Of a stretch of DNA of 64,000 bases, positions 1 to 64,000 are shown piece after piece. The position numbers were made by a program, and so were the translations under genes. The notes beneath the pieces were generated by a model that was not told where the DNA came from, searched no databases, and was given only the letters and a program-made list of their open reading frames with translations. This stretch comes from Candidatus Villigracilaceae bacterium (lineage in GTDB: Bacteria; Chloroflexota; Anaerolineae; Anaerolineales; Villigracilaceae). The stretch spans positions 62,001 through 126,000 of the forward strand of contig JAPKMP010000007.1 in NCBI GenBank assembly GCA_026645935.1, given 5' to 3'. Positions within the stretch are counted from its first letter, which is position 1. Each line of letters opens with the position of its first letter.

Positions 1-1025
1 GAATAAAACTTGTTCCCGCCCTTATCCTAATTGTCGCGCTCGTAGCTGCATGTAACCTGCCCTCCGGCGCGCCCCAACCTGAAAACGATTTCGACATGGT
101 CTCGACCTATGCCGCGCAGACCGTCGAAGCGTCATTAAACCAGAGTCAACCTACAGCCACATCCGCGACTGAGAGCCAGCCGACAAGCCAGCCAGGACCG
201 GGAAGCGTCCAACCGACCGTCACCTCCCAGCCTCAACAGGCGGGTCAGCCTACCGCCACGTCCCTTCCGTGCAACCGCGCGTCGTTTGTGGAAGATGTGA
301 CCATCCCGGATAATACCAACATCACGGTTGGAAAAGCCTTCACAAAAACCTGGAGACTTAAGAACGTCGGCTCATGCACCTGGACCTCCGGCTATCAACT
401 CATTTTCGACTCCGGCGACCAGATGGGAGGTCCCGCCTCGCAGCAATTGACAAACGGCACAGTGCTGCCGGGACAGACCATCGATGTTTCCGTGAACCTC
501 GTCGCACCGAACTCCCCCGGGACATACAAAGGCAACTGGAAATTGAAGGATTCAGGCGGCGCAATCTTTGCCCTTTCAACCGGACCGTTCTGGGTCCAGG
601 TCAAAGCCGCTGCCGCGCCGGATTGGCCCACGCTCAAAAAGGGCGACAGCGGCAATGAAGTCTACGCCATTCAATATCTTCTGCTCCATCACGGGCAAAC
701 TCCCGCGGCTGACGGCATTTTCGGAAACGAGACCCAATCTGAAGTGGAAGATTTCCAGACCTTGAAGAATCTCAAAGAGGACGGCATCGTCGGCCCCGAA
801 TCCTGGCAGGCGTTGATCGTCACGGTCAAGCAGGGAGATACAGGTCCCGCCGTGCGTGCCGTTCAACAACTCCTGAGAGGCAAATTTGGGTTCAACAACG
901 TCACGGTGGACGGAATCTTCGGTCCCATCACCGCCCAAGCCGTAAAGGATTTTCAAGCCTCCAAAAACATCGCCTCCGACGGCATCGTCGGACCGAACAC
1001 CTGGCAGAAACTCATCAATAATTGA
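1..1025 (+). CDS. Lipoprotein with NBR1-type Ig domain and two peptidoglycan-binding repeats (5' end outside window)
   Basis: The frame is open from base 3 to the TGA at 1023-1025; the start codon must lie just left of the window. The first residues form a signal peptide ending in a lipobox (LVAAC, Cys encoded near base 51), so the product should be anchored on the outer face of the membrane. A Gln/Pro/Thr-rich linker follows, then an NBR1-like Ig fold (TWRLKNVGSCTWTSGY signature) and two tandem PG_binding_1 repeats, each with a DGIFG...DGIVGP pattern. These repeats bind cell-wall polymer in other proteins. No catalytic domain is visible, so a structural or wall-binding role is inferred. Confidence 0.88.
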   Translation, partial: IKLVPALILIVALVAACNLPSGAPQPENDFDMVSTYAAQTVEASLNQSQPTATSATESQPTSQPGPGSVQPTVTSQPQQAGQPTATSLPCNRASFVEDVTIPDNTNITVGKAFTKTWRLKNVGSCTWTSGYQLIFDSGDQMGGPASQQLTNGTVLPGQTIDVSVNLVAPNSPGTYKGNWKLKDSGGAIFALSTGPFWVQVKAAAAPDWPTLKKGDSGNEVYAIQYLLLHHGQTPAADGIFGNETQSEVEDFQTLKNLKEDGIVGPESWQALIVTVKQGDTGPAVRAVQQLLRGKFGFNNVTVDGIFGPITAQAVKDFQASKNIASDGIVGPNTWQKLINN

Positions 1026-1073
1026 CAGGTTGTTCTCCGCGTTCTTCCGCGCCCTATCTACCCTTAAAAACGA

Positions 1074-1105
1074 ACCCACCCCGGAACGTTCGTTCCGGGG
1101 TGGGT
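1074..1105. terminator. Bidirectional intrinsic terminator
   Basis: A 13-bp perfect stem (1074-1086 with 1093-1105) has a 6-base loop that can pair partly. A T run follows on the + strand, and an A run before the stem gives T's on the - strand. It lies between convergent genes ending at 1025 (+) and 1123 (-), as expected for a shared terminator. Confidence 0.85.
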
Positions 1106-1122
1106 CATATTTTTCACCGTCG

Positions 1123-1287
1123 CTATCGCAGAATTACCCACAGCGCATGAATGACGCCGGGGAAGCCGCCAAGGAAGGTCAACACGAGATTGATCCAAAA
1201 ATCATTATCGATCGTGTTCTTCTTCAAATACACAGCCAGCGGCGGGATGAGAAGCGCGACGATCACTTGTAAAACCTTGTTATCCAT
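1123..1287 (-). CDS. YqaE/Pmp3 family small membrane protein
   Basis: The product is 54 residues with two hydrophobic segments and the family pattern of an N-terminal helix (VIVALLIPPLAVYL) and a second helix containing GGFPGVIHALWVI. Proteins of this family are very small and usually linked to membrane potential and salt or cold stress. The start at 1287 is chosen because AAAGGAGAACAA sits just upstream; the longer in-frame extension has no ribosome binding site and is not hydrophobic. It stands alone, ending at the bidirectional terminator. Confidence 0.88.
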   Translation of the reverse strand: MDNKVLQVIVALLIPPLAVYLKKNTIDNDFWINLVLTFLGGFPGVIHALWVILR

Positions 1288-1393
1288 ATTTGTTCTCCTT
1301 TGAAATGAACTTGAAACGACGAATTCAAAGGTATGAACACCGGAGGAGGCTGATTCGTTGCGGGGGCTGAAGCGGGATTCGAAGCATCCAGGA

Positions 1394-3457
1394 TCATCTG
1401 AGAATGAATTTGTCCTGGTTTTCATCATAGGCAAGGATCAACACCCTGCCTTTTTCAAAACTCACATCACCGGAAAATAACCGCCGATAATCGCTCGAAT
1501 CATCCTTCAGCCAAATCTCCACATGATGCGTTCCCGGTTCGATCTCCAAAAATTCCAGCGCAGAGATGCGCCCATTGCCGCTGATGCCCGAAGGCTCATA
1601 GGTATCGTCCAAGATCGTATTTCCGTCCACCATCACCCGCACACTGACGGGAAAATGAACGCCGCCGAAAATCTTCACGGGGTCTGCGCCTTCCGGCAGA
1701 GTCACGCCTTCAGGAATTGTCGCAGCCTCGATCCTGCCTCTTGCGTCGACCGCGATCCGCATCGCGCTTCCATCCGCCGCTTTCATCCCTGCCCGAACAT
1801 CGAGGGGCAGCGCCAGCGCAAACAGAACAAGCAACAACACGGTCCCGACAAGTCCGCCCACAAGGGAGGGAATCAATTTATTCCGTTCCTTCACCGGGGG
1901 CAGGGTCGACTTTCCGTTCCCGTTTTCCGACCCGTTCTTATGAAATTCGGTCAAAAAGGTTTCCACCGCCCACACATCGCCAGGAGTTGTCTCGAGCCAA
2001 TGCAAACCCCTGGTCGTCAATGCGGGGCGCAAATGCAGGCGATTAAGAATCCAATGCGCATCCTCCCGGTTTGGAGAGTCGTCGTAAGGCTGCGAGAGGA
2101 TGACAACGCTGCGCGCGCCTTCCTGCTGAAGCGATTTGATCCATTCGATATTGACCGCACCCGCAGACGGCAACACCGCCGTGACTACGCGCGCCGCCTC
2201 CCCCTCCCCCCAACTTGACACTGCGACATGATCGTGGTCCCTCCTGATATTGAGACGGGCAGGCAATCCGCCCAGCGCTTCATCGCGTTGACTTGCAAAC
2301 AACACCGTGACGGGATTCCCCGCCTGCCGTTCTCGATGCAAGGCTCCACGCACCGCGCCGAAAGTCTGTTCACTGTTATAACCTCCCTGCAGGTCTATCG
2401 CATCCGTCGGACAAGCCCCCGCACAGATGCCGCACCCCGTACATTGCGCAGTGTTTATGACAGCAAGTTTGTTATAGATCGTGTCATCGTTCCGCGTCAC
2501 CATGCGGATGGCATCGTACGGACATTCGGCATAACAAATATTGCATCCCGTGCATTTCGGGTCATTGACCACTGCGGGACCCAGATCTTTTCCACGCGCC
2601 AGCCAGGGCAGGAGGAATAAACTCCCGCCAAGCAGGACTGCCAGTCCCCAAAAGATCAAATTGCCCCATTGATCGATCAACGGAAGGAATCCGAGGTAAT
2701 AGGCATCCATCGGCACTGACTCGACAAGCGTCGAAAGGTCCGCTTCCGCAAACATTTCCACAGGCTTGATGAGGGAAAGGATCACCAACCCGACGACCGC
2801 CTGAACGCTCACCCAGCGGGGCGACCACCAGCGGGCGCGTGAAAGCTTAAGACCGTGAATGTAAATACCCAGAAAACCGATCAACGGCAGGAAGACATGC
2901 AGGAAGATGATGATGACGAAATTCGAGAACGTGCGTGATTCGATATCCGCGGCGACGTAGGTCAGGCCTGAAGTACCGGCAAGCGTTTGCATCATGTATT
3001 CGGTCATCCACTGCGCCCGCTGATCCCAGACAAGCCAGTAACCGAACGTCCCCGTCAACCACGTCCCTGCCAGCATGATCCAGCCGCTCGTCCATGCCAG
3101 CCAGCGCTGACCCCAATATTTATCGCTGAACAGCATCTTCAAAAGATGAAGTACGATGAGCAAGATCATCGCATCGCTGGCATAACGGTGAACACTGCGC
3201 ATGAGTGAGCCAAACCAGGTCGAATCGATCCTTTCGACGGTGGCATGGGCGACATCCAGCCCGGGACGATAGAGTACCGTCAGGTACACACCCGTGGCGA
3301 TCAACACAAGAAGCATGAAGATGGTCAATGTGCCGAGATGATAAAGGGGATTGAAATCCGATTTGGCGAATCGGTTGATCGATCCTTCGATTTTTGTCCA
3401 CAGTTTTTCAAGGGAACGGAGGATTTTACGGTCTGCATAAGGGTTCGGAAGTGTCAT
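1394..3457 (-). CDS. Cytochrome b / 2x[4Fe-4S] ferredoxin / MvhD-like fusion membrane protein
   Basis: This is a 687-residue multi-domain redox protein. Residues 35-230 are a cytochrome b N-terminal domain with two bis-His pairs spaced H-x13-H (H90/H104 and H187/H201). After further membrane helices comes a two-cluster ferredoxin (C302, C305, C308, C312 and C339, C342, C345, C349, each CxxCxxCxxxC). Residues about 370-510 resemble the MvhD/HdrA-associated iron-sulfur family in fold pattern, but the usual cysteines are not obvious. A further helix near 545 precedes a C-terminal beta-rich domain. It probably moves electrons between a soluble Fe-S donor and the quinone pool. No Rieske gene is adjacent. 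The next gene on the same strand is a copper ATPase for oxidase assembly. Confidence 0.82.
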   Translation of the reverse strand: MTLPNPYADRKILRSLEKLWTKIEGSINRFAKSDFNPLYHLGTLTIFMLLVLIATGVYLTVLYRPGLDVAHATVERIDSTWFGSLMRSVHRYASDAMILLIVLHLLKMLFSDKYWGQRWLAWTSGWIMLAGTWLTGTFGYWLVWDQRAQWMTEYMMQTLAGTSGLTYVAADIESRTFSNFVIIIFLHVFLPLIGFLGIYIHGLKLSRARWWSPRWVSVQAVVGLVILSLIKPVEMFAEADLSTLVESVPMDAYYLGFLPLIDQWGNLIFWGLAVLLGGSLFLLPWLARGKDLGPAVVNDPKCTGCNICYAECPYDAIRMVTRNDDTIYNKLAVINTAQCTGCGICAGACPTDAIDLQGGYNSEQTFGAVRGALHRERQAGNPVTVLFASQRDEALGGLPARLNIRRDHDHVAVSSWGEGEAARVVTAVLPSAGAVNIEWIKSLQQEGARSVVILSQPYDDSPNREDAHWILNRLHLRPALTTRGLHWLETTPGDVWAVETFLTEFHKNGSENGNGKSTLPPVKERNKLIPSLVGGLVGTVLLLVLFALALPLDVRAGMKAADGSAMRIAVDARGRIEAATIPEGVTLPEGADPVKIFGGVHFPVSVRVMVDGNTILDDTYEPSGISGNGRISALEFLEIEPGTHHVEIWLKDDSSDYRRLFSGDVSFEKGRVLILAYDENQDKFILR

Positions 3458-3531
3458 TAATTGAATTCCAGATTTGATGTTTGTATTGAGTTTGCCCGGT
3501 CATGCCGTGGCGGCTTTGTGCGAGCACCGCC

Positions 3532-5916
3532 TTAATCGAGCTTCGGGTCATTGCCATCCAACAATGGATAATTGTTCATCTTCATCGCATTGCTGGTGAC
3601 GAAAATGCTGCTTGCCACCATTGCAAACGCGGAAAAGACGGGCTGCAACAAGCCCGCCATCGCCAGCGCAACGCCCACCAGGTTATAGACCACCGCCCAA
3701 CCGAGGTTTTGCCGCACGCGCTTCATCGACTCGCGGGAAAGATCGATCAACCATGGGACCATTTTCAGATCATCTCGCATCAAAACAATGTCCGCTGCGG
3801 TTCGAGCGACGTCCGTGCCGTGGTTCATGGCGAGTCCCACGGTCGCTGCGGCAAGCGCGGGACCATCGTTGATCCCGTCGCCGACCATGGCGGCATTTTG
3901 CGAAAGCCGTTTCATCTTTTCGTCCGGCATCAGCGCGGCTTGCACAGGAACACCAAGCGTTCTTTGCCAGCGTTCGCCCGCGCTGGATTCGTCCCCGGTC
4001 AACACGCCGAGTTCCAGTCCGCGCGACTGCAATTGAGTCATAACCTCTTTCGCTTCCGCGCGGATTGTCTCTCCAAGCCCCACCACCCCGACAACCTGCC
4101 CATCCCACCCGGCATAGACGACGACCAAACCCGCTCCCCTCCACGTCTCAGCCTGCTTGCTCATTTCCTCAGGCATGGTCAACCCCTCGGCAGACATAAG
4201 ACGAGCAGAGCCAATGTAAACAGGAGATTGGAGGCTGGGGATTAGAGACCGGGCATTGGTAATCGGCAATCGACCGACAACGCCGAGCGCGGGGATGGAT
4301 TTGAAGGATTCTGGTTTTATCAAATCAATCCCCTGTGATTTGGCATATTCCACGATCGCCTTCGCCAAGGGATGTTCCGATTCGTTCTCAACCGAAGCAA
4401 CGATTTGCAATATCTTTGCTGAATTTGAGAATACACCTTGAACTTTCATCGGCAATTGACTGAGTGTGCCGGTCTTATCAAAGAATACTTTTTCGACCTT
4501 TGCCAATCTTTCCAACGAGGCAGTGCTCCGCAGGATGGCGCCAGATTCAGCGGCGCGTTCAAGCGACAGCCAAAGCGTGAGCGGAGTTGCCAACCCGAGA
4601 GCGCATGGGCAGGCAATCAGCAATACGGACAGCGCAACGAGCAGTCCCTGCTCGAAGCCAGAGATGGCATTCCAAATGAGGAAGGCAATCGTGGCGAGTG
4701 TAAGCGCGATGGGAGTCATCCAAGCGGAAAGTTTATCAACCAGGCCTTCGAGCGGCGAGCGCGCCCAAAGCGCTTCGTGCAGCAAACGCCCAATCTGCCC
4801 AGCCATTGTGGATTCGCCGACAGCGGTTGCAATGACTTCGAAACTGCCATCGAGGTTGATCGTGCCTGCTTTGACGGAGTCGCCTTCGCGGTGTGAGGCA
4901 GGCCTGGGTTCACCGGTGAGGAGCGATTCGTCCACATCCCCTTCTCCAGAGGCGATCAAACCGTCGACGGGGAACCGGGCTCCGGGGCGGACACGGAGGC
5001 GCATGCCTGGTTTGAGGTCAGATACGCTCACTTCTTTATCCGCTTCGTTGGTGACGACAGTGGCTGTATCCGGAATCTGCTCCAGCAATTTCATCACTGC
5101 CTTGTTGCTGGATTTATGCGCCTGCATTTCGAGCCAGCGCCCGACAGAGACGAGGAAGATCAGCATGGTGGCGGTGTCGAAATACAACCCGCCATGACCG
5201 ATAATGAGATGATAAACAGAAAGACCAAACGCGGAGAACGTGCCAATGGTGATGAGCGTGTGCAGGTTGGGCTGTCCGCGCAGGAGGGAGGCAAAGCCCG
5301 CGCGAAGAATCGGCAGACCAAGCAGAAGCAAAACAGGAATGCTTGTCACCAACATCATCACCTGGAAGAAATCCACAAGCGGCTGGGACTCAGGCGTTGC
5401 CCAACCGAAAATTTCCCGCGCATATATGCCTGCGCCAACAATCATGTCGTGCAACACCATCACGCCGCTGATGAGCAGGCGCATGTAGAAAGACTCTTCC
5501 TCATCGTAGGGCTTTTCGTTTGGCAGGGTGGCTTTGTAGCCAAGGGTTTTGACGCGCTTTTTGAGTAATTTGGGATTGGTGATCGAGGCGTCGTAGGTCA
5601 GGTTTGCCTGTTGTTGAATGAAATTTACGTCTGCCGAAGCAACCCCTCTTGTGCGTTTAAGTTGTTCACCCACGAGCCACGCACAGGAGGAACACCACAT
5701 CCCGCCGAGCGTGAGGGTGACGTTTTCTACATCCGCTTCGTTGACAAGGACAGTTGGTTTGGCGGGAGATTCTTCGAGCAGTGCGGAGACTTCCTTGCAG
5801 GATGGACAGCAAAACACATCTCCCCGGTCGTTGGTGAGGGGGTGTAGGGTGGAGAGTCCGCACAGGGAGCAGGTGGAGAGAGAGTCGGTGGGGAAAAGGG
5901 TAGCCGTCAAAGTCAT
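3532..5916 (-). CDS. Heavy-metal P1B-type ATPase, CcoI/FixI/CtpA-like copper exporter
   Basis: The 794-residue product has the full P1B set: an N-terminal CxxC...CCxxC cysteine cluster typical of CcoI/FixI, an HMA domain with MWCSSC, the CPC transport motif (CPCALGLATP), the DKTGT phosphorylation loop and the GDGINDGPAL hinge. Family members with this N-terminus move Cu(I) outward for assembly of heme-copper oxidases, which fits the CuA/CuB-dependent operon at 14.3-16.7 kb. The ATG at 5916 is preferred over an in-frame TTG at 5946 because the predicted -10 box (5939-5944) places the transcript start downstream of the TTG. A Crp/Fnr-type site lies upstream at 5966-5981. Confidence 0.9.
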   Translation of the reverse strand: MTLTATLFPTDSLSTCSLCGLSTLHPLTNDRGDVFCCPSCKEVSALLEESPAKPTVLVNEADVENVTLTLGGMWCSSCAWLVGEQLKRTRGVASADVNFIQQQANLTYDASITNPKLLKKRVKTLGYKATLPNEKPYDEEESFYMRLLISGVMVLHDMIVGAGIYAREIFGWATPESQPLVDFFQVMMLVTSIPVLLLLGLPILRAGFASLLRGQPNLHTLITIGTFSAFGLSVYHLIIGHGGLYFDTATMLIFLVSVGRWLEMQAHKSSNKAVMKLLEQIPDTATVVTNEADKEVSVSDLKPGMRLRVRPGARFPVDGLIASGEGDVDESLLTGEPRPASHREGDSVKAGTINLDGSFEVIATAVGESTMAGQIGRLLHEALWARSPLEGLVDKLSAWMTPIALTLATIAFLIWNAISGFEQGLLVALSVLLIACPCALGLATPLTLWLSLERAAESGAILRSTASLERLAKVEKVFFDKTGTLSQLPMKVQGVFSNSAKILQIVASVENESEHPLAKAIVEYAKSQGIDLIKPESFKSIPALGVVGRLPITNARSLIPSLQSPVYIGSARLMSAEGLTMPEEMSKQAETWRGAGLVVVYAGWDGQVVGVVGLGETIRAEAKEVMTQLQSRGLELGVLTGDESSAGERWQRTLGVPVQAALMPDEKMKRLSQNAAMVGDGINDGPALAAATVGLAMNHGTDVARTAADIVLMRDDLKMVPWLIDLSRESMKRVRQNLGWAVVYNLVGVALAMAGLLQPVFSAFAMVASSIFVTSNAMKMNNYPLLDGNDPKLD

Positions 5917-5938
5917 TGTGAAAATTTTATCAAGCAGT

Positions 5939-5981
5939 ATTATCAACCCAAAAGCGGATAAAAACTGTGACTTTTGTTACG
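5939..5981 (-). promoter_or_regulatory. Crp/Fnr-type site (TGTGA-N6-TTACG) and -10 box of the copper ATPase gene
   Basis: The palindrome at 5966-5981 reads TGTGACTTTTGTTACG on the + strand, one base off TGTRA-N6-TYACA. On the - strand it is followed by 21 nt and a GATAAT hexamer (5944-5939). This places the site about 41 bp before the inferred transcript start, the class II activator position. The geometry is the same as at 16789-16831. Confidence 0.6.
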
Positions 5982-5982
5982 T

Positions 5983-6762
5983 TTATGGAAAATGTTCACT
6001 TTTATTTGGAGGTATGTCAAACAGCCTTCCTGTCTCATCGTTTCCACAGGCTTCGTCAATTTCGCGGGCGTTTGGCAGTCGCGCATACATGGCGGCGGAG
6101 TTGATCTTTGCGGTTTCGGGCTGGAGATAGTTTCGATGATGTCCCAGATTCATCGGCGGAACTTGGAGCATGTTCCATAGGACGTTGATCTGTTCCTCCT
6201 GCCGCGACGGTTCGGAAAAGTAGAGTTCCTCATACACCAATTTGACGGCTTCGTGGGCGAGACGCTCATCCACGATTGACTCAAAACACTCCAGGCGAGC
6301 CTTCATCCCTACCACGCGCTGTTGAATATCCGCCATGTTGAGCGGCTGGAGATTTTGATAATACTCATCCAAAGGTTTGGTCATCTCCCATTTTTTCCAT
6401 AACCGTGTTTGTTCGGCGATCAAAACAGAGACGACTGATTGCAACAGATTTCTTCTTCGCAGGAAGATGATCTTGCAATCGGCGCGTCGCAGCAGGTGGG
6501 CGATGAAGTCGGGAGGCAGTTGGTAATCGAGAATTTTGATGCCGTTGTAAGACTCGAAAATCTCCGCGACCTGCGCTTCGAGTGACGGGATGTCGTGGAC
6601 GAGTTCCAGATAGTTTTTGTTGCCCGCCTCCCAGCGCGTGAAGTTTTCGTTGAATGGCTCTTCGATGATGTTCAACGCGGGATGCGATTGGAGGATCTCG
6701 TAGAGGCTGGAACTGCCGCTGCGAGGGTGGGCATGGAAGAGGAGGCGGAGGGAGCGACTCAC
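5983..6762 (-). CDS. Sulfotransferase-family protein
   Basis: The 259-residue protein begins with a P-loop-like PAPS-binding motif (HPRSGSSSL, residues 12-20) after a short beta strand, as in the Sulfotransfer_1/3 families, and has a downstream helix-rich body with a second strand (CKIIFLRRRNLLQS) that matches the 3'-phosphate-binding region. Such enzymes transfer sulfuryl groups from PAPS to carbohydrates or small molecules; the acceptor cannot be read from sequence. The start is GTG at 6762, preceded by GGGGCGAAG. It is the last gene of the - strand run before the copper ATPase promoter. Confidence 0.78.
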   Translation of the reverse strand: MSRSLRLLFHAHPRSGSSSLYEILQSHPALNIIEEPFNENFTRWEAGNKNYLELVHDIPSLEAQVAEIFESYNGIKILDYQLPPDFIAHLLRRADCKIIFLRRRNLLQSVVSVLIAEQTRLWKKWEMTKPLDEYYQNLQPLNMADIQQRVVGMKARLECFESIVDERLAHEAVKLVYEELYFSEPSRQEEQINVLWNMLQVPPMNLGHHRNYLQPETAKINSAAMYARLPNAREIDEACGNDETGRLFDIPPNKSEHFP

Positions 6763-6783
6763 TTCATCTTCGCCCCGACGTTG

Positions 6784-7155
6784 TCAGTCTGTGATGTCTT
6801 TGCGGAACAAGAACAGCAGCGCGGTGAAGATCACGTTGATGATCAGCGGAGGTCCTGCCTGAGAAAAATTCAACACGCCCATCACCAGCTGATAACCAAA
6901 AACGACCACGTGACCCGTCGTGAGTGCGAGGATAACGCGCGAGAGTTTGCCCAAGCCGTCGCCGCCGCGCGCGGCAAGGAAGGCAACGTAGGCGAAGATC
7001 AGCGTCAACTGTCCGTAGAGCATGTTCAACGCCGCGTCAGGCAGTTTGTTATTCAAGACCTTCTCGGCGATGCCCGGCAGGAACAGGAACAGAAAGCCGA
7101 ACACCGCCAGGTATGCTGCGATGACGTACAGGGTGATTTGTAGTCGCTTGCTCAT
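6784..7155 (-). CDS. Small four-helix membrane protein
   Basis: The 123-residue product has four predicted membrane helices and no catalytic motif. I do not recognise a named family, although it resembles the DUF4345/DoxX-like small membrane proteins and its neighbour at 9163-9552 in size and layout. The start at 7155 is set by AAAGGAGAAATAAA immediately upstream. It follows the UGA-containing methyltransferase gene by 49 bp and is probably co-transcribed with it. Confidence 0.75.
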   Translation of the reverse strand: MSKRLQITLYVIAAYLAVFGFLFLFLPGIAEKVLNNKLPDAALNMLYGQLTLIFAYVAFLAARGGDGLGKLSRVILALTTGHVVVFGYQLVMGVLNFSQAGPPLIINVIFTALLFLFRKDITD

Positions 7156-7204
7156 TTTATTTCTCCTTTGGTTGTTGAATGTGGATTTTTCTCTTACGCC
7201 AGAA

Positions 7205-7990
7205 TCACATCGGCTTGCGGGCGCGGAAACTGATGCCCTGCGTGCCATAATCCAACGCGTCCGAGGGATCGGGCGTGTCCACGTAACTGTTGTATTTGTG
7301 GACGATCTCCCCGTTTTCAAAACCAGCCGCGCTCACGGCGCGGAGCAACTCTGCATCCAGCAGAGCGCCGGCAATTCAGCCCGTCCACAGCGAGATGTCG
7401 TCCAGCGCGTCGGACGGCAGCTCGCGTTCGACGAGAATATCCCCAACCTGTAAACGTCCGCCTGGTTTGAGGATGCGGAACCATTCGCGCAATGTTTCGG
7501 TCTTGTCGAGGGTCAGGTTGAGGACGCCGTTGCTGATGACCACGTCCGCGAAGTTATCGGGGATGGGAAGCGACTCGGCGAGTCCTTCGCGGAACTCGAC
7601 ATTGGATGCGCCCATCGCTTCCGCCCCCGCCCGCGCCTTGTTCAACATCTCGGGGGTCATGTCCACGCCGACGACTTTTCCCACCGCACCAACCAAGCGC
7701 GAGGCGATCAGCGAATCGAACCCCGCGCCCGAGCCGACATCCACGACCGTTTCTCCAGCGTTGACTGTCCCCACCGAGTATGGGTTCCCTGTCCCTGCAA
7801 ATGAAGCAACATTGGCTTCGGGCAAGTCTTTGTACAGGCTTTCGTCGTAGCCGAGCATGTCTGCAAGTTTGCGACCCGTGTGGAAGTGATAGCCCTTGGT
7901 CGGGTCGAGTGCGACGTTGGTGTATTCTTTTTGAATCTCCACCCTGAGTTCTTCGAGCGAAATCTTTGGAAGGTTTTGATGGTGTGTCAT
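7205..7990 (-). CDS. ArsM-like SAM methyltransferase with in-frame UGA (candidate selenoprotein)
   Basis: The frame starts at 7990 (AAAGGAGAATCAA upstream), meets TGA at 7378-7376 (codon 205), then continues in the same frame for 56 more codons to a TGA at 7207-7205, 261 residues in all. Motif I (VDVGSGAGFDSL) and the post-motifs mark a class I methyltransferase of the arsenite-methyltransferase group. The interrupting codon lies in LWTG[UGA]IAGALL, which corresponds to the catalytic arsenic-binding cysteine region (ECLGGAL) of ArsM. The downstream part (AELLRAVSAAGFENGEIV...) is the normal family C-terminus. A hairpin begins 10 nt after the UGA. Selenocysteine decoding is inferred; a sequencing error or nonsense mutation from a Cys codon is the alternative. 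Confidence 0.72.
7349..7365 (-). promoter_or_regulatory. Candidate bacterial SECIS hairpin
   Basis: On the - strand, CTCTGC (7365-7360) pairs perfectly with GCAGAG (7354-7349) around a UGGAU loop. Additional G-U and G-C pairs can extend the stem past a one-base bulge. The apical loop starts 17 nt after the UGA, inside the known 16-37 nt range for bacterial SECIS elements, and has G among its first two loop bases, as such elements require. Confidence 0.5.
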
Positions 7991-8089
7991 TTGATTCTCC
8001 TTTGGCTTGAAACGGACGACGACAGAAAAATTTTTGCAGGCGCCTCCTTTTGGTTCGTCAACATTACGCATAATGCAACTGTCTGCGTT

Positions 8090-8518
8090 TCATTCCTCCA
8101 GCGCTTTCTTCAAGGCTTGCATGGTGTCGTCCATTTGCTTGTCCATCTGGCTTTTCATCAAGCCTTCGGCAAGTTTGAACAAACCGCCGAACTCACCTTC
8201 ACCGAAGAGAGTAACCAGCGTGCCGCCGCCTTCCGCTTTGAACAAGAATCCGCCATTCATGGAGACGGGCGCGTCCACAGTTTTGTATTCGTAGCGCGTG
8301 GACGGCTCCCAGACGGTAACTTCGGACTTCATCTCCATTTTCTGTCCGAGCATTTTCGACACGAACGCGTATTGCGTGCCGACGCGCGTCGCGCCCTCGG
8401 TCAGGATTTTGGATTCGATGAATCCGACCATCCATTTGGAGGCGTTGCTGAAGTCGGTGGCGAAGGCAAATGCCTTCTCGGGCGCGCAGTTGATGTGGAT
8501 TGATTTTTCGAGTTTCAT
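8090..8518 (-). CDS. SRPBCC/START-like domain protein
   Basis: The 142-residue protein starts with the typical SRPBCC beginning (KSIHINCAPEKAFAFATDFSNASKWM) and ends with a long amphipathic helix (LAEGLMKSQMDKQMDDTMQ), which forms the lid of the hydrophobic cavity in this fold. Members bind lipids or other hydrophobic ligands or act as cyclases; the ligand is unknown. GAAGGAGAAAATC precedes the ATG at 8518. It lies directly upstream of the methyltransferase gene on the same strand, so a shared transcript is likely. Confidence 0.82.
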   Translation of the reverse strand: MKLEKSIHINCAPEKAFAFATDFSNASKWMVGFIESKILTEGATRVGTQYAFVSKMLGQKMEMKSEVTVWEPSTRYEYKTVDAPVSMNGGFLFKAEGGGTLVTLFGEGEFGGLFKLAEGLMKSQMDKQMDDTMQALKKALEE

Positions 8519-8551
8519 GATTTTCTCCTTCTTGAGATGTAATGGGAAAAC

Positions 8552-8571
8552 CCGACGTTAGAGAACGTCGG
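8552..8571 (-). terminator. Hairpin, possible partial terminator within the operon
   Basis: An 8-bp perfect stem (8552-8559 with 8564-8571) has a 4-base loop, followed on the - strand by GTTTTCCC. It separates the gene at 8593-9084 from the SRPBCC gene. The short T run suggests attenuation or RNA processing rather than a full stop. Confidence 0.45.
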
Positions 8572-8592
8572 TTACACACGTGTCCGCTAAAA

Positions 8593-9084
8593 TTAAAACG
8601 GCTTGAGTCTCATCAACCACACGATGACGGCGAATCCGCCGTAGCCGACGATGGTCAGCATGACGGGGTTGACCTTCGCCAGGAGCGCGTGGACTTCTTC
8701 GATGTTCCCCGCGGGTTCGGGCGGAAACCACTTCCCTTTCACGCTGTAGCGCAGTCCCAAAAGTTTGCGGGCGTCGCTGTAAATGTTCGTGCCGAAAAGT
8801 CCCATCGCGACGACGATCGCAAATCCCAGCAGGAGCGAGAGCCATGGCCAGATGCGCGCCTGGAATCCGCCCATGAACGCGGCGAGGATGCCGAAGAGCA
8901 GGAACGCCCACATCAGGCGGGTCATCCAGGGATACGAAGCCGCCGAAAGGTCGAGCATGAAGCGTATCTTTTGCGGGTCGCGCTCCGTTTTGAGGGAGAA
9001 CGCCACGATCACCGAAACGCCGTGCGCGAGCAGAAATCCGACGACGAAGAGGATGTGCAGGAAGACGACGAGTTGATAAAGCAT
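8593..9084 (-). CDS. Polytopic membrane protein (DUF2269/CopD-like)
   Basis: The 163-residue protein has four hydrophobic segments: an N-terminal helix with HILFVVGFLLAHG, two central helices and a C-terminal helix. A conserved-looking His in helix 1 and another shortly after recall the DUF2269/CopD-like membrane families. No enzymatic motif is present. AAAGGAGAATCCC precedes the ATG. Function is unknown; it sits in a run of small membrane proteins around the candidate selenoprotein. Confidence 0.75.
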   Translation of the reverse strand: MLYQLVVFLHILFVVGFLLAHGVSVIVAFSLKTERDPQKIRFMLDLSAASYPWMTRLMWAFLLFGILAAFMGGFQARIWPWLSLLLGFAIVVAMGLFGTNIYSDARKLLGLRYSVKGKWFPPEPAGNIEEVHALLAKVNPVMLTIVGYGGFAVIVWLMRLKPF

Positions 9085-9107
9085 GGGATTCTCCTTTGGC
9101 GATTTAT

Positions 9108-9152
9108 CGTCCCGCAGGCTTGTCCTGAGCGAAGGATCGCAAACCCGCGGGA
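9108..9152. repeat. Interspersed palindromic (REP-like) element
   Basis: The stretch between two genes contains GTCCCGC...GCGGGA as imperfect inverted arms around the core GTCCTGAGCGAAGGATCG, a motif that often recurs as an intergenic repeat in bacterial genomes. No other full copy is seen in this window, so repeat status rests on resemblance only. Confidence 0.35.
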
Positions 9153-9162
9153 GGTTCCAAAC

Positions 9163-9552
9163 TCAAGCCGTCTTTCCCGACATGCTGGCTCTGCCTGCCA
9201 CGAAGAAACCGACCGCAATCAACGCCTGGACGGTCGCCATGACCCAATGCGTGGACACGGACGTATCCGTGAATTGACCGTACAGGCTGGTCAGCGCGTG
9301 CAGGGCAAAGAAAACGGTCAAGCCGAGCGTCACGCCGTCGCGCGCCTTCGATGGTTCCGCGTTCCGCACCAGCCAGGCGATCAAGCCGAGACCGATGTAG
9401 GCTACACCCCAAAATCGGATCATCATGGATAACATGCCTGGCGCGGATTCAGGTAGCGTTCCAGCAGAAGCGGCGGCTGGCGCAATGAGCCCGAACAGCC
9501 CACTCGCAATTAAGTAGACGGCCGCGATGATGAACATAACGTTGAGTTTCAT
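9163..9552 (-). CDS. Small four-helix membrane protein
   Basis: The 129-residue product has a first helix that could be read as a signal anchor, then three more membrane segments; a Gly/Ala-rich loop lies between helices 1 and 2. It resembles the 123-residue protein at 6784-7155 in architecture. The start at 9552 (MKLNVMF) is chosen for its AAAGGAGAAGACAAA ribosome binding site; a nine-residue in-frame extension lacks one. No function can be assigned. Confidence 0.72.
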   Translation of the reverse strand: MKLNVMFIIAAVYLIASGLFGLIAPAAASAGTLPESAPGMLSMMIRFWGVAYIGLGLIAWLVRNAEPSKARDGVTLGLTVFFALHALTSLYGQFTDTSVSTHWVMATVQALIAVGFFVAGRASMSGKTA

Positions 9553-9692
9553 TTTGTCTTCTCCTTTGGTTGAAGTCAATATGAGTCAAGCTCGGATGAA
9601 TCCTTCATCCACTTTTCGAGAAACGCGGTGAGTTCGTTTAGGTTTTAAATCCGATACGCTGCCTCCTTTCTGGTTTGATCAATATCCGCGAG

Positions 9693-10055
9693 TTAATATG
9701 TGAACATGCGGTCGTGTTCGAGCGACAGGCGCACCAGCACATTCGGCATGGCGAACTCGGCGAGCTTGCCGTTTAAATCCGCGTCGGTCAGTCCGCGCGC
9801 CTTGCTCGACATGCCCGAAAGGTAGAACTTGCCGCCGCCTGCAACGATGACATCGTAGTGTTCGCGCAGTTTCCCTGTGCCTAATCCCGCGAGGTTGTCC
9901 AACACAGCGTCGCGCAGTAATTGAACCGCGTCGCCTGCGAGAAAAAGCGAAACACTGTGACCCTCGTCAACCGCGCTTTTGGCGACAAGAAAGGCGAGCG
10001 CGGCGCGGGTGGGGTCTTCAGGACCGTGCGTGAGGTGAACGAGTATCTTTGACAT
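9693..10055 (-). CDS. DsrE/DsrF-like family protein
   Basis: The 120-residue protein follows the DsrE fold: strand ILVHLTHGPEDPTRA, a hydrophobic strand SVSLFLAGDAVQLL, and the loop FYLSGMSSKARGL. In sulfur-relay members the last loop carries a catalytic Cys; here the position has Ser/Met, so persulfide chemistry by this residue is unlikely and a scaffold or binding role is inferred. AAAGGAAAATAAC precedes the start. Its start lies 1 bp from the stop of the gene at 10057. Confidence 0.82.
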   Translation of the reverse strand: MSKILVHLTHGPEDPTRAALAFLVAKSAVDEGHSVSLFLAGDAVQLLRDAVLDNLAGLGTGKLREHYDVIVAGGGKFYLSGMSSKARGLTDADLNGKLAEFAMPNVLVRLSLEHDRMFTY

Positions 10056-10056
10056 G

Positions 10057-10290
10057 TTATTTTCCTTTAGGTGGATTATTGAAAAGATCGCACAGCCGCT
10101 TGATCTGCGACAGATGCGTTAATTCATGCGACGCGAAATAACTGACCTGCTGTTTGGAGGAGACGACGCCAAACTCTTCGTGGCGTCCTGTCCGCCACCA
10201 ATCGGCGAAGGGAATTGCTTCGAGTTTAGCGCAGCCGGTTGAGATTAACAGTACAACAATCAGAACCATCAGGTGAATCAGTTTTTTCAT
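10057..10290 (-). CDS. Short lipoprotein with DinB-like C-terminal fragment
   Basis: The 77-residue product opens with a signal peptide and lipobox (LLISTGC), followed by about 50 residues that match only the end of DinB-fold proteins (GRHEEFG...ASHELTHLSQI). A complete DinB domain is about 150 residues with three metal-binding His; only the last region is present. The ATG at 10290 has a very good ribosome binding site (AAAAAGGAGTTTCCC), so it is probably expressed. Either a truncated relic captured behind a signal sequence or a genuine mini-protein. Confidence 0.65.
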   Translation of the reverse strand: MKKLIHLMVLIVVLLISTGCAKLEAIPFADWWRTGRHEEFGVVSSKQQVSYFASHELTHLSQIKRLCDLFNNPPKGK

Positions 10291-10303
10291 GGGAAACTCC
10301 TTT

Positions 10304-11371
10304 TTACGGATTCAAGACCAGCGGCACAGCCAGCGCGCCGACACCGTCCTGCGCGCAGACGAGATAATTTTCGCGGTCGTCAATCAAGGTCGTTTCGTAG
10401 AGATCGCCGGCGTTCATCCCCGGTGTGAGATGCGTCACAAATTCATCGGAAAATCCTGGAAGCCCGTCGCCTTTGAAATCCAAAATATCCTGTGCGCCAT
10501 ACCCTTCTTCGACAGTGAAGATGACAAGCGCATTATCACCATCGGTCGGGTTATCCACGCGGATGTAGATGGGGTTGGGAATCTCCCCCTCCAGTGGCGT
10601 GGATGCGCATCCCGTTTCAGTAAAGGTGACGGTCAGGTCGGAAATCCCTTCCAATACAGCGGATTCGTAACCCAACGCGCGGAGAAGGTCCACTGCGGCG
10701 GCGCTGCCCTCGTCGGAGAAATGCAAGCCATCCTCCTGCAAATACTCTTTCGGAATCTGGTCGTAGTCCTGGGGAAAAATAATCGTGGACTTGACGCCCG
10801 GCATGGAGGCTTGGAAGGATTGGAATTCGTTGAAGTAGGAGGATAGTAAAGCGGTTTGCTCCGGGGTTATCCGGTCGCCGTAATACGCCGGATACAGCCA
10901 ATCCCCCCAGCGGATAACGTGAAGGATCATCGGCTTGCCTTCGCGCAATTCGACCAACTCATAGACGAAGCCCATCCAATCGCGTTTGGCTCTCGCAAGG
11001 GAATCGCGCAGGCAATCCTGGTTGTCGGTACCGCGGCACATGTCGCTCATGTAGAGATTTTCAGCCGCGTCGTTCCACTTGGGAGAAATACCCAACATGA
11101 TCACATCGGCGTTCTTGAGGGCCTGGCGCAGTTCAGTCTCTTTCCGCAATGCCTCAAGTTGATTGTGAAGCGGCTTGCTTGGAACGCTCCACACGAATGT
11201 GTTCACCTTCGCATCGAGGTCTTCCTTTACTGCGTTCTCATAGGCTTGGGGAACGGTGTTCGACCCGAATGCGTCACCGAGGACGACCAGTTCAACCGTC
11301 TCGCGCTGGTCGCAGGCGGAGATGCCCGCGACCAGCGCGGTTATAACTATGATGCGAATCGTGTTTTTCAT
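10304..11371 (-). CDS. SGNH-like lipoprotein with substituted catalytic Ser and extra C-terminal domain
   Basis: The 355-residue lipoprotein (lipobox GISAC, Cys20) has an SGNH/GDSL hydrolase fold to about residue 235 and an additional beta-rich domain of about 115 residues. Block I reads LGDAFGS: residue 34 is Ala (GCA) where its paralogue at 11861-12598 has Ser34. Block V (DGLH) is intact. The protein is therefore probably a binding or structural homologue and not an active esterase. The two genes share the cysteine-flanked TDNQDC region and a GDW-x-Y-x2-YY motif, showing a local duplication. Confidence 0.8.
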   Translation of the reverse strand: MKNTIRIIVITALVAGISACDQRETVELVVLGDAFGSNTVPQAYENAVKEDLDAKVNTFVWSVPSKPLHNQLEALRKETELRQALKNADVIMLGISPKWNDAAENLYMSDMCRGTDNQDCLRDSLARAKRDWMGFVYELVELREGKPMILHVIRWGDWLYPAYYGDRITPEQTALLSSYFNEFQSFQASMPGVKSTIIFPQDYDQIPKEYLQEDGLHFSDEGSAAAVDLLRALGYESAVLEGISDLTVTFTETGCASTPLEGEIPNPIYIRVDNPTDGDNALVIFTVEEGYGAQDILDFKGDGLPGFSDEFVTHLTPGMNAGDLYETTLIDDRENYLVCAQDGVGALAVPLVLNP

Positions 11372-11422
11372 AGCCCAACTCCTTGTTATGCGTTTGCCCG
11401 CAATTCCGGGGAAGCGGAAGTA

Positions 11423-11839
11423 TTATGGCGTGAAATTACCAACGAACGTGTCGCTCACGATCAAGCCGTTTTCGATCACCGCTTCATACTTTTCCCCGGT
11501 GAAGACTTTGCCATCGCTTCTTCCTGTCAGGGCGCATTGGTACGAGACGGTGTTGCCGTTCACTTTATAGTTTCCGCAATCCTCGCTGAATTCGTCAATG
11601 GCGCTTTCGAAGAGCGAGCGGATCTTTTCCTTTCCAGCGAATGTGCCAAGCGGGTTGGTTATCACCGCGTCGTCGGCGTACAAGGCAAGGACGGCATCCA
11701 GGTCTTCGGCGTTCCAGGCGGCGACGGAACTTTCGACCACGGCGATCAACGCGGCGTCCTGCTCCGAGGGCTGGGAGCCGCAGGCAGAAAGACTCATTAG
11801 CAATGCGATCAGCAATGTGAAACGAAACAGGTTATTCAT
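11423..11839 (-). CDS. SnoaL/NTF2-fold lipoprotein
   Basis: A signal peptide with lipobox LSAC (Cys20) is followed by an NTF2/SnoaL-like domain: helix ALIAVVESSVAAWNAEDLDAVLALYADDAVITNP, then beta strands. In this superfamily the pocket binds small ligands or acts as an isomerase or cyclase; nothing here fixes the ligand. 138 residues. Two SGNH lipoprotein genes flank it, and the AAAGGAGAATCCC site precedes the ATG at 11839. Confidence 0.82.
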   Translation of the reverse strand: MNNLFRFTLLIALLMSLSACGSQPSEQDAALIAVVESSVAAWNAEDLDAVLALYADDAVITNPLGTFAGKEKIRSLFESAIDEFSEDCGNYKVNGNTVSYQCALTGRSDGKVFTGEKYEAVIENGLIVSDTFVGNFTP

Positions 11840-11860
11840 GGGATTCTCCTTTCAACTCAT

Positions 11861-12598
11861 TTATGGTTTAAACGGCGAGTATCCCGCCTCGCGCATCAGG
11901 GACGAAATGACCAGGCTGCCCACATCGGATAGGTGAAGTTTATCCGCCTGTAAATATTCGGCGGGTGGCGAGTCGTCCGCTTCACCCGGAAAGACGTGAT
12001 GCACGAACATTCCGCGAGCCAGCGCGTCCGATTCCTGAAATGCTTGAAATTCATAGAAGTAGCCGAGCAGTACGGCGCGTTCTTCAGGCGTGGTTTTGTC
12101 CTTGTAATAACCATCGTAGGGCCAATCGCCAAATATGAACGTATGGTAGATGACAGGCTTGCCCGCCGTCAATTCGGCAAAAATGTCCGCCATCTCGGTC
12201 CAATCCGCTTTTGCCTGATCCAACGCCTCGCGCTCGCAGTCCTGGTTATCGTCTCCCCCGCAGGTTCCGAGAAAATATTTCAGGTCCGCGTGGCTCCCCC
12301 AGCCCGGCGAGAAATCGAAGGCGATCACTTCAGCGTCGCGGATCAACTGGCGCAATTCCTCGTCGCTGCGGAGATTGGAAAGCAATTTTTCAGGTTCCTG
12401 CCCATTGACCGCCCTCTCGTTCAGATTAACTTCCACGCCCAAATCCTCCGCGAGAAAGGCCGCGTACTGCTCCGGGATGGAACTACGCGCGAGGAAACTA
12501 TCCCCCATCGTTACAACGTCCCAGGTCTCTTTCGGCGCGCAGGTGAAGAGACTGAAAAGTACGGCAATCTGAATCGTGAGTCGAACTAGAATTTTCAC
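11861..12598 (-). CDS. SGNH/GDSL-type hydrolase lipoprotein
   Basis: The 245-residue protein has a signal peptide with Cys20 as likely lipidation site and a complete pair of SGNH landmarks: block I MGDSF with Ser34, and block V DKLH near the C-terminus. Family members are extracytoplasmic esterases or deacetylases. It is the shorter and apparently active paralogue of 10304-11371. AAAGGAGTATCCC precedes the start. Substrate unknown. Confidence 0.8.
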   Translation of the reverse strand: MKILVRLTIQIAVLFSLFTCAPKETWDVVTMGDSFLARSSIPEQYAAFLAEDLGVEVNLNERAVNGQEPEKLLSNLRSDEELRQLIRDAEVIAFDFSPGWGSHADLKYFLGTCGGDDNQDCEREALDQAKADWTEMADIFAELTAGKPVIYHTFIFGDWPYDGYYKDKTTPEERAVLLGYFYEFQAFQESDALARGMFVHHVFPGEADDSPPAEYLQADKLHLSDVGSLVISSLMREAGYSPFKP

Positions 12599-12613
12599 GG
12601 GATACTCCTTTCA

Positions 12614-13507
12614 TTATCCGCTCAACCCATCCCGCAATTGCCTTGACAGATTGGACAAATCCATCAACTCAGATTCATTCAAACATGACCACGGCGCGAA
12701 AAAATATTGGTCAGTCAATGTCTCTGCTTCTTCGCGGATTCGCTTGCCTTCATCGGTCACTCGAAACACGCCCGCGTTTTCTTCGATCCAGCCGCGTTCG
12801 ACAAGTTCCTGTAAGATATGTGCATATTCATCACGCGTAATTCCCCGGAATGACAAATCTTCTAATAATTTATCCGGTGTATTATTTCTTCCGCCCCAAA
12901 TTTCGGAAAATATTTCCCATTGATTTCCTTCGATACGGAAATGATCCCAGGTCGCTCGATGAGCATTTCCGCGATACTTATCCAGCGTCCCAAAGTAGTG
13001 GATGAACAAACGGAGCGACGATGCATCATCGCCGGGGTGCATGTTCTTGTAGTAGTGGCTGACGCCGAACGTTGACGGCGGATCCTGTGCAGATAATGAG
13101 GCAGAGATCAGTCGCCGGATATATTCGAGAATTTTTTGAAACTCCCTTGAAGGGAGTGGCTGCAAAGTTGCCAGAGGTTTTTCAGCGGCAAGTATTAATT
13201 GACTCACCCAGTATTTTCCTTGTTCGGCCGCGCGGTATTTATTACCCGAAGAGGCAGCCATGAACCCCTGTTTTACCGCCGAATCGAATCTTGTCATATT
13301 TACCTGCGCCGATCCATAAGGAAAGAGGTGCATGAACTCTTCTAAGGAAAATGGTTCTTCGTAAAAAACGAAAATTGCCGCGACCCAGGTCATCCAGCCG
13401 GGCGCGAATCCCTGTTCTTGCGCGATCTCCCGCCAAACCGAATATGCGCCGTCATTCAACGGCTCGAAACATTCTTCGAGTACAGACCAGATGGATTTAA
13501 GATTCAT
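12614..13507 (-). CDS. Winged-helix-like protein, SCO6745-type
   Basis: The 297-residue soluble protein has a C-terminal region (FRGITRDEYAHILQELVERGWIEENAGVFRVTDEGKRIREEAE) that reads as a winged helix-turn-helix with its wing, preceded by an alpha-helical ligand-domain-like half. The arrangement resembles the SCO6745 group of actinobacterial regulators. It may regulate the lipoprotein genes downstream, but this is inference. The start at 13507 follows GGAGACATCCC; a 27-residue extension overlaps the next gene and is unlikely. Confidence 0.65.
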   Translation of the reverse strand: MNLKSIWSVLEECFEPLNDGAYSVWREIAQEQGFAPGWMTWVAAIFVFYEEPFSLEEFMHLFPYGSAQVNMTRFDSAVKQGFMAASSGNKYRAAEQGKYWVSQLILAAEKPLATLQPLPSREFQKILEYIRRLISASLSAQDPPSTFGVSHYYKNMHPGDDASSLRLFIHYFGTLDKYRGNAHRATWDHFRIEGNQWEIFSEIWGGRNNTPDKLLEDLSFRGITRDEYAHILQELVERGWIEENAGVFRVTDEGKRIREEAETLTDQYFFAPWSCLNESELMDLSNLSRQLRDGLSG

Positions 13508-13547
13508 GGGATGTCTCCTCCAAGCATCCAATGACAGGCGGGTAAAA

Positions 13548-14213
13548 TCACCAGAACATAAATGAACCCAACATAAAGTGGTCGACAAGCCCTAGGGACG
13601 CGAACCCGCGCATTGCGAATTGGAAGCCGAAGAACATCATGACGAGTGAGGCGAGTCCGCGGGACAAGACTCGGGAGAGGGATTTTGTCGTTAGCCACTT
13701 GACTGCAAAGAGGCTGGGAACGGTGGCGACACCAAAAACAAACATGTTGAACCCGCCAAGCCAGGCGGATTTGGATGCAGCGGCTGTGATGAGCGCAGTC
13801 AGGACCAAGCCACAGGGGAGGAGTCCCCACAGAAGACCGAACAGGTATGAGCTTAAGAACGAAGCGGATCTAAATCCACGAATCCATTTCCCCCAAAGTT
13901 GAATCCAATTCGAGAACAGAAGTTCGGGAGAGGGGGTCAATCCGATGAATGCGGATGCCATGTAGAAGGCGAGGATTGCGAAAAGGATGGAAAGCATCGC
14001 TTGCAGGTTTCCATACGACCAGAGGGTCTGACCGAACAGGCCGAAAACCATGCCAAGCGCGGAATAGGTCGTAAGACGACCCAGATGAGCAAGGAACCAG
14101 GCGAATTTATTCTGGAATGCAGGCTGCCGGTCGAAGAGGAAAATGATCGCGGAACACATCCCCACACAGTGGCCGAGACTGCCGAGCAAACCAAGAAGAA
14201 AAGATGCGATCAT
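13548..14213 (-). CDS. DsbD_2/TauE-SafE-type membrane protein, oxidase accessory
   Basis: The 221-residue protein has six or so membrane segments. Helix 1 contains LGSLGHCVGMCSA, the HC-x2-MC signature of the DsbD_2/UreH-like family that is usually found next to copper ATPases and oxidase genes and is linked to copper delivery to heme-copper enzymes. LLPCGL in a later helix is also typical. It lies directly after the heme-copper subunit I gene on the same strand, separated by a strong hairpin. The start at 14213 follows GGTGAG. Confidence 0.8.
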   Translation of the reverse strand: MIASFLLGLLGSLGHCVGMCSAIIFLFDRQPAFQNKFAWFLAHLGRLTTYSALGMVFGLFGQTLWSYGNLQAMLSILFAILAFYMASAFIGLTPSPELLFSNWIQLWGKWIRGFRSASFLSSYLFGLLWGLLPCGLVLTALITAAASKSAWLGGFNMFVFGVATVPSLFAVKWLTTKSLSRVLSRGLASLVMMFFGFQFAMRGFASLGLVDHFMLGSFMFW

Positions 14214-14232
14214 CTCACCGGTAAATTTTATT

Positions 14233-14264
14233 GGACTTCGTCCCGTTTTGGCGGGACGAAGTCC
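14233..14264 (-). terminator. Strong hairpin between subunit I and the accessory membrane gene
   Basis: A 13-bp perfect stem (14233-14245 with 14252-14264) has a 6-base loop. No long T run follows on either strand, so it more likely tunes expression or protects mRNA than terminates fully. The sequence also looks like a dispersed palindromic repeat. Confidence 0.5.
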
Positions 14265-14284
14265 TTTCAAAAGGAGAAACGCCG

Positions 14285-16012
14285 TTAGCGAATAAACCAG
14301 GTGCGGCCGAGCAGCCACCAGTTCGTGAGGTAATACACCGCAAACCAGACCAGGAAGGCAAAGACCATGACGAGCGTACCTTTGGGCTGATTCTGTTTGT
14401 CCTCCATCTGATGATCGGTCAGTTTGGTGGACTCGAGCAGCGGATTGTTCGTACCTGCAACCAGGAGCATGTTGCTGGCTTCGACACGCGGACCAGTGAG
14501 GATGGAGACGAGCACAACGGTCACGTACATGATGCCGCCTGTGACCGCGATGAGCGCACCGATACCGAAGATGGCGAGGGTCAAATCGACGGTTCCCGGA
14601 ACGACACCCGCGAAGGTAATGTCCCAGTTACGGCGGGAAACGCCCTGTAAGCCGCTGGTGATCATGCCCAAAGATACGAGAGCGGAGCCAACGCCATACA
14701 CATAGGGCTGCCAGACCGCCCACTTCTTGAGTTTAAGTTCCTTGCGGAAGATAAGCGGGATGACGTAGTAGGTGAACGCCATGAAGGCGGTGGTGGTTCC
14801 GCCCACGACTGTGGCGTGGAAGTGACCCGGAAGGCGCATGGTGTTGTGCGCCAGCATATTGATCTGTTCGGTGCCGATGGTCACGCCGGTGACGCCGCCG
14901 ATCCAGCCGAAGAGGATCATGGAGACAACCAGACCGGAAAAGCCCGGCTCATTCCACGGACCGTTGCGGAGCCAGCCGAACAAGCCTTTGGTGTAGCCCT
15001 TGGCTCTCAGCGCAATTTCCATGGCGGCCGGAATCGAGAAGGCGTGCATCATCGAACCGAGCACTGCCAGGTACATGGCATACGAAGTGTTGACGGCTTT
15101 CCAGGCGAAGGAAAGACCCGGGTCGACCAGCAGATGGTGGGCAGAGCCGAGGTTGATGAAGAACAGGTACAAAATGAAGGCGAGGCGCGAGAACTTCTCG
15201 TTGACCGGGCGGATGCCGACCGTCATTTGAGCGAGCATATACCAGATGGAAACCATCGCCGCGAGGTTGACCTGCTGGGCGGGGTGACCGAAACCCCAGA
15301 AGAAGTTGCGGTAGATGCCCGGGTCGTAAACGGGGAAGACATCCAGCGACCAGAGGAATGCAGGAACAATGGCGATGGCTCCCTGGAGCAGGGTGTAAAC
15401 CGCCAGGATGGCGGCGGTCATTAAACCGAAGACTGCAAGAGGCAGCGAGCCTTCGTAACGCTTCTCGCGCTTGGCAACAACGATATTAATGAAGAAGGTG
15501 ATGGTGGTGATCAACGCGCCGACCGCAAAGAGGATGTAACTGAGATAGAACAGCGGGTGCGCCTTGAGAGGCACATAGGCGGTGAAGGTTACGGTGCTGG
15601 CGGGGTCGAACAACACGACAAAGTTCGCCATCAAACCGCCGACCGCCATGAGAATGAAGCCGGTCCAGGCGAGTTTGGGGGCGGCGTGACGGGCGTTGAG
15701 CAACGCCGTGGAGCCGAAGTGCAAGCCTGCCATTTCGAAGAACACGATCCATGCCACGAGCATATCAATGCCGTGCAGGGTCAATAAACGGTAGAACCAG
15801 GTCGCGTCCAGCAGGTGGACGGCCTGCCAGCGTGTGAGGGCGATCAAAAGTGCAGCGATGCCGCCGAGGACGAGACAGACGACAGCCATCACCGCGTTGG
15901 CGATGATAAGCCGTTCGGCATGCATGTCCACTTTGAGGGTGGTGACGCCGCAGACCCGGTAATCATCCTTTGCGCCGGCCATCCAGGGATTTGTGGGAGC
16001 AAGTGCGGTCAT
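14285..16012 (-). CDS. Heme-copper oxidase-family subunit I lacking the active-site Tyr, probable NO reductase
   Basis: The 575-residue membrane protein has all metal ligands of the superfamily: low-spin heme His80 and His399, CuB-site His243, His292 and His293, and high-spin heme His397. In oxygen reductases of the A and B families the CuB His is followed by P-x-x-Tyr (HPEVY type); here it is HPAQQ, with Gln247 in the Tyr position, and no Tyr replaces it nearby. Loss of this Tyr is characteristic of nitric oxide reductases derived from the oxidase family (eNOR, sNOR, gNOR and similar groups). With a CuA subunit II upstream, a cytochrome c-dependent NO reductase is the best reading; a divergent oxidase cannot be excluded. 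Confidence 0.82.
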   Translation of the reverse strand: MTALAPTNPWMAGAKDDYRVCGVTTLKVDMHAERLIIANAVMAVVCLVLGGIAALLIALTRWQAVHLLDATWFYRLLTLHGIDMLVAWIVFFEMAGLHFGSTALLNARHAAPKLAWTGFILMAVGGLMANFVVLFDPASTVTFTAYVPLKAHPLFYLSYILFAVGALITTITFFINIVVAKREKRYEGSLPLAVFGLMTAAILAVYTLLQGAIAIVPAFLWSLDVFPVYDPGIYRNFFWGFGHPAQQVNLAAMVSIWYMLAQMTVGIRPVNEKFSRLAFILYLFFINLGSAHHLLVDPGLSFAWKAVNTSYAMYLAVLGSMMHAFSIPAAMEIALRAKGYTKGLFGWLRNGPWNEPGFSGLVVSMILFGWIGGVTGVTIGTEQINMLAHNTMRLPGHFHATVVGGTTTAFMAFTYYVIPLIFRKELKLKKWAVWQPYVYGVGSALVSLGMITSGLQGVSRRNWDITFAGVVPGTVDLTLAIFGIGALIAVTGGIMYVTVVLVSILTGPRVEASNMLLVAGTNNPLLESTKLTDHQMEDKQNQPKGTLVMVFAFLVWFAVYYLTNWWLLGRTWFIR

Positions 16013-16023
16013 TTCATATTCTC

Positions 16024-16554
16024 CTATTTCACGATAATCTTGCCGATCATGGTGTGATGGCCGAGCGAGCAGAATTCATTGCAGACGATTGTGAATTCAC
16101 CCGTCGTGGTCGGAACGATGGTTGCCACGTAGTCGTAACCGGGGAGGATCTGCAGGTTGATGTTGACCGGCTGGAGCGAGAAACCGTGCTGAAGATCCAT
16201 TGAGGATATATGCAGGCGGTAGGTTTCGCCTTTTTGGAATTGTAAAATGGGGTACCACTGCCAGGTGCTGGCGCGAAGATACACGTCACTGCCGGGAGGC
16301 GCTTCCACGACAGGCAGGGTCACGCCGTTAACCGATTCTTCGCCGACCTTGTGCTGTTCCACGAAAGCCAGCATCGTCTCGTTGAATTCGGTTGGAGTGG
16401 TGCGATAGGTTTCCGTAGGCACATTTTGCTTGCCCATGAAATACCAGAGCGGCATCATCACAGTAAGGAAAACACACCAAACGAACGCGACGGTAAGCCA
16501 GGTCTTTTCATGGCGTCCCATGGGTTTCCACCAAAGTTTTTCGGGGGCTAACAT
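16024..16554 (-). CDS. CuA-containing subunit II of the heme-copper enzyme
   Basis: The 176-residue protein has one N-terminal membrane anchor (residues 19-40) and a cupredoxin domain outside. The CuA ligands are complete: His123, then Cys158, Glu160, Cys162, His166 and Met169 in CxExCxxxHxxM spacing. It accepts electrons from a soluble donor such as cytochrome c or a blue copper protein and passes them to subunit I. Only one helix is present, against two in classic A-family subunit II, as in B-type enzymes. It lies 11 bp upstream of subunit I. Confidence 0.88.
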   Translation of the reverse strand: MLAPEKLWWKPMGRHEKTWLTVAFVWCVFLTVMMPLWYFMGKQNVPTETYRTTPTEFNETMLAFVEQHKVGEESVNGVTLPVVEAPPGSDVYLRASTWQWYPILQFQKGETYRLHISSMDLQHGFSLQPVNINLQILPGYDYVATIVPTTTGEFTIVCNEFCSLGHHTMIGKIIVK

Positions 16555-16573
16555 GATTTATATTCTCCTTTTC

Positions 16574-16732
16574 CTAAGGGGCTGGGGGGACGTTCATCAG
16601 GTCGATCAGCCCCCAGGCGTTGTAGATGAGTCCGCTGATCAACAGCGAGAGCAGGAACAACAGCCAGATGTTATCGAACACGGCCTGCCATTTGAAGGCG
16701 TCCTTTTCTTCCGGGTTCTCTTTCTGTGACAT
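16574..16732 (-). CDS. Small single-helix subunit of the heme-copper enzyme
   Basis: The 52-residue protein has a charged N-terminus and one membrane helix (IWLLFLLSLLISGLIYNAWGL). Small single-helix subunits of this type commonly precede subunits II and I in B-type heme-copper operons. The start at 16732 is set by AAAAGGAGAATGCC; the longer frame extends back into the promoter region. It is the first gene of the operon. Confidence 0.78.
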   Translation of the reverse strand: MSQKENPEEKDAFKWQAVFDNIWLLFLLSLLISGLIYNAWGLIDLMNVPPAP

Positions 16733-16788
16733 GGCATTCTCCTTTTGTAATGTGTGTTTTTTCACAAGCATTATCTTATTTGTTCGAC

Positions 16789-16831
16789 ATGATACATTTT
16801 TGGACAAAATAAGTCTGTAACTTTAGTTACA
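16789..16831 (-). promoter_or_regulatory. Crp/Fnr-type site and -10 box of the heme-copper operon
   Basis: TGTAACTTTAGTTACA at 16816-16831 fits TGTRA-N6-TYACA exactly. On the - strand 21 nt separate it from a TATCAT hexamer (16794-16789), placing the site at about -41 from the inferred start, 50 nt before the first ATG. The geometry equals that at the copper ATPase promoter. Confidence 0.65.
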
Positions 16832-16832
16832 A

Positions 16833-17222
16833 ATGGTCTGGACCTTCTTTCGGTTATACGAATTTCTGTTCTCCCTCCCCTTACTTGGCTACCTGCCATG
16901 CTGCGTGTTTAGTCATGGAAAAAGTTCATAAATGGATACCGCTAAAATTTTTTTGTGTGCAATTTCTGCGCCGCGAGCGCCTGATCAAATCACCAACAGG
17001 GAAATAAGTAACTCATAATCTGTTTTCTTCAAAACATGACTCGCCCCGAAATTGGGATTTCGTGAATAAATTCGTACAAAGGAACATATGGAACGCGGAT
17101 GAATGCTGCAAATGCGGATTCTATAATCCCTTTCCGAGTAACCCCGCGCTCGTCAGCATTCCTTCTTGAACCCGGGTTAATTATGATATTCAAAATCCGC
17201 GAAGATATGTCGTGGAAATGAA
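16833..17222. other. Gene-free stretch
   Basis: About 390 bp lie between the heme-copper operon promoter and the tRNA-Gln terminator. No open frame with a ribosome binding site, RNA gene or clear inverted repeat was found. It is somewhat AT-rich in the first 150 bp. Confidence 0.5.
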
Positions 17223-17249
17223 AATGCTCCGGCGCATGACCGGAGCATT
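17223..17249 (-). terminator. Terminator of tRNA-Gln
   Basis: A 10-bp perfect stem (17223-17232 with 17240-17249) and 7-base loop are followed on the - strand by a short T-rich stretch. It starts 5 bp after the tRNA 3' end. Confidence 0.75.
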
Positions 17250-17253
17250 CAGG

Positions 17254-17324
17254 CTGGGGAGCAAGGATTTGAACCTCAAATTTCACGTCCAGAGCGTGAC
17301 GTGTTGCCGTTACACCACTCCCCA
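17254..17324 (-). tRNA. tRNA-Gln (anticodon CTG)
   Basis: The acceptor stem TGGGGAG/CTCCCCA, a D-arm, a 5-bp anticodon stem TCACG/CGTGA around the loop CTCTGGA (anticodon CTG), and a T-arm with loop TTCAAAT fold into a standard cloverleaf of 71 nt. The 3' CCA is not encoded. It reads CAG codons. The gene for its probable synthetase, glnS, starts about 600 bp away on the other strand. Confidence 0.93.
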
Positions 17325-17367
17325 GAGTCATCAATGGCACGCATTGACTTATTCACCAGCGGGCGGA

Positions 17368-17396
17368 ATTCTATCACGCCCACCCACCCCGCGCAA
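17368..17396 (-). promoter_or_regulatory. Probable tRNA-Gln promoter
   Basis: On the - strand a TTGCGC -35 (17396-17391) is followed by 17 nt and TAGAAT (17373-17368), about 44 nt upstream of the tRNA 5' end. Confidence 0.45.
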
Positions 17397-17417
17397 GTGA
17401 AGGCATCGGCGAGCGCG

Positions 17418-17753
17418 TCAGCTTGAACGGGCGGATCGTCGGGCGCTTTCCTCGATTTCCATCAGGATGAGCAGTCCGTTTTCGACGAATTTCAAACCGA
17501 AGAAATAGACTGCGCCGGGAATTGACTGCATGAGATATGGGGTGAAGAAACCGAGCAGGTCAAAGATAGACATCCCCTTCTGGTAGAAAACACCGGTCAC
17601 AAATTGCGTCATGAATTGAGCGAACGAGATGGAGGAAGTGAGCAAATAGACCACCAAAACCACCCAGGCTATGATGCCTGCCCACCGGGAAATTTTGAGG
17701 ACAACACTTTTGTCAAAAAATATGGCATAGTTATTTTTGAGTCTTTCTTCCAT
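17418..17753 (-). CDS. Membrane protein of unknown function
   Basis: The 111-residue product has a basic N-terminus, a helix at about 18-42 and a second hydrophobic region at about 66-88, ending in a charged, Ser/Arg-rich tail. The layout resembles DUF4282-like small membrane proteins but this is not certain. The start at 17753 (MEERLKNN) has AGGAG 9 bp upstream; the longer frame runs into the glnS leader. It is divergent from glnS. Confidence 0.68.
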   Translation of the reverse strand: MEERLKNNYAIFFDKSVVLKISRWAGIIAWVVLVVYLLTSSISFAQFMTQFVTGVFYQKGMSIFDLLGFFTPYLMQSIPGAVYFFGLKFVENGLLILMEIEESARRSARSS

Positions 17754-17916
17754 GAAATATGCTCCTGTTGGTATATGACGATAATTATACTTTGTTATAA
17801 TTTGCACCACCGACGCCTTCCGCGTGGAAAAAGTTCCTGGAACGCCGGCAGGCAAAAGGTCGATAAAGAAGCGGATTTTCGTCCGCTATCAATTACCCCG
17901 AAGGTTGTGTCATAGA

Positions 17917-19590
17917 ATGAGTCCAGAAGAGAACAAGCCCACCGATTTCATCCGCGAAGCCGTGGCGGAGGATTTGAAAAGCGGACGCTACACTTACGTG
18001 CGCACGCGACTGCCTCCCGAACCCAATGGTTATCTGCATATCGGGCATGTCAAGGCGTTCATGATCGACTATCTCATCGCGAAGGAAAACAATGGCGAGT
18101 TGATCCTGCGTTTCGATGACACCAACCCAACAAAAGAAGAGACCGAGTTTGTGGAAGCCATCGAGGACGATGCGCGCTGGCTCGGCATTGAATGGGTGAA
18201 AGTGACGTATGCGTCTGATTATTTCAATGAGTTGTATGAATGGGCAAAAAAACTGGTCTTGATGGGGAAAGCCTATGTGGATGACCAGACACCTGAGGAA
18301 GTTAGCAAGAACCGCGGGACCCTGACCGAACCCGGTGTGAATTCGCCATACCGTGACCGGGATGTAGAAGAAAATATGGATCTGCTCGAACGCATGAAGA
18401 ACGGCGAGTTCCCTGATGGGTCTCGTATTTTGCGCGCAAAGATAGACATGGCGCATCCGAATATCAACATGCGCGACCCAGCGATGTACCGCATCATCCA
18501 TAACCCACCGCATCATCGAACCGGTGATACGTGGAAGATCTATCCGATGTATGATTGGTCTCACGGGCAGAACGATTCAATGGAAGGCATCACCCATTCG
18601 TTGTGTTCGCTTGAATACGAAAATCACCGTCCGCTGTACGAATGGTTCCTCGATCAGTTGGGCGTGTTCAAACCGCGTCAGATCGAGTTTTCGCGTCTCA
18701 ACATGAACTACACCGTGATGAGCAAGCGTAAATTGCGCCGCCTTGTTGAGGAGAATCGTGTCAATGGCTGGGACGACCCGCGCATGCCGACGTTGAGGGG
18801 AATGCGCCGCCGCGGCTACACCGCCGAAGCCATTTTGGATTTCATCCGCCGGGTGGGGGTGGCGAAAAATTACAGCGTTAGTGATGTGGCATTGCTCGAA
18901 GAGTGTGTGCGCGACGACCTGAACAAACGAGCCCTGCGCCGCATGGCGGTCATCCGCCCGCTGAAAGTTGTCATCGACAATTATCCCGACGATCTCGCGG
19001 AAGAAATGGATGCCATCAACAATCCCGAAGACCCCTCTGCTGGCACACGAAAAGTTCCGTTCTCTAAGGTCATTTACATTGAGCAGGATGATTTCCGCGA
19101 AGTGCCGCCCCCGAAATATCATCGTCTGTTCCCCGGCAACGAAGTCCGGTTGCGCTATGCATATTTCATTAGGTGTACCGACGTGGTGAAAGATGCAAAT
19201 GGCAATGTCATCGAGATCCATGCCACGTACGACCCGGCAACGCGAGGCGGCGATGCACAGGACGGACGCAAGGTCAAATCCACGATCCATTGGGTTTCAG
19301 CAAAACACGCCAAAGAAGTGGAAGTCCGCATGTATGACCGGCTCTTCAACAAGGAAAACCCTGAGGAAGGCGAAGAAGGATTCCTCAACTGCCTGAATCC
19401 CAACTCGTTGGAAATCCTTAGCGGATATGTGGAACCGGCTCTTGCATCCCCCACGGTTGGATCACGCTACCAGTTCGAGCGCCTCGGTTATTTCTGCGTT
19501 GATCCAGACTCCCTGCCGGAGAAGCCCGTTTTCAACCAGACAGTCAATCTCAAAGATACATGGGCGAAAATGGAAAAGAAAGGTAAATAG
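17917..19590 (+). CDS. glnS: Glutaminyl-tRNA synthetase
   Basis: The 557-residue enzyme is a class Ic synthetase with HIGH at residues 41-44 in [12 protein letters not shown], the GlnRS/eukaryote-type form of the motif, and a VMSKRKL KMSKS loop near residue 267, followed by the beta-barrel anticodon domains. It charges tRNA-Gln directly. GlnRS is patchily distributed outside proteobacteria and was spread by transfer from eukaryotes, so its presence here alongside a GluRS (39378-40865) suggests a direct route to Gln-tRNA. The start at 17917 (MSPEEN) is typical; a 31-residue upstream extension is out of character. A -10 TATAAT lies at 17796-17801. Confidence 0.95.
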
Positions 19591-19598
19591 GTAGCAAA

Positions 19599-20099
19599 GT
19601 GAAAAGAACTGGATTACAGGTTCGACAAATTCTGACGGTTCTGCTTGTTAACATTGTACTCTCCGCCTGTGCCCCACAATCGTCCGCTCCCACGGTGGAT
19701 GTCGTCAGCACGGTTGCAGCGCAACTTGTGGCCGATATATTGACACAGACCGCCGGAGCCGCGACAGCCACCCCGTCCCTGCCGACAGAAACGCCGACTC
19801 CCGCATTCACAGACACCCCGACGCCGACATTTCCACCATCCCAGATCAACCCGCCTCGGTTGATTGCCCAGACCGGTTGTTGGACAGGTCCCGGTGACAC
19901 TTACACTTTGATCAGCAACATCGAACTTAATGCCAAGGGCAGAAAGAATGTCATCATCCTGGGAATCGGATCTGTACCAGGCTGGGTTGTGATCCGCAAC
20001 CCGTATTTCAATAACCCCTGCTGGGTCCCGCTGACAGCCATGGAGATCGACCCAAACATGGACATGACCCAATTCCCCGTCATGACACCCGGACCGTGA
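19599..20099 (+). CDS. Lipoprotein with Thr/Pro-rich linker and SH3-like domain
   Basis: The GTG-started 166-residue protein has a signal peptide with lipobox LSAC (Cys24), a linker rich in Thr and Pro (TPTPAFTDTPTPTF), and a folded region with two cysteines beginning CWTGPGDTYTLISNI, which looks like a bacterial SH3-like domain. Thr/Pro linkers of this type are common in lipoproteins of Anaerolineae. Function unknown. It starts 8 bp after the glnS stop, so it may be read through from glnS. Confidence 0.75.
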   Translation: MKRTGLQVRQILTVLLVNIVLSACAPQSSAPTVDVVSTVAAQLVADILTQTAGAATATPSLPTETPTPAFTDTPTPTFPPSQINPPRLIAQTGCWTGPGDTYTLISNIELNAKGRKNVIILGIGSVPGWVVIRNPYFNNPCWVPLTAMEIDPNMDMTQFPVMTPGP

Positions 20100-20112
20100 A
20101 TTTTCCCGGTGC

Positions 20113-20118
20113 TATAAT
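20113..20118 (+). promoter_or_regulatory. -10 box for the small helical protein gene
   Basis: TATAAT lies 22 bp before the ATG at 20141, with an AAGGAG ribosome binding site in between. No convincing -35 is seen. Confidence 0.4.
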
Positions 20119-20140
20119 TATCATGTATAAGGAGTAGCCC

Positions 20141-20356
20141 ATGAGCGAAGCAAAACGTAAATCGATGAAGGACAAACTTCCGCCCGAGGCGCTGGAACAT
20201 ATGAAAGCCGCGCGGGAGGAGATGCGCAAGAGCATGGAGACCATCCTGCCGCCCGGATTTTTGGAGCATCGCCGCGCGGCGCGCAGGGAGATGCTCCTCG
20301 CCTTTCGCAGTCTTATCGACGCCGCAATCAAGCGGACGGAAGTAAAATCGTCATAA
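20141..20356 (+). CDS. Small charged helical protein
   Basis: The 71-residue protein is rich in Lys, Arg, Glu and Met and predicted to be nearly all helix. It contains an internal near-repeat (PPEALEHMKAAREEMRKSME and PPGFLEHRRAARREMLLAF), each a turn plus an amphipathic helix. No family is recognised. AAGGAGTAGCCC before the ATG and a terminator just after the stop support a real gene transcribed alone. Confidence 0.7.
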   Translation: MSEAKRKSMKDKLPPEALEHMKAAREEMRKSMETILPPGFLEHRRAARREMLLAFRSLIDAAIKRTEVKSS

Positions 20357-20362
20357 AGTTGA

Positions 20363-20395
20363 ACTCCCGGTCTATTTGACCGGGAGTGTTTTTAT
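20363..20395 (+). terminator. Intrinsic terminator
   Basis: A 10-bp perfect stem (20363-20372 with 20378-20387), 5-base loop and GTTTTTATTTG tail follow the gene ending at 20356. Confidence 0.88.
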
Positions 20396-20409
20396 TTGTT
20401 TTGCAGAGC

Positions 20410-20460
20410 GGGCTTGTAACCCTCCAAATAAATAATCATCAGGCTACAAGCCTGACCCTA
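20410..20460. repeat. REP-like element with hairpin
   Basis: GGGCTTGTAACCCTCC and the small palindrome AGGCTACAAGCCT resemble dispersed palindromic repeats of the form GGGTCAGGCTTGTAGCCTGA. It also forms the only hairpin after the - strand kinase gene ending at 20469. Confidence 0.35.
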
Positions 20461-20468
20461 CGACACAT

Positions 20469-22157
20469 CTACCGAAATGGGCGTTTTCCGCGCGCAAGGA
20501 AGATGGCGTAAAACAATGCAACACCCGCTCCACCGAACAATCCCCGTGCGATCAATGTGTTGGTATCGTACAAGATTGCGCCTGCAACCAGCAGACCCAA
20601 GAACACGATACCGCCCGTCAACCGGTTCAGGGAGCGCTCGAGGTAACTAATCTGCAGGTTTACCAGGGGTATCTGCACGTTCAACTCGCCCCGCTCGATA
20701 CGCCCAAGAACCCGTTCCGCCCTGCCGGGGATGGCGATCAGGGTCTTGAAGAATTGTCCCGCCTCATCGAAAAAGACATCCAATGCGGATCCGTCCTCGC
20801 CCTCCGTGAGTTTACGCGCATACGGTGCAAGCTGGAGCCAAAGGTTGAACTCAGGATTCAATCCAGTACACATCCCGGACAAAATTCCCATCGTCCTTCC
20901 AAGAAGCAAAAGGTTTTCGGGCAATTGAAACGGCATGGTCAACATCAGGTCGCGGAACTGCAAGCCGAATTTCATCATCTCGGCGTGACGGATGCTGCGC
21001 AATTCGTTCATGCTCATGCCCCAGAAACGATCAAAGACCTGGGCGCTGGCTTCCTCCAAAAGTTTTACATTTGCAGTTGGAAGCAGGACCCCCAAAGTTT
21101 GATACGCCCTTATCAGACGCGGCGCATCCTGCAAACCGATGGATATCGCCGCCTCTCGAAGCCCCTCGACGAGCGTGCCCGGCATACTCCCCACCATGCC
21201 AAAGTCGATGAAGGTCAGGCGGAATCTGGTTGAACCGTCTTCGTTTTTCTCGTGCAGAGGCAGCACGAACAAATTCCCCGGATGGGGGTCGGCATGGAAA
21301 AAACCGTCTTCGAAAATTTGTTTTAAATACGCCGCAAGCAGCCGCTCCGCAACAGCCGCCCGACTGATGCCCGCATTCGTGATGGCATCGTAATCGGTGA
21401 TCTTTATGGCAGTGACATCTTCGAGCGTAAGGATGCGCCGCGTGGTTCGGCTCCATACCACACGCGGGACATGGACGCCTCCATCGTCATTGAAGTTGGT
21501 TGCAAAAACCTCGGCATTCTTTCCCTCCGACAAATAATCCAGTTCCGCCTTCAAAATCGCGTCAAATTCCCCGACGATTGCCATAACATCGGCCCGCTCG
21601 CTGACGGGGCGATATCGTTTCAACCAGCTACCCACAACCCGTATCGCAGACATATCCACTTCCACGATCTGTTCGATGTTCGGGCGCAGGATCTTCACCA
21701 CGACATCTTCAAAGCCCATTGCTTCGGCGTCGTTTGAAAATAACCTTGCGCAATGGACCTGTCCCAATGATGCGGCGGCTACCGGCTCTTTTTCAAAAGA
21801 AAGAAATACCTCATCGATGGGAGATCCAAACTCCCGTTCCGCCTGGATGCGGATCGGGTCATATTCCTCCGGCGGGACTTCATCCTGTAAACCCGCCAAT
21901 TCGTCGGTAATCTCCGAAGGCAGCACATCCAGCCGGGCTGAGAGAAACTGCCCCACTTTGATCATCACCCCGCCGAGGCGAATCGCGAGCGCGCGAAAGC
22001 GGACCGCGATCTGGCGCAACCGCCGCGGACGTGTGTTGCGGGATAGAAAACCCAATCCAATTTGCCGCAAAATGATGTCCCAAAAGATGATGCTCGTCGT
22101 AACGCGGGCGAAGAACAACACGATCCGCCAGTAACGCACCCGCAGGATTGTTTTCAC
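20469..22157 (-). CDS. ABC1/UbiB-family atypical kinase
   Basis: The 562-residue protein carries the UbiB hallmarks: KxGQ (MIKVGQFLSARLDVLP), the Ala-rich nucleotide loop AAASLGQVH, HADPHPGNLFVLP in the catalytic loop and DFGMVG for metal. Two hydrophobic segments near the C-terminus are the usual membrane anchors. The family is needed for quinone biosynthesis or handling of lipids, through ATPase activity and not classic protein phosphorylation. The start is GTG at 22157 behind GGAGGCTTC. Confidence 0.9.
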   Translation of the reverse strand: MKTILRVRYWRIVLFFARVTTSIIFWDIILRQIGLGFLSRNTRPRRLRQIAVRFRALAIRLGGVMIKVGQFLSARLDVLPSEITDELAGLQDEVPPEEYDPIRIQAEREFGSPIDEVFLSFEKEPVAAASLGQVHCARLFSNDAEAMGFEDVVVKILRPNIEQIVEVDMSAIRVVGSWLKRYRPVSERADVMAIVGEFDAILKAELDYLSEGKNAEVFATNFNDDGGVHVPRVVWSRTTRRILTLEDVTAIKITDYDAITNAGISRAAVAERLLAAYLKQIFEDGFFHADPHPGNLFVLPLHEKNEDGSTRFRLTFIDFGMVGSMPGTLVEGLREAAISIGLQDAPRLIRAYQTLGVLLPTANVKLLEEASAQVFDRFWGMSMNELRSIRHAEMMKFGLQFRDLMLTMPFQLPENLLLLGRTMGILSGMCTGLNPEFNLWLQLAPYARKLTEGEDGSALDVFFDEAGQFFKTLIAIPGRAERVLGRIERGELNVQIPLVNLQISYLERSLNRLTGGIVFLGLLVAGAILYDTNTLIARGLFGGAGVALFYAIFLARGKRPFR

Positions 22158-22210
22158 GAAGCCTCCACGGATGCAATTGTAGCCTTTTTATGGTTTTGAT
22201 GGAAACAATA

Positions 22211-22242
22211 AAAATTCCGGCGTATAAATGCGCCGGAATTTT
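22211..22242 (-). terminator. Intrinsic terminator
   Basis: A 12-bp perfect stem (22211-22222 with 22231-22242) with A/T at its base can work on both strands. It ends the - strand operon whose last gene stops at 22263. Confidence 0.8.
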
Positions 22243-22262
22243 CAGTCATGCCGTAAATATTT

Positions 22263-23441
22263 TCACGCAGGTTCGTATTTTTTCAAACCGGATTGGACGA
22301 TGTCGAAAAGTTCCTTCAATGGCGGAATCAATGCCAGGGCGTATAAAGCGAAACCAACTCCGTAGATCAGTCCTCTTGCCGGAATGATAAAAATACTCAC
22401 CCAAACGAGGATGCTGCCAACCGTCGCAGAAACCAGACTCAGCCACGAGCCGCCCAGCGCGGGATTCGCGTCCTTAAGGAAGAATCGCCGCGCAATGTAT
22501 GGGATGAGCGCGATGCCAAATTGCAGAACCCAGCCATAAATCAAAGCTTGAGGCGCAGTCGATTCAACAGGTCCGCCCTCGATGACGTGGAGAAGGATCA
22601 AAGGGGCGATCATGACCGGGAGTAATATCCATAGGTACGACAAGACCAGATGCCACCCGCCCGCGCGATTCAATTTTCCGCTTTCTTTCAGCGCGCGAAT
22701 CATCAAGAACACCAGCCAGATCGTGGACGAAAGATGGAGGATCAATCCCGTTACCGTTGGAGGCAGACTGCCGCCGAGCCAGGGTCCAAGGACGAGCCCG
22801 AACGCACCGAGCGCCATGCCCCAAAAGATGTAATTGATCGCGGATTTTCCGCCCAGCGGTTTGCCTGTGACCATCGGGATGAAATCCACGAGAAGGCCGG
22901 CGAACACGAGCGACATGAAACCCCACGAATTTGCATGAATATGAGCTTCGAGCGGCACCTTTATGTAAAGGGCTTCACTCCAGTTGAGGAACAAACCTGT
23001 CCCGATGATGATGCCTACGAGCAGGTAGAAAATACCCGTAATGTAGAATTTGAGGCTTGCTGGCGCATCGCCACCCCGAATCCTCCACAATTGCAGGAGC
23101 AATAACAACGCGGCGATGAAGATGAGCGTTCCACCTGTAAAGATAATGGGGTGATTCATCCCGGCAAAACCTGCGACCAGCGCGATCAGACCTGCATTGA
23201 GGGTCAGCCATATGTCCCAACGCATGGCGGGTTTTTCCTTTTTTGAAAGCGACGCAACGAGAACTGGCAGCAGTCCAAAGATAGCCTGTGAGATAATTCC
23301 AAGCGTGATGAAGTGGACGCGCACCCAACGCAAAGCCGGAAACGCGCTAAAGACGCTCATGCTGACGAGAGAAGCGTCCGCTGCCGCAAACAAGGCGACA
23401 AAAATGTAGAGCAAAACAGTGAGTAAATACGGGATTGGCAT
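22263..23441 (-). CDS. NnrS/COX1-like polytopic membrane protein
   Basis: The 392-residue protein has about 12 membrane segments. Histidines in VHFITLGIISQAIFGLLP and in EAHIHANSWGFMSLVFAG resemble heme or metal-binding helices of the NnrS and cytochrome oxidase subunit I-like families; the latter often reads AHxHANxWG. NnrS proteins relieve NO and metal stress. This would fit the probable NO reductase 6 kb away and the Crp/Fnr regulator heading this operon, but family assignment is from motif resemblance. AAAAGGAGAACAA precedes the ATG at 23441. Confidence 0.62.
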   Translation of the reverse strand: MPIPYLLTVLLYIFVALFAAADASLVSMSVFSAFPALRWVRVHFITLGIISQAIFGLLPVLVASLSKKEKPAMRWDIWLTLNAGLIALVAGFAGMNHPIIFTGGTLIFIAALLLLLQLWRIRGGDAPASLKFYITGIFYLLVGIIIGTGLFLNWSEALYIKVPLEAHIHANSWGFMSLVFAGLLVDFIPMVTGKPLGGKSAINYIFWGMALGAFGLVLGPWLGGSLPPTVTGLILHLSSTIWLVFLMIRALKESGKLNRAGGWHLVLSYLWILLPVMIAPLILLHVIEGGPVESTAPQALIYGWVLQFGIALIPYIARRFFLKDANPALGGSWLSLVSATVGSILVWVSIFIIPARGLIYGVGFALYALALIPPLKELFDIVQSGLKKYEPA

Positions 23442-23452
23442 TTGTTCTCCTT

Positions 23453-23989
23453 TTATTTTCCGTACCACATGCGGTTGAAAATGTTATCCTTCAATAGAAA
23501 CTGATGATAGAACGCCGCGCCGACATGCAAAAGTACAAGCAGGAGGAGGGCGGGCGCAATAAAACCATGCAGGAGGCGTGCTGTAAAATTGTAAAAGTCC
23601 GCGGGCAGGGATGCGCCTGAACCGCCAAAAACAATCGGGGGAAGCCCGGCTTGCATGGATAGCGAAAGGCCGCTGATGGCAATCAGGAAGACCATCAGGT
23701 AAAGCGCATAATGCACGAATTTTCCGATCCAATCGAAAACTGCATTCCCCGCCGTGACATGATGCGGTTTGGGTAGTTTTGCCCGCGCCACAAAACGGGC
23801 GACAATGACCAGGAGTGTCAGGATTCCGACAGCCATATGAAAAGCCAATGGGGCAATTTTCGACACATCGTCATTGGGCAGGCGGCTCATAAACTTGCCT
23901 AGGATGAACGCCGTGAGGACGAGCATCACGGTAAGCCAGTGAAATGTAACCTGCAATGGATGGTAACGAACGGCAGTGACTTTTTCCAT
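23453..23989 (-). CDS. Cytochrome b561-family protein
   Basis: The 178-residue protein has four membrane helices with heme-ligand histidines at expected places: RYHPLQVTFHWL in helix 1, PLAFHMAVG, a KFVHYALYL region and LLVLLHVGAAFYHQF in the last helix. It matches bacterial CybB-type di-heme b561, a quinol-linked electron carrier. AAGGAGTTATCTC precedes the ATG, and the gene is 11 bp upstream of the NnrS/COX1-like gene. Confidence 0.88.
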   Translation of the reverse strand: MEKVTAVRYHPLQVTFHWLTVMLVLTAFILGKFMSRLPNDDVSKIAPLAFHMAVGILTLLVIVARFVARAKLPKPHHVTAGNAVFDWIGKFVHYALYLMVFLIAISGLSLSMQAGLPPIVFGGSGASLPADFYNFTARLLHGFIAPALLLLVLLHVGAAFYHQFLLKDNIFNRMWYGK

Positions 23990-24035
23990 GAGATAACTCC
24001 TTGGGTAGGGGTTCGTTAAAGAACAATTAACCGTC

Positions 24036-24380
24036 CTAGCGTTTGAACATTATTAACGCGAGGATGATCAACCAGATGACCACGCGAAACGACATCGCGC
24101 CAATACTTTGAACCGCGACCCCGCCACGGAAAATTGTCAACAAGAGGAGGAGCACAATGGTGTGAACAGCAAAAGTACCGAGCGAAACGACAAGTACATA
24201 ACGGTTTTTGAACCAAAGCAGAACAGCAGGCACAAGCGTCAACAACCCTACGGCGAAGTTATAAACCGGCAGCCAGGATAGAACCGAGTAACCCGGCCTC
24301 CAGCCTTTTATGACCATCCCGCCCGCCACGATGGACATTGCTCCGACGGCAAACGCAAGAAAGGCGGCAGGTTTGTACAA
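24036..24380 (-). CDS. Four-helix membrane protein
   Basis: The 114-residue product has four hydrophobic segments and no recognised motif. It begins with TTG at 24380, one base after the TGA of the cupin gene; GGAGGAG precedes it inside the cupin 3' end, so translation is likely coupled. It lies between the cupin and cytochrome b561 genes in the same operon. Function unknown. Confidence 0.72.
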   Translation of the reverse strand: MYKPAAFLAFAVGAMSIVAGGMVIKGWRPGYSVLSWLPVYNFAVGLLTLVPAVLLWFKNRYVLVVSLGTFAVHTIVLLLLLTIFRGGVAVQSIGAMSFRVVIWLIILALIMFKR

Positions 24381-24381
24381 G

Positions 24382-24702
24382 TCACTCTCCTCCTTTCGCG
24401 CCGAGAAAAATCACGCGTGTCCTCGCGCTCATGCCGCGTCTCGCTCTGGCAGGCGCGATGACGGTCACGCCGGGCTTGATATCGAACGTTTCATCATCGA
24501 CCGTGATCAACCCCTCACCTTCGATAAAGTAATACATCGCCGCCTCACCGGCATGCATGGGGATTTGCCCACCAGCTTCAAGTCCGACCACCAGGGTCTT
24601 GAACTTGGGCGTATCGATCAAAAACTGCGGCTTGGGACCATCCGCTGAAAATACGGCATTGGATTTTATATCTGCAAAATAGATCTGATGTGGCTCTGGC
24701 AT
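24382..24702 (-). CDS. Small cupin-domain protein
   Basis: The 106-residue protein is a single cupin barrel: LVVGLEAGGQIPMHAGEAAMYYFIEGEGLITVDDETFDIKPG fits cupin motif 1 (G-x5-H-x-x4-6-E-x6-G) with His and Glu partly altered, and PGVTVIAPARARRG fits motif 2 without its usual His. It may bind a small ligand or metal with fewer ligands than normal. No strong ribosome binding site is seen before the ATG. Confidence 0.8.
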   Translation of the reverse strand: MPEPHQIYFADIKSNAVFSADGPKPQFLIDTPKFKTLVVGLEAGGQIPMHAGEAAMYYFIEGEGLITVDDETFDIKPGVTVIAPARARRGMSARTRVIFLGAKGGE

Positions 24703-24801
24703 ATCGTGATCTTTCCGATGTGCCTGACTCTAAACCAATCCCCCGCCTCCCGCCACGACTTTTGTCGCTTTTTTACAACCAAACTTTGTACCCGCTGATA
24801 C

Positions 24802-25473
24802 TTAAGCCCGATCCATCAATCCCGCCCGGTCCAGAATTCGGATTTGCTGTTTATCCATTTCGATCAATCCTGCCTTGGTCAATTCGCGGATAACCCGGCC
24901 GAGCACATCTGGAACGGTTCCGAGGCGGGCTGCAAGTTCGGTCTGATTCGTCCATCGTCGGCGCTCGATCAAATCCCCTTCGGCTTGATCCAGCAGCAAT
25001 TGGATGAACCGTGCTTCCACGCTCTTCAAGGATAAGTCCGCTGCGAGAGTCACCAGGCTGATGATCTTATCAGCCATGTTCTCGATGATCTGCAAAGCTG
25101 AACCCGGATGCGCCAGAATTACTTCTTCCAGGGCATGGCGCGGAATCAGCCAGACACCTGACTCTTCCAGGGCAACCGCAGTGGCGGGATTTGCCTTTTT
25201 CGCAAGCACGCCCACTTCATTGAATATCTCCCCTTTAGTAATAAACCTCAGTACCTGCTCGCGCCCGTCGGGCGAAGCTTTCAACACTTTCAATGAGCCG
25301 TATTGCAGATAAAACAGGTTCGACTCGACCTCTCCCTCCCAAAAAAGAACCTCGTTCGGAGCGTAAACCTTCCAGGTGGAGCTCTCTGCCAGCCTTGTCA
25401 GGGTTTCGAAATCCAGACCGCGCAGGAAATCGAAACTTTGCAATCGTTTGAATAGAATCGCCTTATCTGCCAT
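24802..25473 (-). CDS. Crp/Fnr-family transcription regulator
   Basis: The 223-residue regulator has an N-terminal cyclic-nucleotide-binding fold (residues 15-130, GEIFNEVGVL...ATAVALE) and a C-terminal winged helix (NQTELAARLGTVPDVLGRVIRELTKAGLIEM). The Arg that binds the cAMP phosphate in CRP is missing (PATA) and there is no FNR-type Cys cluster, so the signal is neither cAMP nor a [4Fe-4S] cluster bound by the usual cysteines. Heme or NO sensing as in the DNR group is possible. It heads the operon of cupin, membrane, b561 and NnrS/COX1-like genes. Confidence 0.88.
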   Translation of the reverse strand: MADKAILFKRLQSFDFLRGLDFETLTRLAESSTWKVYAPNEVLFWEGEVESNLFYLQYGSLKVLKASPDGREQVLRFITKGEIFNEVGVLAKKANPATAVALEESGVWLIPRHALEEVILAHPGSALQIIENMADKIISLVTLAADLSLKSVEARFIQLLLDQAEGDLIERRRWTNQTELAARLGTVPDVLGRVIRELTKAGLIEMDKQQIRILDRAGLMDRA

Positions 25474-25511
25474 GGAGAAAGTTTAACATGAAAGTCGTGA
25501 CCGTCTGTATC

Positions 25512-25541
25512 TTGACAACTCATCCCACTCTCATGTAAACT
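25512..25541 (+). promoter_or_regulatory. Promoter of the ABC-exporter leader transcript
   Basis: TTGACA at 25512-25517, 18 nt spacer, TAAACT at 25536-25541 with TG directly before it. The expected transcript start is near 25548, 35 nt before the leader ORF. Confidence 0.6.
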
Positions 25542-25582
25542 GCAAGCGTAATCAAATTTCCAAAGAAAGGAGCGCACTTCAA

Positions 25583-25657
25583 ATGACGTTACATCTTCTG
25601 CGTAACAATTCCAGCCGAATAATCTATTTCCCCGAAGTGCGCCTGTTGACCGTTTAA
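25583..25657 (+). CDS. Leader peptide (24 aa) of the ABC exporter operon
   Basis: A 24-codon frame with AAAGGAG ribosome binding site runs MTLHLLRNNSSRIIYFPEVR plus LLTV. It ends 27 bp before the terminator stem, and its 3' half contains the arm shared by helices A and B. The peptide has no similarity to known enzymes and likely acts in cis by its translation or by ribosome stalling, as do leader peptides of antibiotic-resistance genes. Confidence 0.6.
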   Translation: MTLHLLRNNSSRIIYFPEVRLLTV

Positions 25658-25684
25658 CCACGGTTCGATTTCCTGTGTCTTTCC

Positions 25685-25714
25685 AAACACGGCGCACCCG
25701 CGCCGTGTTTTTTT
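25685..25714 (+). terminator. Intrinsic terminator in the ABC-exporter leader
   Basis: An 11-bp perfect stem (25685-25695 with 25700-25710), 4-base loop and seven T's from 25708. It lies 43 bp before the first ABC transporter gene, with no complete long gene upstream on this strand, so it should act as an attenuator. Confidence 0.85.
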
Positions 25715-25756
25715 GTCCGTTTTCATCCGTGGATCCGTTAGAAAGTCCGTTTACAA

Positions 25757-27502
25757 ATGAACCTCTCATTCAAATCCTACTGGAACCTGCTCGCCGACCA
25801 CATCCGCCCTCAACGCGGACGGTTCACCCTGCTCGCCATTTTGTTATTCAGCAGCATCGGGCTAAAGATCTTTGCCCCACAGATCATGCGCCTCTTTATC
25901 GACGACGCGCTGGCAGGCGAAGCCCTCTCCACGCTCATGTGGACAGCCGCTGCATTTATCGGTATCGCGCTGGTACAGCAAGGCGTTCACATCGGTGTGA
26001 CCTACCTCGGCGAAAACGTGGCATGGACTGCCACCAACGCCCTGCGCGCCGAACTCGCCGAACATGCCCTCAAACTCGGCATGAAATTTCACAACGACCA
26101 CACACCCGGCGAGTTGATCGAACGCATCGACGGCGACGTGACCGAACTGGCGACCTTCTTCTCGCAATTCGCGCTCAACCTCATCGCGAACGGACTTCTG
26201 CTCGTTGGCATCCTCGTCACCTTAGCCATCGAAGATTGGCGCGTGGGCTTGGCGTTCGCGATCTACTCCGCGCTGACCATCGGCATTCTAGGCAAACTCA
26301 AAGACATTGCCGTGCCGCACCAGAAAGCAAGGCGCGAAGCTGAAGGTCAAATGTATGGCTTCATTGAAGAACAACTGGCAGGCACCGAAGACATCCGCTC
26401 GAGCGGCGCAGTCGGCTTTTCCATCCGCGAACTCTTCCGCCATCAAGCCGAGATCCTCAAGCATAATCGCCGCGCGCACTTCAAACGCTGGATCATCGAA
26501 AACGCGATGGGCTTGGCGCTCACCACTGGCACCCTGCTCGCCGTCACCAGCGGATACTGGCTCTTCACCGCAGGCATCGTCACCATCGGCACGGTCTATC
26601 TCTTCGTCCACTATCTCAACCTGCTTGAAGAGCCGTTCTGGGCGATGACGCATGAGATCGAAAGTTTCCAAACCATCGGCGCGTGTGTTGAGCGATTAAC
26701 GGAGTTCAAACAGTTCCAACCCGAGACAAAGAACGAGACCGGCAAAGTGATCGACTCGCATCCGCTTGCATTGGAATTCAAGGACGTGACCTTCTCATAC
26801 AACGGCGATGACTCCGTCATCAAACGCCTCTCACTCGACCTCAAGCCTGGTTCTGTTCTCGGGCTGCTCGGTCGCACCGGAAGCGGAAAGACCACTCTCG
26901 GACGGTTGATCTTCAACCTGTACTCCGTCAACGAAGGCAGTATCAAGATCAACGGCGAAAACATCCGTGAAATTCAACTAGAGTCTCTGCGGCAGAACAT
27001 CGCCATCGTGACTCAAGATGTGCAACTCTTCCGCGCATCCATCCGCGAGAACCTGACCTTCTTCGACCGCTCGATACCCGATGAAAAAATCATCGCCACC
27101 CTCGAAGATCTCGAACTCGGTGACTGGTTCCGAACCCTGCCAAACGGACTGGACACTCAATTGGAAACAGGATCAAAGTCACTCTCCGCGGGTGAGGCGC
27201 AATTGCTGGCGTTCACGCGAGTCTTCTTGCGAAATCCCGGTCTGGTCATCCTCGATGAAGCTTCATCGCGACTTGACCCTGCCACCGAGCAGAAACTCGA
27301 ACATGCGATAGACAAACTGCTGCAGGGACGCACCGCCATCATCATCGCCCACAGACTCGATACGCTCCACCGCGCCGACGATGTGCTTATCCTCGATAAC
27401 GGCTCCGTGCTCGAATACGGCAACCGCAAAGAACTGGCATCCAACCCAAGCTCGCGCTTTTATCAATTGCTGCAAACGGGTTTGGAAGAAGTATTGGCGT
27501 AA
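25757..27502 (+). CDS. ABC exporter half-transporter with canonical ATP site
   Basis: The 581-residue protein has a six-helix membrane domain (about 20-310) and an ATP-binding domain with Walker A GRTGSGKTT (about 373-381), signature LSAGE (about 476) and Walker B LVILDE with the catalytic Glu. Half-transporters of this kind pair with a partner; the next gene encodes one with a degenerate Walker B. The pair probably exports drugs, lipids or peptides. The start ATG at 25757 has only a weak ribosome binding site. Confidence 0.92.
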   Translation: MNLSFKSYWNLLADHIRPQRGRFTLLAILLFSSIGLKIFAPQIMRLFIDDALAGEALSTLMWTAAAFIGIALVQQGVHIGVTYLGENVAWTATNALRAELAEHALKLGMKFHNDHTPGELIERIDGDVTELATFFSQFALNLIANGLLLVGILVTLAIEDWRVGLAFAIYSALTIGILGKLKDIAVPHQKARREAEGQMYGFIEEQLAGTEDIRSSGAVGFSIRELFRHQAEILKHNRRAHFKRWIIENAMGLALTTGTLLAVTSGYWLFTAGIVTIGTVYLFVHYLNLLEEPFWAMTHEIESFQTIGACVERLTEFKQFQPETKNETGKVIDSHPLALEFKDVTFSYNGDDSVIKRLSLDLKPGSVLGLLGRTGSGKTTLGRLIFNLYSVNEGSIKINGENIREIQLESLRQNIAIVTQDVQLFRASIRENLTFFDRSIPDEKIIATLEDLELGDWFRTLPNGLDTQLETGSKSLSAGEAQLLAFTRVFLRNPGLVILDEASSRLDPATEQKLEHAIDKLLQGRTAIIIAHRLDTLHRADDVLILDNGSVLEYGNRKELASNPSSRFYQLLQTGLEEVLA

Positions 27503-27574
27503 CACAATTCTCCAATTCTCTAAATCTCCAGTCTCTAATTACCAATTACGAATTACGCAATACGGAATAACCAA

Positions 27575-29374
27575 ATGACCGAATCAACCTTCTCCCCACC
27601 CATCCCCGCCTTACCCGCGTGGAAAGTTGTGCTTGAACTCATCCGCTTTCGCCCCTGGCTCTGGTTCGTTGACCTCGTCAGCGTTGCGCTCGTGCGCTTC
27701 TGCTGGCAAGTTGGACCTGCGCTCATCATGAAAGCCTTCTTCGACTATCTCACTGGCGCAGCGCAACTGACCTTTGGCATCTGGGCAATCGTTGCATTTT
27801 TCATCGCCCTGTTCTTCGGGCGTTTGATCTCAACCTACGGCTTCTACTATGCCGACGTGCCCATCTTCGCGGACATGGGCACACTGCTCCGCAAAAACCT
27901 GTTGACGTACATCCTCAAGCGCCCCGGTGCATCGCAACTACCCGACTCTGCAGGCGAAGCCGTCAGCCGTTTCAAAAATGACGTGCAAGAGTTACCGCTC
28001 TTCGTTATACTCATCAATGATGTCATGGTTGGTTTGGCGATCATCGCTGTCTCCATCGTGCTGATGACTCAGATCAGCCCATCGGTCACGGTCATGGCGC
28101 TCATTCCGCTGGTCATCGTCGGCATCATCGCCAACATCGCCACAAGCCGCATCGAACACTATCGCAGCGCATCACGGCAAGCGGCAGGCAAAGTGACAGG
28201 CTTCATTGGAGAATTCTTTGGCGCAGTGCAAGCTGTAAAAATTGCCACTGCTGAAAAAGGTATCATCGGTCACTTCCATAAAGTCAATGATGAACGCCGC
28301 AAGTTAACCATCCGTGAAAAACTATTTGACGAGGTGCTAGGCTCGCTGTATCGCAACACATCCACGCTTGGCACGGGTGTCATTCTGATCCTGGTCGGGC
28401 AATCCATGCGCACGGGCAACTTCACCCTCGGCGATTTTTCGCTCTTCGTCTACCTCCTACAAAGTATGGGCGACCTCACCACCTTCGGCGGCATGCTCTG
28501 GGCGCGCTACAAACAAATGGATGTCTCCGTCAAACGCATGTATCGCCTGATGGAAAACGCACCGTTGAACGCGCTCGTTGAACATGCCAAAATAGATTTG
28601 GATCACGAACTACCCGAAGTGACCTACCCGACGAAAACCGCCTCAGACCGACTGAATGAACTGGTCGCTGACCATCTGACCTTTCACTACCCGAATTCGG
28701 TCAACGGCATCGCAGACATTTCTCTCAAAGTCAAACGCGGCTCCCTGACGGTGATCACGGGTCGCATCGGTTCTGGAAAAACCACGTTGCTTCGCACCCT
28801 GCTCGGTTTGCTCCCCGCCGACTCTGGCGAAATCCGCTGGAACGGGCAAGTCGTCACAGACGCTGGCAACTTCTTCATCCCGCCGCGTTGTGCATACACC
28901 GCACAAGTTCCGCGCCTGTTCAGCAACACCTTGCGAAATAACATTTTGCTTGGCATGAACAAAAGTGACGACGAAATATACAAATCCACCAAGCTCGCCG
29001 TCATGGACAGAGACCTGGAAATCCTCGACGACGACCTCGAAACGATGGTCGGCTCACGCGGCGTCAAACTCTCCGGCGGACAAGCCCAACGCACCGCCGC
29101 CGCCCGAATGTTCATACGCGACACGGAACTGGTCGTCTTCGATGACCTCTCCAGCGCGCTGGACGTGGAAACCGAACGTCAACTTTGGGAGCGCATCTTT
29201 GAGACCGGCAACCAACTGACCTGCCTTGTTGTCTCACATCGCCGTCCGCTTTTGAGGCGCGCCGATCACATCATCGTCCTCAAAGACGGCAAAGTCGAAT
29301 CCGAAGGCACGCTCGACGAACTCCTCGAAAAGAGTCAGGAAATGCGTGAGCTTTGGAAATTGGAAGAACAGTAA
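27575..29374 (+). CDS. ABC exporter half-transporter with degenerate catalytic site
   Basis: The 599-residue partner has six membrane helices and an ATP-binding domain with Walker [10 protein letters not shown] (about 396), signature LSGGQ (about 498) and Walker B LVVFDD: the catalytic Glu is Asp. In heterodimeric exporters such as TM287/288 or BmrCD, one of the two ATP sites is non-hydrolysing for this reason. It lies 72 bp after its partner and is co-transcribed. Confidence 0.92.
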
Positions 29375-29377
29375 ACA

Positions 29378-29447
29378 ACCACACCGCAAAGGAACGAAGG
29401 GTCACAAAGGAAAACCTTTGTGTACCTTCGTGACCCTTCGTGGTTGA
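29378..29447. repeat. Palindromic repeat element
   Basis: Arms built from CGAAGGGTCAC / GTGACCCTTCG surround a CACAAAGG-AAAA-CCTTTGTG hairpin. Sequences of the form CTTCGTGxCCCTTCGTGGTT are familiar dispersed repeats. It may also end the ABC operon transcript. Confidence 0.5.
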
Positions 29448-29460
29448 GAAAGAGAATCTC

Positions 29461-29889
29461 ATGATCCAACCCACCTCCACCGACCTCATCCGCGCCGCAC
29501 GCGAAGCATTCAACCTAGCCATCGCAGAGAAAGACGCCAAACGCATCCGCCCGTTGTTGACTGCGAGCTATCATCTGATTACCGGTCGCAGCGACCAGTT
29601 CCATGGAGCCGACGAGGAAGAAATACGTTGGGCAGAGCTTTTCCAAAACGACCCGACCTCCGTCTATCGTCGAACCCCGCGCGAGATCACCACCAATGAT
29701 TCGTGGGGCATCGCCGAAGAACTCGGCAACTGGCAAGGCGAGTATTCAATAAATGGAGAACTCGTCCGCGCCTCGGGTGTCTACGCCGCCAAATGGCAGC
29801 GCACCACACAAGGCAACTGGGTTCTGCAGGCTGAAATTTTCACTACAATTAAGTATGATGAAGCCTGCATCCCGCCTGATCCTTTATGA
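29461..29889 (+). CDS. SnoaL/DUF4440-like NTF2-fold protein
   Basis: The 142-residue soluble protein begins with the helix IRAAREAFNLAIAEKDAKRIRPLLTASYHLITGRS and continues with four strands ending WVLQAEIFTTIKY, as in DUF4440/SnoaL proteins. The pocket could bind a small ligand; no catalytic pair can be named. The start at 29461 is preferred to an upstream ATG inside the repeat element. It stands between the ABC operon and rtcB. Confidence 0.8.
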   Translation: MIQPTSTDLIRAAREAFNLAIAEKDAKRIRPLLTASYHLITGRSDQFHGADEEEIRWAELFQNDPTSVYRRTPREITTNDSWGIAEELGNWQGEYSINGELVRASGVYAAKWQRTTQGNWVLQAEIFTTIKYDEACIPPDPL

Positions 29890-29891
29890 TA

Positions 29892-29975
29892 TGTCATTGC
29901 GAGCCGCGCTCTTTGCGGCGAAGCAATCTCCCAATCAGGAGGTTGCTTCGGGCTATCACCCTAGCAACGAGATGG
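29892..29975. repeat. Palindromic repeat of the GTCATTGCGAG...GAAGCAATC type
   Basis: The unit has GTCATTGCGAG at one end, GCGAAGCAATCTCC and GGAGGTTGCTTCG in the middle as imperfect arms, and GCAACGAG at the other end. This is the familiar dispersed element found in many bacterial genomes. It lies between the SnoaL-like gene and rtcB. Confidence 0.6.
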
Positions 29976-29985
29976 AGAATTAGAA

Positions 29986-31407
29986 ATGGACATCATCACA
30001 GGAAAAATCCTGAAACTTAACAACTGGGAAGACGGAAAAAGTATCGGTCTTGCCAAAGAAGCCGGAAATAAAATGATCGCCTCCGGCATGGAACGCGACG
30101 CAGTTCTCTCCGCGCTCGAAGCGGTTCGCCAAAACCCAGGCAACTTCCTCGCCGACACATTGCTCGCCGACCTCGCCCACGAGATCCTACGCAAGAATAA
30201 AAACAACGAAGTCTCTGTCGAAGAACTCCGCGAGTCGCCTCTGCCCTTCCCCATCTGGGGCGCGGAGCAGATCGACACCGAAGCCATCCGCCAGATGGAA
30301 AACGCCATGCGACTGCCCGTGACCGTCACTGGCGCGCTCATGCCCGACGCGCACGTCGGCTACGGTCTGCCCATCGGTGGTGTGCTGGCGACTGAGAACG
30401 TCGTCATCCCCTACGCCGTCGGCGTGGACATAGCCTGTCGCATGCGCTTATCGCTGTACGAGGTTTCGCCGATCCTCATCGGACAAAAGAAAGGCATTTT
30501 TGAAAACGCCTTGTGGGATGAAACCGCCTTCGGCATGGGCGCCGCTTGGAAAGGCAGCAAACGCGCACAACATCAAGTGTTAGATGATGAAGCATGGCTC
30601 GCCACCAAGCAATTGCGGACTTTGAAAGACACCGCCATGAATCAACTCGGCACGAGCGGCACCGGCAATCACTTCGTGGAGTGGGGTTCATTCCGTTTGC
30701 ACGAGCCGATGTTCGGACTTCAGCCCGGTGAATACCTCGCCCTGCTCTCGCACAGCGGCTCCCGCGGAGTCGGCGCGAAGATCGCAGACCGCTTCAGCAA
30801 ACTGGCAATGGAGAAACACCCCGACCTCGATAAGAGCGTCCGCCACCTCGCCTGGCTCTCACTGGATTCAGAAGATGGTCAGGAATACTGGCTTTCGATG
30901 GAACTGGCAGGGCGGTTTGCTTCGGCGAATCACTACATCATCCACAAACGGGTGGCGGCTGCGGTTGGGCTGAAAGAAGTGGCGGTGGTTGAAAATCACC
31001 ACAACTTCGCATGGCGCGAGAAACTTCCCGATGGGCGCGAAGTCATCGTCCACCGCAAGGGAGCTACGCCCGCGGGTGTTGGCATTCTCGGCGTAATTCC
31101 CGGCTCGATGGGAGATGCAGGCTACGTCGTCCGCGGAAGAGGCGTGAGCGAGTCGCTTGAATCCGCTTCACATGGAGCGGGTCGTAGAATGAGCCGCAAG
31201 GCTGCCATCAACTCCATCAGTAAGCGCGAACGGGACGATTATCTTAAAGAGCGCGGCGTCACCCTGCTCGGCGGCGGCATCGACGAAAGCCCGCAGGCAT
31301 ACAAAGCCATCGACGAGGTCATCACCGCCCAGCACGACCTGGTGGATGTGATCGGCAAGTTCACCCCGCGCATCGTCCGCATGGCGGATGAGCCGGGCGA
31401 TATTTAG
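29986..31407 (+). CDS. rtcB: RNA ligase RtcB
   Basis: The 473-residue protein has the RtcB signatures in order: MPDAHVGYGLPIGGVLAT, GVDIACRM with the metal-binding Cys, GTSGTGNHFVE, HSGSRGVG, HRKGATPA, GSMGDAGYVVRG and SASHGAGRRMSR with the His that takes GMP. RtcB joins 2',3'-cyclic phosphate or 3'-phosphate RNA ends to 5'-OH ends using GTP and Mn2+. No archease or RtcR gene is adjacent. A good GATGGAGAATTAGAA precedes the ATG. Confidence 0.93.
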   Translation: MDIITGKILKLNNWEDGKSIGLAKEAGNKMIASGMERDAVLSALEAVRQNPGNFLADTLLADLAHEILRKNKNNEVSVEELRESPLPFPIWGAEQIDTEAIRQMENAMRLPVTVTGALMPDAHVGYGLPIGGVLATENVVIPYAVGVDIACRMRLSLYEVSPILIGQKKGIFENALWDETAFGMGAAWKGSKRAQHQVLDDEAWLATKQLRTLKDTAMNQLGTSGTGNHFVEWGSFRLHEPMFGLQPGEYLALLSHSGSRGVGAKIADRFSKLAMEKHPDLDKSVRHLAWLSLDSEDGQEYWLSMELAGRFASANHYIIHKRVAAAVGLKEVAVVENHHNFAWREKLPDGREVIVHRKGATPAGVGILGVIPGSMGDAGYVVRGRGVSESLESASHGAGRRMSRKAAINSISKRERDDYLKERGVTLLGGGIDESPQAYKAIDEVITAQHDLVDVIGKFTPRIVRMADEPGDI

Positions 31408-31449
31408 AAGGAAGAACAGGTACACTTTTTGGTGTGCCTGTTCCTCCTT
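31408..31449 (+). terminator. Hairpin after rtcB
   Basis: A long, slightly imperfect stem (31408-31425 with 31432-31449) with a six-base T-rich loop begins at the rtcB stop codon. It lacks a clear T run after the stem, so it may be a processing or weak terminator structure. Confidence 0.5.
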
Positions 31450-31608
31450 GCTAATATGATATTAAGGTGGGACAATATCCGAAATCGCTCCTTCCCTGTA
31501 TTATTACTTTCCAATAAAGCGCAATTCCCACCCTGTGAACTATCGGAAGACCCGACTCTGTGGTCGGATTTTCAGCGAAGTATTTTTATTAATCAGAGAG
31601 GATTTTAT

Positions 31609-33414
31609 ATGATGAAGTTACCACATTTTCACTGCCCTGTTCACAAGTTTGGCGATAATGATTACGAATTCAAGCGTTACCAGTACGCCACGACATCGCA
31701 ACCGAGGAAATGGATGTCTCCGGCGGCCATCATTTATCCCAAACATCCTGAAGCAGATCGCGACGTCGAGACGGCAATCCGCTTCGCCAGGGAGAATAAC
31801 CTTGGCATAGCTGTGCGTACAGGCGGGCATGCCTATTCAGGCACTTCGTCAACAACCGATAAGAATATCCAACTCGATTTGAGCGAGGCATATACAGATT
31901 GGGGAGATTATGACACGGAAACCGGCTTACTCCGTGTTGGCATTAGCCACTCACTGCTGGAATTCAACACAAAGTTGAAAGAAAAGGGGCTTTTTATGCC
32001 GACCGGCCAATGCTACGATGTTCATGTCGGCGGCCATGCGCAAACGGGCGGATACGGTCAGTTATCCCGCGCTTTTGGTCTTTTCAGCGACCATATTGTG
32101 TCCTTTGAGATATTCCTGGCAGATGGCACGAAGAGAACCGTCGCCGTTGACAGTCCGAATCAGGAGGACAAGGATCTCTTTTTCGCAGTTCTCGGTGGCG
32201 GCCCCGGTAACTATGGCATTGTGACCCACATCACCCTCCGCCCACTGAAGGATTCGGACCACAAATACGCTCGTGCTTTAAAGCAAGTCATTCCCTATGA
32301 TCCGGCGCTCGATCACAACGTTTTAGTGCAGATGTTCGACCTTGTACAGGAGTGGGAGGATGCTCCGGGTGACTATGATTTCTGTTTCACGGTGGCGGCG
32401 GGCGAGGAAGACTATATCGCAAATCAACTTGGACGTGCTTCGAAAGATGACTTCATGATCAAGCATTTTGGAGATAAAAACGGTTCCTCTCCATTCAACG
32501 TCTTGGTGGTCTACTTCCAATTCTCGAACCTGGACAACAAACCCGACACATATGACCCGAAGTGGTGCAACAGGATCGAGGCGATCCTCAGAACTGCAAA
32601 CCATGGTGGCTCGTGGTGGGAGCGGTTAAAGATGTGGTTTGAACAGAAGATCCTCAATCTAATCGTGAAGCGTGACAACAGCAAAATTACGAAGATCTCG
32701 GAAAGTATTACGCAGCTATGGACCTTCGAGGGGACCCGCGAGTTCAACTATCCCTTCCTGAAGTATGGTCAGGTCACGGACAAGGTTGCGTCTCCCGGTT
32801 GGTCAGAGTGGGCTGCGACGCGGATCGACGAGATGAGCGGGCGCAGTGATGAAGGTCTCATGGTGTTTGTCCAATGTCAGAATTTCGGCGGCAAGAACTC
32901 AGCCGTGACCAAGAACGGCAGACGCAGACAGACCTCATATGCATGGCGCAATACAACTGTTGGTTACAACCTCGACATTTTCTTTAATGGCAAAGTACCC
33001 GGGGCTCAAGAGGATGCGTGGCAATGGCACAAACGCAACCTTAAGGAGGGTGTTGGTCAATCTGGCATGTTCTCTACAACGGATCATCGCTGGTTTTGGG
33101 CAAGTCACGACTACACCGATATGCATGTGGTGTGGCCATATTACTACTCCAGGGAAGATTATGATAGGTGCCGCAGCGTCAAAAAGCAGGTGGATCCCAC
33201 AGGCGTATTCACCCCCAATTCGTTCGTCGTCGGATATACACCTGATAGCGCGCCAGCGCACGTCGCTTTGCCCGGGGTGCTGGATAAGAGATCAACCATT
33301 CCTGGCCAGTTCGAAGGGGAATTGGACGACGAGGTCTTCACTGAGGGGCATGCCGACCGCGCCAAACAACGCGCCCAAGCGAAAGGAATCAATACAGATA
33401 ATTTATTCCGATGA
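31609..33414 (+). CDS. BBE-type FAD-dependent oxidase, probably bicovalently flavinylated
   Basis: The 601-residue protein has a PCMH-type FAD domain (about 35-230) and a C-terminal BBE segment (YDRCRSVKKQVDPTGVFTPNSF). His74 in RTGGHAYSG and Cys135 in GQCYDVHVGG occupy the two positions that attach FAD through 8-alpha-histidyl and 6-S-cysteinyl bonds in berberine-bridge-type oxidases. Such enzymes oxidise sugars or secondary alcohols using O2. No signal peptide is seen. The start at 31609 follows GAGAGGATTTT. Its stop overlaps the next gene's start by 4 bp, so the two are translationally coupled. Confidence 0.85.
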   Translation: MMKLPHFHCPVHKFGDNDYEFKRYQYATTSQPRKWMSPAAIIYPKHPEADRDVETAIRFARENNLGIAVRTGGHAYSGTSSTTDKNIQLDLSEAYTDWGDYDTETGLLRVGISHSLLEFNTKLKEKGLFMPTGQCYDVHVGGHAQTGGYGQLSRAFGLFSDHIVSFEIFLADGTKRTVAVDSPNQEDKDLFFAVLGGGPGNYGIVTHITLRPLKDSDHKYARALKQVIPYDPALDHNVLVQMFDLVQEWEDAPGDYDFCFTVAAGEEDYIANQLGRASKDDFMIKHFGDKNGSSPFNVLVVYFQFSNLDNKPDTYDPKWCNRIEAILRTANHGGSWWERLKMWFEQKILNLIVKRDNSKITKISESITQLWTFEGTREFNYPFLKYGQVTDKVASPGWSEWAATRIDEMSGRSDEGLMVFVQCQNFGGKNSAVTKNGRRRQTSYAWRNTTVGYNLDIFFNGKVPGAQEDAWQWHKRNLKEGVGQSGMFSTTDHRWFWASHDYTDMHVVWPYYYSREDYDRCRSVKKQVDPTGVFTPNSFVVGYTPDSAPAHVALPGVLDKRSTIPGQFEGELDDEVFTEGHADRAKQRAQAKGINTDNLFR

Positions 33415-36400
33415 AGTCTAAGAGAACAGATATGACGCTGGATATTTATCTGCCACAAGATCGATTACAGGCGATCGCGAATGGGGCATCCCTACCGGAC
33501 CGTTCTTCAGGTACGGTGATGTTCGCGGATATTAGTGGCTTTACGGCGTTGACCGAATCTCTGCGAGAGACACTCGGTTCCCGCAAGGGCGCAGAGGAAC
33601 TCACTAAAAGATTAGACGACGCCTTTACCGCTCTCATCGCCAACCTGGAGCGTTATGGCGGAAGCGTGATCGGCTTTGCAGGAGATGCCATCACCTGCTG
33701 GTATGACGGCGAGGAGGGCGCAGTTCGGGCGATCCATGCCGGGATTGAGATGCAGAAAGCCATCCCAGATTTCCCGGATCTGTCCTTGAAGGTATCCATC
33801 GCCTCGGGAGAGGCGCGGCGATTTGTCGTGGGGGATCCGTCCATTCAGCTCATCGATGTCCTGGCTGGGAGAACTGTCTCCCGCTCGGCTCTGGGGGAAC
33901 GCTTGGCAGGCAAAGGCCAAGTATTGGTAGACGAAGCCACTGTCCAAACGCTGGGAGCTTCATTGGAGGTGGATGAATGGCAGCTGGTGGACGGCGAAAA
34001 GTTCGCCGTGATTAAAAATATGGAGCAGAAGGCGGGAGAGCAAAAAACAACGCTTAAATCTCTTGACCCATCTTCCCTGAACCAGTGGGCTCTGCCACAT
34101 TTGCAAGGCAGGCAGGACTTTTTCAGTGAGTTCCGCCCATGTGTTGCAATGTTCATCCGCTTCTCAGGCATCGATTTTGAGGGCGACAACGCGCGATCTC
34201 TATTGGATGAGTTTGTGAAGGAGATGCAGAACTCCGCCGCCAGATACGATGGCGTCTTATTGCAGGTGACCATCGGCGATAAAGGCAGTTATGCTTACAT
34301 CAATTTTGGCGCAGTGAATGCGCATGAAGACAATCCCCAGCGTGCATTGAAGGCGGCTCTGGAACTCCGGAACAAAACCGAACTCCATCTGCAGATAGGC
34401 ATCACACAAGGATTAATGCTGGTGGGAGCCTACGGAGGAGAAACCCGAAAGACTTTTGGCGCCTTGGGCGATGATGTCAATCTTGCTGCAAGACTGATGA
34501 TCACCGCCAGGGAAAGTGAAATATTGGTAAGCAGTCACATATATAAGGCTGTCAATGAATATTTCACTTTTGAAGCGCGCCCTGCGGTGATGGTAAAAGG
34601 GAAATCCAAGCCAATTCCTTTATTTCAATTGATGGGCGAAGCCCGGCGGCGAGCCGTACGCTTGCAGGAGCCGAACTACTCTCTACCGATGGTGGGTCGG
34701 CAAGCTGAGTTAAGAAACATCGAAGAGAAGCTCGATCTGGCAAAAGAAGGGAAGAGCCAGGTGATCGGAATCGTGGCAGAGGCAGGCTTGGGCAAGTCCC
34801 GACTCGTGGCAGAGGTAATCCGCAGCGCGAGAAGAAAAGGATTCGCAGGCTTCGGCGGTGCGTGCCAATCTGACGGTTTGACGTCCCCTTACCTCGCATG
34901 GAAGACGATTTGGATCGCGTTATTCGATATCGATCCCGATGCCCCCTTGAAGAAACAGATCCGCATATTGGAAGGGAAACTAAAGGAGCATAACTCCGAC
35001 CGGATGGAAGCCCTGCCCCTGCTTGGACCGATATTGAATCTCGATATCCCCGATAACGACTTTACGCGCAACCTTGAACCTGAGCAGCGCAAGAACATAT
35101 TAACCACGCTGTTACAGAATTGCCTGGTCGCCGCCTCCAGGTCCGAACCGATCCTGATCGTGATGGAAGACCTGCACTGGATAGACGCGCTATCGCACGA
35201 CCTGCTGGAAGCCTTGGCAAAGGCGCTGGCAGATCGCCCCGTTTGTTTTGTGCTGGCATATCGCCCTCCCCAGTTGATGCGCCTGCAGACGCCGCGAATC
35301 GAAGCCTTGCCATACTTTACAAATATCAAATTGGATGAATTTACCCCTGCCGAAGGGGAGCAGGCTGTCCGTGCAAAACTCGCGCAGTTGTATCCCTCGC
35401 AAAGCGGGGCTACGCCGTCTCTGCTGGTGGAAAAATTGATGCACCGTTCACAGGGCAATCCGTTTTATCTCGAGGAATTGCTCAACTATTTGCGTGACCG
35501 CGGCCTCGACCCGCGCGATTCAGCGGGACTGGATAAGATCGAACTCCCTGATAGCTTGCACACACTCGTCTTGAGCCGCATCGACCAATTAAGCGAACAT
35601 GAAAAAAACACATTGCGCGCGGCCAGCATTGTCGGGCGTTTCTTCCGCGCCGCCTGGTTGACGGGGTACTACCCCGCCCTGGGTGACCTGACACATGTCA
35701 AAATAGATCTGGATAAACTGGATACACTGGACATCACCCCCCTGGATTCGGAACCGGAACTGACGTATCTGTTCAAACATATCGTCACGCATGAAGTGAC
35801 GTACGAAAGCCTGCCCTTCGCCTTGCGGGCGCGATTGCATGAACAGTTGGCAGTATACCTTGAAAGCATCGGTGCGCCTGTGGAGATGATCGCCCAGCAT
35901 TACGGGCGCAGCAATAACCAGGGCAAACAGCGGGAATATTGGCACAAGGCTGGGGATGCCGCGAGGGAGGCATTTAACAATGAAGCCGCGCTGGATTACT
36001 ACGACCGGCTTTATCCCCTGATAAGCGAACCAGGGGAACAGGCCCGCTTATGTCTCAAGCGGGCGGAAGTCTACTATGGCAGGGGGCGGCTCGCGGAAGC
36101 GCGGGAAAATCTAACATTGGGTTTGAACTTGATCGGTCGGCCATTGCCAGCGACTGCTTTGCAGATACGAGTCGGGCTGTCTGGGCAGGCATTGAGGCAA
36201 TTCTGGCATCGGCTTTGGTTTTCAATCAACCCCATCCCAGACGATGCGGGGTCAGAGGCAGAGATCAACAACGATGATTTGGATTTGCTGCGCGCATATG
36301 AACTCCTGATTTTTATTGATACACTGGCAAACAAGATAGGTCCCATTGATTATTATCTGGGTATGAAAATTCTCAATATGGCTGAGTCAGCGCGGCGAAA

Positions 36401-37436
36401 ATCGCCGATATTGGCGAGGGCGTATGCCATCCTGGCTCTGGGTTTCGGCGTGATGCCGATCCCCATGCATGCTCTGGCACAGTCTTATTTTCGCCGGGCA
36501 CGTGCCACATTGACCGGGCTCGATCATTTGTATACTCAGGCTTTTGTCTTGTGGAGGGAAGGTCAATATGCCCTCAATAACGGAAAATGGGAAGATGGCG
36601 AAAAAGCCTACCAACAGGCGCTGGAAATCAGCGATCGGCTGGGGGATCGTCGCAATTGGGCTTTTGCGCTCGTAAATCAGGGGAGACTTGCTCATTTTCG
36701 AGGTCAATTTGATCTGTCCATCAAGCGGTGCGCGGACGTTTATCAAAGCGGACAGGCAAGGAATCATTTGGAACATCAGGCATGGGGGTTGAACGGTCAA
36801 GCTGTGAGTTTGCTCCACCTCGGGAATATAACTCTGGCTGCCGAACTGCTGGAAAAAGCTTTGGCGTTATATGCCTTGATCGCAGATTCGGGGACGGCAG
36901 AACAATCAACCTTGGGAACACTCGCCGCTGTCTATTTGAAAAAAGGTGAACTTGAGAAAGCCCGGAACGCCGCCGATAAAACCGCCCGATTGCTGAAACA
37001 GGCTTCTGTTCGTATCGCTCCATCCTTCGATTCTTATAGTAATGTTGCGCATGTATATTTGGCGTTGTGGGAGAAATCTGGAACCCAACGCGAAAAATCG
37101 GAGATGAAGGCGCTTGCGGGGCAGGCCTGTCGTGCATTGCGTAAATTTGCGAGGACATATCCCATTGCCAAAGCCCGGGCATTCTTGTGGCAGGGACTGT
37201 ACGATTGGCTGGATGGAAAACCTCGCAGCGCACAAAAGAACTGGCAAAAGAGTTTGGCAGCGGCGCAGAAAATGTCCATGCCGTATGATGAAGCGCTGGT
37301 TTATCGCGAGATGGGGCGGCACGCCGCCGGTTCGGAACGGGACCTCAATCTGGCTCACGCCAACGAAATCTTTGGGCGGCTGGGAGTCGCGTTGGATGCC
37401 GGCATGGATACCGCGCCAATGACGGTTACACGTTGA
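33411..37436 (+). CDS. Cyclase-AAA-TPR signalling protein (two class III cyclase domains)
   Basis: The 1341-residue protein starts with a class III cyclase domain (VMFADISGFTALTE with metal Asp40; GGSVIGFAGDAI with Asp92), then a second domain of the same fold but with degenerate motifs (residues about 220-410, keeping ALGDDVNLAARL). Next comes an AAA_16/STAND-type ATPase with Walker A (EAGLGKSRLV, about 455-465) and Walker B (VMEDLHWID), followed by many TPR-like helices. This architecture serves in signal-dependent regulators; whether it makes a nucleotide is unclear. Coupled by ATGA overlap to the FAD oxidase gene. Confidence 0.88.
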   Translation: MKSKRTDMTLDIYLPQDRLQAIANGASLPDRSSGTVMFADISGFTALTESLRETLGSRKGAEELTKRLDDAFTALIANLERYGGSVIGFAGDAITCWYDGEEGAVRAIHAGIEMQKAIPDFPDLSLKVSIASGEARRFVVGDPSIQLIDVLAGRTVSRSALGERLAGKGQVLVDEATVQTLGASLEVDEWQLVDGEKFAVIKNMEQKAGEQKTTLKSLDPSSLNQWALPHLQGRQDFFSEFRPCVAMFIRFSGIDFEGDNARSLLDEFVKEMQNSAARYDGVLLQVTIGDKGSYAYINFGAVNAHEDNPQRALKAALELRNKTELHLQIGITQGLMLVGAYGGETRKTFGALGDDVNLAARLMITARESEILVSSHIYKAVNEYFTFEARPAVMVKGKSKPIPLFQLMGEARRRAVRLQEPNYSLPMVGRQAELRNIEEKLDLAKEGKSQVIGIVAEAGLGKSRLVAEVIRSARRKGFAGFGGACQSDGLTSPYLAWKTIWIALFDIDPDAPLKKQIRILEGKLKEHNSDRMEALPLLGPILNLDIPDNDFTRNLEPEQRKNILTTLLQNCLVAASRSEPILIVMEDLHWIDALSHDLLEALAKALADRPVCFVLAYRPPQLMRLQTPRIEALPYFTNIKLDEFTPAEGEQAVRAKLAQLYPSQSGATPSLLVEKLMHRSQGNPFYLEELLNYLRDRGLDPRDSAGLDKIELPDSLHTLVLSRIDQLSEHEKNTLRAASIVGRFFRAAWLTGYYPALGDLTHVKIDLDKLDTLDITPLDSEPELTYLFKHIVTHEVTYESLPFALRARLHEQLAVYLESIGAPVEMIAQHYGRSNNQGKQREYWHKAGDAAREAFNNEAALDYYDRLYPLISEPGEQARLCLKRAEVYYGRGRLAEARENLTLGLNLIGRPLPATALQIRVGLSGQALRQFWHRLWFSINPIPDDAGSEAEINNDDLDLLRAYELLIFIDTLANKIGPIDYYLGMKILNMAESARRKSPILARAYAILALGFGVMPIPMHALAQSYFRRARATLTGLDHLYTQAFVLWREGQYALNNGKWEDGEKAYQQALEISDRLGDRRNWAFALVNQGRLAHFRGQFDLSIKRCADVYQSGQARNHLEHQAWGLNGQAVSLLHLGNITLAAELLEKALALYALIADSGTAEQSTLGTLAAVYLKKGELEKARNAADKTARLLKQASVRIAPSFDSYSNVAHVYLALWEKSGTQREKSEMKALAGQACRALRKFARTYPIAKARAFLWQGLYDWLDGKPRSAQKNWQKSLAAAQKMSMPYDEALVYREMGRHAAGSERDLNLAHANEIFGRLGVALDAGMDTAPMTVTR

Positions 37437-37636
37437 CAATTCCCCTTTACGCATTGATGTCCGAGCGTCCCGAAGTTGACACAGGGACCATACGGGTGCT
37501 AACCCGCCCTCTGCAAAACCGGGTGAACGACATCTCGCTCTTGAATGAACGTACCAAGGAACCTGAAAGCGCTCGATAGGAAAACTCCGTCGGGAGATTA
37601 CCGGCATTTCCGTGACCTTTTCGTTATAATTACCCC
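37437..37636. other. Intergenic region with promoter
   Basis: About 200 bp between two cyclase-domain genes. I see no gene. It holds TATAAT at 37625-37630, only 6 nt before the next ATG, so that gene's mRNA may have no leader. No hairpin terminator is evident after the upstream gene. Confidence 0.5.
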
Positions 37637-38278
37637 ATGCAGATCCAACCAAAAGATCCGATCCTACAGGAAACCCTGCTGAACTACTCACAGGAATCTG
37701 ACCCGGTTAAGCGCAAGCAGCTGGAGGATATTATCTGGCAGAAATATGGGACTGAAAATACCGCCTTTGTTTTGGATATGTCCGGTTTCTCGCTCCTGAC
37801 CCGCAAGTACGGGATCATCCATTATCTCTCCATGATCCGGCGCATGCAGCTGACCGTCGAGCCGATCATCGCGAACTACGGCGGGCGCATCATCAAATTC
37901 GAGGCGGATAATTGTTTTGCCGTCTTTCCCGATCCAGCCTCGGCGGCGCGGACTGCCATTACCATCCAGCATGCAATCGCCGCCGCGAACCTTCTCACCA
38001 GCGAAGAGATGGATATTCACGTCACCATCGGCATCGATTACGGAAGAATTCTTATTCTCAATGAGGATGACATGTACGGCGACGCCGTCAACCGCGCCTG
38101 CAAAATGGGAGAGGACCTGGGCAAGGCGGATGAAATCCTCATCACCAAGGAAGCCATGGATATGATTCCCGAGGAGGCGCAGATCGAAGGGAAACTCATT
38201 GAGGTTAGTATCGGAGGGATGAACACACCCGCCTACCAGATCATCTACCGGACAGATATGGAAGAAGAACAGCAATAG
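37637..38278 (+). CDS. Single class III nucleotidyl-cyclase-domain protein
   Basis: The 213-residue protein is one cyclase catalytic domain with a short helical N-terminus. The first metal Asp is present (FVLDMSGFS, Asp47); the second region reads KFEADNCFAVF, with Asp91 shifted from the usual GDG pattern, and GDAVNRACKM replaces GDxVNxAxRL. Activity is therefore uncertain; it may act as a sensor. The family occurs widely in Chloroflexota near stand-alone regulators. Possible leaderless mRNA. Confidence 0.8.
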   Translation: MQIQPKDPILQETLLNYSQESDPVKRKQLEDIIWQKYGTENTAFVLDMSGFSLLTRKYGIIHYLSMIRRMQLTVEPIIANYGGRIIKFEADNCFAVFPDPASAARTAITIQHAIAAANLLTSEEMDIHVTIGIDYGRILILNEDDMYGDAVNRACKMGEDLGKADEILITKEAMDMIPEEAQIEGKLIEVSIGGMNTPAYQIIYRTDMEEEQQ

Positions 38279-38284
38279 GTGAAT

Positions 38285-39346
38285 TTAGATTAATAGATCC
38301 AAAAGCACGCTTAACCCGGTCATGAGGAACGGGAAGAAGATCGCCGCGAGTACACGGTAGAAATCCCAGTTTTCAAAAGGCCAGGTGGGGGCTTTTTCAG
38401 TCATTTCGAGCATGGAACGCAGCGCCACGATTTGGCCGTTTTGGTTTATATCGTTCTCCGCTTCCAGGTCTTTCAGCAATCGGTCGTATTCATCCTGAAG
38501 CGAATTCGAAATATGACGGATGGCATTCAAGCGCGCAAGCCGCATGCTTCGATGTGCCTGCCAGAATGGAAGGGAAAAAGCAAGGGGGATGAGTAGCAGG
38601 TACAGAACCAGATAGATTGCATCCTCGGGAAAGAGCGGATTCCCCCAAAAGAAACGCATCGCGATAAACATTCCCAACACACCGCCGAACCCGGCAAACC
38701 ACAGACCATACCTGGTGACAGCCTCAAAGGATTCGCTGTATCTGGACTGACCGATCAGGACCGGGAGCTTGACGTGCCGGTAAATACGATTGAGGTTGAA
38801 TGCCATCATCAGATGCCTTACCAGGGCAAGGAGGATAAGGTAGAACAGGATGAACCGCGAAAATTGAAGGATGACCGCCATCAGCCAATTGTAGCTATAC
38901 CAGCGTAGTCCGATATAATGGGCAACGTACAAAAAACCAAGAACCATCACCCCCGCGCCGACAAACACTCCAAGCAGCCACATGCGCGATGTGGCATGCA
39001 AGATTCGCGATGCGCGCAAGGCTCCGCCATGCATCCCATCGGGCAGGAGAGGCAGGACTTTGCCATACACTCCGGCGATCGCTTCCGATTGCCAAACATA
39101 GAAATACATCACAACGGGATGGATGAACAAAAACCCAACCATGTTGACCCTGTCCGCCATGCTGCTGCGATCCAGTCCCTCGCGAGGCACGAGCGTACCG
39201 AAAATTGCCGGCAGTGCAAACATATAGACCGCAAAAGCCGAAAAGCTCAGCAGGGCTGCCTGCCAGGGTTTGAACTTCAAACCAAAGAGGAAGCGCCCAA
39301 ATGGATCCCTGCCAATCACATCTCGAGAAGTAATCGTAGTTTCCAT
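38285..39346 (-). CDS. Polytopic membrane protein of unknown function
   Basis: The 353-residue protein has about eight membrane segments, a charged N-terminus and a C-terminal soluble stretch with a probable coiled coil (HISNSLQDEYDRLLKDLEAENDIN) before a final hydrophobic pair. No catalytic motif is recognised. It is the last gene of the mre-min-rod-gltX block, 31 bp after gltX; GGAGGAAGCGCG precedes the ATG at 39346. The longer frame overlaps gltX and is unlikely. Confidence 0.72.
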   Translation of the reverse strand: METTITSRDVIGRDPFGRFLFGLKFKPWQAALLSFSAFAVYMFALPAIFGTLVPREGLDRSSMADRVNMVGFLFIHPVVMYFYVWQSEAIAGVYGKVLPLLPDGMHGGALRASRILHATSRMWLLGVFVGAGVMVLGFLYVAHYIGLRWYSYNWLMAVILQFSRFILFYLILLALVRHLMMAFNLNRIYRHVKLPVLIGQSRYSESFEAVTRYGLWFAGFGGVLGMFIAMRFFWGNPLFPEDAIYLVLYLLLIPLAFSLPFWQAHRSMRLARLNAIRHISNSLQDEYDRLLKDLEAENDINQNGQIVALRSMLEMTEKAPTWPFENWDFYRVLAAIFFPFLMTGLSVLLDLLI

Positions 39347-39377
39347 TCGCGCTTCCTCCGTTTTATTTTCAATGTTT

Positions 39378-40865
39378 CTATGCCGGGAGTTTTTCCAGGA
39401 TGCCGATGGCGTTCTCGATCCGCCGCAGGCAGACATCCCGCCCGATGACCTCCATGCTTTCAAACAAGGGCGGGCTGACCTTTTGACCAGTCACTGCGAC
39501 TCGCAGGATGCCGAAGACCTGATTGGCGCTGAATCCACTCTCTTCGACATATGCCCGCATGGACGGTTCGCATCGTTCGTGACTGATGTCTGGTCCCGCT
39601 CCCAAAATTTGATACGCCCTTCGAGCGATCTCTGCTGATTGTTTCGCGTCCAATCCCTTTGCAATGAGGTCTTCGGGGTTGGGAGTTACCTCGTCCTTGA
39701 AAAAGAATGCGCCGAATGAAATGCAATCGTCCAAGGTGGTGAGGCGCTCGCGGATGAGTGGAATTATCCTTAGCAGCACATCCTCTTTGACACTGAGTCC
39801 CTCACGGGTAAAGTAAGGCTTGAGGCGGGCTGCCAGGTCCTCGGTCCGCATGAGACGGATGTGAGTCGCATTGAAGTGATCCAGTTTTTGGAAATTAATG
39901 GCGGCAGGAGAGGGGGTCAACGAGTCGATGGTGAAGCGGTCGATCATTTGCTCAACGGTCATCACGTCATCTTCGGCGACGCCCCACCCCATGAGCGCAG
40001 ACCAATTCAAAACACCTTCGGGGGTAAAGCCAAGGTCTTGCATGTCCTTGATGAAGATGGAATAGCCGTCTTTCATAGCCTCTGCCGCCTCCCGCTTGGA
40101 CATTTTGCCTTTACCGCTGGGTTTCAAGAAAACGGAAAGGTGAATCCAGACAGGTTCCTCCCACCCGAATGCGCGGACGATGTTTACATGAAGCGGAAAA
40201 GTTCCCAGCCACTCCGAACCGCGCATGACGTGCGTGATCTGCATTTCATGGTCATCAACAATCGCGGCAAGATGATAGGTCGGCAAACCATCGGTCTTGA
40301 GGATGACTTGATCGTTCAATTGTTTGTTTTCGGTGGTGATATCGCCGCGAAGGTGGTCATGCGCAACGGTCGCACCTTCATACGGGATTTTGAAACGTAT
40401 GGTGTGAGCTTCGCCGCTGGCAACACGTTTGGCTGCCTCCACAGGTGGAATGACGCGGCAGGTGCCGTCGTAGCGGGGATTTTCCTTTCGTTTCATCTGC
40501 TCCTGGCGGACTTTTTCAAGCCGCTCGGGTGTGCAGAAACAAGGATAGGCATGTCCTTTATCCACGAGAATTCTGGCGTGCGCCTGATAAATATCGCGCC
40601 GCCCCGTTTGTCGGTATGGACCGAACGGACCGCCAATATCGGGACCTTCATCATATTGCAAACCAAGCCAGCGCAAGCCGTCCATAATCTCCTGCTCGGC
40701 GCCAGGCACGGTGCGTTTCAGGTCCGTATCTTCAATGCGAAGGACGAACTGCCCGCCGGTCTTTTTGGCAAGCAGGTAATCATACAATGCGACTCGAGCC
40801 GTGCCGAGATGCATGTGGCCTGTCGGCGAAGGTGCGATACGAGTGCGGGCGGGTTCGATGGACAA
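39378..40865 (-). CDS. gltX: Glutamyl-tRNA synthetase
   Basis: The 495-residue class Ic synthetase has the HIGH motif as HMHLG in RIAPSPTGHMHLG, the KMSKS loop as GKMSKRE, and a bacterial C-terminal helical anticodon domain. CFCTPERLEKVRQEQM is the zinc-like region of the family. The start is TTG at 40863-40865 behind CAGGAG. With glnS present, this enzyme could be a discriminating GluRS. It follows rodA by 54 bp. Confidence 0.95.
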   Translation of the reverse strand: MSIEPARTRIAPSPTGHMHLGTARVALYDYLLAKKTGGQFVLRIEDTDLKRTVPGAEQEIMDGLRWLGLQYDEGPDIGGPFGPYRQTGRRDIYQAHARILVDKGHAYPCFCTPERLEKVRQEQMKRKENPRYDGTCRVIPPVEAAKRVASGEAHTIRFKIPYEGATVAHDHLRGDITTENKQLNDQVILKTDGLPTYHLAAIVDDHEMQITHVMRGSEWLGTFPLHVNIVRAFGWEEPVWIHLSVFLKPSGKGKMSKREAAEAMKDGYSIFIKDMQDLGFTPEGVLNWSALMGWGVAEDDVMTVEQMIDRFTIDSLTPSPAAINFQKLDHFNATHIRLMRTEDLAARLKPYFTREGLSVKEDVLLRIIPLIRERLTTLDDCISFGAFFFKDEVTPNPEDLIAKGLDAKQSAEIARRAYQILGAGPDISHERCEPSMRAYVEESGFSANQVFGILRVAVTGQKVSPPLFESMEVIGRDVCLRRIENAIGILEKLPA

Positions 40866-40919
40866 AGATGCAACTCCTGATCGTCGATGGACAGCAACCC
40901 ATCGGCTCTGGACCTTGTT

Positions 40920-42047
40920 TTAGAATTCTAGTTCTTTCTGGCGCATGACGACGGATTGTACCAAACCGATGCCGATCATGAGCGCGGTGAGGCCGCTGCC
41001 GCCATAACTGATGAAAGGCAGGGGCAGCCCGGAAACCGGCAACAGGTTCAAATTCATGCCGATATTCACCGCCCCCTGGAAAAAGATCAAAGTAGCCACA
41101 CCGATGGCCAGCATGGCGCCCGATACATCCCTTGCCTTTTGCGCCGCGCGGATGCAGCGCCAGACAACCAGCCCAAGCGTGATAATGATCAGCAACCCAC
41201 CCGCCAGGCCGAATTCTTCAGAGGCTGCCGCAAAGATGAAATCGGTGTGGCGGACCTTCAAGAAACGGAGCTGGGTTTGCGATCCATAACCATATCCCTG
41301 ACCGGACACCCCTCCCGACCCGACCGCAATTAACGCCTGTTGAACGTTGTAACGATTCCCGAAGGTGTCGTTTGGATTTGGCACCACGAAATTGACGATG
41401 CGTTCCTGCTGGTAAGCCTGCATGCCCGGGATCTGGACTCCCAGGACCGAAAGGGTTATGACCGTCCCCAACAACAGAATACCCAGCAAGAGGGCAAATA
41501 CCACCTGTCTGACCTGAATCCCATTGACCCAGAGCATGACAGCAAGGATCACCGACAACACCATGACGTTGCTCAGGTTGGGCTGCAGAAGAATCAAACC
41601 AATGATCCAGATCGCGCGAAAAAACGCGCCCGCCATCCAACGCAAATCGCGAGGTTGGTCGCGTGTGACTTCGAAATACCGCGCCAGGACGATAAGAGCG
41701 ACGATCTTCGCAAATTCAGTGGGCTGAAGGAACAATACCCCCACCTGGAACCAGCGCTGCGCGCCAAACGCCTCCTGCCCAAAACCAGTGAGGGTGAGGA
41801 GAAAAACGATGATGACGAGGTGGATCGGCCGGTAAAGCGAAATCCAATAGCGATAGTCGATGGAGGCGAGCAGGAAGATCAACACTACGCCCAAAATGGC
41901 GAAATATACCTGGCGTGAAATGAGCGGCTGAAGGACTTCATTCCCCGCGATCGCCGAGCGAATCATCACGGTGCCAAAGGCGGAAGCCAGCACCACCGCG
42001 CCTAAAAGCAGAAAATCGAAATTTCTCCAGGAGAGTCCGCGTTCCAT
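40920..42047 (-). CDS. rodA: RodA/FtsW-family SEDS glycosyltransferase
   Basis: The 375-residue protein has about ten membrane segments and SEDS landmarks: GAQRWFQVGVLFLQPTEFAKI, GSGGVSGQGYGYG, HTDFIFAAASEEFG and FISYGGSGL near the C-terminus. It polymerises lipid II glycan strands during elongation, with class B PBP2, encoded upstream at 43913-46099. The location between minE and gltX within the mre/min block makes RodA more likely than FtsW, though FtsW cannot be excluded. Confidence 0.92.
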   Translation of the reverse strand: MERGLSWRNFDFLLLGAVVLASAFGTVMIRSAIAGNEVLQPLISRQVYFAILGVVLIFLLASIDYRYWISLYRPIHLVIIVFLLTLTGFGQEAFGAQRWFQVGVLFLQPTEFAKIVALIVLARYFEVTRDQPRDLRWMAGAFFRAIWIIGLILLQPNLSNVMVLSVILAVMLWVNGIQVRQVVFALLLGILLLGTVITLSVLGVQIPGMQAYQQERIVNFVVPNPNDTFGNRYNVQQALIAVGSGGVSGQGYGYGSQTQLRFLKVRHTDFIFAAASEEFGLAGGLLIIITLGLVVWRCIRAAQKARDVSGAMLAIGVATLIFFQGAVNIGMNLNLLPVSGLPLPFISYGGSGLTALMIGIGLVQSVVMRQKELEF

Positions 42048-42107
42048 GATAAAAACATGAATACACCCGATATCTCACAGGTTCATCCATGTCCGTGTTC
42101 TGAAGGA

Positions 42108-42359
42108 TCAACCTGCGCGATGACGCGACGAACTTTTTAACGGGATATCAGCGACCAAACGCTGTTCACGTCCGTCCCGTTCCAATTCGATGCGAACAGC
42201 TTCAGGGTCGATCTCGATATATTGCGAGATTGCCTTGAGCAGATCGTCCTTTAACGATTCCAATTGACCGGGAGTCAGGTCGGTGCGGTCATGCACAAGA
42301 ACCAATTGCAGACGTTCCTTGGCGCTTGCCGCGCTTCGTTTGCGGGTGAAAAATTTCAT
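42108..42359 (-). CDS. minE: Cell division topological specificity factor MinE
   Basis: The 83-residue protein has the MinE order: a short N-terminal membrane-targeting helix (MKFFTRKRS), the MinD-stimulating region KERLQLVLVHDRTDLTPGQL, and a beta-rich C-terminus for dimerisation (DPEAVRIELERDG). It makes the MinCD gradient move. The start at 42359 overlaps the minD end closely (GGAAGTGAAATG), giving translational coupling. Confidence 0.93.
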   Translation of the reverse strand: MKFFTRKRSAASAKERLQLVLVHDRTDLTPGQLESLKDDLLKAISQYIEIDPEAVRIELERDGREQRLVADIPLKSSSRHRAG

Positions 42360-42360
42360 T

Positions 42361-43158
42361 TCACTTCCTTCCCGCCAGGCGTTGAATGGCGTTCCATAAC
42401 CCGCTTTGCGGAGCGAGGTCGAGGAAAGGCACATCCTCTCCTTGCAGGCGTTTGGCAATATTCCGGAATGCCGTCCCGGCCCGGCTCTTCCCGTCGGTGA
42501 CGACAGGCGCACCCCTGTTCGAGCCGATGATCACAGTCTCATCCTCAGGCACGATGCCAATCAGGCGAATCCCCAACAGGTCGAGCACATCCTCTGCCGA
42601 AAGCATGTCGTTATTCTTGACAAGTGTTGGATTGAGCCGGTTGATGATCAGGGACGGGTTGCCTTTCTCCTCTGCTTCGAGGATTCCCACCACCCGATCC
42701 GCATCGCGCACCGCACTGACCTCGGGATTCGTCACCACGATGACGCTGTCAGCTGCGGCTATCGCGTTTCGGAATCCGCGTTCGATGCCCGCAGGCGAAT
42801 CGATGATCACGAAGTCGGCATCTGCTCTTAGGTCTTTACAGATGCGCACCATATCCGATGGGGAAACTGCGTTCTTGTCCCGGGTTTGCGCAGCTGGCAA
42901 AAGATACATTTCGGGATAATGCTTATCCCGGATCATCGCCTGCTTAAGTTTGCAGCGCCCCTCGATCACATCCACAATATCGTACACGATGCGGTTTTCG
43001 AGCCCCATCACCACATCAAGGTTGCGCAAACCGATATCGCCGTCGATACAAACAACGCGTTTACCGTCCATGGCGAGCGCTGTGGCGAGGTTGGCGACCG
43101 CGGTGGTCTTACCCACGCCGCCCTTGCCGGAAGTAATCGTAAATACTTGAGCGGTCAT
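42361..43158 (-). CDS. minD: Septum-site determining ATPase MinD
   Basis: The 265-residue protein begins with a deviant Walker A KGGVGKTT (11-18), followed by CIDGDIGLRNLDVVMG and the DSPAGIE switch, and ends in an amphipathic tail (LWNAIQRLAGRK) for membrane binding. It positions MinC at the poles. AGGAAATGAT precedes the ATG at 43158. It lies 1 bp from the minC stop. Confidence 0.95.
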   Translation of the reverse strand: MTAQVFTITSGKGGVGKTTAVANLATALAMDGKRVVCIDGDIGLRNLDVVMGLENRIVYDIVDVIEGRCKLKQAMIRDKHYPEMYLLPAAQTRDKNAVSPSDMVRICKDLRADADFVIIDSPAGIERGFRNAIAAADSVIVVTNPEVSAVRDADRVVGILEAEEKGNPSLIINRLNPTLVKNNDMLSAEDVLDLLGIRLIGIVPEDETVIIGSNRGAPVVTDGKSRAGTAFRNIAKRLQGEDVPFLDLAPQSGLWNAIQRLAGRK

Positions 43159-43159
43159 A

Positions 43160-43870
43160 TCATTTCCTAGTTGTGGTTTCGCCGGGCGACCAGAGTTCGG
43201 CTTGCAGTTTGCCTTCATGGTTGATACTTGCGACCTCGGGTCTCGGGTCCTTCTGCGGCTTCAGCATGGCAGACACTTCATCTGCGATGCGCAATTGGTT
43301 GGCAGAGAGATCAAGCGCGCAGATGAATGCTTCGCGGTTGCCTTTCGCCCCGGCATGTATCACGCCTCGCACCCGTCCCCAAACGATGACGTTCCCTTCC
43401 GCGATGATCTCCGCGCCGGGGTTGACATCACCGTAAACTACGACATGTCCGGGGTATTCGATTCGTGTGCCAGATCGGACGGTTTTCGCAACAAAGAGCG
43501 CAGAATCCTCGGGGATGGATTCAAGGACATGCCTGGCTTCTTCGGGTCTCGGTTTGGAAATTCGCGTGGCAAGGCCAAGCAATTGGGCGGTGGTTTCCGT
43601 CGTGGGCGATTCGCTGACAACCGCCCAGAGAGTGATGTTACGCTCCGAAAGCCAGTCCCTCAGGTCCACAAGGTCATTCACTTTCAGAACCTGCGACCCG
43701 ACATCCATGGCAAGCCTCGCCCCCTGGAAGAATGTGGAGCGCTCGGTAATCTGGAGCATGAGCGCGTCACGCTGATCACTCCAGTCAGCATCCGCGAAAG
43801 TCGCCAACAGGCCGTCGCGGATTCCCTTGATCTGTACGATAGAAGAAGTCGATTCCATAAATGCGTTCAT
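43160..43870 (-). CDS. minC: Septum-site determining protein MinC
   Basis: The 236-residue protein has an N-terminal domain (SIVQIKGIRDGLLATF...) and a C-terminal beta-helix with the diagnostic GHVVVYGDVNPGAEIIAEGNVIVWGRVRGVIHAGA. MinC inhibits FtsZ assembly and is carried by MinD. The first ATG at 43870 is used; an internal ATG at 43858 is possible because neither has a strong ribosome binding site. 43 bp separate it from mrdA. Confidence 0.93.
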   Translation of the reverse strand: MNAFMESTSSIVQIKGIRDGLLATFADADWSDQRDALMLQITERSTFFQGARLAMDVGSQVLKVNDLVDLRDWLSERNITLWAVVSESPTTETTAQLLGLATRISKPRPEEARHVLESIPEDSALFVAKTVRSGTRIEYPGHVVVYGDVNPGAEIIAEGNVIVWGRVRGVIHAGAKGNREAFICALDLSANQLRIADEVSAMLKPQKDPRPEVASINHEGKLQAELWSPGETTTRK

Positions 43871-43912
43871 TCAGGCATTGATGGGCAATTATACCTGATG
43901 AAATTATGGAAA

Positions 43913-46099
43913 TTACGGCGGCGGCGCGCCTTGCGCGATATCCAATGCCTTGATTTCGAAATATGCCTTGATGACGCGCGCGACCATCGGACCCGCGACG
44001 CTCGCCCCCTCTCCCCCATTGTAGGCAAAAGCGATCACTGCAATTTCCGGGTCCTCGAAGGGAGCGTAGGCCAACGTCCACGAATGTGTGGGCCAGGCGC
44101 CGAATTGGCAGCGGTCCGCTGCGCGGGCGACGTCATCGCAATACTCCGCCGTCCCCGTCTTTCCCGCCACAGCAATGGGGAAATCCGTGAATAGATCGTT
44201 CAGGGTGCCGAAGGTGGTATCGGTTACAGTTCGTCTCGTTCCCGCACGGACAGCCTGGACCGTTTCAGGTTTGACGATCTTGAAATCATCCGTCAACGTG
44301 CAATACGGACCGTCGCATGAATATTCCTGAATCAGGGGTTCAACGGTAATATCCCATTTCATGTTGGGTGTGAAGGGAGATATTTGATAACTGCCCGGCG
44401 TTTCGAATTCGGTGGCGGTAAAGTCCTGCGGATTGAACCACACTTCTACAACATTGCCATCGCCGTCCGTTACCTGCCGGACGATGGTAGGCTGCATTAC
44501 CTTGCCGTTATTGGCAATCGTCGCCCCTGACATCAGGACCTGTAATGGCGTAGCCAGCACATATCCCTGACCGACGCTGGCAATATAGGTGTCACCCGTC
44601 GACCAGTTCTCACCGGTGTTGATGCGCTTCCACTGCGGGTCGGGAATCAACCCATCCTGCTCACCCGGTAACTGAATACCCGAAGCGGCATCATACCCGA
44701 TGGCACGTGCGTACTGTTGAAGGCGTTCGATCCCCAATCCTTGCGGGATTTCGTTCTCGAATCCGCCGCCCAATTTGTAGAAACAAACATTGCTCGAGTA
44801 AGCGATACATTGCAGGAAGGTCAATGGACCGAAACCTTCAGGACGCTGATCGAAAATATAATCGACAAATGGGCGGGTGTTGCGATCCGTGCAGGGATCA
44901 TTGGGGTTGAAACGCTCACACAAAAGCAGCTGACCCGGCGCCTGGACGATATCATCCAGATCGACAACACCTTCGTTGAATGCGCCAGTGGCTGTCGACA
45001 GTTTAAAGGTCGAGCCAGGCGGATACTCAGCCGATATGGCATTGTTCAACAGGGGTTTGCGCGGGTCCTGACTCAGTTGTTCATAGTAATACGCAGGAAT
45101 GAAGCGGCTTAACCGGTTGTTTTCATACGTTGGATAGGAAACCATCGCAAGGATTTCGCCTGTCTTCGGATTGATGGCAATGATCACTCCACTTGAAATA
45201 CGCACACGTCCAAAATATGTATTCCAAAACCGAATTTCCTCTTCCAATGTTGCCTGTGCAGCCGCCTGCAACCGCGTGTCGATGGTCAGATAGACATTGT
45301 GTCCCGGCACTGGTGTGATGGGCGGTTCGAGGTTCCGAATCTCCTGCCCGGCGACATCCACCTGGACGACGCGCAAACCATTTCTGCCAGCCAGAATATC
45401 CTGCAGTGAAGTTTCCACGCCTGCATACCCGATCTTGTCACGGTTGGGGATGAATCCCCTCGCGCGCAACTCCTCCTCTTGAGAAGCGGGGATCGGACCC
45501 AAAAAGCCAATGACATGCGAGGTCAAAGAGCCGGTCGGGTAATCGCGGATCGGCTCGATCTCCACGCTCACACCGGGCCAGTCCACTTTTTTCTCCTCAA
45601 CAATACGGGCGACCTCCTCTGACACATTACATTGAATCTTCACGGGGCTGTATGGTGCAAGAGTATCCTGCAATGCAACCAGCTGGGAAATACCCGGTCC
45701 GGGCACACAGGGAGCGAAAAGTTTTGCCTCTTCCAAGGATTCGTCGGTTACCGGTCCGCCCACCGGGACGTCCACAAGATCGGAAAGTTCCCGATAGATG
45801 CGCTGGATATCCGAGTCGTCCACCGGCAGGTTGGCGGGAGTCACAACCACGTTATATGAAGCGACGTTTCGCGCCAATATATATCCGTTGCGGTCGTAAA
45901 TGATCCCGCGCGCGGCCGGGATGCTGACCTCGGTGGTGTAATTGTCCACTGCGCGGGTATGATAAAGATCGCTGTTGAATAGCTGCAAGTTGATCAGACG
46001 CAGAATAAACCCCGTCAGGGTGATTCCAACCACGAAATAGATCACCCCGAGACGCCACGCTTCGAATCGGACTGGTCTTGATTCTGAACCGGTGCTCAT
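43913..46099 (-). CDS. mrdA: Penicillin-binding protein 2 (class B transpeptidase)
   Basis: The 728-residue protein has one N-terminal membrane helix, a PBP dimerisation domain and a transpeptidase domain with the three active-site motifs STFK (SxxK, PPGSTFKL), SSN (SxN) and KTG (AGKTGTAEY). It cross-links peptidoglycan during elongation together with RodA. The start at 46099 (MSTGSES) overlaps the mreD stop as ATGA and has GGAG upstream; the much longer frame simply overlaps mreD. Confidence 0.95.
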   Translation of the reverse strand: MSTGSESRPVRFEAWRLGVIYFVVGITLTGFILRLINLQLFNSDLYHTRAVDNYTTEVSIPAARGIIYDRNGYILARNVASYNVVVTPANLPVDDSDIQRIYRELSDLVDVPVGGPVTDESLEEAKLFAPCVPGPGISQLVALQDTLAPYSPVKIQCNVSEEVARIVEEKKVDWPGVSVEIEPIRDYPTGSLTSHVIGFLGPIPASQEEELRARGFIPNRDKIGYAGVETSLQDILAGRNGLRVVQVDVAGQEIRNLEPPITPVPGHNVYLTIDTRLQAAAQATLEEEIRFWNTYFGRVRISSGVIIAINPKTGEILAMVSYPTYENNRLSRFIPAYYYEQLSQDPRKPLLNNAISAEYPPGSTFKLSTATGAFNEGVVDLDDIVQAPGQLLLCERFNPNDPCTDRNTRPFVDYIFDQRPEGFGPLTFLQCIAYSSNVCFYKLGGGFENEIPQGLGIERLQQYARAIGYDAASGIQLPGEQDGLIPDPQWKRINTGENWSTGDTYIASVGQGYVLATPLQVLMSGATIANNGKVMQPTIVRQVTDGDGNVVEVWFNPQDFTATEFETPGSYQISPFTPNMKWDITVEPLIQEYSCDGPYCTLTDDFKIVKPETVQAVRAGTRRTVTDTTFGTLNDLFTDFPIAVAGKTGTAEYCDDVARAADRCQFGAWPTHSWTLAYAPFEDPEIAVIAFAYNGGEGASVAGPMVARVIKAYFEIKALDIAQGAPPP

Positions 46100-46596
46100 G
46101 CAAACTCCTCGACCGGGTATACCCAATGCGACACATCGCGCATGAACGGATATATCGGGATGGACAATAACATATTCAACAACAAACTTGGCAGGGTTAC
46201 AAGGCCTGCGACGTCTCCGAACGAGAAAATTGTCCCCAAAAAACGAAGGATGATAAAAGAAAGTAGATGAAAGAACAGAGTGCCCAGAAATACAACGCTG
46301 AACATTGCAAGCAGGGGCGCCTGCCACACCCTGCGCTGAAGGATTCGCGCAACGAACAAGACTCCGAAATACCCCAAGATCATAACAGGAAGCGGCAGGT
46401 TGGAGATGAATCCAAGGAAGATACAGGCAACCGCGCCCCAATGCCAGGCTGAATCGACTCTTTCCTGTAACGCCCAGGCGGCAAGAAGCACGAGCGGCAG
46501 GTCGGCGTATCCATTGAGCAGCCGGACCTGGCTGACTATGGAGGATTGGAGAATCACAGCCAGCCCCAACAAAGGGAATGCAATTAGATTTCGCAT
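46096..46596 (-). CDS. mreD: Rod-shape protein MreD
   Basis: The 166-residue protein has five membrane helices in MreD fashion (RNLIAFPLLGLAVILQSSI at the N-terminus, YADLPLVLLAAWAL). It links MreC and the peptidoglycan machinery. It sits between mreC and mrdA and shares an ATGA overlap with mrdA. The start at 46596 is close to the mreC stop; the longer frame overlaps mreC. Confidence 0.9.
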   Translation of the reverse strand: MRNLIAFPLLGLAVILQSSIVSQVRLLNGYADLPLVLLAAWALQERVDSAWHWGAVACIFLGFISNLPLPVMILGYFGVLFVARILQRRVWQAPLLAMFSVVFLGTLFFHLLSFIILRFLGTIFSFGDVAGLVTLPSLLLNMLLSIPIYPFMRDVSHWVYPVEEFA

Positions 46597-46603
46597 GGAA
46601 GGA

Positions 46604-47446
46604 TCAAGGAATTGGAGTGGTCGCCGGTTCGAGCGGCGCAATATCCACCGGGCGGAAATTGGTGATGACCAGCACGATCTCGAGGCGGGAAAAATCCACG
46701 GCAGGCTGAACCGTCGCCTGTTGGAACAACTCAAATTCCAGGGCACGAACCGTAACGACCTGCCCGATGATAAGATCTGCGGGATACCCGCCGCCCAATC
46801 CGGAGGTCAAAATCAGGTCTCCCGCCTCAACCGTCACGTTTTGAGAGATCAAATCGAGCGAAATATCACCGGTGACCGAACCGTACAAAACTGCGCTCGT
46901 ATCGGTGTTCTGCAGATACACGTTGACCGATGATGCCGGGTCGGTGACGAGTTGAACGCGGGCAGCGTCGGCAATGACCGCATCGATGCGGCCGACCAGG
47001 CCTTGATTCGTCACCACTGGCATGCCGCGGCGGATATCATCGTTGGAGCCGCGGTTGATGATGATGTAATGCAGGAAAGGGCTCGGGTCGCGGCCGATTA
47101 CGGATGCAGCTTTATACGTGCTTTCGGGATTCGAGCGGGAAAAATCCACGAGCGCGGCGAGGATCTCCGTTTCGTTCACCCGCTGCTGAAGTTCGATCAA
47201 TTGCGCTTGTAATTGAGATACCTGCGCTTCCAGTTCCGCATTGCGCTGTCGCAAAGTGACGATATCGCGCGGGGCGGTGACAAAATCCTGAAAACCGGCA
47301 AATCGTCCGGCGATCCAGGTTTGAATATTGATCAGGGTTGCTGTAAAGCCGCGCGAAGCCGAACCAAGCACGCCGCTAAAGGCAAGCACAAGGATGCCGC
47401 CCACGACCAGAAAGATAATGGTTGTTTGTAAGGAACGGGAATTCAT
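46604..47446 (-). CDS. mreC: Rod-shape protein MreC
   Basis: The 280-residue protein has one N-terminal membrane helix, a coiled coil (VTLRQRNAELEAQVSQLQAQLIELQQRV) and the two beta-barrel domains of MreC (AASVIGRDPSPFLHYIIINRGSNDDIRRGMPVV). It scaffolds the elongasome outside the membrane. No strong ribosome binding site precedes the ATG. Confidence 0.94.
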   Translation of the reverse strand: MNSRSLQTTIIFLVVGGILVLAFSGVLGSASRGFTATLINIQTWIAGRFAGFQDFVTAPRDIVTLRQRNAELEAQVSQLQAQLIELQQRVNETEILAALVDFSRSNPESTYKAASVIGRDPSPFLHYIIINRGSNDDIRRGMPVVTNQGLVGRIDAVIADAARVQLVTDPASSVNVYLQNTDTSAVLYGSVTGDISLDLISQNVTVEAGDLILTSGLGGGYPADLIIGQVVTVRALEFELFQQATVQPAVDFSRLEIVLVITNFRPVDIAPLEPATTPIP

Positions 47447-47558
47447 TCGAAATTACAGTCCAACACGCATCGATATGCTTCGTCCTGAGATTGCACGATG
47501 CTGAAAGAATACCATATTAAAATCTTTTTCGATGAGGGGAAAATGAAAAGTAACCGGC

Positions 47559-48626
47559 TCAGATATGCCGCGTACTGCCGCGTTCCAGTCCGATCAGGTA
47601 CCGGCTGAGACTTTCCAGGTCTTCGAAAATCATTGCCGCGCCACGCGCCACACATGTCAACGGATCCTCCGCCACCCAGACGCGCAACTTCAACTCGTCG
47701 GTGAGCCGGTCTGCCAGCCCCTGAAGAAGAGAGCCGCCTCCCGCCAGACAAATCCCAATATCCATCAGGTCCGATACGATCTCTGGCGGGATCTCATCAA
47801 GCGCATCACGCACGGTATCGATGATGACCTGGACGGATCCCGAAAGCGCTTCGCGAATTTCAACCGACGATACTTCGACGGTTTCAGGCAGGCCAGTCAC
47901 AAGGTTTCGCCCGCGAACCTCCATGGTTTTTTCGGGCTGCAAGGGATAGGCGGAACCGATCTGCCATTTGATCTGTTCCGCAATACCCGTGCCGATTAGC
48001 AGGTTGTATTTATTGCGCAGGTATTGCAGGATATCCTGGTCCATCTCGTCGCCTGCGACGCGCAAAGACCTTGAAGCCACCACCCCACCGATGGACATGA
48101 CCGCCACTTCCGTTGTACCCCCTCCGATATCCACAACCATCGATCCGCGGACTTCCCCAATGGGAAGACCGGCTCCGATCGCGGACGCAATGGGTTCTTC
48201 GATCAACAAGGCTTGTCTTGCGCCGGATGCCATGACCGCATCGTATACCGCTCGTTTTTCCACTTCGGTCACACCGGTGGGCAGCCCAATGATCACCCGC
48301 GGGCGCGGCAGCGGGACCACGCTTTGTTCATGCACTTTTCCAATGAAATATTCCAACATCACACGGGTGACATCGAATTCGGCAATGACCCCGTCCCGAA
48401 TGGGACGCACGACCACGACATTTGCTGGCGTACGACCGACCATCTCTTTGGCTTCCAGCCCGATTGCGAGCGGCTGGCGCAATTTCTTATCCACCGTCAC
48501 CCAGGATGGTTCGTTGATTACAATGCCCTTCCCGCGGACATGTACAAGCGTATTTGCGGTGCCAAGATCGATGGCGATATCGAGTGAAAAGAGGCCTAAC
48601 AGCCAATTGATGGGGTTGAAGGCCAA
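47559..48626 (-). CDS. mreB: Rod-shape actin homologue MreB
   Basis: The 355-residue protein has the actin-family phosphate 1 motif (IAIDLGTANTLVHV), the connect and adenosine regions (MVVDIGGGTTEVAVMSIGG; GICLAGGGSLLQGL) and full MreB length. It organises cell-wall synthesis. The start is TTG at 48624-48626 behind AGGAGCCGATT. It is the first gene of the block; a TATAAT -10 lies at 48675-48680 on this strand. Confidence 0.96.
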   Translation of the reverse strand: MAFNPINWLLGLFSLDIAIDLGTANTLVHVRGKGIVINEPSWVTVDKKLRQPLAIGLEAKEMVGRTPANVVVVRPIRDGVIAEFDVTRVMLEYFIGKVHEQSVVPLPRPRVIIGLPTGVTEVEKRAVYDAVMASGARQALLIEEPIASAIGAGLPIGEVRGSMVVDIGGGTTEVAVMSIGGVVASRSLRVAGDEMDQDILQYLRNKYNLLIGTGIAEQIKWQIGSAYPLQPEKTMEVRGRNLVTGLPETVEVSSVEIREALSGSVQVIIDTVRDALDEIPPEIVSDLMDIGICLAGGGSLLQGLADRLTDELKLRVWVAEDPLTCVARGAAMIFEDLESLSRYLIGLERGSTRHI

Positions 48627-48674
48627 AATCGGCTCCTATGATACGGGGATGGGTTCGGGTGGAACTTTCGAGAA

Positions 48675-48680
48675 ATTATA
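48675..48680 (-). promoter_or_regulatory. -10 box of the mreB operon
   Basis: TATAAT on the - strand, about 50 bp before the TTG start. No convincing -35 is visible. Confidence 0.4.
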
Positions 48681-48765
48681 CCATGAGGGGGAATCTTAGA
48701 TTTTTTCAGCCAGCCTCCATAAACACGGTAGAATCGGGAAATAATTTTTGTAACCGGAGGAAGCC

Positions 48766-49617
48766 ATGTCCAAATTTGCGATCGTCACCGACAGCACCGC
48801 CTACATCCCGCCGGAATTGACAAAGAAATACGGTATCCGTGTCGCGCCGCAAGTCCTCATTTGGGAGGAAAAAACCTATCGCGACGGGGTGGATATCCAG
48901 CCTTCCGAGTTTTATTCCAGGCTAAAGACCGCCAGAGCCATGCCGTCCACATCACAGGTCTCGCCGGCAACCATGCAGGAAATATTTCAGGGCATCGTCG
49001 ATAACGGGTTGTCCGTGCTGGGTGTTTTCATATCCTCGAAATTATCAGGCACCCTTCAATCTGCGATTCAAGCGAAAGACTTGATGGGCAGCGCCGGGGA
49101 GAAAGTGTATCTTGTCGACAGCCAAGCCACCGCGATGGCGCTCGGGTTTCAAGTGCTTGCCGCTGCACGCGCGATGGAATCCGGGGCTAATCTCCTGGAA
49201 TGTACCGCGCTTGTGGAAAGATCCCGCGAACGAACTGGCGTGTTCTTTGCCGTGGATACGCTGGAATTCTTACATCGCGGCGGCAGGATCGGCGGCGCGC
49301 AGCGGTTCATCGGCTCGGCGCTGAACCTCAAACCGATCCTTGCCCTGAAAGAGGGAAAGGTCGAAGGCATGGACCGCATCCGCACCAAGAGCAAAGCGCA
49401 CGATCGTGTTCTGGAATTGGTGACAGAAAAGGTGAAAGGCAAACCCAATATCCGCCTCGCCACTCTGCATGCGGATGCGGCGGATGACGCAAAAAAACTT
49501 CTCGACCGCGCGAATGTCGAGCTTTCACCTGTCGAGAGCCTGTTCACAGAGGTCAGCCCTGTTGTTGGAACCCATGCAGGACCCGGAACAGTAGGGCTGG
49601 CATACATGTTCGATTGA
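48766..49617 (+). CDS. DegV-family fatty-acid-binding protein
   Basis: The 283-residue protein has the DegV beginning AIVTDSTAYIPPEL and a second signature FAVDTLEFLHRGGRIGGAQRFIGSALNLKPILALKEG. Members bind fatty acids for phosphorylation by a FakA kinase; no fakA is nearby. GGAGGAAGCC precedes the ATG. The last four bases overlap the downstream regulator gene. Confidence 0.93.
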   Translation: MSKFAIVTDSTAYIPPELTKKYGIRVAPQVLIWEEKTYRDGVDIQPSEFYSRLKTARAMPSTSQVSPATMQEIFQGIVDNGLSVLGVFISSKLSGTLQSAIQAKDLMGSAGEKVYLVDSQATAMALGFQVLAAARAMESGANLLECTALVERSRERTGVFFAVDTLEFLHRGGRIGGAQRFIGSALNLKPILALKEGKVEGMDRIRTKSKAHDRVLELVTEKVKGKPNIRLATLHADAADDAKKLLDRANVELSPVESLFTEVSPVVGTHAGPGTVGLAYMFD

Positions 49618-50291
49618 TGATGGATAATTTCCAATTCGAGCGCATCGCCAAAACGATGCCATTCCTGAATAACGCAGATCCGGAACTTGTCAGGGAGTTC
49701 CGGAAATCTGCGTTCCTGGCGCGGATTCCTTCCGGGCGGGATATTTTCCTGGAGGGTGACACAGTCGAATCAATCGCGTTGCTCATCTCAGGCGTTGTGC
49801 GGGTGTACAAGATCGGCGAGACCGGACGCGAGATAACGCTTTACCGTTTCGGCAACGGCTCATCGTGCATCTTGAGCGCCAATGCGATCCTCAGTTATAA
49901 GACCTTCCCGGCCATTGCCACAGTCGAAGAAGAGGCGGAGGCAGTCATGATTCCCGCCGACGCGTTCCGCGGCTGGGTCAAAAAATTCGATTTCTGGCGC
50001 GACTTTGTTTTCGACCTGCTGTCGCAAAGGTTATCAACCGTCATGCAGGTTGTGGATCAGGTCGTCTTCCAACGCATGGACCGCCGCGTGGCGGCTCTAC
50101 TGCTCCAACGCGGGCGAAGCGAGAATCCCATTCGCGTCACCCACCAGGAGATCGCTTCAGAATTGGGAAGTTCCCGCGAAGTGATCAGCCGCCTGCTCGA
50201 AGATTTCATCGCCGAAGGCAGTATCCGTTCGGGCAGGGGATTCATCGAAGTGCTGGATTTTGAGCCGCTGGAATCCCGCTCGAATATGTGA
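49614..50291 (+). CDS. Crp/Fnr-family regulator with CRP-like recognition helix
   Basis: The 225-residue regulator has a cyclic-nucleotide-binding fold and a C-terminal helix-turn-helix HQEIASELGSSREVISRLLEDF. The R-E-x3-R pattern in the recognition helix (SREVISR) equals that of CRP, which reads TGTGA half-sites. The cAMP-binding Arg is not visible, so the effector is open. Its own stop overlaps a TGTGACATTGTCACA palindrome, so the gene just downstream (DUF2892) is a likely target. ATGA overlap with degV. Confidence 0.88.
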   Translation: MMMDNFQFERIAKTMPFLNNADPELVREFRKSAFLARIPSGRDIFLEGDTVESIALLISGVVRVYKIGETGREITLYRFGNGSSCILSANAILSYKTFPAIATVEEEAEAVMIPADAFRGWVKKFDFWRDFVFDLLSQRLSTVMQVVDQVVFQRMDRRVAALLLQRGRSENPIRVTHQEIASELGSSREVISRLLEDFIAEGSIRSGRGFIEVLDFEPLESRSNM

Positions 50292-50328
50292 CATTGTCAC
50301 AGACAGTGACGGGGGACTCTCCTATACT
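50288..50328 (+). promoter_or_regulatory. Crp/Fnr-type palindrome and -10 box of the DUF2892/thioredoxin genes
   Basis: TGTGACATTGTCACA (50288-50302) is a 7+1+7 palindrome; a second inverted repeat GTCAC-N5-GTGAC overlaps it. TATACT at 50323-50328 begins 21 bases after its end, close to the geometry at the other two promoters. Confidence 0.55.
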
Positions 50329-50362
50329 GGGGGCATCAAACAAAACTAAAGGAGTATTTCCA

Positions 50363-50563
50363 ATGAAACGCAATATGTCCAACGCCGATCGCATCATCCG
50401 CCTCGTGATTTCCGCCCTGTTCGTCTACCTGTACTTCGGCGGGATCGTCACCGGAACTTTCGGCATCGTCCTGCTCGCGCTCGCCGGGGTTTTCACCCTC
50501 ACTTCGATCGTCGCGTTCTGCCCCCTCTACGCACCGTTCAAGTTCAGCACCTATAAGGCTTAA
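50363..50563 (+). CDS. DUF2892 small membrane protein
   Basis: The 66-residue protein has the family opening MSNADRIIRLVISALFVYLYFGGIVTG, two helices and the C-terminal FCPLYAPF signature of DUF2892 (YgaP C-terminal-like). In other bacteria the domain is tied to rhodaneses and sulfur metabolism. AAAGGAGTATTTCC precedes the ATG at 50363. Confidence 0.88.
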   Translation: MKRNMSNADRIIRLVISALFVYLYFGGIVTGTFGIVLLALAGVFTLTSIVAFCPLYAPFKFSTYKA

Positions 50564-50609
50564 CCTGCCGAGGAGCGGATGGTTCGCCATCCGCTCCATT
50601 CTTAAAGCC

Positions 50610-51110
50610 ATGAACTTACAGGAATTTCAACACAAAATCGACTCAGCCGGGAAACCCGTCATCGTGGATTTTTGGGCTGGCTGGTGCGCCCCGTGTATGA
50701 TGACAAAACCGGTTCTCGAAACACTCGGGCAGGAATACGCTAAAGAGGTGGCGTTTCTGCCCGTCAATGCGGATACCGCCCGGGAGCTGCTCCAGCAATA
50801 CCGGGTCTTTAGCATTCCCACTGTGCTCGCCTTCCAGGACGGTCGTGAAGTCGCCCGGTTGACAGGCGCGCAGAACGAAGCGGGATATCGTACCGTCTTC
50901 GAATCCCTGGCGAAGGGGAAAGAAGTCAAGATTCCGATGAACATCTTCGACCGGTTGCTCAGGCTGGGTTCCGGCGGTCTGCTCATCGTGTTGGGCGTCA
51001 TGAACGGTAACTGGCTCCTCCTCGGACTCGGAGCAGTGCTCGCCTTTTTAGGCGTGTATGACCGTTGCCCGATTTGGAGAGCACTGACAGGAATACTGAA
51101 GAGGAATTAA
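50610..51110 (+). CDS. Thioredoxin fused to a DUF2892 membrane domain
   Basis: The 166-residue protein joins a thioredoxin domain (residues 1-105, active site WCAPC with Cys26 and Cys29, cis-Pro region FSIPTVLAF) to a DUF2892 unit with two helices (FDRLLRLGSGG...RCPIWRALTG). The thioredoxin has no signal peptide, so it lies on the inner face. It follows the separate DUF2892 gene, implying that it reduces membrane sulfur or disulfide partners; the partner is unknown. Confidence 0.88.
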   Translation: MNLQEFQHKIDSAGKPVIVDFWAGWCAPCMMTKPVLETLGQEYAKEVAFLPVNADTARELLQQYRVFSIPTVLAFQDGREVARLTGAQNEAGYRTVFESLAKGKEVKIPMNIFDRLLRLGSGGLLIVLGVMNGNWLLLGLGAVLAFLGVYDRCPIWRALTGILKRN

Positions 51111-51127
51111 ATACCTCAGGTGGGAGT

Positions 51128-51159
51128 AACGGCTCAGGGTCACGCCTGAGCCGTTTTGT
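51128..51159 (+). terminator. Intrinsic terminator after the thioredoxin gene
   Basis: An 11-bp stem (51128-51138 with 51145-51155), 6-base loop and TTTTGTTT follow. Confidence 0.85.
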
Positions 51160-51183
51160 TTCCATTTGTAACGCCCCGACGGG

Positions 51184-51189
51184 TATAAT
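51184..51189 (+). promoter_or_regulatory. -10 box of udk
   Basis: TATAAT lies 7 nt before the udk ATG at 51197, so the transcript would start at or within 1-2 nt of the start codon. Confidence 0.5.
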
Positions 51190-51196
51190 CCAGGTC

Positions 51197-51820
51197 ATGA
51201 CGCAGAAAATCCCATTGGTGATCGGAATCGCAGGCGGGTCAGGTTCGGGAAAGACCACCGTTGCCCAGGAAATCCTGCGAAGAGTTGGCGCAGATAGCAT
51301 CGCATTTCTCCAACACGATTCGTATTATAAAGACCTGCGGACGATGAAAGCATCCCAGCACTCCGATGTGAATTTCGACCACCCGGACGCGCTCGAAACA
51401 GAACTTCTGATCCAGCACATCATCGCGCTTAGGGATTTCAAACCCGTGCAAGTGCCGATCTATGATTTTGCGAACGACACGCGCAAGCCCGAGACATTCA
51501 CCGTCGAACCGAAAAACGTGATCCTCGTGGAGGGGATTCTCCTTTACGTGGAACCTGAACTGCGGAAGTTGTTCGATGTCAAGCTCTTTGTCGATACGGA
51601 TGCCGACATTCGTTTCATCCGGCGCTTGCAGCGGGATCTCTCCGAACGCGGCCGCACCACCGCATCTGTGATCGAACAATATTTTGCGAGCGTGCGCCCG
51701 GCGCATCTCGAATTCGTCGAACCGTCCAAACGATACGCGGATGTCATCATCCCGGAGGGCGGATACAACACCGCCGCGCTCGACATGGTCACCGCAAGAA
51801 TCGAAAATTTACTCAAATAA
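51197..51820 (+). CDS. udk: Uridine kinase
   Basis: The 207-residue P-loop kinase has Walker A GIAGGSGSGKTT, LQHDSYYKDL, DHPDALETELL, PIYDFANDTR and the lid region VDTDADIRFIRRLQRDLSERGR. It phosphorylates uridine and cytidine with ATP or GTP. The longer frame upstream runs through the terminator and is rejected; the start at 51197 has no ribosome binding site and may be leaderless. Confidence 0.94.
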   Translation: MTQKIPLVIGIAGGSGSGKTTVAQEILRRVGADSIAFLQHDSYYKDLRTMKASQHSDVNFDHPDALETELLIQHIIALRDFKPVQVPIYDFANDTRKPETFTVEPKNVILVEGILLYVEPELRKLFDVKLFVDTDADIRFIRRLQRDLSERGRTTASVIEQYFASVRPAHLEFVEPSKRYADVIIPEGGYNTAALDMVTARIENLLK

Positions 51821-51838
51821 ATCACAAAGGAGAACTAC

Positions 51839-52348
51839 ATGGCAAAACAATGGAGCAAGCCCCCCGAAATGCAGATCGACCCGAAAAAGAACTACCGCGC
51901 GCGCATGGAAACCGACAACGGCACGATCGTGCTCGAACTTTTTGCGGATAAAACCCCCGTGACGGTGAACAACTTCGTTTTCCTTTCGCGCGAAGGCTAC
52001 TACGACGGAGTGGTCTTTCACCGCGTGATCGCAAATTTCATGGCGCAGGGCGGCGACCCGACCGGGACCGGTAGAGGCGGACCCGGCTATCGCTTCCAGG
52101 ATGAGTTTCACCCAAGCCTGAAACACAACAAACGCGGAATCCTTTCGATGGCGAATGCGGGACCGGGGACGAACGGTTCACAATTCTTCATTACCCACGT
52201 GCCCACGCCGCACCTCGATAACCGCCATACAGTCTTCGGGCAGGTCGTGGAGGGCGAAGATGTTTTGATGTCGATCCCGGAGCGCGACCCGAGCAACGTC
52301 AACGCCCCGGCAGTGAAAATTCTCCGTGTCACCATCGAAGAAAGTTAG
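51839..52348 (+). CDS. Cyclophilin-type peptidyl-prolyl isomerase
   Basis: The 169-residue protein has the cyclophilin catalytic pieces: [45 protein letters not shown] and [11 protein letters not shown]. It catalyses proline isomerisation and has no signal peptide, so it acts in the cytoplasm. AAAGGAGAACTAC precedes the ATG. It starts 18 bp after udk. Confidence 0.95.
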
Positions 52349-53027
52349 ACCGGCAAAAAATGGTTCAAAAACCGGCAAGTCGAAGAGTTCAAAGGCCATA
52401 AGCGGTGGAAGAAAAGGAAAAAAGAAGAAAGAAGAAGTTTCGCCTGACACTCATCGTGTTGACCTGCCGGTTTCAAAACCTGAAAACAAGTTCCTGACGA
52501 CCATACTGCGAATCCTCGCGGTGCTGGCAGTGGCCGGGATTACCGTCTATGTATACAGCATCCGCGACCGTGTGGAAGAATTTGCAGAGCTGGGTTATTT
52601 CGGCGCATTTCTCATTGCGCTGATCGCCAACGCGACCGTGATCCTGCCCGCGCCGGGCGTGGCGGTGGTCTTCGGGATGGGCGCAGTGATCAACCCGGCA
52701 GGCGTTGGATTTGCAGCCGGGGCGGGCGGCGCGCTTGGCGAATTAACCGGTTATCTTGCCGGTTACGGGGGCCAGGCTGCGGTGGAAAATTCGCAAACAT
52801 ATAACCGCATCCTGCCCTGGATTCAAAAACACGGCGCATGGATGATTCTCTTGTTATCCGCCATCCCCAACCCATTTTTCGATGTGGCGGGAATCGCCGC
52901 CGGGATCTCGAAAATCCCGCTTTGGAAGTTCCTGCTCGCCTGCTGGGCTGGCGTGACGATCAAGATGTTGATCTTTGCCTTTGCCGGAGCCTACTCGATA
53001 GATTGGATCGCAAGTTTCTATGAATAG
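52326..53027 (+). CDS. VTT/DedA-like membrane protein
   Basis: The 233-residue protein has a Lys/Ser-rich N-terminal tail (about 40 residues), then membrane segments with the VTT domain pattern ([48 protein letters not shown] and [16 protein letters not shown]). DedA/VTT proteins act as lipid scramblases or flippases. The start is GTG at 52326, overlapping the cyclophilin stop by 23 bp; a later start is possible. Confidence 0.8.
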
Positions 53028-53030
53028 CAT

Positions 53031-53062
53031 GGACCTGGCAGGTTTTGAAAACTGCCAGGTCC
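53031..53062 (+). terminator. Hairpin, terminator or dispersed palindrome
   Basis: An 11-bp perfect stem (53031-53041 with 53052-53062) has a 10-base loop and a weak AT tail. The GGACCTGGCAG arms resemble a common dispersed palindrome. Confidence 0.6.
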
Positions 53063-53085
53063 AATATTTCAAAAAGGAGCTAATC

Positions 53086-54444
53086 ATGAGCAACTACGAA
53101 AAGATAGACACCTTTATCGACAAAAACCTGAACCAAAGCCTCGACGAACTCAAACGGTATGCCGCCCAGCCGAGCATCAGCGCGCAAAACCTTGGACTGA
53201 AGGAATGCGCGCTGATCGTGAAGGAAATGCTCGAAAAGCGCGGTTTCAAATCACAGATCATGGATACCGACGGCGCGCCGGTCGTGTTCGGTGAGAGAAA
53301 AGGCAAAAGCGATAAGACGCTTCTGATCTACAATCATTACGACGTCCAACCGCCGGAGCCGCTGGAATTATGGGACAGTCCTCCGTTCGAGCCGCAGATT
53401 CGCGATGGGATCATGTACGGGCGCGGCGTGAGCGACGACAAGGGACATCTCACCTCCCGCTTGCACGCCATTGACGCATTCCTCGCGGAGGAAGGCGAAC
53501 TTCCCTGCAATATCAAGTTCATCATCGAAGGTGAAGAGGAAACCTCCAGCGTTCACCTGCACGATTTCATTTCTCAAAATCTCGACCTGCTCAAAGCCGA
53601 TGCCTGCATCTGGGAATTCGGCGGCGTGGACCACCGCGGACGCCCCCAACAGTATTTGGGCTTGCGCGGAATTTGCTATGTGGAGCTATCCGTGACTTCG
53701 TTATCGACGGATGTACACTCGGGACTGGGTGGGAGCATCCTGCCGAATGCGGCATGGAGGCTGGTCTGGGCCTTGAACACCCTCAAGGGCGAGGACGAAC
53801 GAATCCGCATCCCCGGCTTTTACGATGATTGTGTCCAGCCCACCGACCGCGATCGCGAGTTCATGGAGAAACTGCCGGACATGGCCGATGAATACAAACG
53901 ACGCTTCGGAGCGAAGAATTTCATCAAAGGCCTTACCGGCGGCATGGATTTGAAACTCGAAGAAGTTTTCGTCCCAACCTGCACGATCTGCGGCCTCACC
54001 AGCGGATACCAGGGACCCGGCTCGAAGACCGTCCAGCCCGCATTTGCTTCCGCCAAAGTGGACTTCCGCCTTGTGCCAAACCAGATGCCGCAGGATATTC
54101 TGAAAAAACTGCGCGCCCATTTGGATGCCGAAGGCTTCAGCGACGTCCAAATCAACTTCCTCGGAGGCGAGCCCGCGGCGCGGACCGATCCGGATCATCC
54201 CTTCGTCAAACTTGTAGTCGATACGGCGGAGGAAATCTACGATGCGAAGATGGACATTGTCCCAATGATCGGCGGCTCGGGACCGAACTATCCCTTCGTC
54301 CACGAACTCGGACTCCCCGTGGTGACGATGGGAATCGGTTACCCGGACACAAAAGCTCACGCCCCCAACGAAAACTTCCGCCTTGACCTGTATGCCCAGC
54401 ACGCGAAACACACGGCAAGGGTCATAAAGGAGTTTGCAAAGTAA
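53086..54444 (+). CDS. M20-family dipeptidase/metallopeptidase
   Basis: The 452-residue protein has the M20 metal and catalytic pieces: NHYDVQPPEP (metal His and Asp), YGRGVSDDKGH, the catalytic pair IIEGEEETSS, VTSLSTDVHSG and the C-terminal AHAPNE with its metal His. It is close to the CNDP/ArgE-like dipeptidases acting on small peptides. No signal peptide. AAAAGGAGCTAATC precedes the ATG at 53086. Confidence 0.93.
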   Translation: MSNYEKIDTFIDKNLNQSLDELKRYAAQPSISAQNLGLKECALIVKEMLEKRGFKSQIMDTDGAPVVFGERKGKSDKTLLIYNHYDVQPPEPLELWDSPPFEPQIRDGIMYGRGVSDDKGHLTSRLHAIDAFLAEEGELPCNIKFIIEGEEETSSVHLHDFISQNLDLLKADACIWEFGGVDHRGRPQQYLGLRGICYVELSVTSLSTDVHSGLGGSILPNAAWRLVWALNTLKGEDERIRIPGFYDDCVQPTDRDREFMEKLPDMADEYKRRFGAKNFIKGLTGGMDLKLEEVFVPTCTICGLTSGYQGPGSKTVQPAFASAKVDFRLVPNQMPQDILKKLRAHLDAEGFSDVQINFLGGEPAARTDPDHPFVKLVVDTAEEIYDAKMDIVPMIGGSGPNYPFVHELGLPVVTMGIGYPDTKAHAPNENFRLDLYAQHAKHTARVIKEFAK

Positions 54445-54457
54445 ATTCAAGACCGAA

Positions 54458-54499
54458 GACAATGGACGGCAGACGATGATCTTTTAACCGTCCATTGTC
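54458..54499. repeat. Inverted repeat
   Basis: GACAATGGACGG (54458-54469) pairs with CCGTCCATTGTC (54488-54499) around an 18-base loop. It follows the peptidase gene; no T run, so it is likely a dispersed palindrome. Confidence 0.5.
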
Positions 54500-54519
54500 C
54501 ATCGTCCGCCTTCTGCTAA

Positions 54520-54596
54520 AGTGACCTTTTTCACTCCGATTTCATGACTTTCTTTTCCCTAAAATTGTATATAATATGTTTGTAACAAATTTCACA
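54520..54596 (+). promoter_or_regulatory. Promoter region of the CBS-ACT gene with two Crp/Fnr-type palindromes
   Basis: AGTGA-N6-TCACT at 54520-54535, TATAAT -10 at 54570-54575 and TGTAA-N6-TCACA at 54581-54596. The first site would lie at about -55 and the second over the transcript start, so the second could repress. No ideal -35 exists, in line with regulated expression. Confidence 0.5.
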
Positions 54597-54622
54597 ATAT
54601 TACACTACGTTTGGAGGAACCC

Positions 54623-55264
54623 ATGTTCGTAGGCGAAAGAATGTCTCACCCTGTTATCACCGTCACGCCGGAAACCCCGGTGCATGACGCGCTTGCCATG
54701 TTCAGAAACGAACGCATCCGCCGCGCGCCTGTCGTCAAGGACGGGAAAATGCTCGGCATAGTTGCCGAAAGGGACCTGCTCAACGCGTCTCCCTCCCCCG
54801 TCACCAGCTTGAGCGTGTGGGAAATGAACTACCTGATCAGCAAGGTTACGGTCAAACAAGTGATGAGCAAAAAAGTCATCACAGTGGATTCCGACACCCC
54901 CATCGAAGAAGCGGCGCGCATCATGGCGGATAAAAAGATCGGCGGCCTGCCCGTCATGCGGTCTGGCAAAATGGTCGGCATCATCACGGAAACCGATCTA
55001 TTCAAGATCCTGCTCGAGTTGATGGGCGCCCGTACGAAAGCCATCCGGGTCACCGCCGAGATCGCCGACGCCCCCGGAACCCTTGCCAAGGTCACAAAGG
55101 CGGTGGCGGAAGCGGGTGGGAATTTCATCTCCTTCGGATTCTTTTCCGGCGAGGACACCAGCAGCAAGATCCTCACTTTCAAGGTTGCCGGCCTGAAAAA
55201 GGACGAGATTACCAAAATCCTGAGCAAATCCGTTAAAAAGTTTTGGGATGTCCGCCAGAGTTAG
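54623..55264 (+). CDS. CBS-pair plus ACT domain protein
   Basis: The 213-residue protein has two CBS motifs (VGERMSHPVITVTPETPVHDAL; VKQVMSKKVITVDSDTPIEEAARIMADKKIGGLPV) and a C-terminal ACT-like domain (TAEIADAPGTLAKVTKAVAEAGGNFIS). The architecture equals the AcuB family; it would sense adenine nucleotides or small ligands. GGAGGAACCC precedes the ATG at 54623. Confidence 0.92.
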   Translation: MFVGERMSHPVITVTPETPVHDALAMFRNERIRRAPVVKDGKMLGIVAERDLLNASPSPVTSLSVWEMNYLISKVTVKQVMSKKVITVDSDTPIEEAARIMADKKIGGLPVMRSGKMVGIITETDLFKILLELMGARTKAIRVTAEIADAPGTLAKVTKAVAEAGGNFISFGFFSGEDTSSKILTFKVAGLKKDEITKILSKSVKKFWDVRQS

Positions 55265-55277
55265 CGCATAAAACGAT

Positions 55278-55308
55278 GAGCGCGCGGAAAAATTCCGCGC
55301 GCTCTTTT
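55278..55308. terminator. Bidirectional intrinsic terminator
   Basis: A 12-bp perfect stem (55278-55289 with 55293-55304), 3-base loop and a T-rich tail on the + strand; convergent genes end at 55264 (+) and 55313 (-). Confidence 0.85.
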
Positions 55309-55312
55309 AATT

Positions 55313-56482
55313 TTACGGATTCGCATCCCACGGCGCGACTCCCCGCCCGCGCCCGCCTCGCAACGAACCGATGATGGGCTCAGCCAACCCGGGCAGGATC
55401 TCCGCCGTTGCTGCGAGCAGACCAAAACAACCCGCGATCATCATGTCGCCGAAGGGAACAGCAAAGTATGGATGGAGGGATTCACGATTTTCGATTTCAG
55501 ATTGACGATTGAAGAGACTTCTACGGGGACCCGTCACCACTACATCAAAGTCAGCCCTCCCAAATTCAAAGACCTCATCCGTATACATCAACGCGCCGTG
55601 ACCCATGTCGTCGAAGACATCCTCGTGTTTGAGGGAACCGTCTGCCAGTTTGCGAATCAGGTTTTCAAGTTTCGCCAGGTCGATCTCGCCGGTATGATGC
55701 TCGAACACGCCTTCGATTCCCTTTTCACCCAAACGAAACGCCAGGGTATGAAAATTACCGACATTGCAAATGATCTTGTTTTCGCGATTTGCAACAGCCG
55801 GGTCGAAATCCGCGCCCAGCACCGCGGCGGGAGCGGTATCCATCACCACAAGCGGACAGGGCAGATCACCAGCCGATTCTGCGACGGCTCCCAGGCGGGT
55901 CATGATTTGCGGAATCTGGTCCGAAGGATAGGCAAACGCCGAAAGCGAATTCCTCTCCCGAATGCGGTCATCCAAATAATCGAAGCGGAATTGCCGGTCA
56001 GAGACGCCGGGCGGCGCATTGCCGTGATCGAAGACGGCAACCGCCACCGCCGCAAGGTCGCTCAACGAAACGCCGTAATCGGAGAACGTCCTGGAGATCG
56101 ATTCGAAATCAAAATCCTTCAACTCAAGACGGCGGACCATGGACGGCAGACGGACGGCTTCGTCTTCCGAAATGATCATGATCCCCAACGCTTCCACCTT
56201 ATCCAATTCGTCGTTCAAGGTCGTCGCGGCGGAGGGAGTCATGTAAACGGGAATCCCTGCGCGGGCAACTTCTTCGATCGCCCAGGCTGAGGGACCGCCC
56301 CCCATTTGGTGACCGGTGAGCAGGATCGGGGTCCGCGAAAGAAGCGTTTTTTTGAGGCGGCGATGAACCATCATAGTGGGCGAAGGCAGGACGAGTTTGA
56401 ATCCGTTCTCGATGTCAAGATTCGAATCGTAGAGGAAAATATCCTGTGTGCCGGTGCCGATATCTACTGCTAAAATCTTCAT
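55313..56482 (-). CDS. DUF1786 actin-fold protein
   Basis: The 389-residue protein starts with LAVDIGTGTQDIFLYD, the DUF1786 signature and an ASKHA/actin-like phosphate 1 strand, followed by ILLTGHQMGGGPSAWAIEE and a second phosphate-type region (VMDTAPAAVLGADFDP). Some homologues are labelled pyruvate formate-lyase activating enzyme-related, but no radical-SAM motif is present. Function unknown; nucleotide binding is inferred. Confidence 0.8.
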   Translation of the reverse strand: MKILAVDIGTGTQDIFLYDSNLDIENGFKLVLPSPTMMVHRRLKKTLLSRTPILLTGHQMGGGPSAWAIEEVARAGIPVYMTPSAATTLNDELDKVEALGIMIISEDEAVRLPSMVRRLELKDFDFESISRTFSDYGVSLSDLAAVAVAVFDHGNAPPGVSDRQFRFDYLDDRIRERNSLSAFAYPSDQIPQIMTRLGAVAESAGDLPCPLVVMDTAPAAVLGADFDPAVANRENKIICNVGNFHTLAFRLGEKGIEGVFEHHTGEIDLAKLENLIRKLADGSLKHEDVFDDMGHGALMYTDEVFEFGRADFDVVVTGPRRSLFNRQSEIENRESLHPYFAVPFGDMMIAGCFGLLAATAEILPGLAEPIIGSLRGGRGRGVAPWDANP

Positions 56483-56500
56483 GCCTGAAAGTCCATCGCT

Positions 56501-57376
56501 CTATACTTCGATGCCCAACCACAAACGGATGAAATAACCGATGACGAACGAGAACAATGCCACGCCGAGGCTCAAGCCCGCCATCTCCAAAAAGCGTTCG
56601 CGGAACGACTCGCCCTTCGCCACCGAAATGTAATAATTGAACACCGCGATGATGACAACGGCGGTCGAGAGGGCGATGACAAGGTCGAGGATGTAATTGT
56701 CGAAGAGCAGGTACGGCAGGACGAGAAGCGCAACCGTCACGATATAGGCGATGCCGGTGTAGACCGCCGCGCGCACAGGATGCTTGGATGTGTTCTCGGA
56801 ACGGGTCGAAAGATATTCGCTCGCCGCCATCGACAGCGACGCGGCAATGCCCGTGATCAGCCCCGACAGCGCAATGAGTTTTACGTTCTGAAGCGCGAGT
56901 GTAAGACCCGCCAGGGCGCCGGTCAGCTCGACGAGCGCATCGTTCAGGCCGAGCACCACCGACCCCGCATATTGCAGTCGTTCTTCATCCAGCATATCGA
57001 TCAGTTCCCGTTCATGCTCGTCCTCCTCGTGCTGGAATTTTGCGGCTTCGGGAATCTCCTCCATGACCGACGCATAATTCTTCTGAGCCGTCTCTTCCCC
57101 GCGTTCCATGAGTTTTACCCCGAAGGTGAAGCCGAAGAGCAGGCTGAGCGCCGTATAAAACCAGACATTGAGCCAGCGCGGGCTGACCTCTTCGCCCGAG
57201 TATTTTTTCCACTCGTTGTAATGGCGCAGTTCGTCCTCCGCGATGCGGTCGAGAAGCGCGGAATTTTCCGATGATTTTACGCGCTTTGCGAGTCGTTTAT
57301 AGATTTGGTATTCGGTGATCTCGGTCCGCTGGAAGAGCAACACCTTCCGGCGGATATCTTCGCTCAGTGCCTGCAT
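56501..57376 (-). CDS. Ferritin-like/VIT1 fusion, probable iron or manganese transporter
   Basis: The 291-residue protein has an N-terminal rubrerythrin/ferritin-like domain (EITEYQIYKRLAKRV...AEDELRHYNEWKKY, about 1-125) with metal-ligand Glu and His, followed by a VIT1/CCC1 membrane part with five helices (VVLGLNDALVELTGALAGLTLAL and SMAASEYLSTRSE). The same fusion occurs in MbfA-type iron exporters. It starts at 57376. Confidence 0.9.
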   Translation of the reverse strand: MQALSEDIRRKVLLFQRTEITEYQIYKRLAKRVKSSENSALLDRIAEDELRHYNEWKKYSGEEVSPRWLNVWFYTALSLLFGFTFGVKLMERGEETAQKNYASVMEEIPEAAKFQHEEDEHERELIDMLDEERLQYAGSVVLGLNDALVELTGALAGLTLALQNVKLIALSGLITGIAASLSMAASEYLSTRSENTSKHPVRAAVYTGIAYIVTVALLVLPYLLFDNYILDLVIALSTAVVIIAVFNYYISVAKGESFRERFLEMAGLSLGVALFSFVIGYFIRLWLGIEV

Positions 57377-57427
57377 AGTATCTCCTTGTACAATGAATGC
57401 GGATATTTTACGCCATAATCACAAACA

Positions 57428-57455
57428 AAAACACGCGCCTGGCGGCGCGTGTTTT
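57428..57455 (-). terminator. Intrinsic terminator
   Basis: A 12-bp stem (57428-57439 with 57444-57455) with a 4-base loop lies 14 bp downstream of the methyltransferase gene ending at 57469; A's at the base give T's on the - strand. Confidence 0.85.
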
Positions 57456-57468
57456 ATCGGAAACTGTC

Positions 57469-58272
57469 TTATATTTTTTGCAGGACGAAATACCAATAAC
57501 GCCGCCGCTCCAGGTGCGGCGCGGACCTGGGGGAATCGATATCAAGACCTGCGAAATGATAGAACTGCTTGCGCAGGATGGGCGGGATATATGTGTTGAC
57601 CAGGTGAATGCGCCGTTCGCGGTCCTGTTCCATGGCGTTAAGGACGTTATCGGTGATGTCCTCCTCGTGGACGACCTTCAGACCCATGGCATGGATCTGT
57701 CCGTGCCATTCCGCGACCTTTTCTTCATAGCGCAGGTCGGTATATAAAAAATGACCGCCGGGCTTCAACACCCGCCGCACGTGCTGAAAAAATTTCTGGA
57801 TGTTGGGGTAATACAGGGACGCTTCCACATTGACGACCAAATCGAAGGAGGCGTCGGGGAATTTCAGGTCCTCGGCGTTGCCGTGCTCGAAGCGCAAGCC
57901 ATCCATTTGATGATGTTCGCGGCAGAATTCGACGGCATTGGCGGAGAAATCGACGCCGGTATAAGACTTTGGTTTGAAGTGGCGCACGATGAACGCCGCG
58001 CCTCCGCCCCGCCCCGAGCTGACCTCGAGCGCGTCGGCGTTCGTCCAATCCGCATGTTTTGCCACATGATGATACAGCTGCAGGGGGTACCGGTGAATCT
58101 CGTCGTCGGCGTCGAGCGCCAGCGGTTCATGACCCAGGTGATGGGCGGTATAACCGAAATTCATGAAGAGCACATCGCGTTTGAGGTTCAACGCCGAAAT
58201 GAACTCGTATTGCAGGCGGGTGAGCAGGCTCTTCAGCGTGATGAAGCGATGGAAAAGCAGTTTATTGAACAT
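57469..58272 (-). CDS. Class I SAM-dependent methyltransferase
   Basis: The 267-residue enzyme has motif I LEVSSGRGGGAAFIV and the D/E-rich GNAEDLKFPDASFDLVVNVEASLYYP, then LKPGGHFLYTDLR. The MNFGYTAHHLGHE N-terminus and the GRGGGA form are like those of phthiotriol and fatty-acid O-methyltransferases, so a lipid-like acceptor is possible. The start at 58272 is 132 bp into otherwise gene-free DNA. Confidence 0.85.
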   Translation of the reverse strand: MFNKLLFHRFITLKSLLTRLQYEFISALNLKRDVLFMNFGYTAHHLGHEPLALDADDEIHRYPLQLYHHVAKHADWTNADALEVSSGRGGGAAFIVRHFKPKSYTGVDFSANAVEFCREHHQMDGLRFEHGNAEDLKFPDASFDLVVNVEASLYYPNIQKFFQHVRRVLKPGGHFLYTDLRYEEKVAEWHGQIHAMGLKVVHEEDITDNVLNAMEQDRERRIHLVNTYIPPILRKQFYHFAGLDIDSPRSAPHLERRRYWYFVLQKI

Positions 58273-58413
58273 ATCCTCTCTCCTGTGACGAAAATTACAA
58301 AGACGCCCCCACGCCTCTGTAAAAGATGCCGGTTATAACACAGCGCGCCTTATGAAGATGCACCGCTTTCAAAATTGCAGAGAGTCATCCACCCGCTACC
58401 CGCAGTAGAAATG

Positions 58414-58839
58414 TTATTCCGCGACCACGATCGTAAATTCTTTATCCAGGGTCTGCCCGCTGACCTGGGTCCCAAAACACCAGGCGGACAGGGTGAACGA
58501 ATATGTCCCCTCTTCGGTCGGCACTCCGCTGATGACGCCAGAATCTTCGCCCTCCATGAAGACCAGTTCCAAACCGGCAGGGAGAGTCCCGCTCGAAATG
58601 AACATATCGCCGACGGGGGTCACGTTCTGGGTGATGCGTATCAGGACTTCGTATTTCTCTCCGATTTTCGCATCCGGAAGGGAATCAGGTTCGATGACCA
58701 GCGAATCGGTGATGGGTTCGAAGTCGGGTTCCGGCTCTTCCGTCTGTATCCCTCCCGGGCCGCCTGTGAATAGGGAACAAGCCAGGGCGGAAATCAACAG
58801 CAGCAGAAGCAGAAAGATTAGGGATGATTTATTCTTCAT
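58414..58839 (-). CDS. Lipoprotein with He_PIG-type Ig domain
   Basis: A signal peptide with lipobox ALAC is followed by an acidic, Pro-rich linker and a beta-sandwich domain with SSGTLPAGLELVFMEGEDSGVISGVPTEEGTYSFTLSA, the putative Ig (He_PIG) family pattern. 141 residues. Surface-anchored; binding partner unknown. The start at 58839 has AAAGGAGAAATT upstream. Confidence 0.82.
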   Translation of the reverse strand: MKNKSSLIFLLLLLLISALACSLFTGGPGGIQTEEPEPDFEPITDSLVIEPDSLPDAKIGEKYEVLIRITQNVTPVGDMFISSGTLPAGLELVFMEGEDSGVISGVPTEEGTYSFTLSAWCFGTQVSGQTLDKEFTIVVAE

Positions 58840-58927
58840 AATTTCTCCTTTGGGCATGTCATCGAAATTATGCCGCATGCTTCACGGCGCATTGACCTTC
58901 GCCATCCTGTTTTATGTATCCAAACAT

Positions 58928-59236
58928 TTACAAAGCGCTTTCATGAAAAAGGACCGACCACGCATGCTCATCACCTGCCAGCAGACTTAATCCCGCCCGC
59001 ACAGGTTTTGGACAAGGCTGCGCATCGAAGGTTGTTGCCACATCAACGGCGGCAGGCGAAAAATAGGCAATGACCTCACAATGCAGGCGGCCCTCTGATT
59101 CAGAGCGGATAAATACAGCCATGGCAGTCGGCTTCCCCGCTGCATTGAATGTGCGTTGAAATCGTTCTTCGATCTCAGCGGAGGGGGTCGCCGCCATGAT
59201 CCCATCTCCAAGGCTGACAGAATACCAGTTATTCAT
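58928..59236 (-). CDS. Small conserved hypothetical protein
   Basis: The 102-residue protein opens MNNWYSVSLGDGI and contains RSESEGRLHCEVIAYFSPAAVDVA, a sequence type I have seen as a stand-alone hypothetical family. It is soluble and has no known motif. It lies 24 bp after the acyltransferase-fold gene and is probably co-transcribed. Confidence 0.68.
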   Translation of the reverse strand: MNNWYSVSLGDGIMAATPSAEIEERFQRTFNAAGKPTAMAVFIRSESEGRLHCEVIAYFSPAAVDVATTFDAQPCPKPVRAGLSLLAGDEHAWSVLFHESAL

Positions 59237-59260
59237 TAACTAAAATCCCGTATGGGTTGC

Positions 59261-60076
59261 TTAGCCTTCACCATGGCCGCGTTCTCCTGTTACGAATTCC
59301 TCCACGCCATAGCCACTCTCGATTAACTCTTTGAGGCGCTGGGTAAACCGCGCGGCAGGCGCTCCGTCGATAATGTCATGGTCGAAGCTGATGGTCATGC
59401 ACAGGTATTCGCGAATCTCGATACGGCCGTCCACCACGCCGGGTTTCTCGGCAATACCGCCAAGCGCAATATCAAGCGTATGCAGACCAAATGGAATAGC
59501 CCAGCCACTGCCCTTTCCAAACATTCCAACCGAGGTCATACCGACCGTGCCGAAACTCTTTTTTAACCAGTGTGGATTCTTGAAAATAAACCAGAAGAAA
59601 ATGTCCCAAGCAAATGCAGGCAGGAGACCCAGCCACTGAACCCCGAACTCGCGGGTTTGTTCCGGTCTTGCTTTGGTCGTGCGGATCTCATTATGAATAT
59701 CTCTTAACGTGCGCTTGTTTGCCGCGCGGATCCAATGGGGTACGACTCTTTTTCTCCCACCTGCTTCAACCTCAACCATCGTATTCACATCCACCTCATC
59801 AAAGATGATGAGCCTGTTCCGCCAATCACGGTAGGCGTGCATCCTCTTGTTCTGGTCTATGGCTTTGACGAGACAGGTGATGACGAACGCGGTAAAAGAG
59901 AGTGCCTCGCCGGTGCGCGTTCCATGTTCGTGGATCATGCGGCGCGCCCGGGTCACATCCACTTCGATCAGGGCATGAATTGTGTGTTTCCGTGATGCGA
60001 GCCGGCCGCCCTGAACCGTCACCTGCCGTTCCATGGGGAAGGGCAGCGCTTCATATTTCACTTGATTCATGGTCAT
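59261..60076 (-). CDS. 2-oxoacid dehydrogenase acyltransferase-like (CAT-fold) protein without lipoyl domain
   Basis: The 271-residue protein is only the catalytic core of E2-type enzymes: SFDHDIIDGAPAARF near the C-terminus matches the H-x3-D-G active-site motif, and SFTAFVITCLVKAI the earlier helix. There is no lipoyl domain or E1/E3 gene nearby, so it probably transfers an acyl group from CoA to something else. ATG at 60076 lies after a weak AGGTGAATT site. Confidence 0.85.
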   Translation of the reverse strand: MTMNQVKYEALPFPMERQVTVQGGRLASRKHTIHALIEVDVTRARRMIHEHGTRTGEALSFTAFVITCLVKAIDQNKRMHAYRDWRNRLIIFDEVDVNTMVEVEAGGRKRVVPHWIRAANKRTLRDIHNEIRTTKARPEQTREFGVQWLGLLPAFAWDIFFWFIFKNPHWLKKSFGTVGMTSVGMFGKGSGWAIPFGLHTLDIALGGIAEKPGVVDGRIEIREYLCMTISFDHDIIDGAPAARFTQRLKELIESGYGVEEFVTGERGHGEG

Positions 60077-60116
60077 AATTCACCTTTGTAGGCGCCCATA
60101 TCCCATCCAAAAAGGG

Positions 60117-60434
60117 CTACTGCTGCATCGAGGTTGCAAAAATCGTGGCGAAAAAGCCGAAATACAAAATGGCGCAACACAGCGATACGACGATCAACCC
60201 GACGTGGACCCAGCCCAGGACAATCCCTGCTGTTGCCAGGCCATCGCCGCCTGCCTTTGGCGGATTCGACCTGGTCTCTTTACGAGCCTCATAGCCGGTC
60301 CAAATGGCACCAATGGCGCCAATGACCGGCAGCATGACAAAACTTAATATCCCTGAAATCAGGCTGACTGTTGCCAGCGTACTGGTGGGTAATATTGGGT
60401 AACCCGAGTTCTGTGTGTAATTTTGCTGATTCAT
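60117..60434 (-). CDS. DUF4190 membrane protein
   Basis: The 105-residue protein has two hydrophobic segments: ATVSLISGILSFVMLPVIGAIGAIWTG and GLATAGIVLGWVHVGLIVVSL, the DUF4190 pattern. The ATG at 60434 is preferred to the one at 60440 because AAAGGAGA sits 5-8 bp upstream of the former only. It is downstream of an hsdS remnant. Confidence 0.85.
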   Translation of the reverse strand: MNQQNYTQNSGYPILPTSTLATVSLISGILSFVMLPVIGAIGAIWTGYEARKETRSNPPKAGGDGLATAGIVLGWVHVGLIVVSLCCAILYFGFFATIFATSMQQ

Positions 60435-60453
60435 CTTCATTCTCCTTTATTGT

Positions 60454-60581
60454 TTATTGCGACCATGCGGCTAACTCCTCCCCGTAGCGGACTGTAACTC
60501 CCGCACATCGTCCCCGAGCGCAGCGAGCGGGAACGCATTGACCTTCGCCAGCAAGATACCGTTATCGCTAAATAATTTCAT
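60454..60581 (-). pseudogene. hsdS 3'-end remnant 1 (frameshifted, with insertion)
   Basis: The - strand reads LAKVNA at the start and GEELAAWSQ at the end, matching the C-terminus of type I restriction specificity subunits (AKVNALRxLQSASGEELDALLPSVL). A 28-30 bp element (CCCGCTCGCTGCGCTCGGGG core) is inserted after the KVNA codons, and one base is missing before GEEL, so it is not functional. It follows the nuclease-like gene. Confidence 0.65.
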
Positions 60582-60583
60582 TA

Positions 60584-61111
60584 CTACTCTCTTCCAAGCA
60601 TGACCAATTCAAACAAATCTGAACCTGACGCACTTGATATCATCGTTGCTTTGCTGTCGGATAGACTTGCTACTATTTCGTCTAAATTATGAATCAAGAT
60701 TCCGTGTTCTCTCAATAAATCGAGTTCCTGCGGGAACTTAATTTGATGAATAACCAACTCAAAACTCCAATTGCCGCGATAGAGTTTTTGCCTGATTTTT
60801 TCCTTGATATCCAAAAAGAATTTTTTGTCCACCCATTCCTGAATACCATCTCTCAATTCTTTTTCTGTTCGCAACTTTGTACTTGCACTTCCGCGCCCTG
60901 TACTCTTCCGAATATCTTTGGGTAAAGGACTCAAATAACTTATCGGGTGGACTGAAGCTTGCACTTCAATATGACGCGCTTCGATATTTCCATTGTTTAT
61001 ACGTATGGCAAGCAAGTCGATTTCATGAACACCGAGTTTTATCCCTCTAATAGTGAAATAACCATTTCGGTTGAGCCATTCTTCAACAAGTTCTTCAGCA
61101 AGAAGTGCCAT
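60584..61111 (-). CDS. PD-(D/E)XK-like nuclease-family protein
   Basis: The 175-residue protein has an N-terminal alpha/beta core: HEIDLLAIRINNGNIEARHIEVQASV, with Asp and E-V-Q spaced as in the D...ExQ/ExK active site of restriction-type nucleases. The rest is helical with no other motif. It is AT-richer than neighbours and lies between two hsdS remnants, so it is probably an accessory, acquired gene. AAAAAGGAATGAATT precedes the ATG. Confidence 0.65.
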   Translation of the reverse strand: MALLAEELVEEWLNRNGYFTIRGIKLGVHEIDLLAIRINNGNIEARHIEVQASVHPISYLSPLPKDIRKSTGRGSASTKLRTEKELRDGIQEWVDKKFFLDIKEKIRQKLYRGNWSFELVIHQIKFPQELDLLREHGILIHNLDEIVASLSDSKATMISSASGSDLFELVMLGRE

Positions 61112-61139
61112 AATTCATTCCTTTTTATCCAACACCATC

Positions 61140-61286
61140 TCACAATTCTCCCTTAAACACCCTATCCAACACGGACGGCAGCAAAGCATCCAATTCCTCC
61201 CCACTCGCGGACTGTAACCCCCGCAACGCATTGACCTTCGCCTGCAACCCATCCAGATAAGCGACAGTCCAGTAGTGCTTTTTCAT
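61140..61286 (-). pseudogene. hsdS 3'-end remnant 2 (intact 48-codon frame)
   Basis: ATG at 61286 opens a 48-codon frame: VAYLDGLQAKVNALRGLQSASGEELDALLPSVLDRVFKGEL-stop in short pieces, the final coiled-coil helix of type I specificity subunits. The ATG overlaps the stop of the upstream gene (ATGA), so it could be translated as a small peptide. No target-recognition domain is present. Confidence 0.75.
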
Positions 61287-62089
61287 TCGATTGGGAATGC
61301 CTTTGTGCCAATCGGGCGCTCTCCACTAACAACACTCTTAAATTCCTGCTCGAAAAACTCATAGAGTGTTCCACCACTCTCCACAACAAAAGTAGGAACT
61401 TCTATTCGTTCTTTTTGGTGCTGGTATACAGTGAAGATAGCCTTTCCACCAAAACAATAATAACTATACATGGGAACGTAAGGCAAATACCAGATTTCTA
61501 ATTTTTCTCTTGCATTTCCTGATCTATTGAATATCTCGATAAAATCATTTTGAGCTTCAAGGATAGAACCCTTAAGTTCTTGCACTTCTTTGGTAATCCT
61601 TTGTCCAATTGCGCTTAACAATATTTCATTGTTGGGGTCAGGTAAAACGAGAACGGATTTTGTGTTTGTGCGCGTTGCAAACTCAATCAAATCGACACGA
61701 TGAGTGTTTCTCCATGTCCTTGCGTAGATAAACAAGATGTGCAAATTATTTGTGCTTCGGAATAGTCTTTGCCAATCAATATTGCCATGCCATTTTGCTG
61801 AAGCTCCGATTAAACCTGTCTCGGTAACATCATCAACCAGCCTTGAAGCAGAAAGTGCTTCCGCGTAAAATGCTCGTTTTGAAGATAGTTCCCAAATAAG
61901 AGCAACGGCAACAGAAGCAATTAGCAGTGAACCAAAATCTCGCAGCAACGTTTGTATTGATAATCTGCCTTGCCAATCTACTAAATCGGAGAGCAAGACT
62001 AATGCAATTCCAACCGCACCAATCACAAGTGACACAATGATGGTTCGATAACTTGTAAGTTGTTGATAAGTAGTTTTAGCATTGCCCAT
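61283..62089 (-). CDS. Two-helix membrane protein of unknown function in hsdS-remnant locus
   Basis: The 268-residue protein has two N-terminal membrane helices (TIIVSLVIGAVGIALVLL and LLIASVAVALIWELS), then a soluble region with a beta strand LHILFIYARTWRNTHRVDLIEFATRTNTKSVLVLPDP that looks like a phospholipase-D or HKD-like layout but lacks clear HxK motifs. The ATG at 62089 is preferred to a TTG at 62110 in the hsdS remnant. AT-rich. Defence-related function is possible given the locus. Confidence 0.62.
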   Translation of the reverse strand: MGNAKTTYQQLTSYRTIIVSLVIGAVGIALVLLSDLVDWQGRLSIQTLLRDFGSLLIASVAVALIWELSSKRAFYAEALSASRLVDDVTETGLIGASAKWHGNIDWQRLFRSTNNLHILFIYARTWRNTHRVDLIEFATRTNTKSVLVLPDPNNEILLSAIGQRITKEVQELKGSILEAQNDFIEIFNRSGNAREKLEIWYLPYVPMYSYYCFGGKAIFTVYQHQKERIEVPTFVVESGGTLYEFFEQEFKSVVSGERPIGTKAFPIE

Positions 62090-62106
62090 AAAATCATCTC
62101 TTGTTT

Positions 62107-62145
62107 TCAAAGCTCTTCCCTCAACGCCCTATCCAGCACGGATTG
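62107..62145 (-). pseudogene. hsdS 3'-end remnant 3
   Basis: The - strand reads QSVLDRALREEL-stop, again the last residues of type I HsdS. Only about 13 codons are recognisable. It precedes the two-helix membrane protein gene. Confidence 0.55.
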
Positions 62146-62409
62146 CAAATTCAGAATTACTAATTGGATAATATCCACTTCTGTGGACATGGGTCTCCCC
62201 ATTGCCCTTATTTTACATGATAAGCCAGCCTTCGAGCCAGAATCATTTGGCTACCCGCAAGAAATTCCCCTACCTGCCGCCCAGTCATCCTTCGATCATC
62301 CTTCGATTACCCACTTTTCGTCCCTCTTCCCTCTCGCCAGCTGACCACCCCAGCCCAAAAGCCCGAAGTCTCACCGCGGGGATCGCATAAAGTCAATTTC
62401 GGAAGGTAT
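62146..62409. other. Gene-free stretch
   Basis: About 260 bp without a convincing gene on either strand. A direct repeat of TCCTTCGAT occurs at about 62288-62305. Nothing else was recognised. Confidence 0.5.
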
Positions 62410-62916
62410 TTATCGCCGTCTTAATAACACCAGGGTGAGGACAATGATCAAAATGTCCACAACCATCAAGACCTGATCCTCCAGGGGAAACCCCGTTCTC
62501 AGCCACGCGACGAATATCGCGAGAACCTGGGTGCCGATGAATATCCCCCGCGATGCAAACAACGAAAGGGAACCGAAAAAGGGGATCTTGCTTCCCGGAT
62601 GGTTATTGTGCTCCCATCCCTGACCGTTCCCTGCCAAGACTTCCTCGATATGGAAATGAATATGAAATGCGATGCGCCGAATCCAGAAATCACTTTGCGC
62701 CCAGGCGGACGCCAAAAACATCGCCAGAATTGGATAGATCAAAATGATGGTGGCGGAATCGAATTGAATTCCCACCGACAGGAAGGTCCCTGCCGCGATC
62801 AGTGCCAAAGAAATCATTTGGTGTTGAAGTTCGATCCGTTTCAGCAGTTCGGCGCGAAGTGCCGAATACTCGGCAAGTAAGAATGACTTGGTTGATTCCG
62901 ACTGTCTCGATTTCAT
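62410..62916 (-). CDS. Membrane protein of unknown function
   Basis: The 168-residue protein has four hydrophobic segments separated by a cytoplasmic loop rich in His (FHIHFHIEEVLAGNGQGWEHNNH). I do not recognise the family. The ATG at 62916 has GAGGTATCC upstream. It stands between the hsdS-remnant locus and gcvPB. Confidence 0.7.
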   Translation of the reverse strand: MKSRQSESTKSFLLAEYSALRAELLKRIELQHQMISLALIAAGTFLSVGIQFDSATIILIYPILAMFLASAWAQSDFWIRRIAFHIHFHIEEVLAGNGQGWEHNNHPGSKIPFFGSLSLFASRGIFIGTQVLAIFVAWLRTGFPLEDQVLMVVDILIIVLTLVLLRRR

Positions 62917-62985
62917 GGATACCTCGTAAAAACCCTGTCGCGGATATTTATCTATAGAGGGCAATTATAGCATTGCGATAACGCG

Positions 62986-63020
62986 TTAAAAAAAGCCCCG
63001 CAGGTCTCACCGCAGGGCTT
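62986..63020 (-). terminator. Terminator of gcvPB
   Basis: A 9-bp stem with one mismatch (62993-63001 with 63012-63020) and a 10-base loop is followed on the - strand by seven T's (62994-62986 region). Confidence 0.85.
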
Positions 63021-63042
63021 CTCTTTCACTGATTACTAATTA

Positions 63043-64000
63043 CTATGCTTCGTAATTCTCCGGCAGCCAGCAGCAAAGGACCAATTCCCTCGCCGCCTTG
63101 ACCTCGTCCATGCGGCCGAATTGCGTGGTGCTTGGCGCATTATGGAGCAGGTCAGGCTGGGATTTCGCTTCCTCCGCGATCTTGATCAGCGCGTCGGCGA
63201 ACCGGTCGAGCGTGTCCTTGTTCTCGGTCTCGGTCGGCTCGATCATCAATGCTTCGGGGACGATGAGCGGGAAGTAATTCGTGGGCGGGTGGAAGTCGTA
63301 ATCCATCAGGCGTTTGGAGATATCCAGCGCGCGCACGTCCGAGCCTTCGAAATGCCCTTCCATCACGAACTCGTGCATGCAGATGCGGTCGTACGGAATG
63401 CGATATGTCCCGCGCAATCTCGCCTGCAGGTAATTCGCATTGAGGACGGCGTATTGGGCAATATCCTTCAAACCGTCCGGTCCGTGCATGAGGATGTAGG
63501 TGTACGAGCGGACAAGACCGCCTCCAAAATGACCGTGGAAGGCTTTCATGCGCCCGATGCTGTTCTTCGGGTTGACGAAGCCATAGAGCGGTGCCGTTTC
63601 GTCATCGCCTTCTTCGATGATGCCGACCAGCGGCGACGGCAGGAAGTCCGCGAGTCGCTGGCTGACGCCGACGGGACCCGATCCCGGTCCGCCGCCTCCG
63701 TGCGGGACGGAGAAGGTCTTGTGCAAGTTGAAATGCATCACATCGAAGCCCAGGTCGCCCGGGCGGACGATTCCAAGCAGGGCATTGAGGTTTGCGCCGT
63801 CGCCGTACATCAAACCGCCGCAGCCCTGCACCAACTTGATGACTTTCTCGATGTTCTCATCGAACATGCCGAGCGTGTTCGGGTTGGTGAGCATCATGCC
63901 GACGACGGTATCGTCGCAGGCGGCTTCGAGGGCTTTGAGGTCAACGTTCCCGCGCGAATCGGATGGGATGGTGACGACGCTCATGCCGAGCATGCCGACC
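63043..64000 (-). CDS. gcvPB: Glycine dehydrogenase (decarboxylating) subunit 2, P-protein (start outside window)
   Basis: The frame is open to the window edge (ATG at 63993 is internal, not the start). The visible 319 or so codons include the PLP-binding Lys in FNLHKTFSVPHGGGGPGSG and the family C-terminus. It is the second half of the split P-protein, which decarboxylates glycine with the H-protein; the partner gcvPA should lie beyond the right edge. Confidence 0.95.
   Translation of the reverse strand, partial: VGMLGMSVVTIPSDSRGNVDLKALEAACDDTVVGMMLTNPNTLGMFDENIEKVIKLVQGCGGLMYGDGANLNALLGIVRPGDLGFDVMHFNLHKTFSVPHGGGGPGSGPVGVSQRLADFLPSPLVGIIEEGDDETAPLYGFVNPKNSIGRMKAFHGHFGGGLVRSYTYILMHGPDGLKDIAQYAVLNANYLQARLRGTYRIPYDRICMHEFVMEGHFEGSDVRALDISKRLMDYDFHPPTNYFPLIVPEALMIEPTETENKDTLDRFADALIKIAEEAKSQPDLLHNAPSTTQFGRMDEVKAARELVLCCWLPENYEA

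Follow-up and report, generated by a model that had tools for sequence, protein, structure and literature searches.

A very probable selenoprotein with a predicted ArsM fold and an apparently rebuilt metalloid site in a Villigracilaceae bacterium

The closest described systems are the arsenite S-adenosylmethyltransferases of the ArsM type. Three cysteines, Cys72, Cys174 and Cys224, are conserved in a survey of ArsM sequences (PMC5552862), and all characterised enzymes apart from the one-cysteine TtArsM of Thermus thermophilus carry two or more (PMC8649762). TtArsM is active with its single cysteine and two histidines are proposed as replacement ligands, the residues concerned being His40, Cys77 and His179; according to its authors it is distant from the characterised ArsM (PMC8649762). 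Selenocysteine (Sec) is also on record in this family. A 2008 ocean survey has an arsenite S-adenosylmethyltransferase (PRK11873) among its selenoproteins (PMC2398784), and Table 1 of a 2026 review gives an ArsM selenoprotein as experimentally verified, with the motif UxxG, citing Fomenko 2007 (PMC13188914). The same table assigns UxxG to each of the fusion families NF041537 (ArsM/AhpD), NF041536 (ArsM/DUF2284) and NF047649 (methyltransferase/UXPK-star). The original prediction had left open whether the subfamily discussed below was known as a selenoprotein; ArsM-family selenoproteins are already in print and in NCBIfam. The presence of Sec in the ArsM family is thus already catalogued, and the surprise is Sec as the sole remaining chalcogen at the arsenic-binding positions. 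In the open-licence literature we found no description of a subfamily without Cys72 and Cys174.

The stretch of DNA analysed here, referred to as the window, is 64,000 nucleotides long. The following features of the methyltransferase gene are used throughout.

7205..7990, minus strand: Sec-containing ArsM-like SAM methyltransferase (putative, from translation), 261 residues; close orthologues align over residues 1-261
7988-7990, minus strand: ATG start (translation)
7205-7207, minus strand: terminal TGA stop (translation)
7376..7378, minus strand: in-frame UGA, putative Sec205, aligned with Cys224 of CmArsM
7348..7366, minus strand: bacterial SECIS-type hairpin, with a 6-bp stem (7360-7365/7349-7354), a G.U pair (7366/7348) and the loop UGGAU (7355-7359)
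7790..7792, minus strand: Thr67, at the position of ArsM Cys72 (alignment)
7526..7528, minus strand: Gly155, at the position of ArsM Cys174 (alignment)
7871..7888, minus strand: HFHTGR motif (His35, His37), about over the canonical N-terminal Cys-Cys (alignment, motif in relatives)

An in-frame TGA at codon 205 of a methyltransferase had been claimed, and translation bears this out: the frame from the ATG at 7990 to the TGA at 7205 is open on both sides of codon 205 and reads past it as LWTG-U-IAGALL. AAAGGAG is found immediately 5' of the ATG. The product contains a methyltransferase domain (Pfam Methyltransf_31, E 3.7e-29), and a copy with 91% identity exists at locus L060.

Structurally, the protein is predicted to have an ArsM fold. 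The AlphaFold model has a mean pLDDT of 90, and its best matches are CmArsM (4fr0, Z 26.6, rmsd 2.2 over 215 residues; 6cx6, Z 26.2) and CrArsM (5evj, Z 25.2), with 213 to 222 residues covered over the three entries. From about Z 21 downwards, further ArsM entries are mixed with unrelated natural-product methyltransferases, such as AtmM. In the alignment to solved ArsM structures (4fr0 and others), the UGA falls at the catalytic-cysteine position, as had been predicted, i.e., Sec205 corresponds to Cys224 of CmArsM, while Cys72 has become Thr67 and Cys174 has become Gly155. None of the three ArsM positions is therefore a cysteine, and the score against the ArsM model NF008823, 227.7 bits, is below its cut-off of 263. 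The description of the product as an ArsM-like methyltransferase consequently stands as far as the fold is concerned, whereas its assignment to the arsenite-methylating type is doubtful given Thr67, Gly155 and the low model score.

Like the Sec-ArsM of NF008823/PRK11873, the window protein is a SAM methyltransferase with a predicted ArsM fold and a UxxG motif, here UIAG. The fusion models NF041537, NF041536 and NF047649 are among the best NCBIfam scores (242.6, 221 and 231.7 bits), but the window protein is far under their cut-offs (510, 575 and 460, respectively), has no fused second domain and ends at residue 261. A search of 113 genomes of a clostridial class with the ArsM model (E 1e-35) gave 64 matching places, of which three carry TGA. 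These three Sec-ArsM (L274-L276) have TGA at the codon-205 site but keep the motifs of Cys72 and Cys174 (GCGNP and SNCV), whereas the window subfamily is without both cysteines and falls below the NF008823 cut-off. TtArsM is likened to the window protein by description only.

Relatives were collected by searches of the order and the phylum (400 evenly drawn genomes each, E 1e-55), and the loci are those among the matches listed. For the site and hairpin counts and the tree, the subfamily was defined by Gly155 (in the tree Ser was also allowed) and canonical ArsM by Cys at the Cys174 position. The absence of Cys174 from the subfamily is therefore a matter of definition in these counts, while the missing Cys72 and the clade itself are not. 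No subfamily row that covers positions 67 and 155 has Cys at either, whether position 205 is Sec or Cys; L042, counted as canonical, has Ser at position 67. Judged from these alignments, no chalcogen but the putative Sec, replaced by Cys in some relatives, remains at the three arsenic-binding positions. A tree of 97 proteins splits the subfamily (43 Sec, 11 Cys) from 43 canonical ArsM with support 100/99, with a warning from the tree program that long branches meet between the two groups.

The N-terminal region of the protein differs as well. In an alignment of 18 proteins, the Cys-Cys motif present in five canonical rows falls about over HFHTGR. HFH is retained in every covered subfamily row except L144 and L171, two UGA relatives in which His37 is Ile or Leu, so the histidine pair is not absolute. 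The genome of the window also encodes a separate paralogue, L002, with the motifs GCGDP, SNCVINL and AGCVAGA.

Two further groups of sequences were seen among the relatives. A more remote UGA paralogue, L277 (G113:C219:39366-41034, minus strand), is about 38% identical and reads WFA-U-IAGA; its residues aligned with Cys72 and Cys174 are Val and Gly, HFHTGR is replaced by HPFAVGR, and its genome additionally encodes a Cys member of the subfamily. Separately, the UGA members L038, L170, L171, L142, L172, L176, L066 and L177 have a C-terminal extension, mostly EW..AL..L.C with one Cys, a possible partner for Sec. Neither the window protein nor the sequences most closely related to it have this extension.

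The gene neighbourhood bears on the substrate. Near the methyltransferase the window contains the following genes and frames.

6784..7155, minus strand: small membrane-protein-like gene, directly downstream, no Pfam match; L179 and L060 have a homologue adjoining the methyltransferase, L180 has one 2.3 kb off
8090-8518, minus strand: polyketide-cyclase-like (SRPBCC) frame (Pfam)
8593-9084, minus strand: upstream frame without a Pfam match
9163-9579, minus strand: upstream frame with a weak DUF4345 match below cut-off
9693..10055, minus strand: DsrE-like gene, 1.7 kb upstream, not adjacent

No OsmC, ArsR-rhodanese or persulfide-dioxygenase-like gene was found within 4 kb of the window methyltransferase. 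As only DsrE is near, the surroundings of the gene in the window itself provide weak evidence.

Across the relatives the picture is richer. Within 4 kb of the 50 subfamily loci we found DsrE 14 times, OsmC 14, ArsR-type regulators 11, a persulfide-dioxygenase-like metallo-beta-lactamase 8 and MFS transporters 9, against 0, 0, 54, 1 and 3, respectively, for the 91 canonical loci; the counts over all 50 are biased by neighbour profiles built from clusters in 27 of them, flank lengths differ between loci, and 20 of the 91 canonical controls come from the window's family. In 19 held-out loci that did not enter profile building, DsrE occurs in 7 and the persulfide-dioxygenase-like metallo-beta-lactamase in 4 (L209 repeats the contig of L067 and was left out of this count; L061 repeats that of L184). 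OsmC appears in 1 of 20 later loci, and two of its 14 matches are weak (L180, L187). Most DsrE genes, 12 of the 14, are on the same strand as the methyltransferase and within 400 nt of it. Strong matches to an ArsR-rhodanese fusion make up 10 of the 11 ArsR-type neighbours in the subfamily. At canonical loci almost every ArsR match is weak (E about 1e-6 to 1e-11), and these genes are thus probably plain ArsR. The sole NCBIfam match of the OsmC neighbour is the OsmC-related (seleno)protein, below cut-off. For the persulfide-dioxygenase-like family (labelled PDO_MBL by us) the best NCBIfam model is GloB, also below cut-off, followed by the sulfur dioxygenase Blh.

A recurrent set of ArsR-rhodanese fusion, persulfide-dioxygenase-like metallo-beta-lactamase and MFS was also observed, with two to three of these genes near L067, L189, L196, L207, L209, L213, L216 and L217. 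MFS is missing in L189 and the ArsR match is weak in L207. Besides MFS, LuxR-type neighbours were seen.

Our first guess at the substrate, which falls a little short of probable, is a reactive sulfur or selenium species: Sec205 would take up persulfide, sulfide or selenide, SAM would methylate it, and the result would be detoxification or volatilisation. We prefer it to a trivalent arsenical on two grounds, the lack of the thiolates that bind arsenite and the position of many relatives beside genes of types common in sulfane-sulfur handling. The DsrE, OsmC and persulfide-dioxygenase-like neighbours, nearly or wholly absent from the canonical loci, fit it, as does the return of DsrE in the held-out loci. 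What holds the guess back is that the association is one of gene neighbourhood, varies by lineage and is weak in the window, that just a small part of the controls belongs to the window's own family, and that the neighbour families occur in other stress settings too. In its favour, a link of sulfane-sulfur ArsR regulators with pdo and rhodanese genes has been published (PMC12423496).

That the protein is an arsenite methyltransferase, in which Sec replaces Cys224 and As(III) is bound by Sec and two histidines in a TtArsM-like manner, is in our view the less likely reading, although several observations suit it. The predicted fold is that of ArsM, the solved structures nearest to it are ArsM enzymes, Sec sits at the Cys224 position, and since a one-cysteine arsenite methyltransferase is known (PMC8649762), the loss of thiolates is compatible with arsenite. 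However, equivalents of Cys72 and Cys174 are lacking in every covering subfamily row, the ArsM model is missed by the margin given above, the same genome has the separate Cys-bearing paralogue L002, and the ArsR-type genes that stand near more than half of the canonical loci are found at few subfamily loci, where all except one are the rhodanese fusion. A soft chalcogen or metalloid is, from these sequence comparisons, the expected substrate class, and free arsenite is probably not the target.

The candidate selenoprotein of the original prediction is supported by the exchange of UGA and Cys in homologues, by the SECIS-type hairpin and by the Sec machinery of the genome, and the UGA205 methyltransferase is, on this evidence, very probably a genuine selenoprotein.

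After removal of duplicates, 75 fetched sequences were judged at the site. Among the matches listed, 45 of the 56 distinct subfamily sequences have UGA and 11 have Cys, and the 19 canonical ArsM paralogues of the same set all have Cys and none UGA. The search of the window's family gave matches at E 1e-30 in 103 of its 152 genomes; all nine copies with at least 83% identity, the window's own included, have one TGA each. The remoter relatives from the order and phylum have TGA or Cys at the site (again among the matches listed), and one subfamily member, L066, is a candidate division KSB1 record. No close member was found on a plasmid: 62 plasmid records matched, all with less than 60% identity. 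On the tree, the Sec label requires six changes, at least four of them forced by well-supported branches, and the Cys label within the subfamily requires five, at least three of them forced. From the tree, we infer that Sec is the older state in the subfamily.

A hairpin with a UGGAU loop, starting 10 nt past the UGA and in the bacterial SECIS range, had been proposed and is confirmed in the sequence. It reads CUCUGC-UGGAU-GCAGAG, with a 5-nt loop that has G at position 2, a stem of 7 bp if the G.U pair is counted, and 16 nt between UGA and loop. The published model of the bacterial SECIS element describes a loop of 3-9 nt with G in the first two positions, 16-37 nt from the UGA, whose stem has 4 bp or more (PMC13188914). 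This loose model fits all 45 UGA copies, and it also fits 6 of the 11 Cys members and 16 of the 19 canonical ArsM. A stem of at least 6 bp, on the other hand, is found in 42 of 45 UGA copies against 1 of 11 Cys members and 1 of 19 canonical ArsM (UGA versus subfamily Cys, Fisher p 8e-8, ignoring relatedness). Only the long stem, not the loose model, separates the UGA copies from the controls.

At each of the six stem positions, pairing is kept in 37 to 42 of the 42 distinct UGA sequences, and at two of these positions both sides have changed with pairing preserved, counted in sequences and not in events. The folding-energy signal is modest, with mean z values against synonymous shuffles of -0.92 for UGA copies, -0.19 for Cys members and +0.19 for canonical ArsM. 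The hairpin score is matched by at most 5% of a sequence's own synonymous shuffles in only 25 of the 45 UGA copies; for the window, a fraction of 0.08 of the shuffles reaches it.

The genome of the window (G000, 4.33 Mb, 98.7% complete) contains selA (537 bits, cut-off 268), selB (358 bits, cut-off 242), tRNA-Sec, i.e., selC (66.7 bits, gathering score 47), and selD (362 bits, cut-off 125). A lack of selB or selC would have spoken against the original prediction; both are present. The selD frame (L028) has one internal TGA, around which it reads SACAG-U-ASK, and SelD is likely a second selenoprotein of this genome. With selA, selB, tRNA-Sec and a TGA-bearing selD present, the organism very probably makes selenoproteins.

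The 51-genome set divides into 44 genomes with a UGA copy, 6 whose best copy has Cys, and G539, a fragment without the site that is outside both counts. At a cut of 55 bits, which is our own choice, tRNA-Sec is found in 41 of the 44 UGA genomes (40 at E 1e-10) and also in 4 of the 6 Cys genomes; the phylum sample gives 111 of 151 at E 1e-10, so tRNA-Sec is common anyway. The UGA genomes without it are G108 (67% complete), G269 (82%) and G584 (99%, 10% contaminated).

The codons 3' of the UGA are, from these comparisons, under purifying selection. Compared with L031, the 56 codons after the UGA have 5.5 nonsynonymous and 6.5 synonymous differences (pN 0.043, pS 0.158; before the UGA pN 0.052, pS 0.394), and in each of the 13 comparisons pN after the UGA is smaller than pS, less clearly so for L037. 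That synonymous differences are few in this part agrees with a constraint on the RNA. L037 keeps the UGA with a pN of 0.232 after it, and its frame changes near the end. In L037 and L061 the C-terminus diverges from about residue 234 and the frame as aligned contains another TGA, which looks like a frame change.

It is very improbable that the UGA is a true stop, with a 204-residue product and a remainder that is dead or subject to regulatory readthrough. Such a frame would retain nearly the whole SAM-binding domain, but the residues after the UGA are conserved and under purifying selection, UGA and Cys have been exchanged several times on the tree, and the long-stem hairpin accompanies UGA and not Cys; we reject a stop at this codon on the grounds of the selection and the repeated exchange. 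Least probable of all, and refuted by independent genomes, is a sequencing or assembly error at a real TGC or TGT codon, as copies with the same TGA occur in 44 of the 51 genomes, and 37 of the 44 belong to other genera than that of the window. The terminal TGA (7205-7207) was also considered as a further Sec codon, which we reject, as the close orthologues L031, L032, L034, L035, L036 and L041 have TAG or TAA there; orthologue L033 is three codons longer and ends in TGA.

The joint reading, a selenoprotein with a rebuilt metalloid site in an ArsM-fold subfamily, is one we hold with high confidence. We suggest that SelB and tRNA-Sec would decode UGA205 as Sec under the direction of the 3' hairpin. 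With its SAM-binding domain and ArsM fold, the product would have a rebuilt metalloid site, in which HFH lies about where ArsM has Cys-Cys. The selenolate of Sec205 could then hold or activate a soft substrate beside the methyl group of SAM, possibly assisted by His35 and His37, and the substrate would become methylated with SAM as the methyl source. Going further, it can be speculated, although we consider it doubtful as a whole, that this mostly-Sec clade has left arsenic: one selenol and histidines would have replaced three thiolates, and reactive sulfur or selenium would be methylated, in some lineages with ArsR-rhodanese regulators, DsrE, OsmC and persulfide-dioxygenase-like partners.

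Redox chemistry is the presumed role of most prokaryotic selenoproteins (PMC9312934), and a methyltransferase with a selenol is rarer. With an ArsM site pared down to one Sec and natural Cys versions in close relatives, the advantage of Sec compared with Cys and the identity of the substrate both lend themselves to direct testing. If annotation calls the members of this subfamily arsenite methyltransferases, or truncates them at the UGA, the counts of arsenic-methylation genes in the phylum could be wrong.
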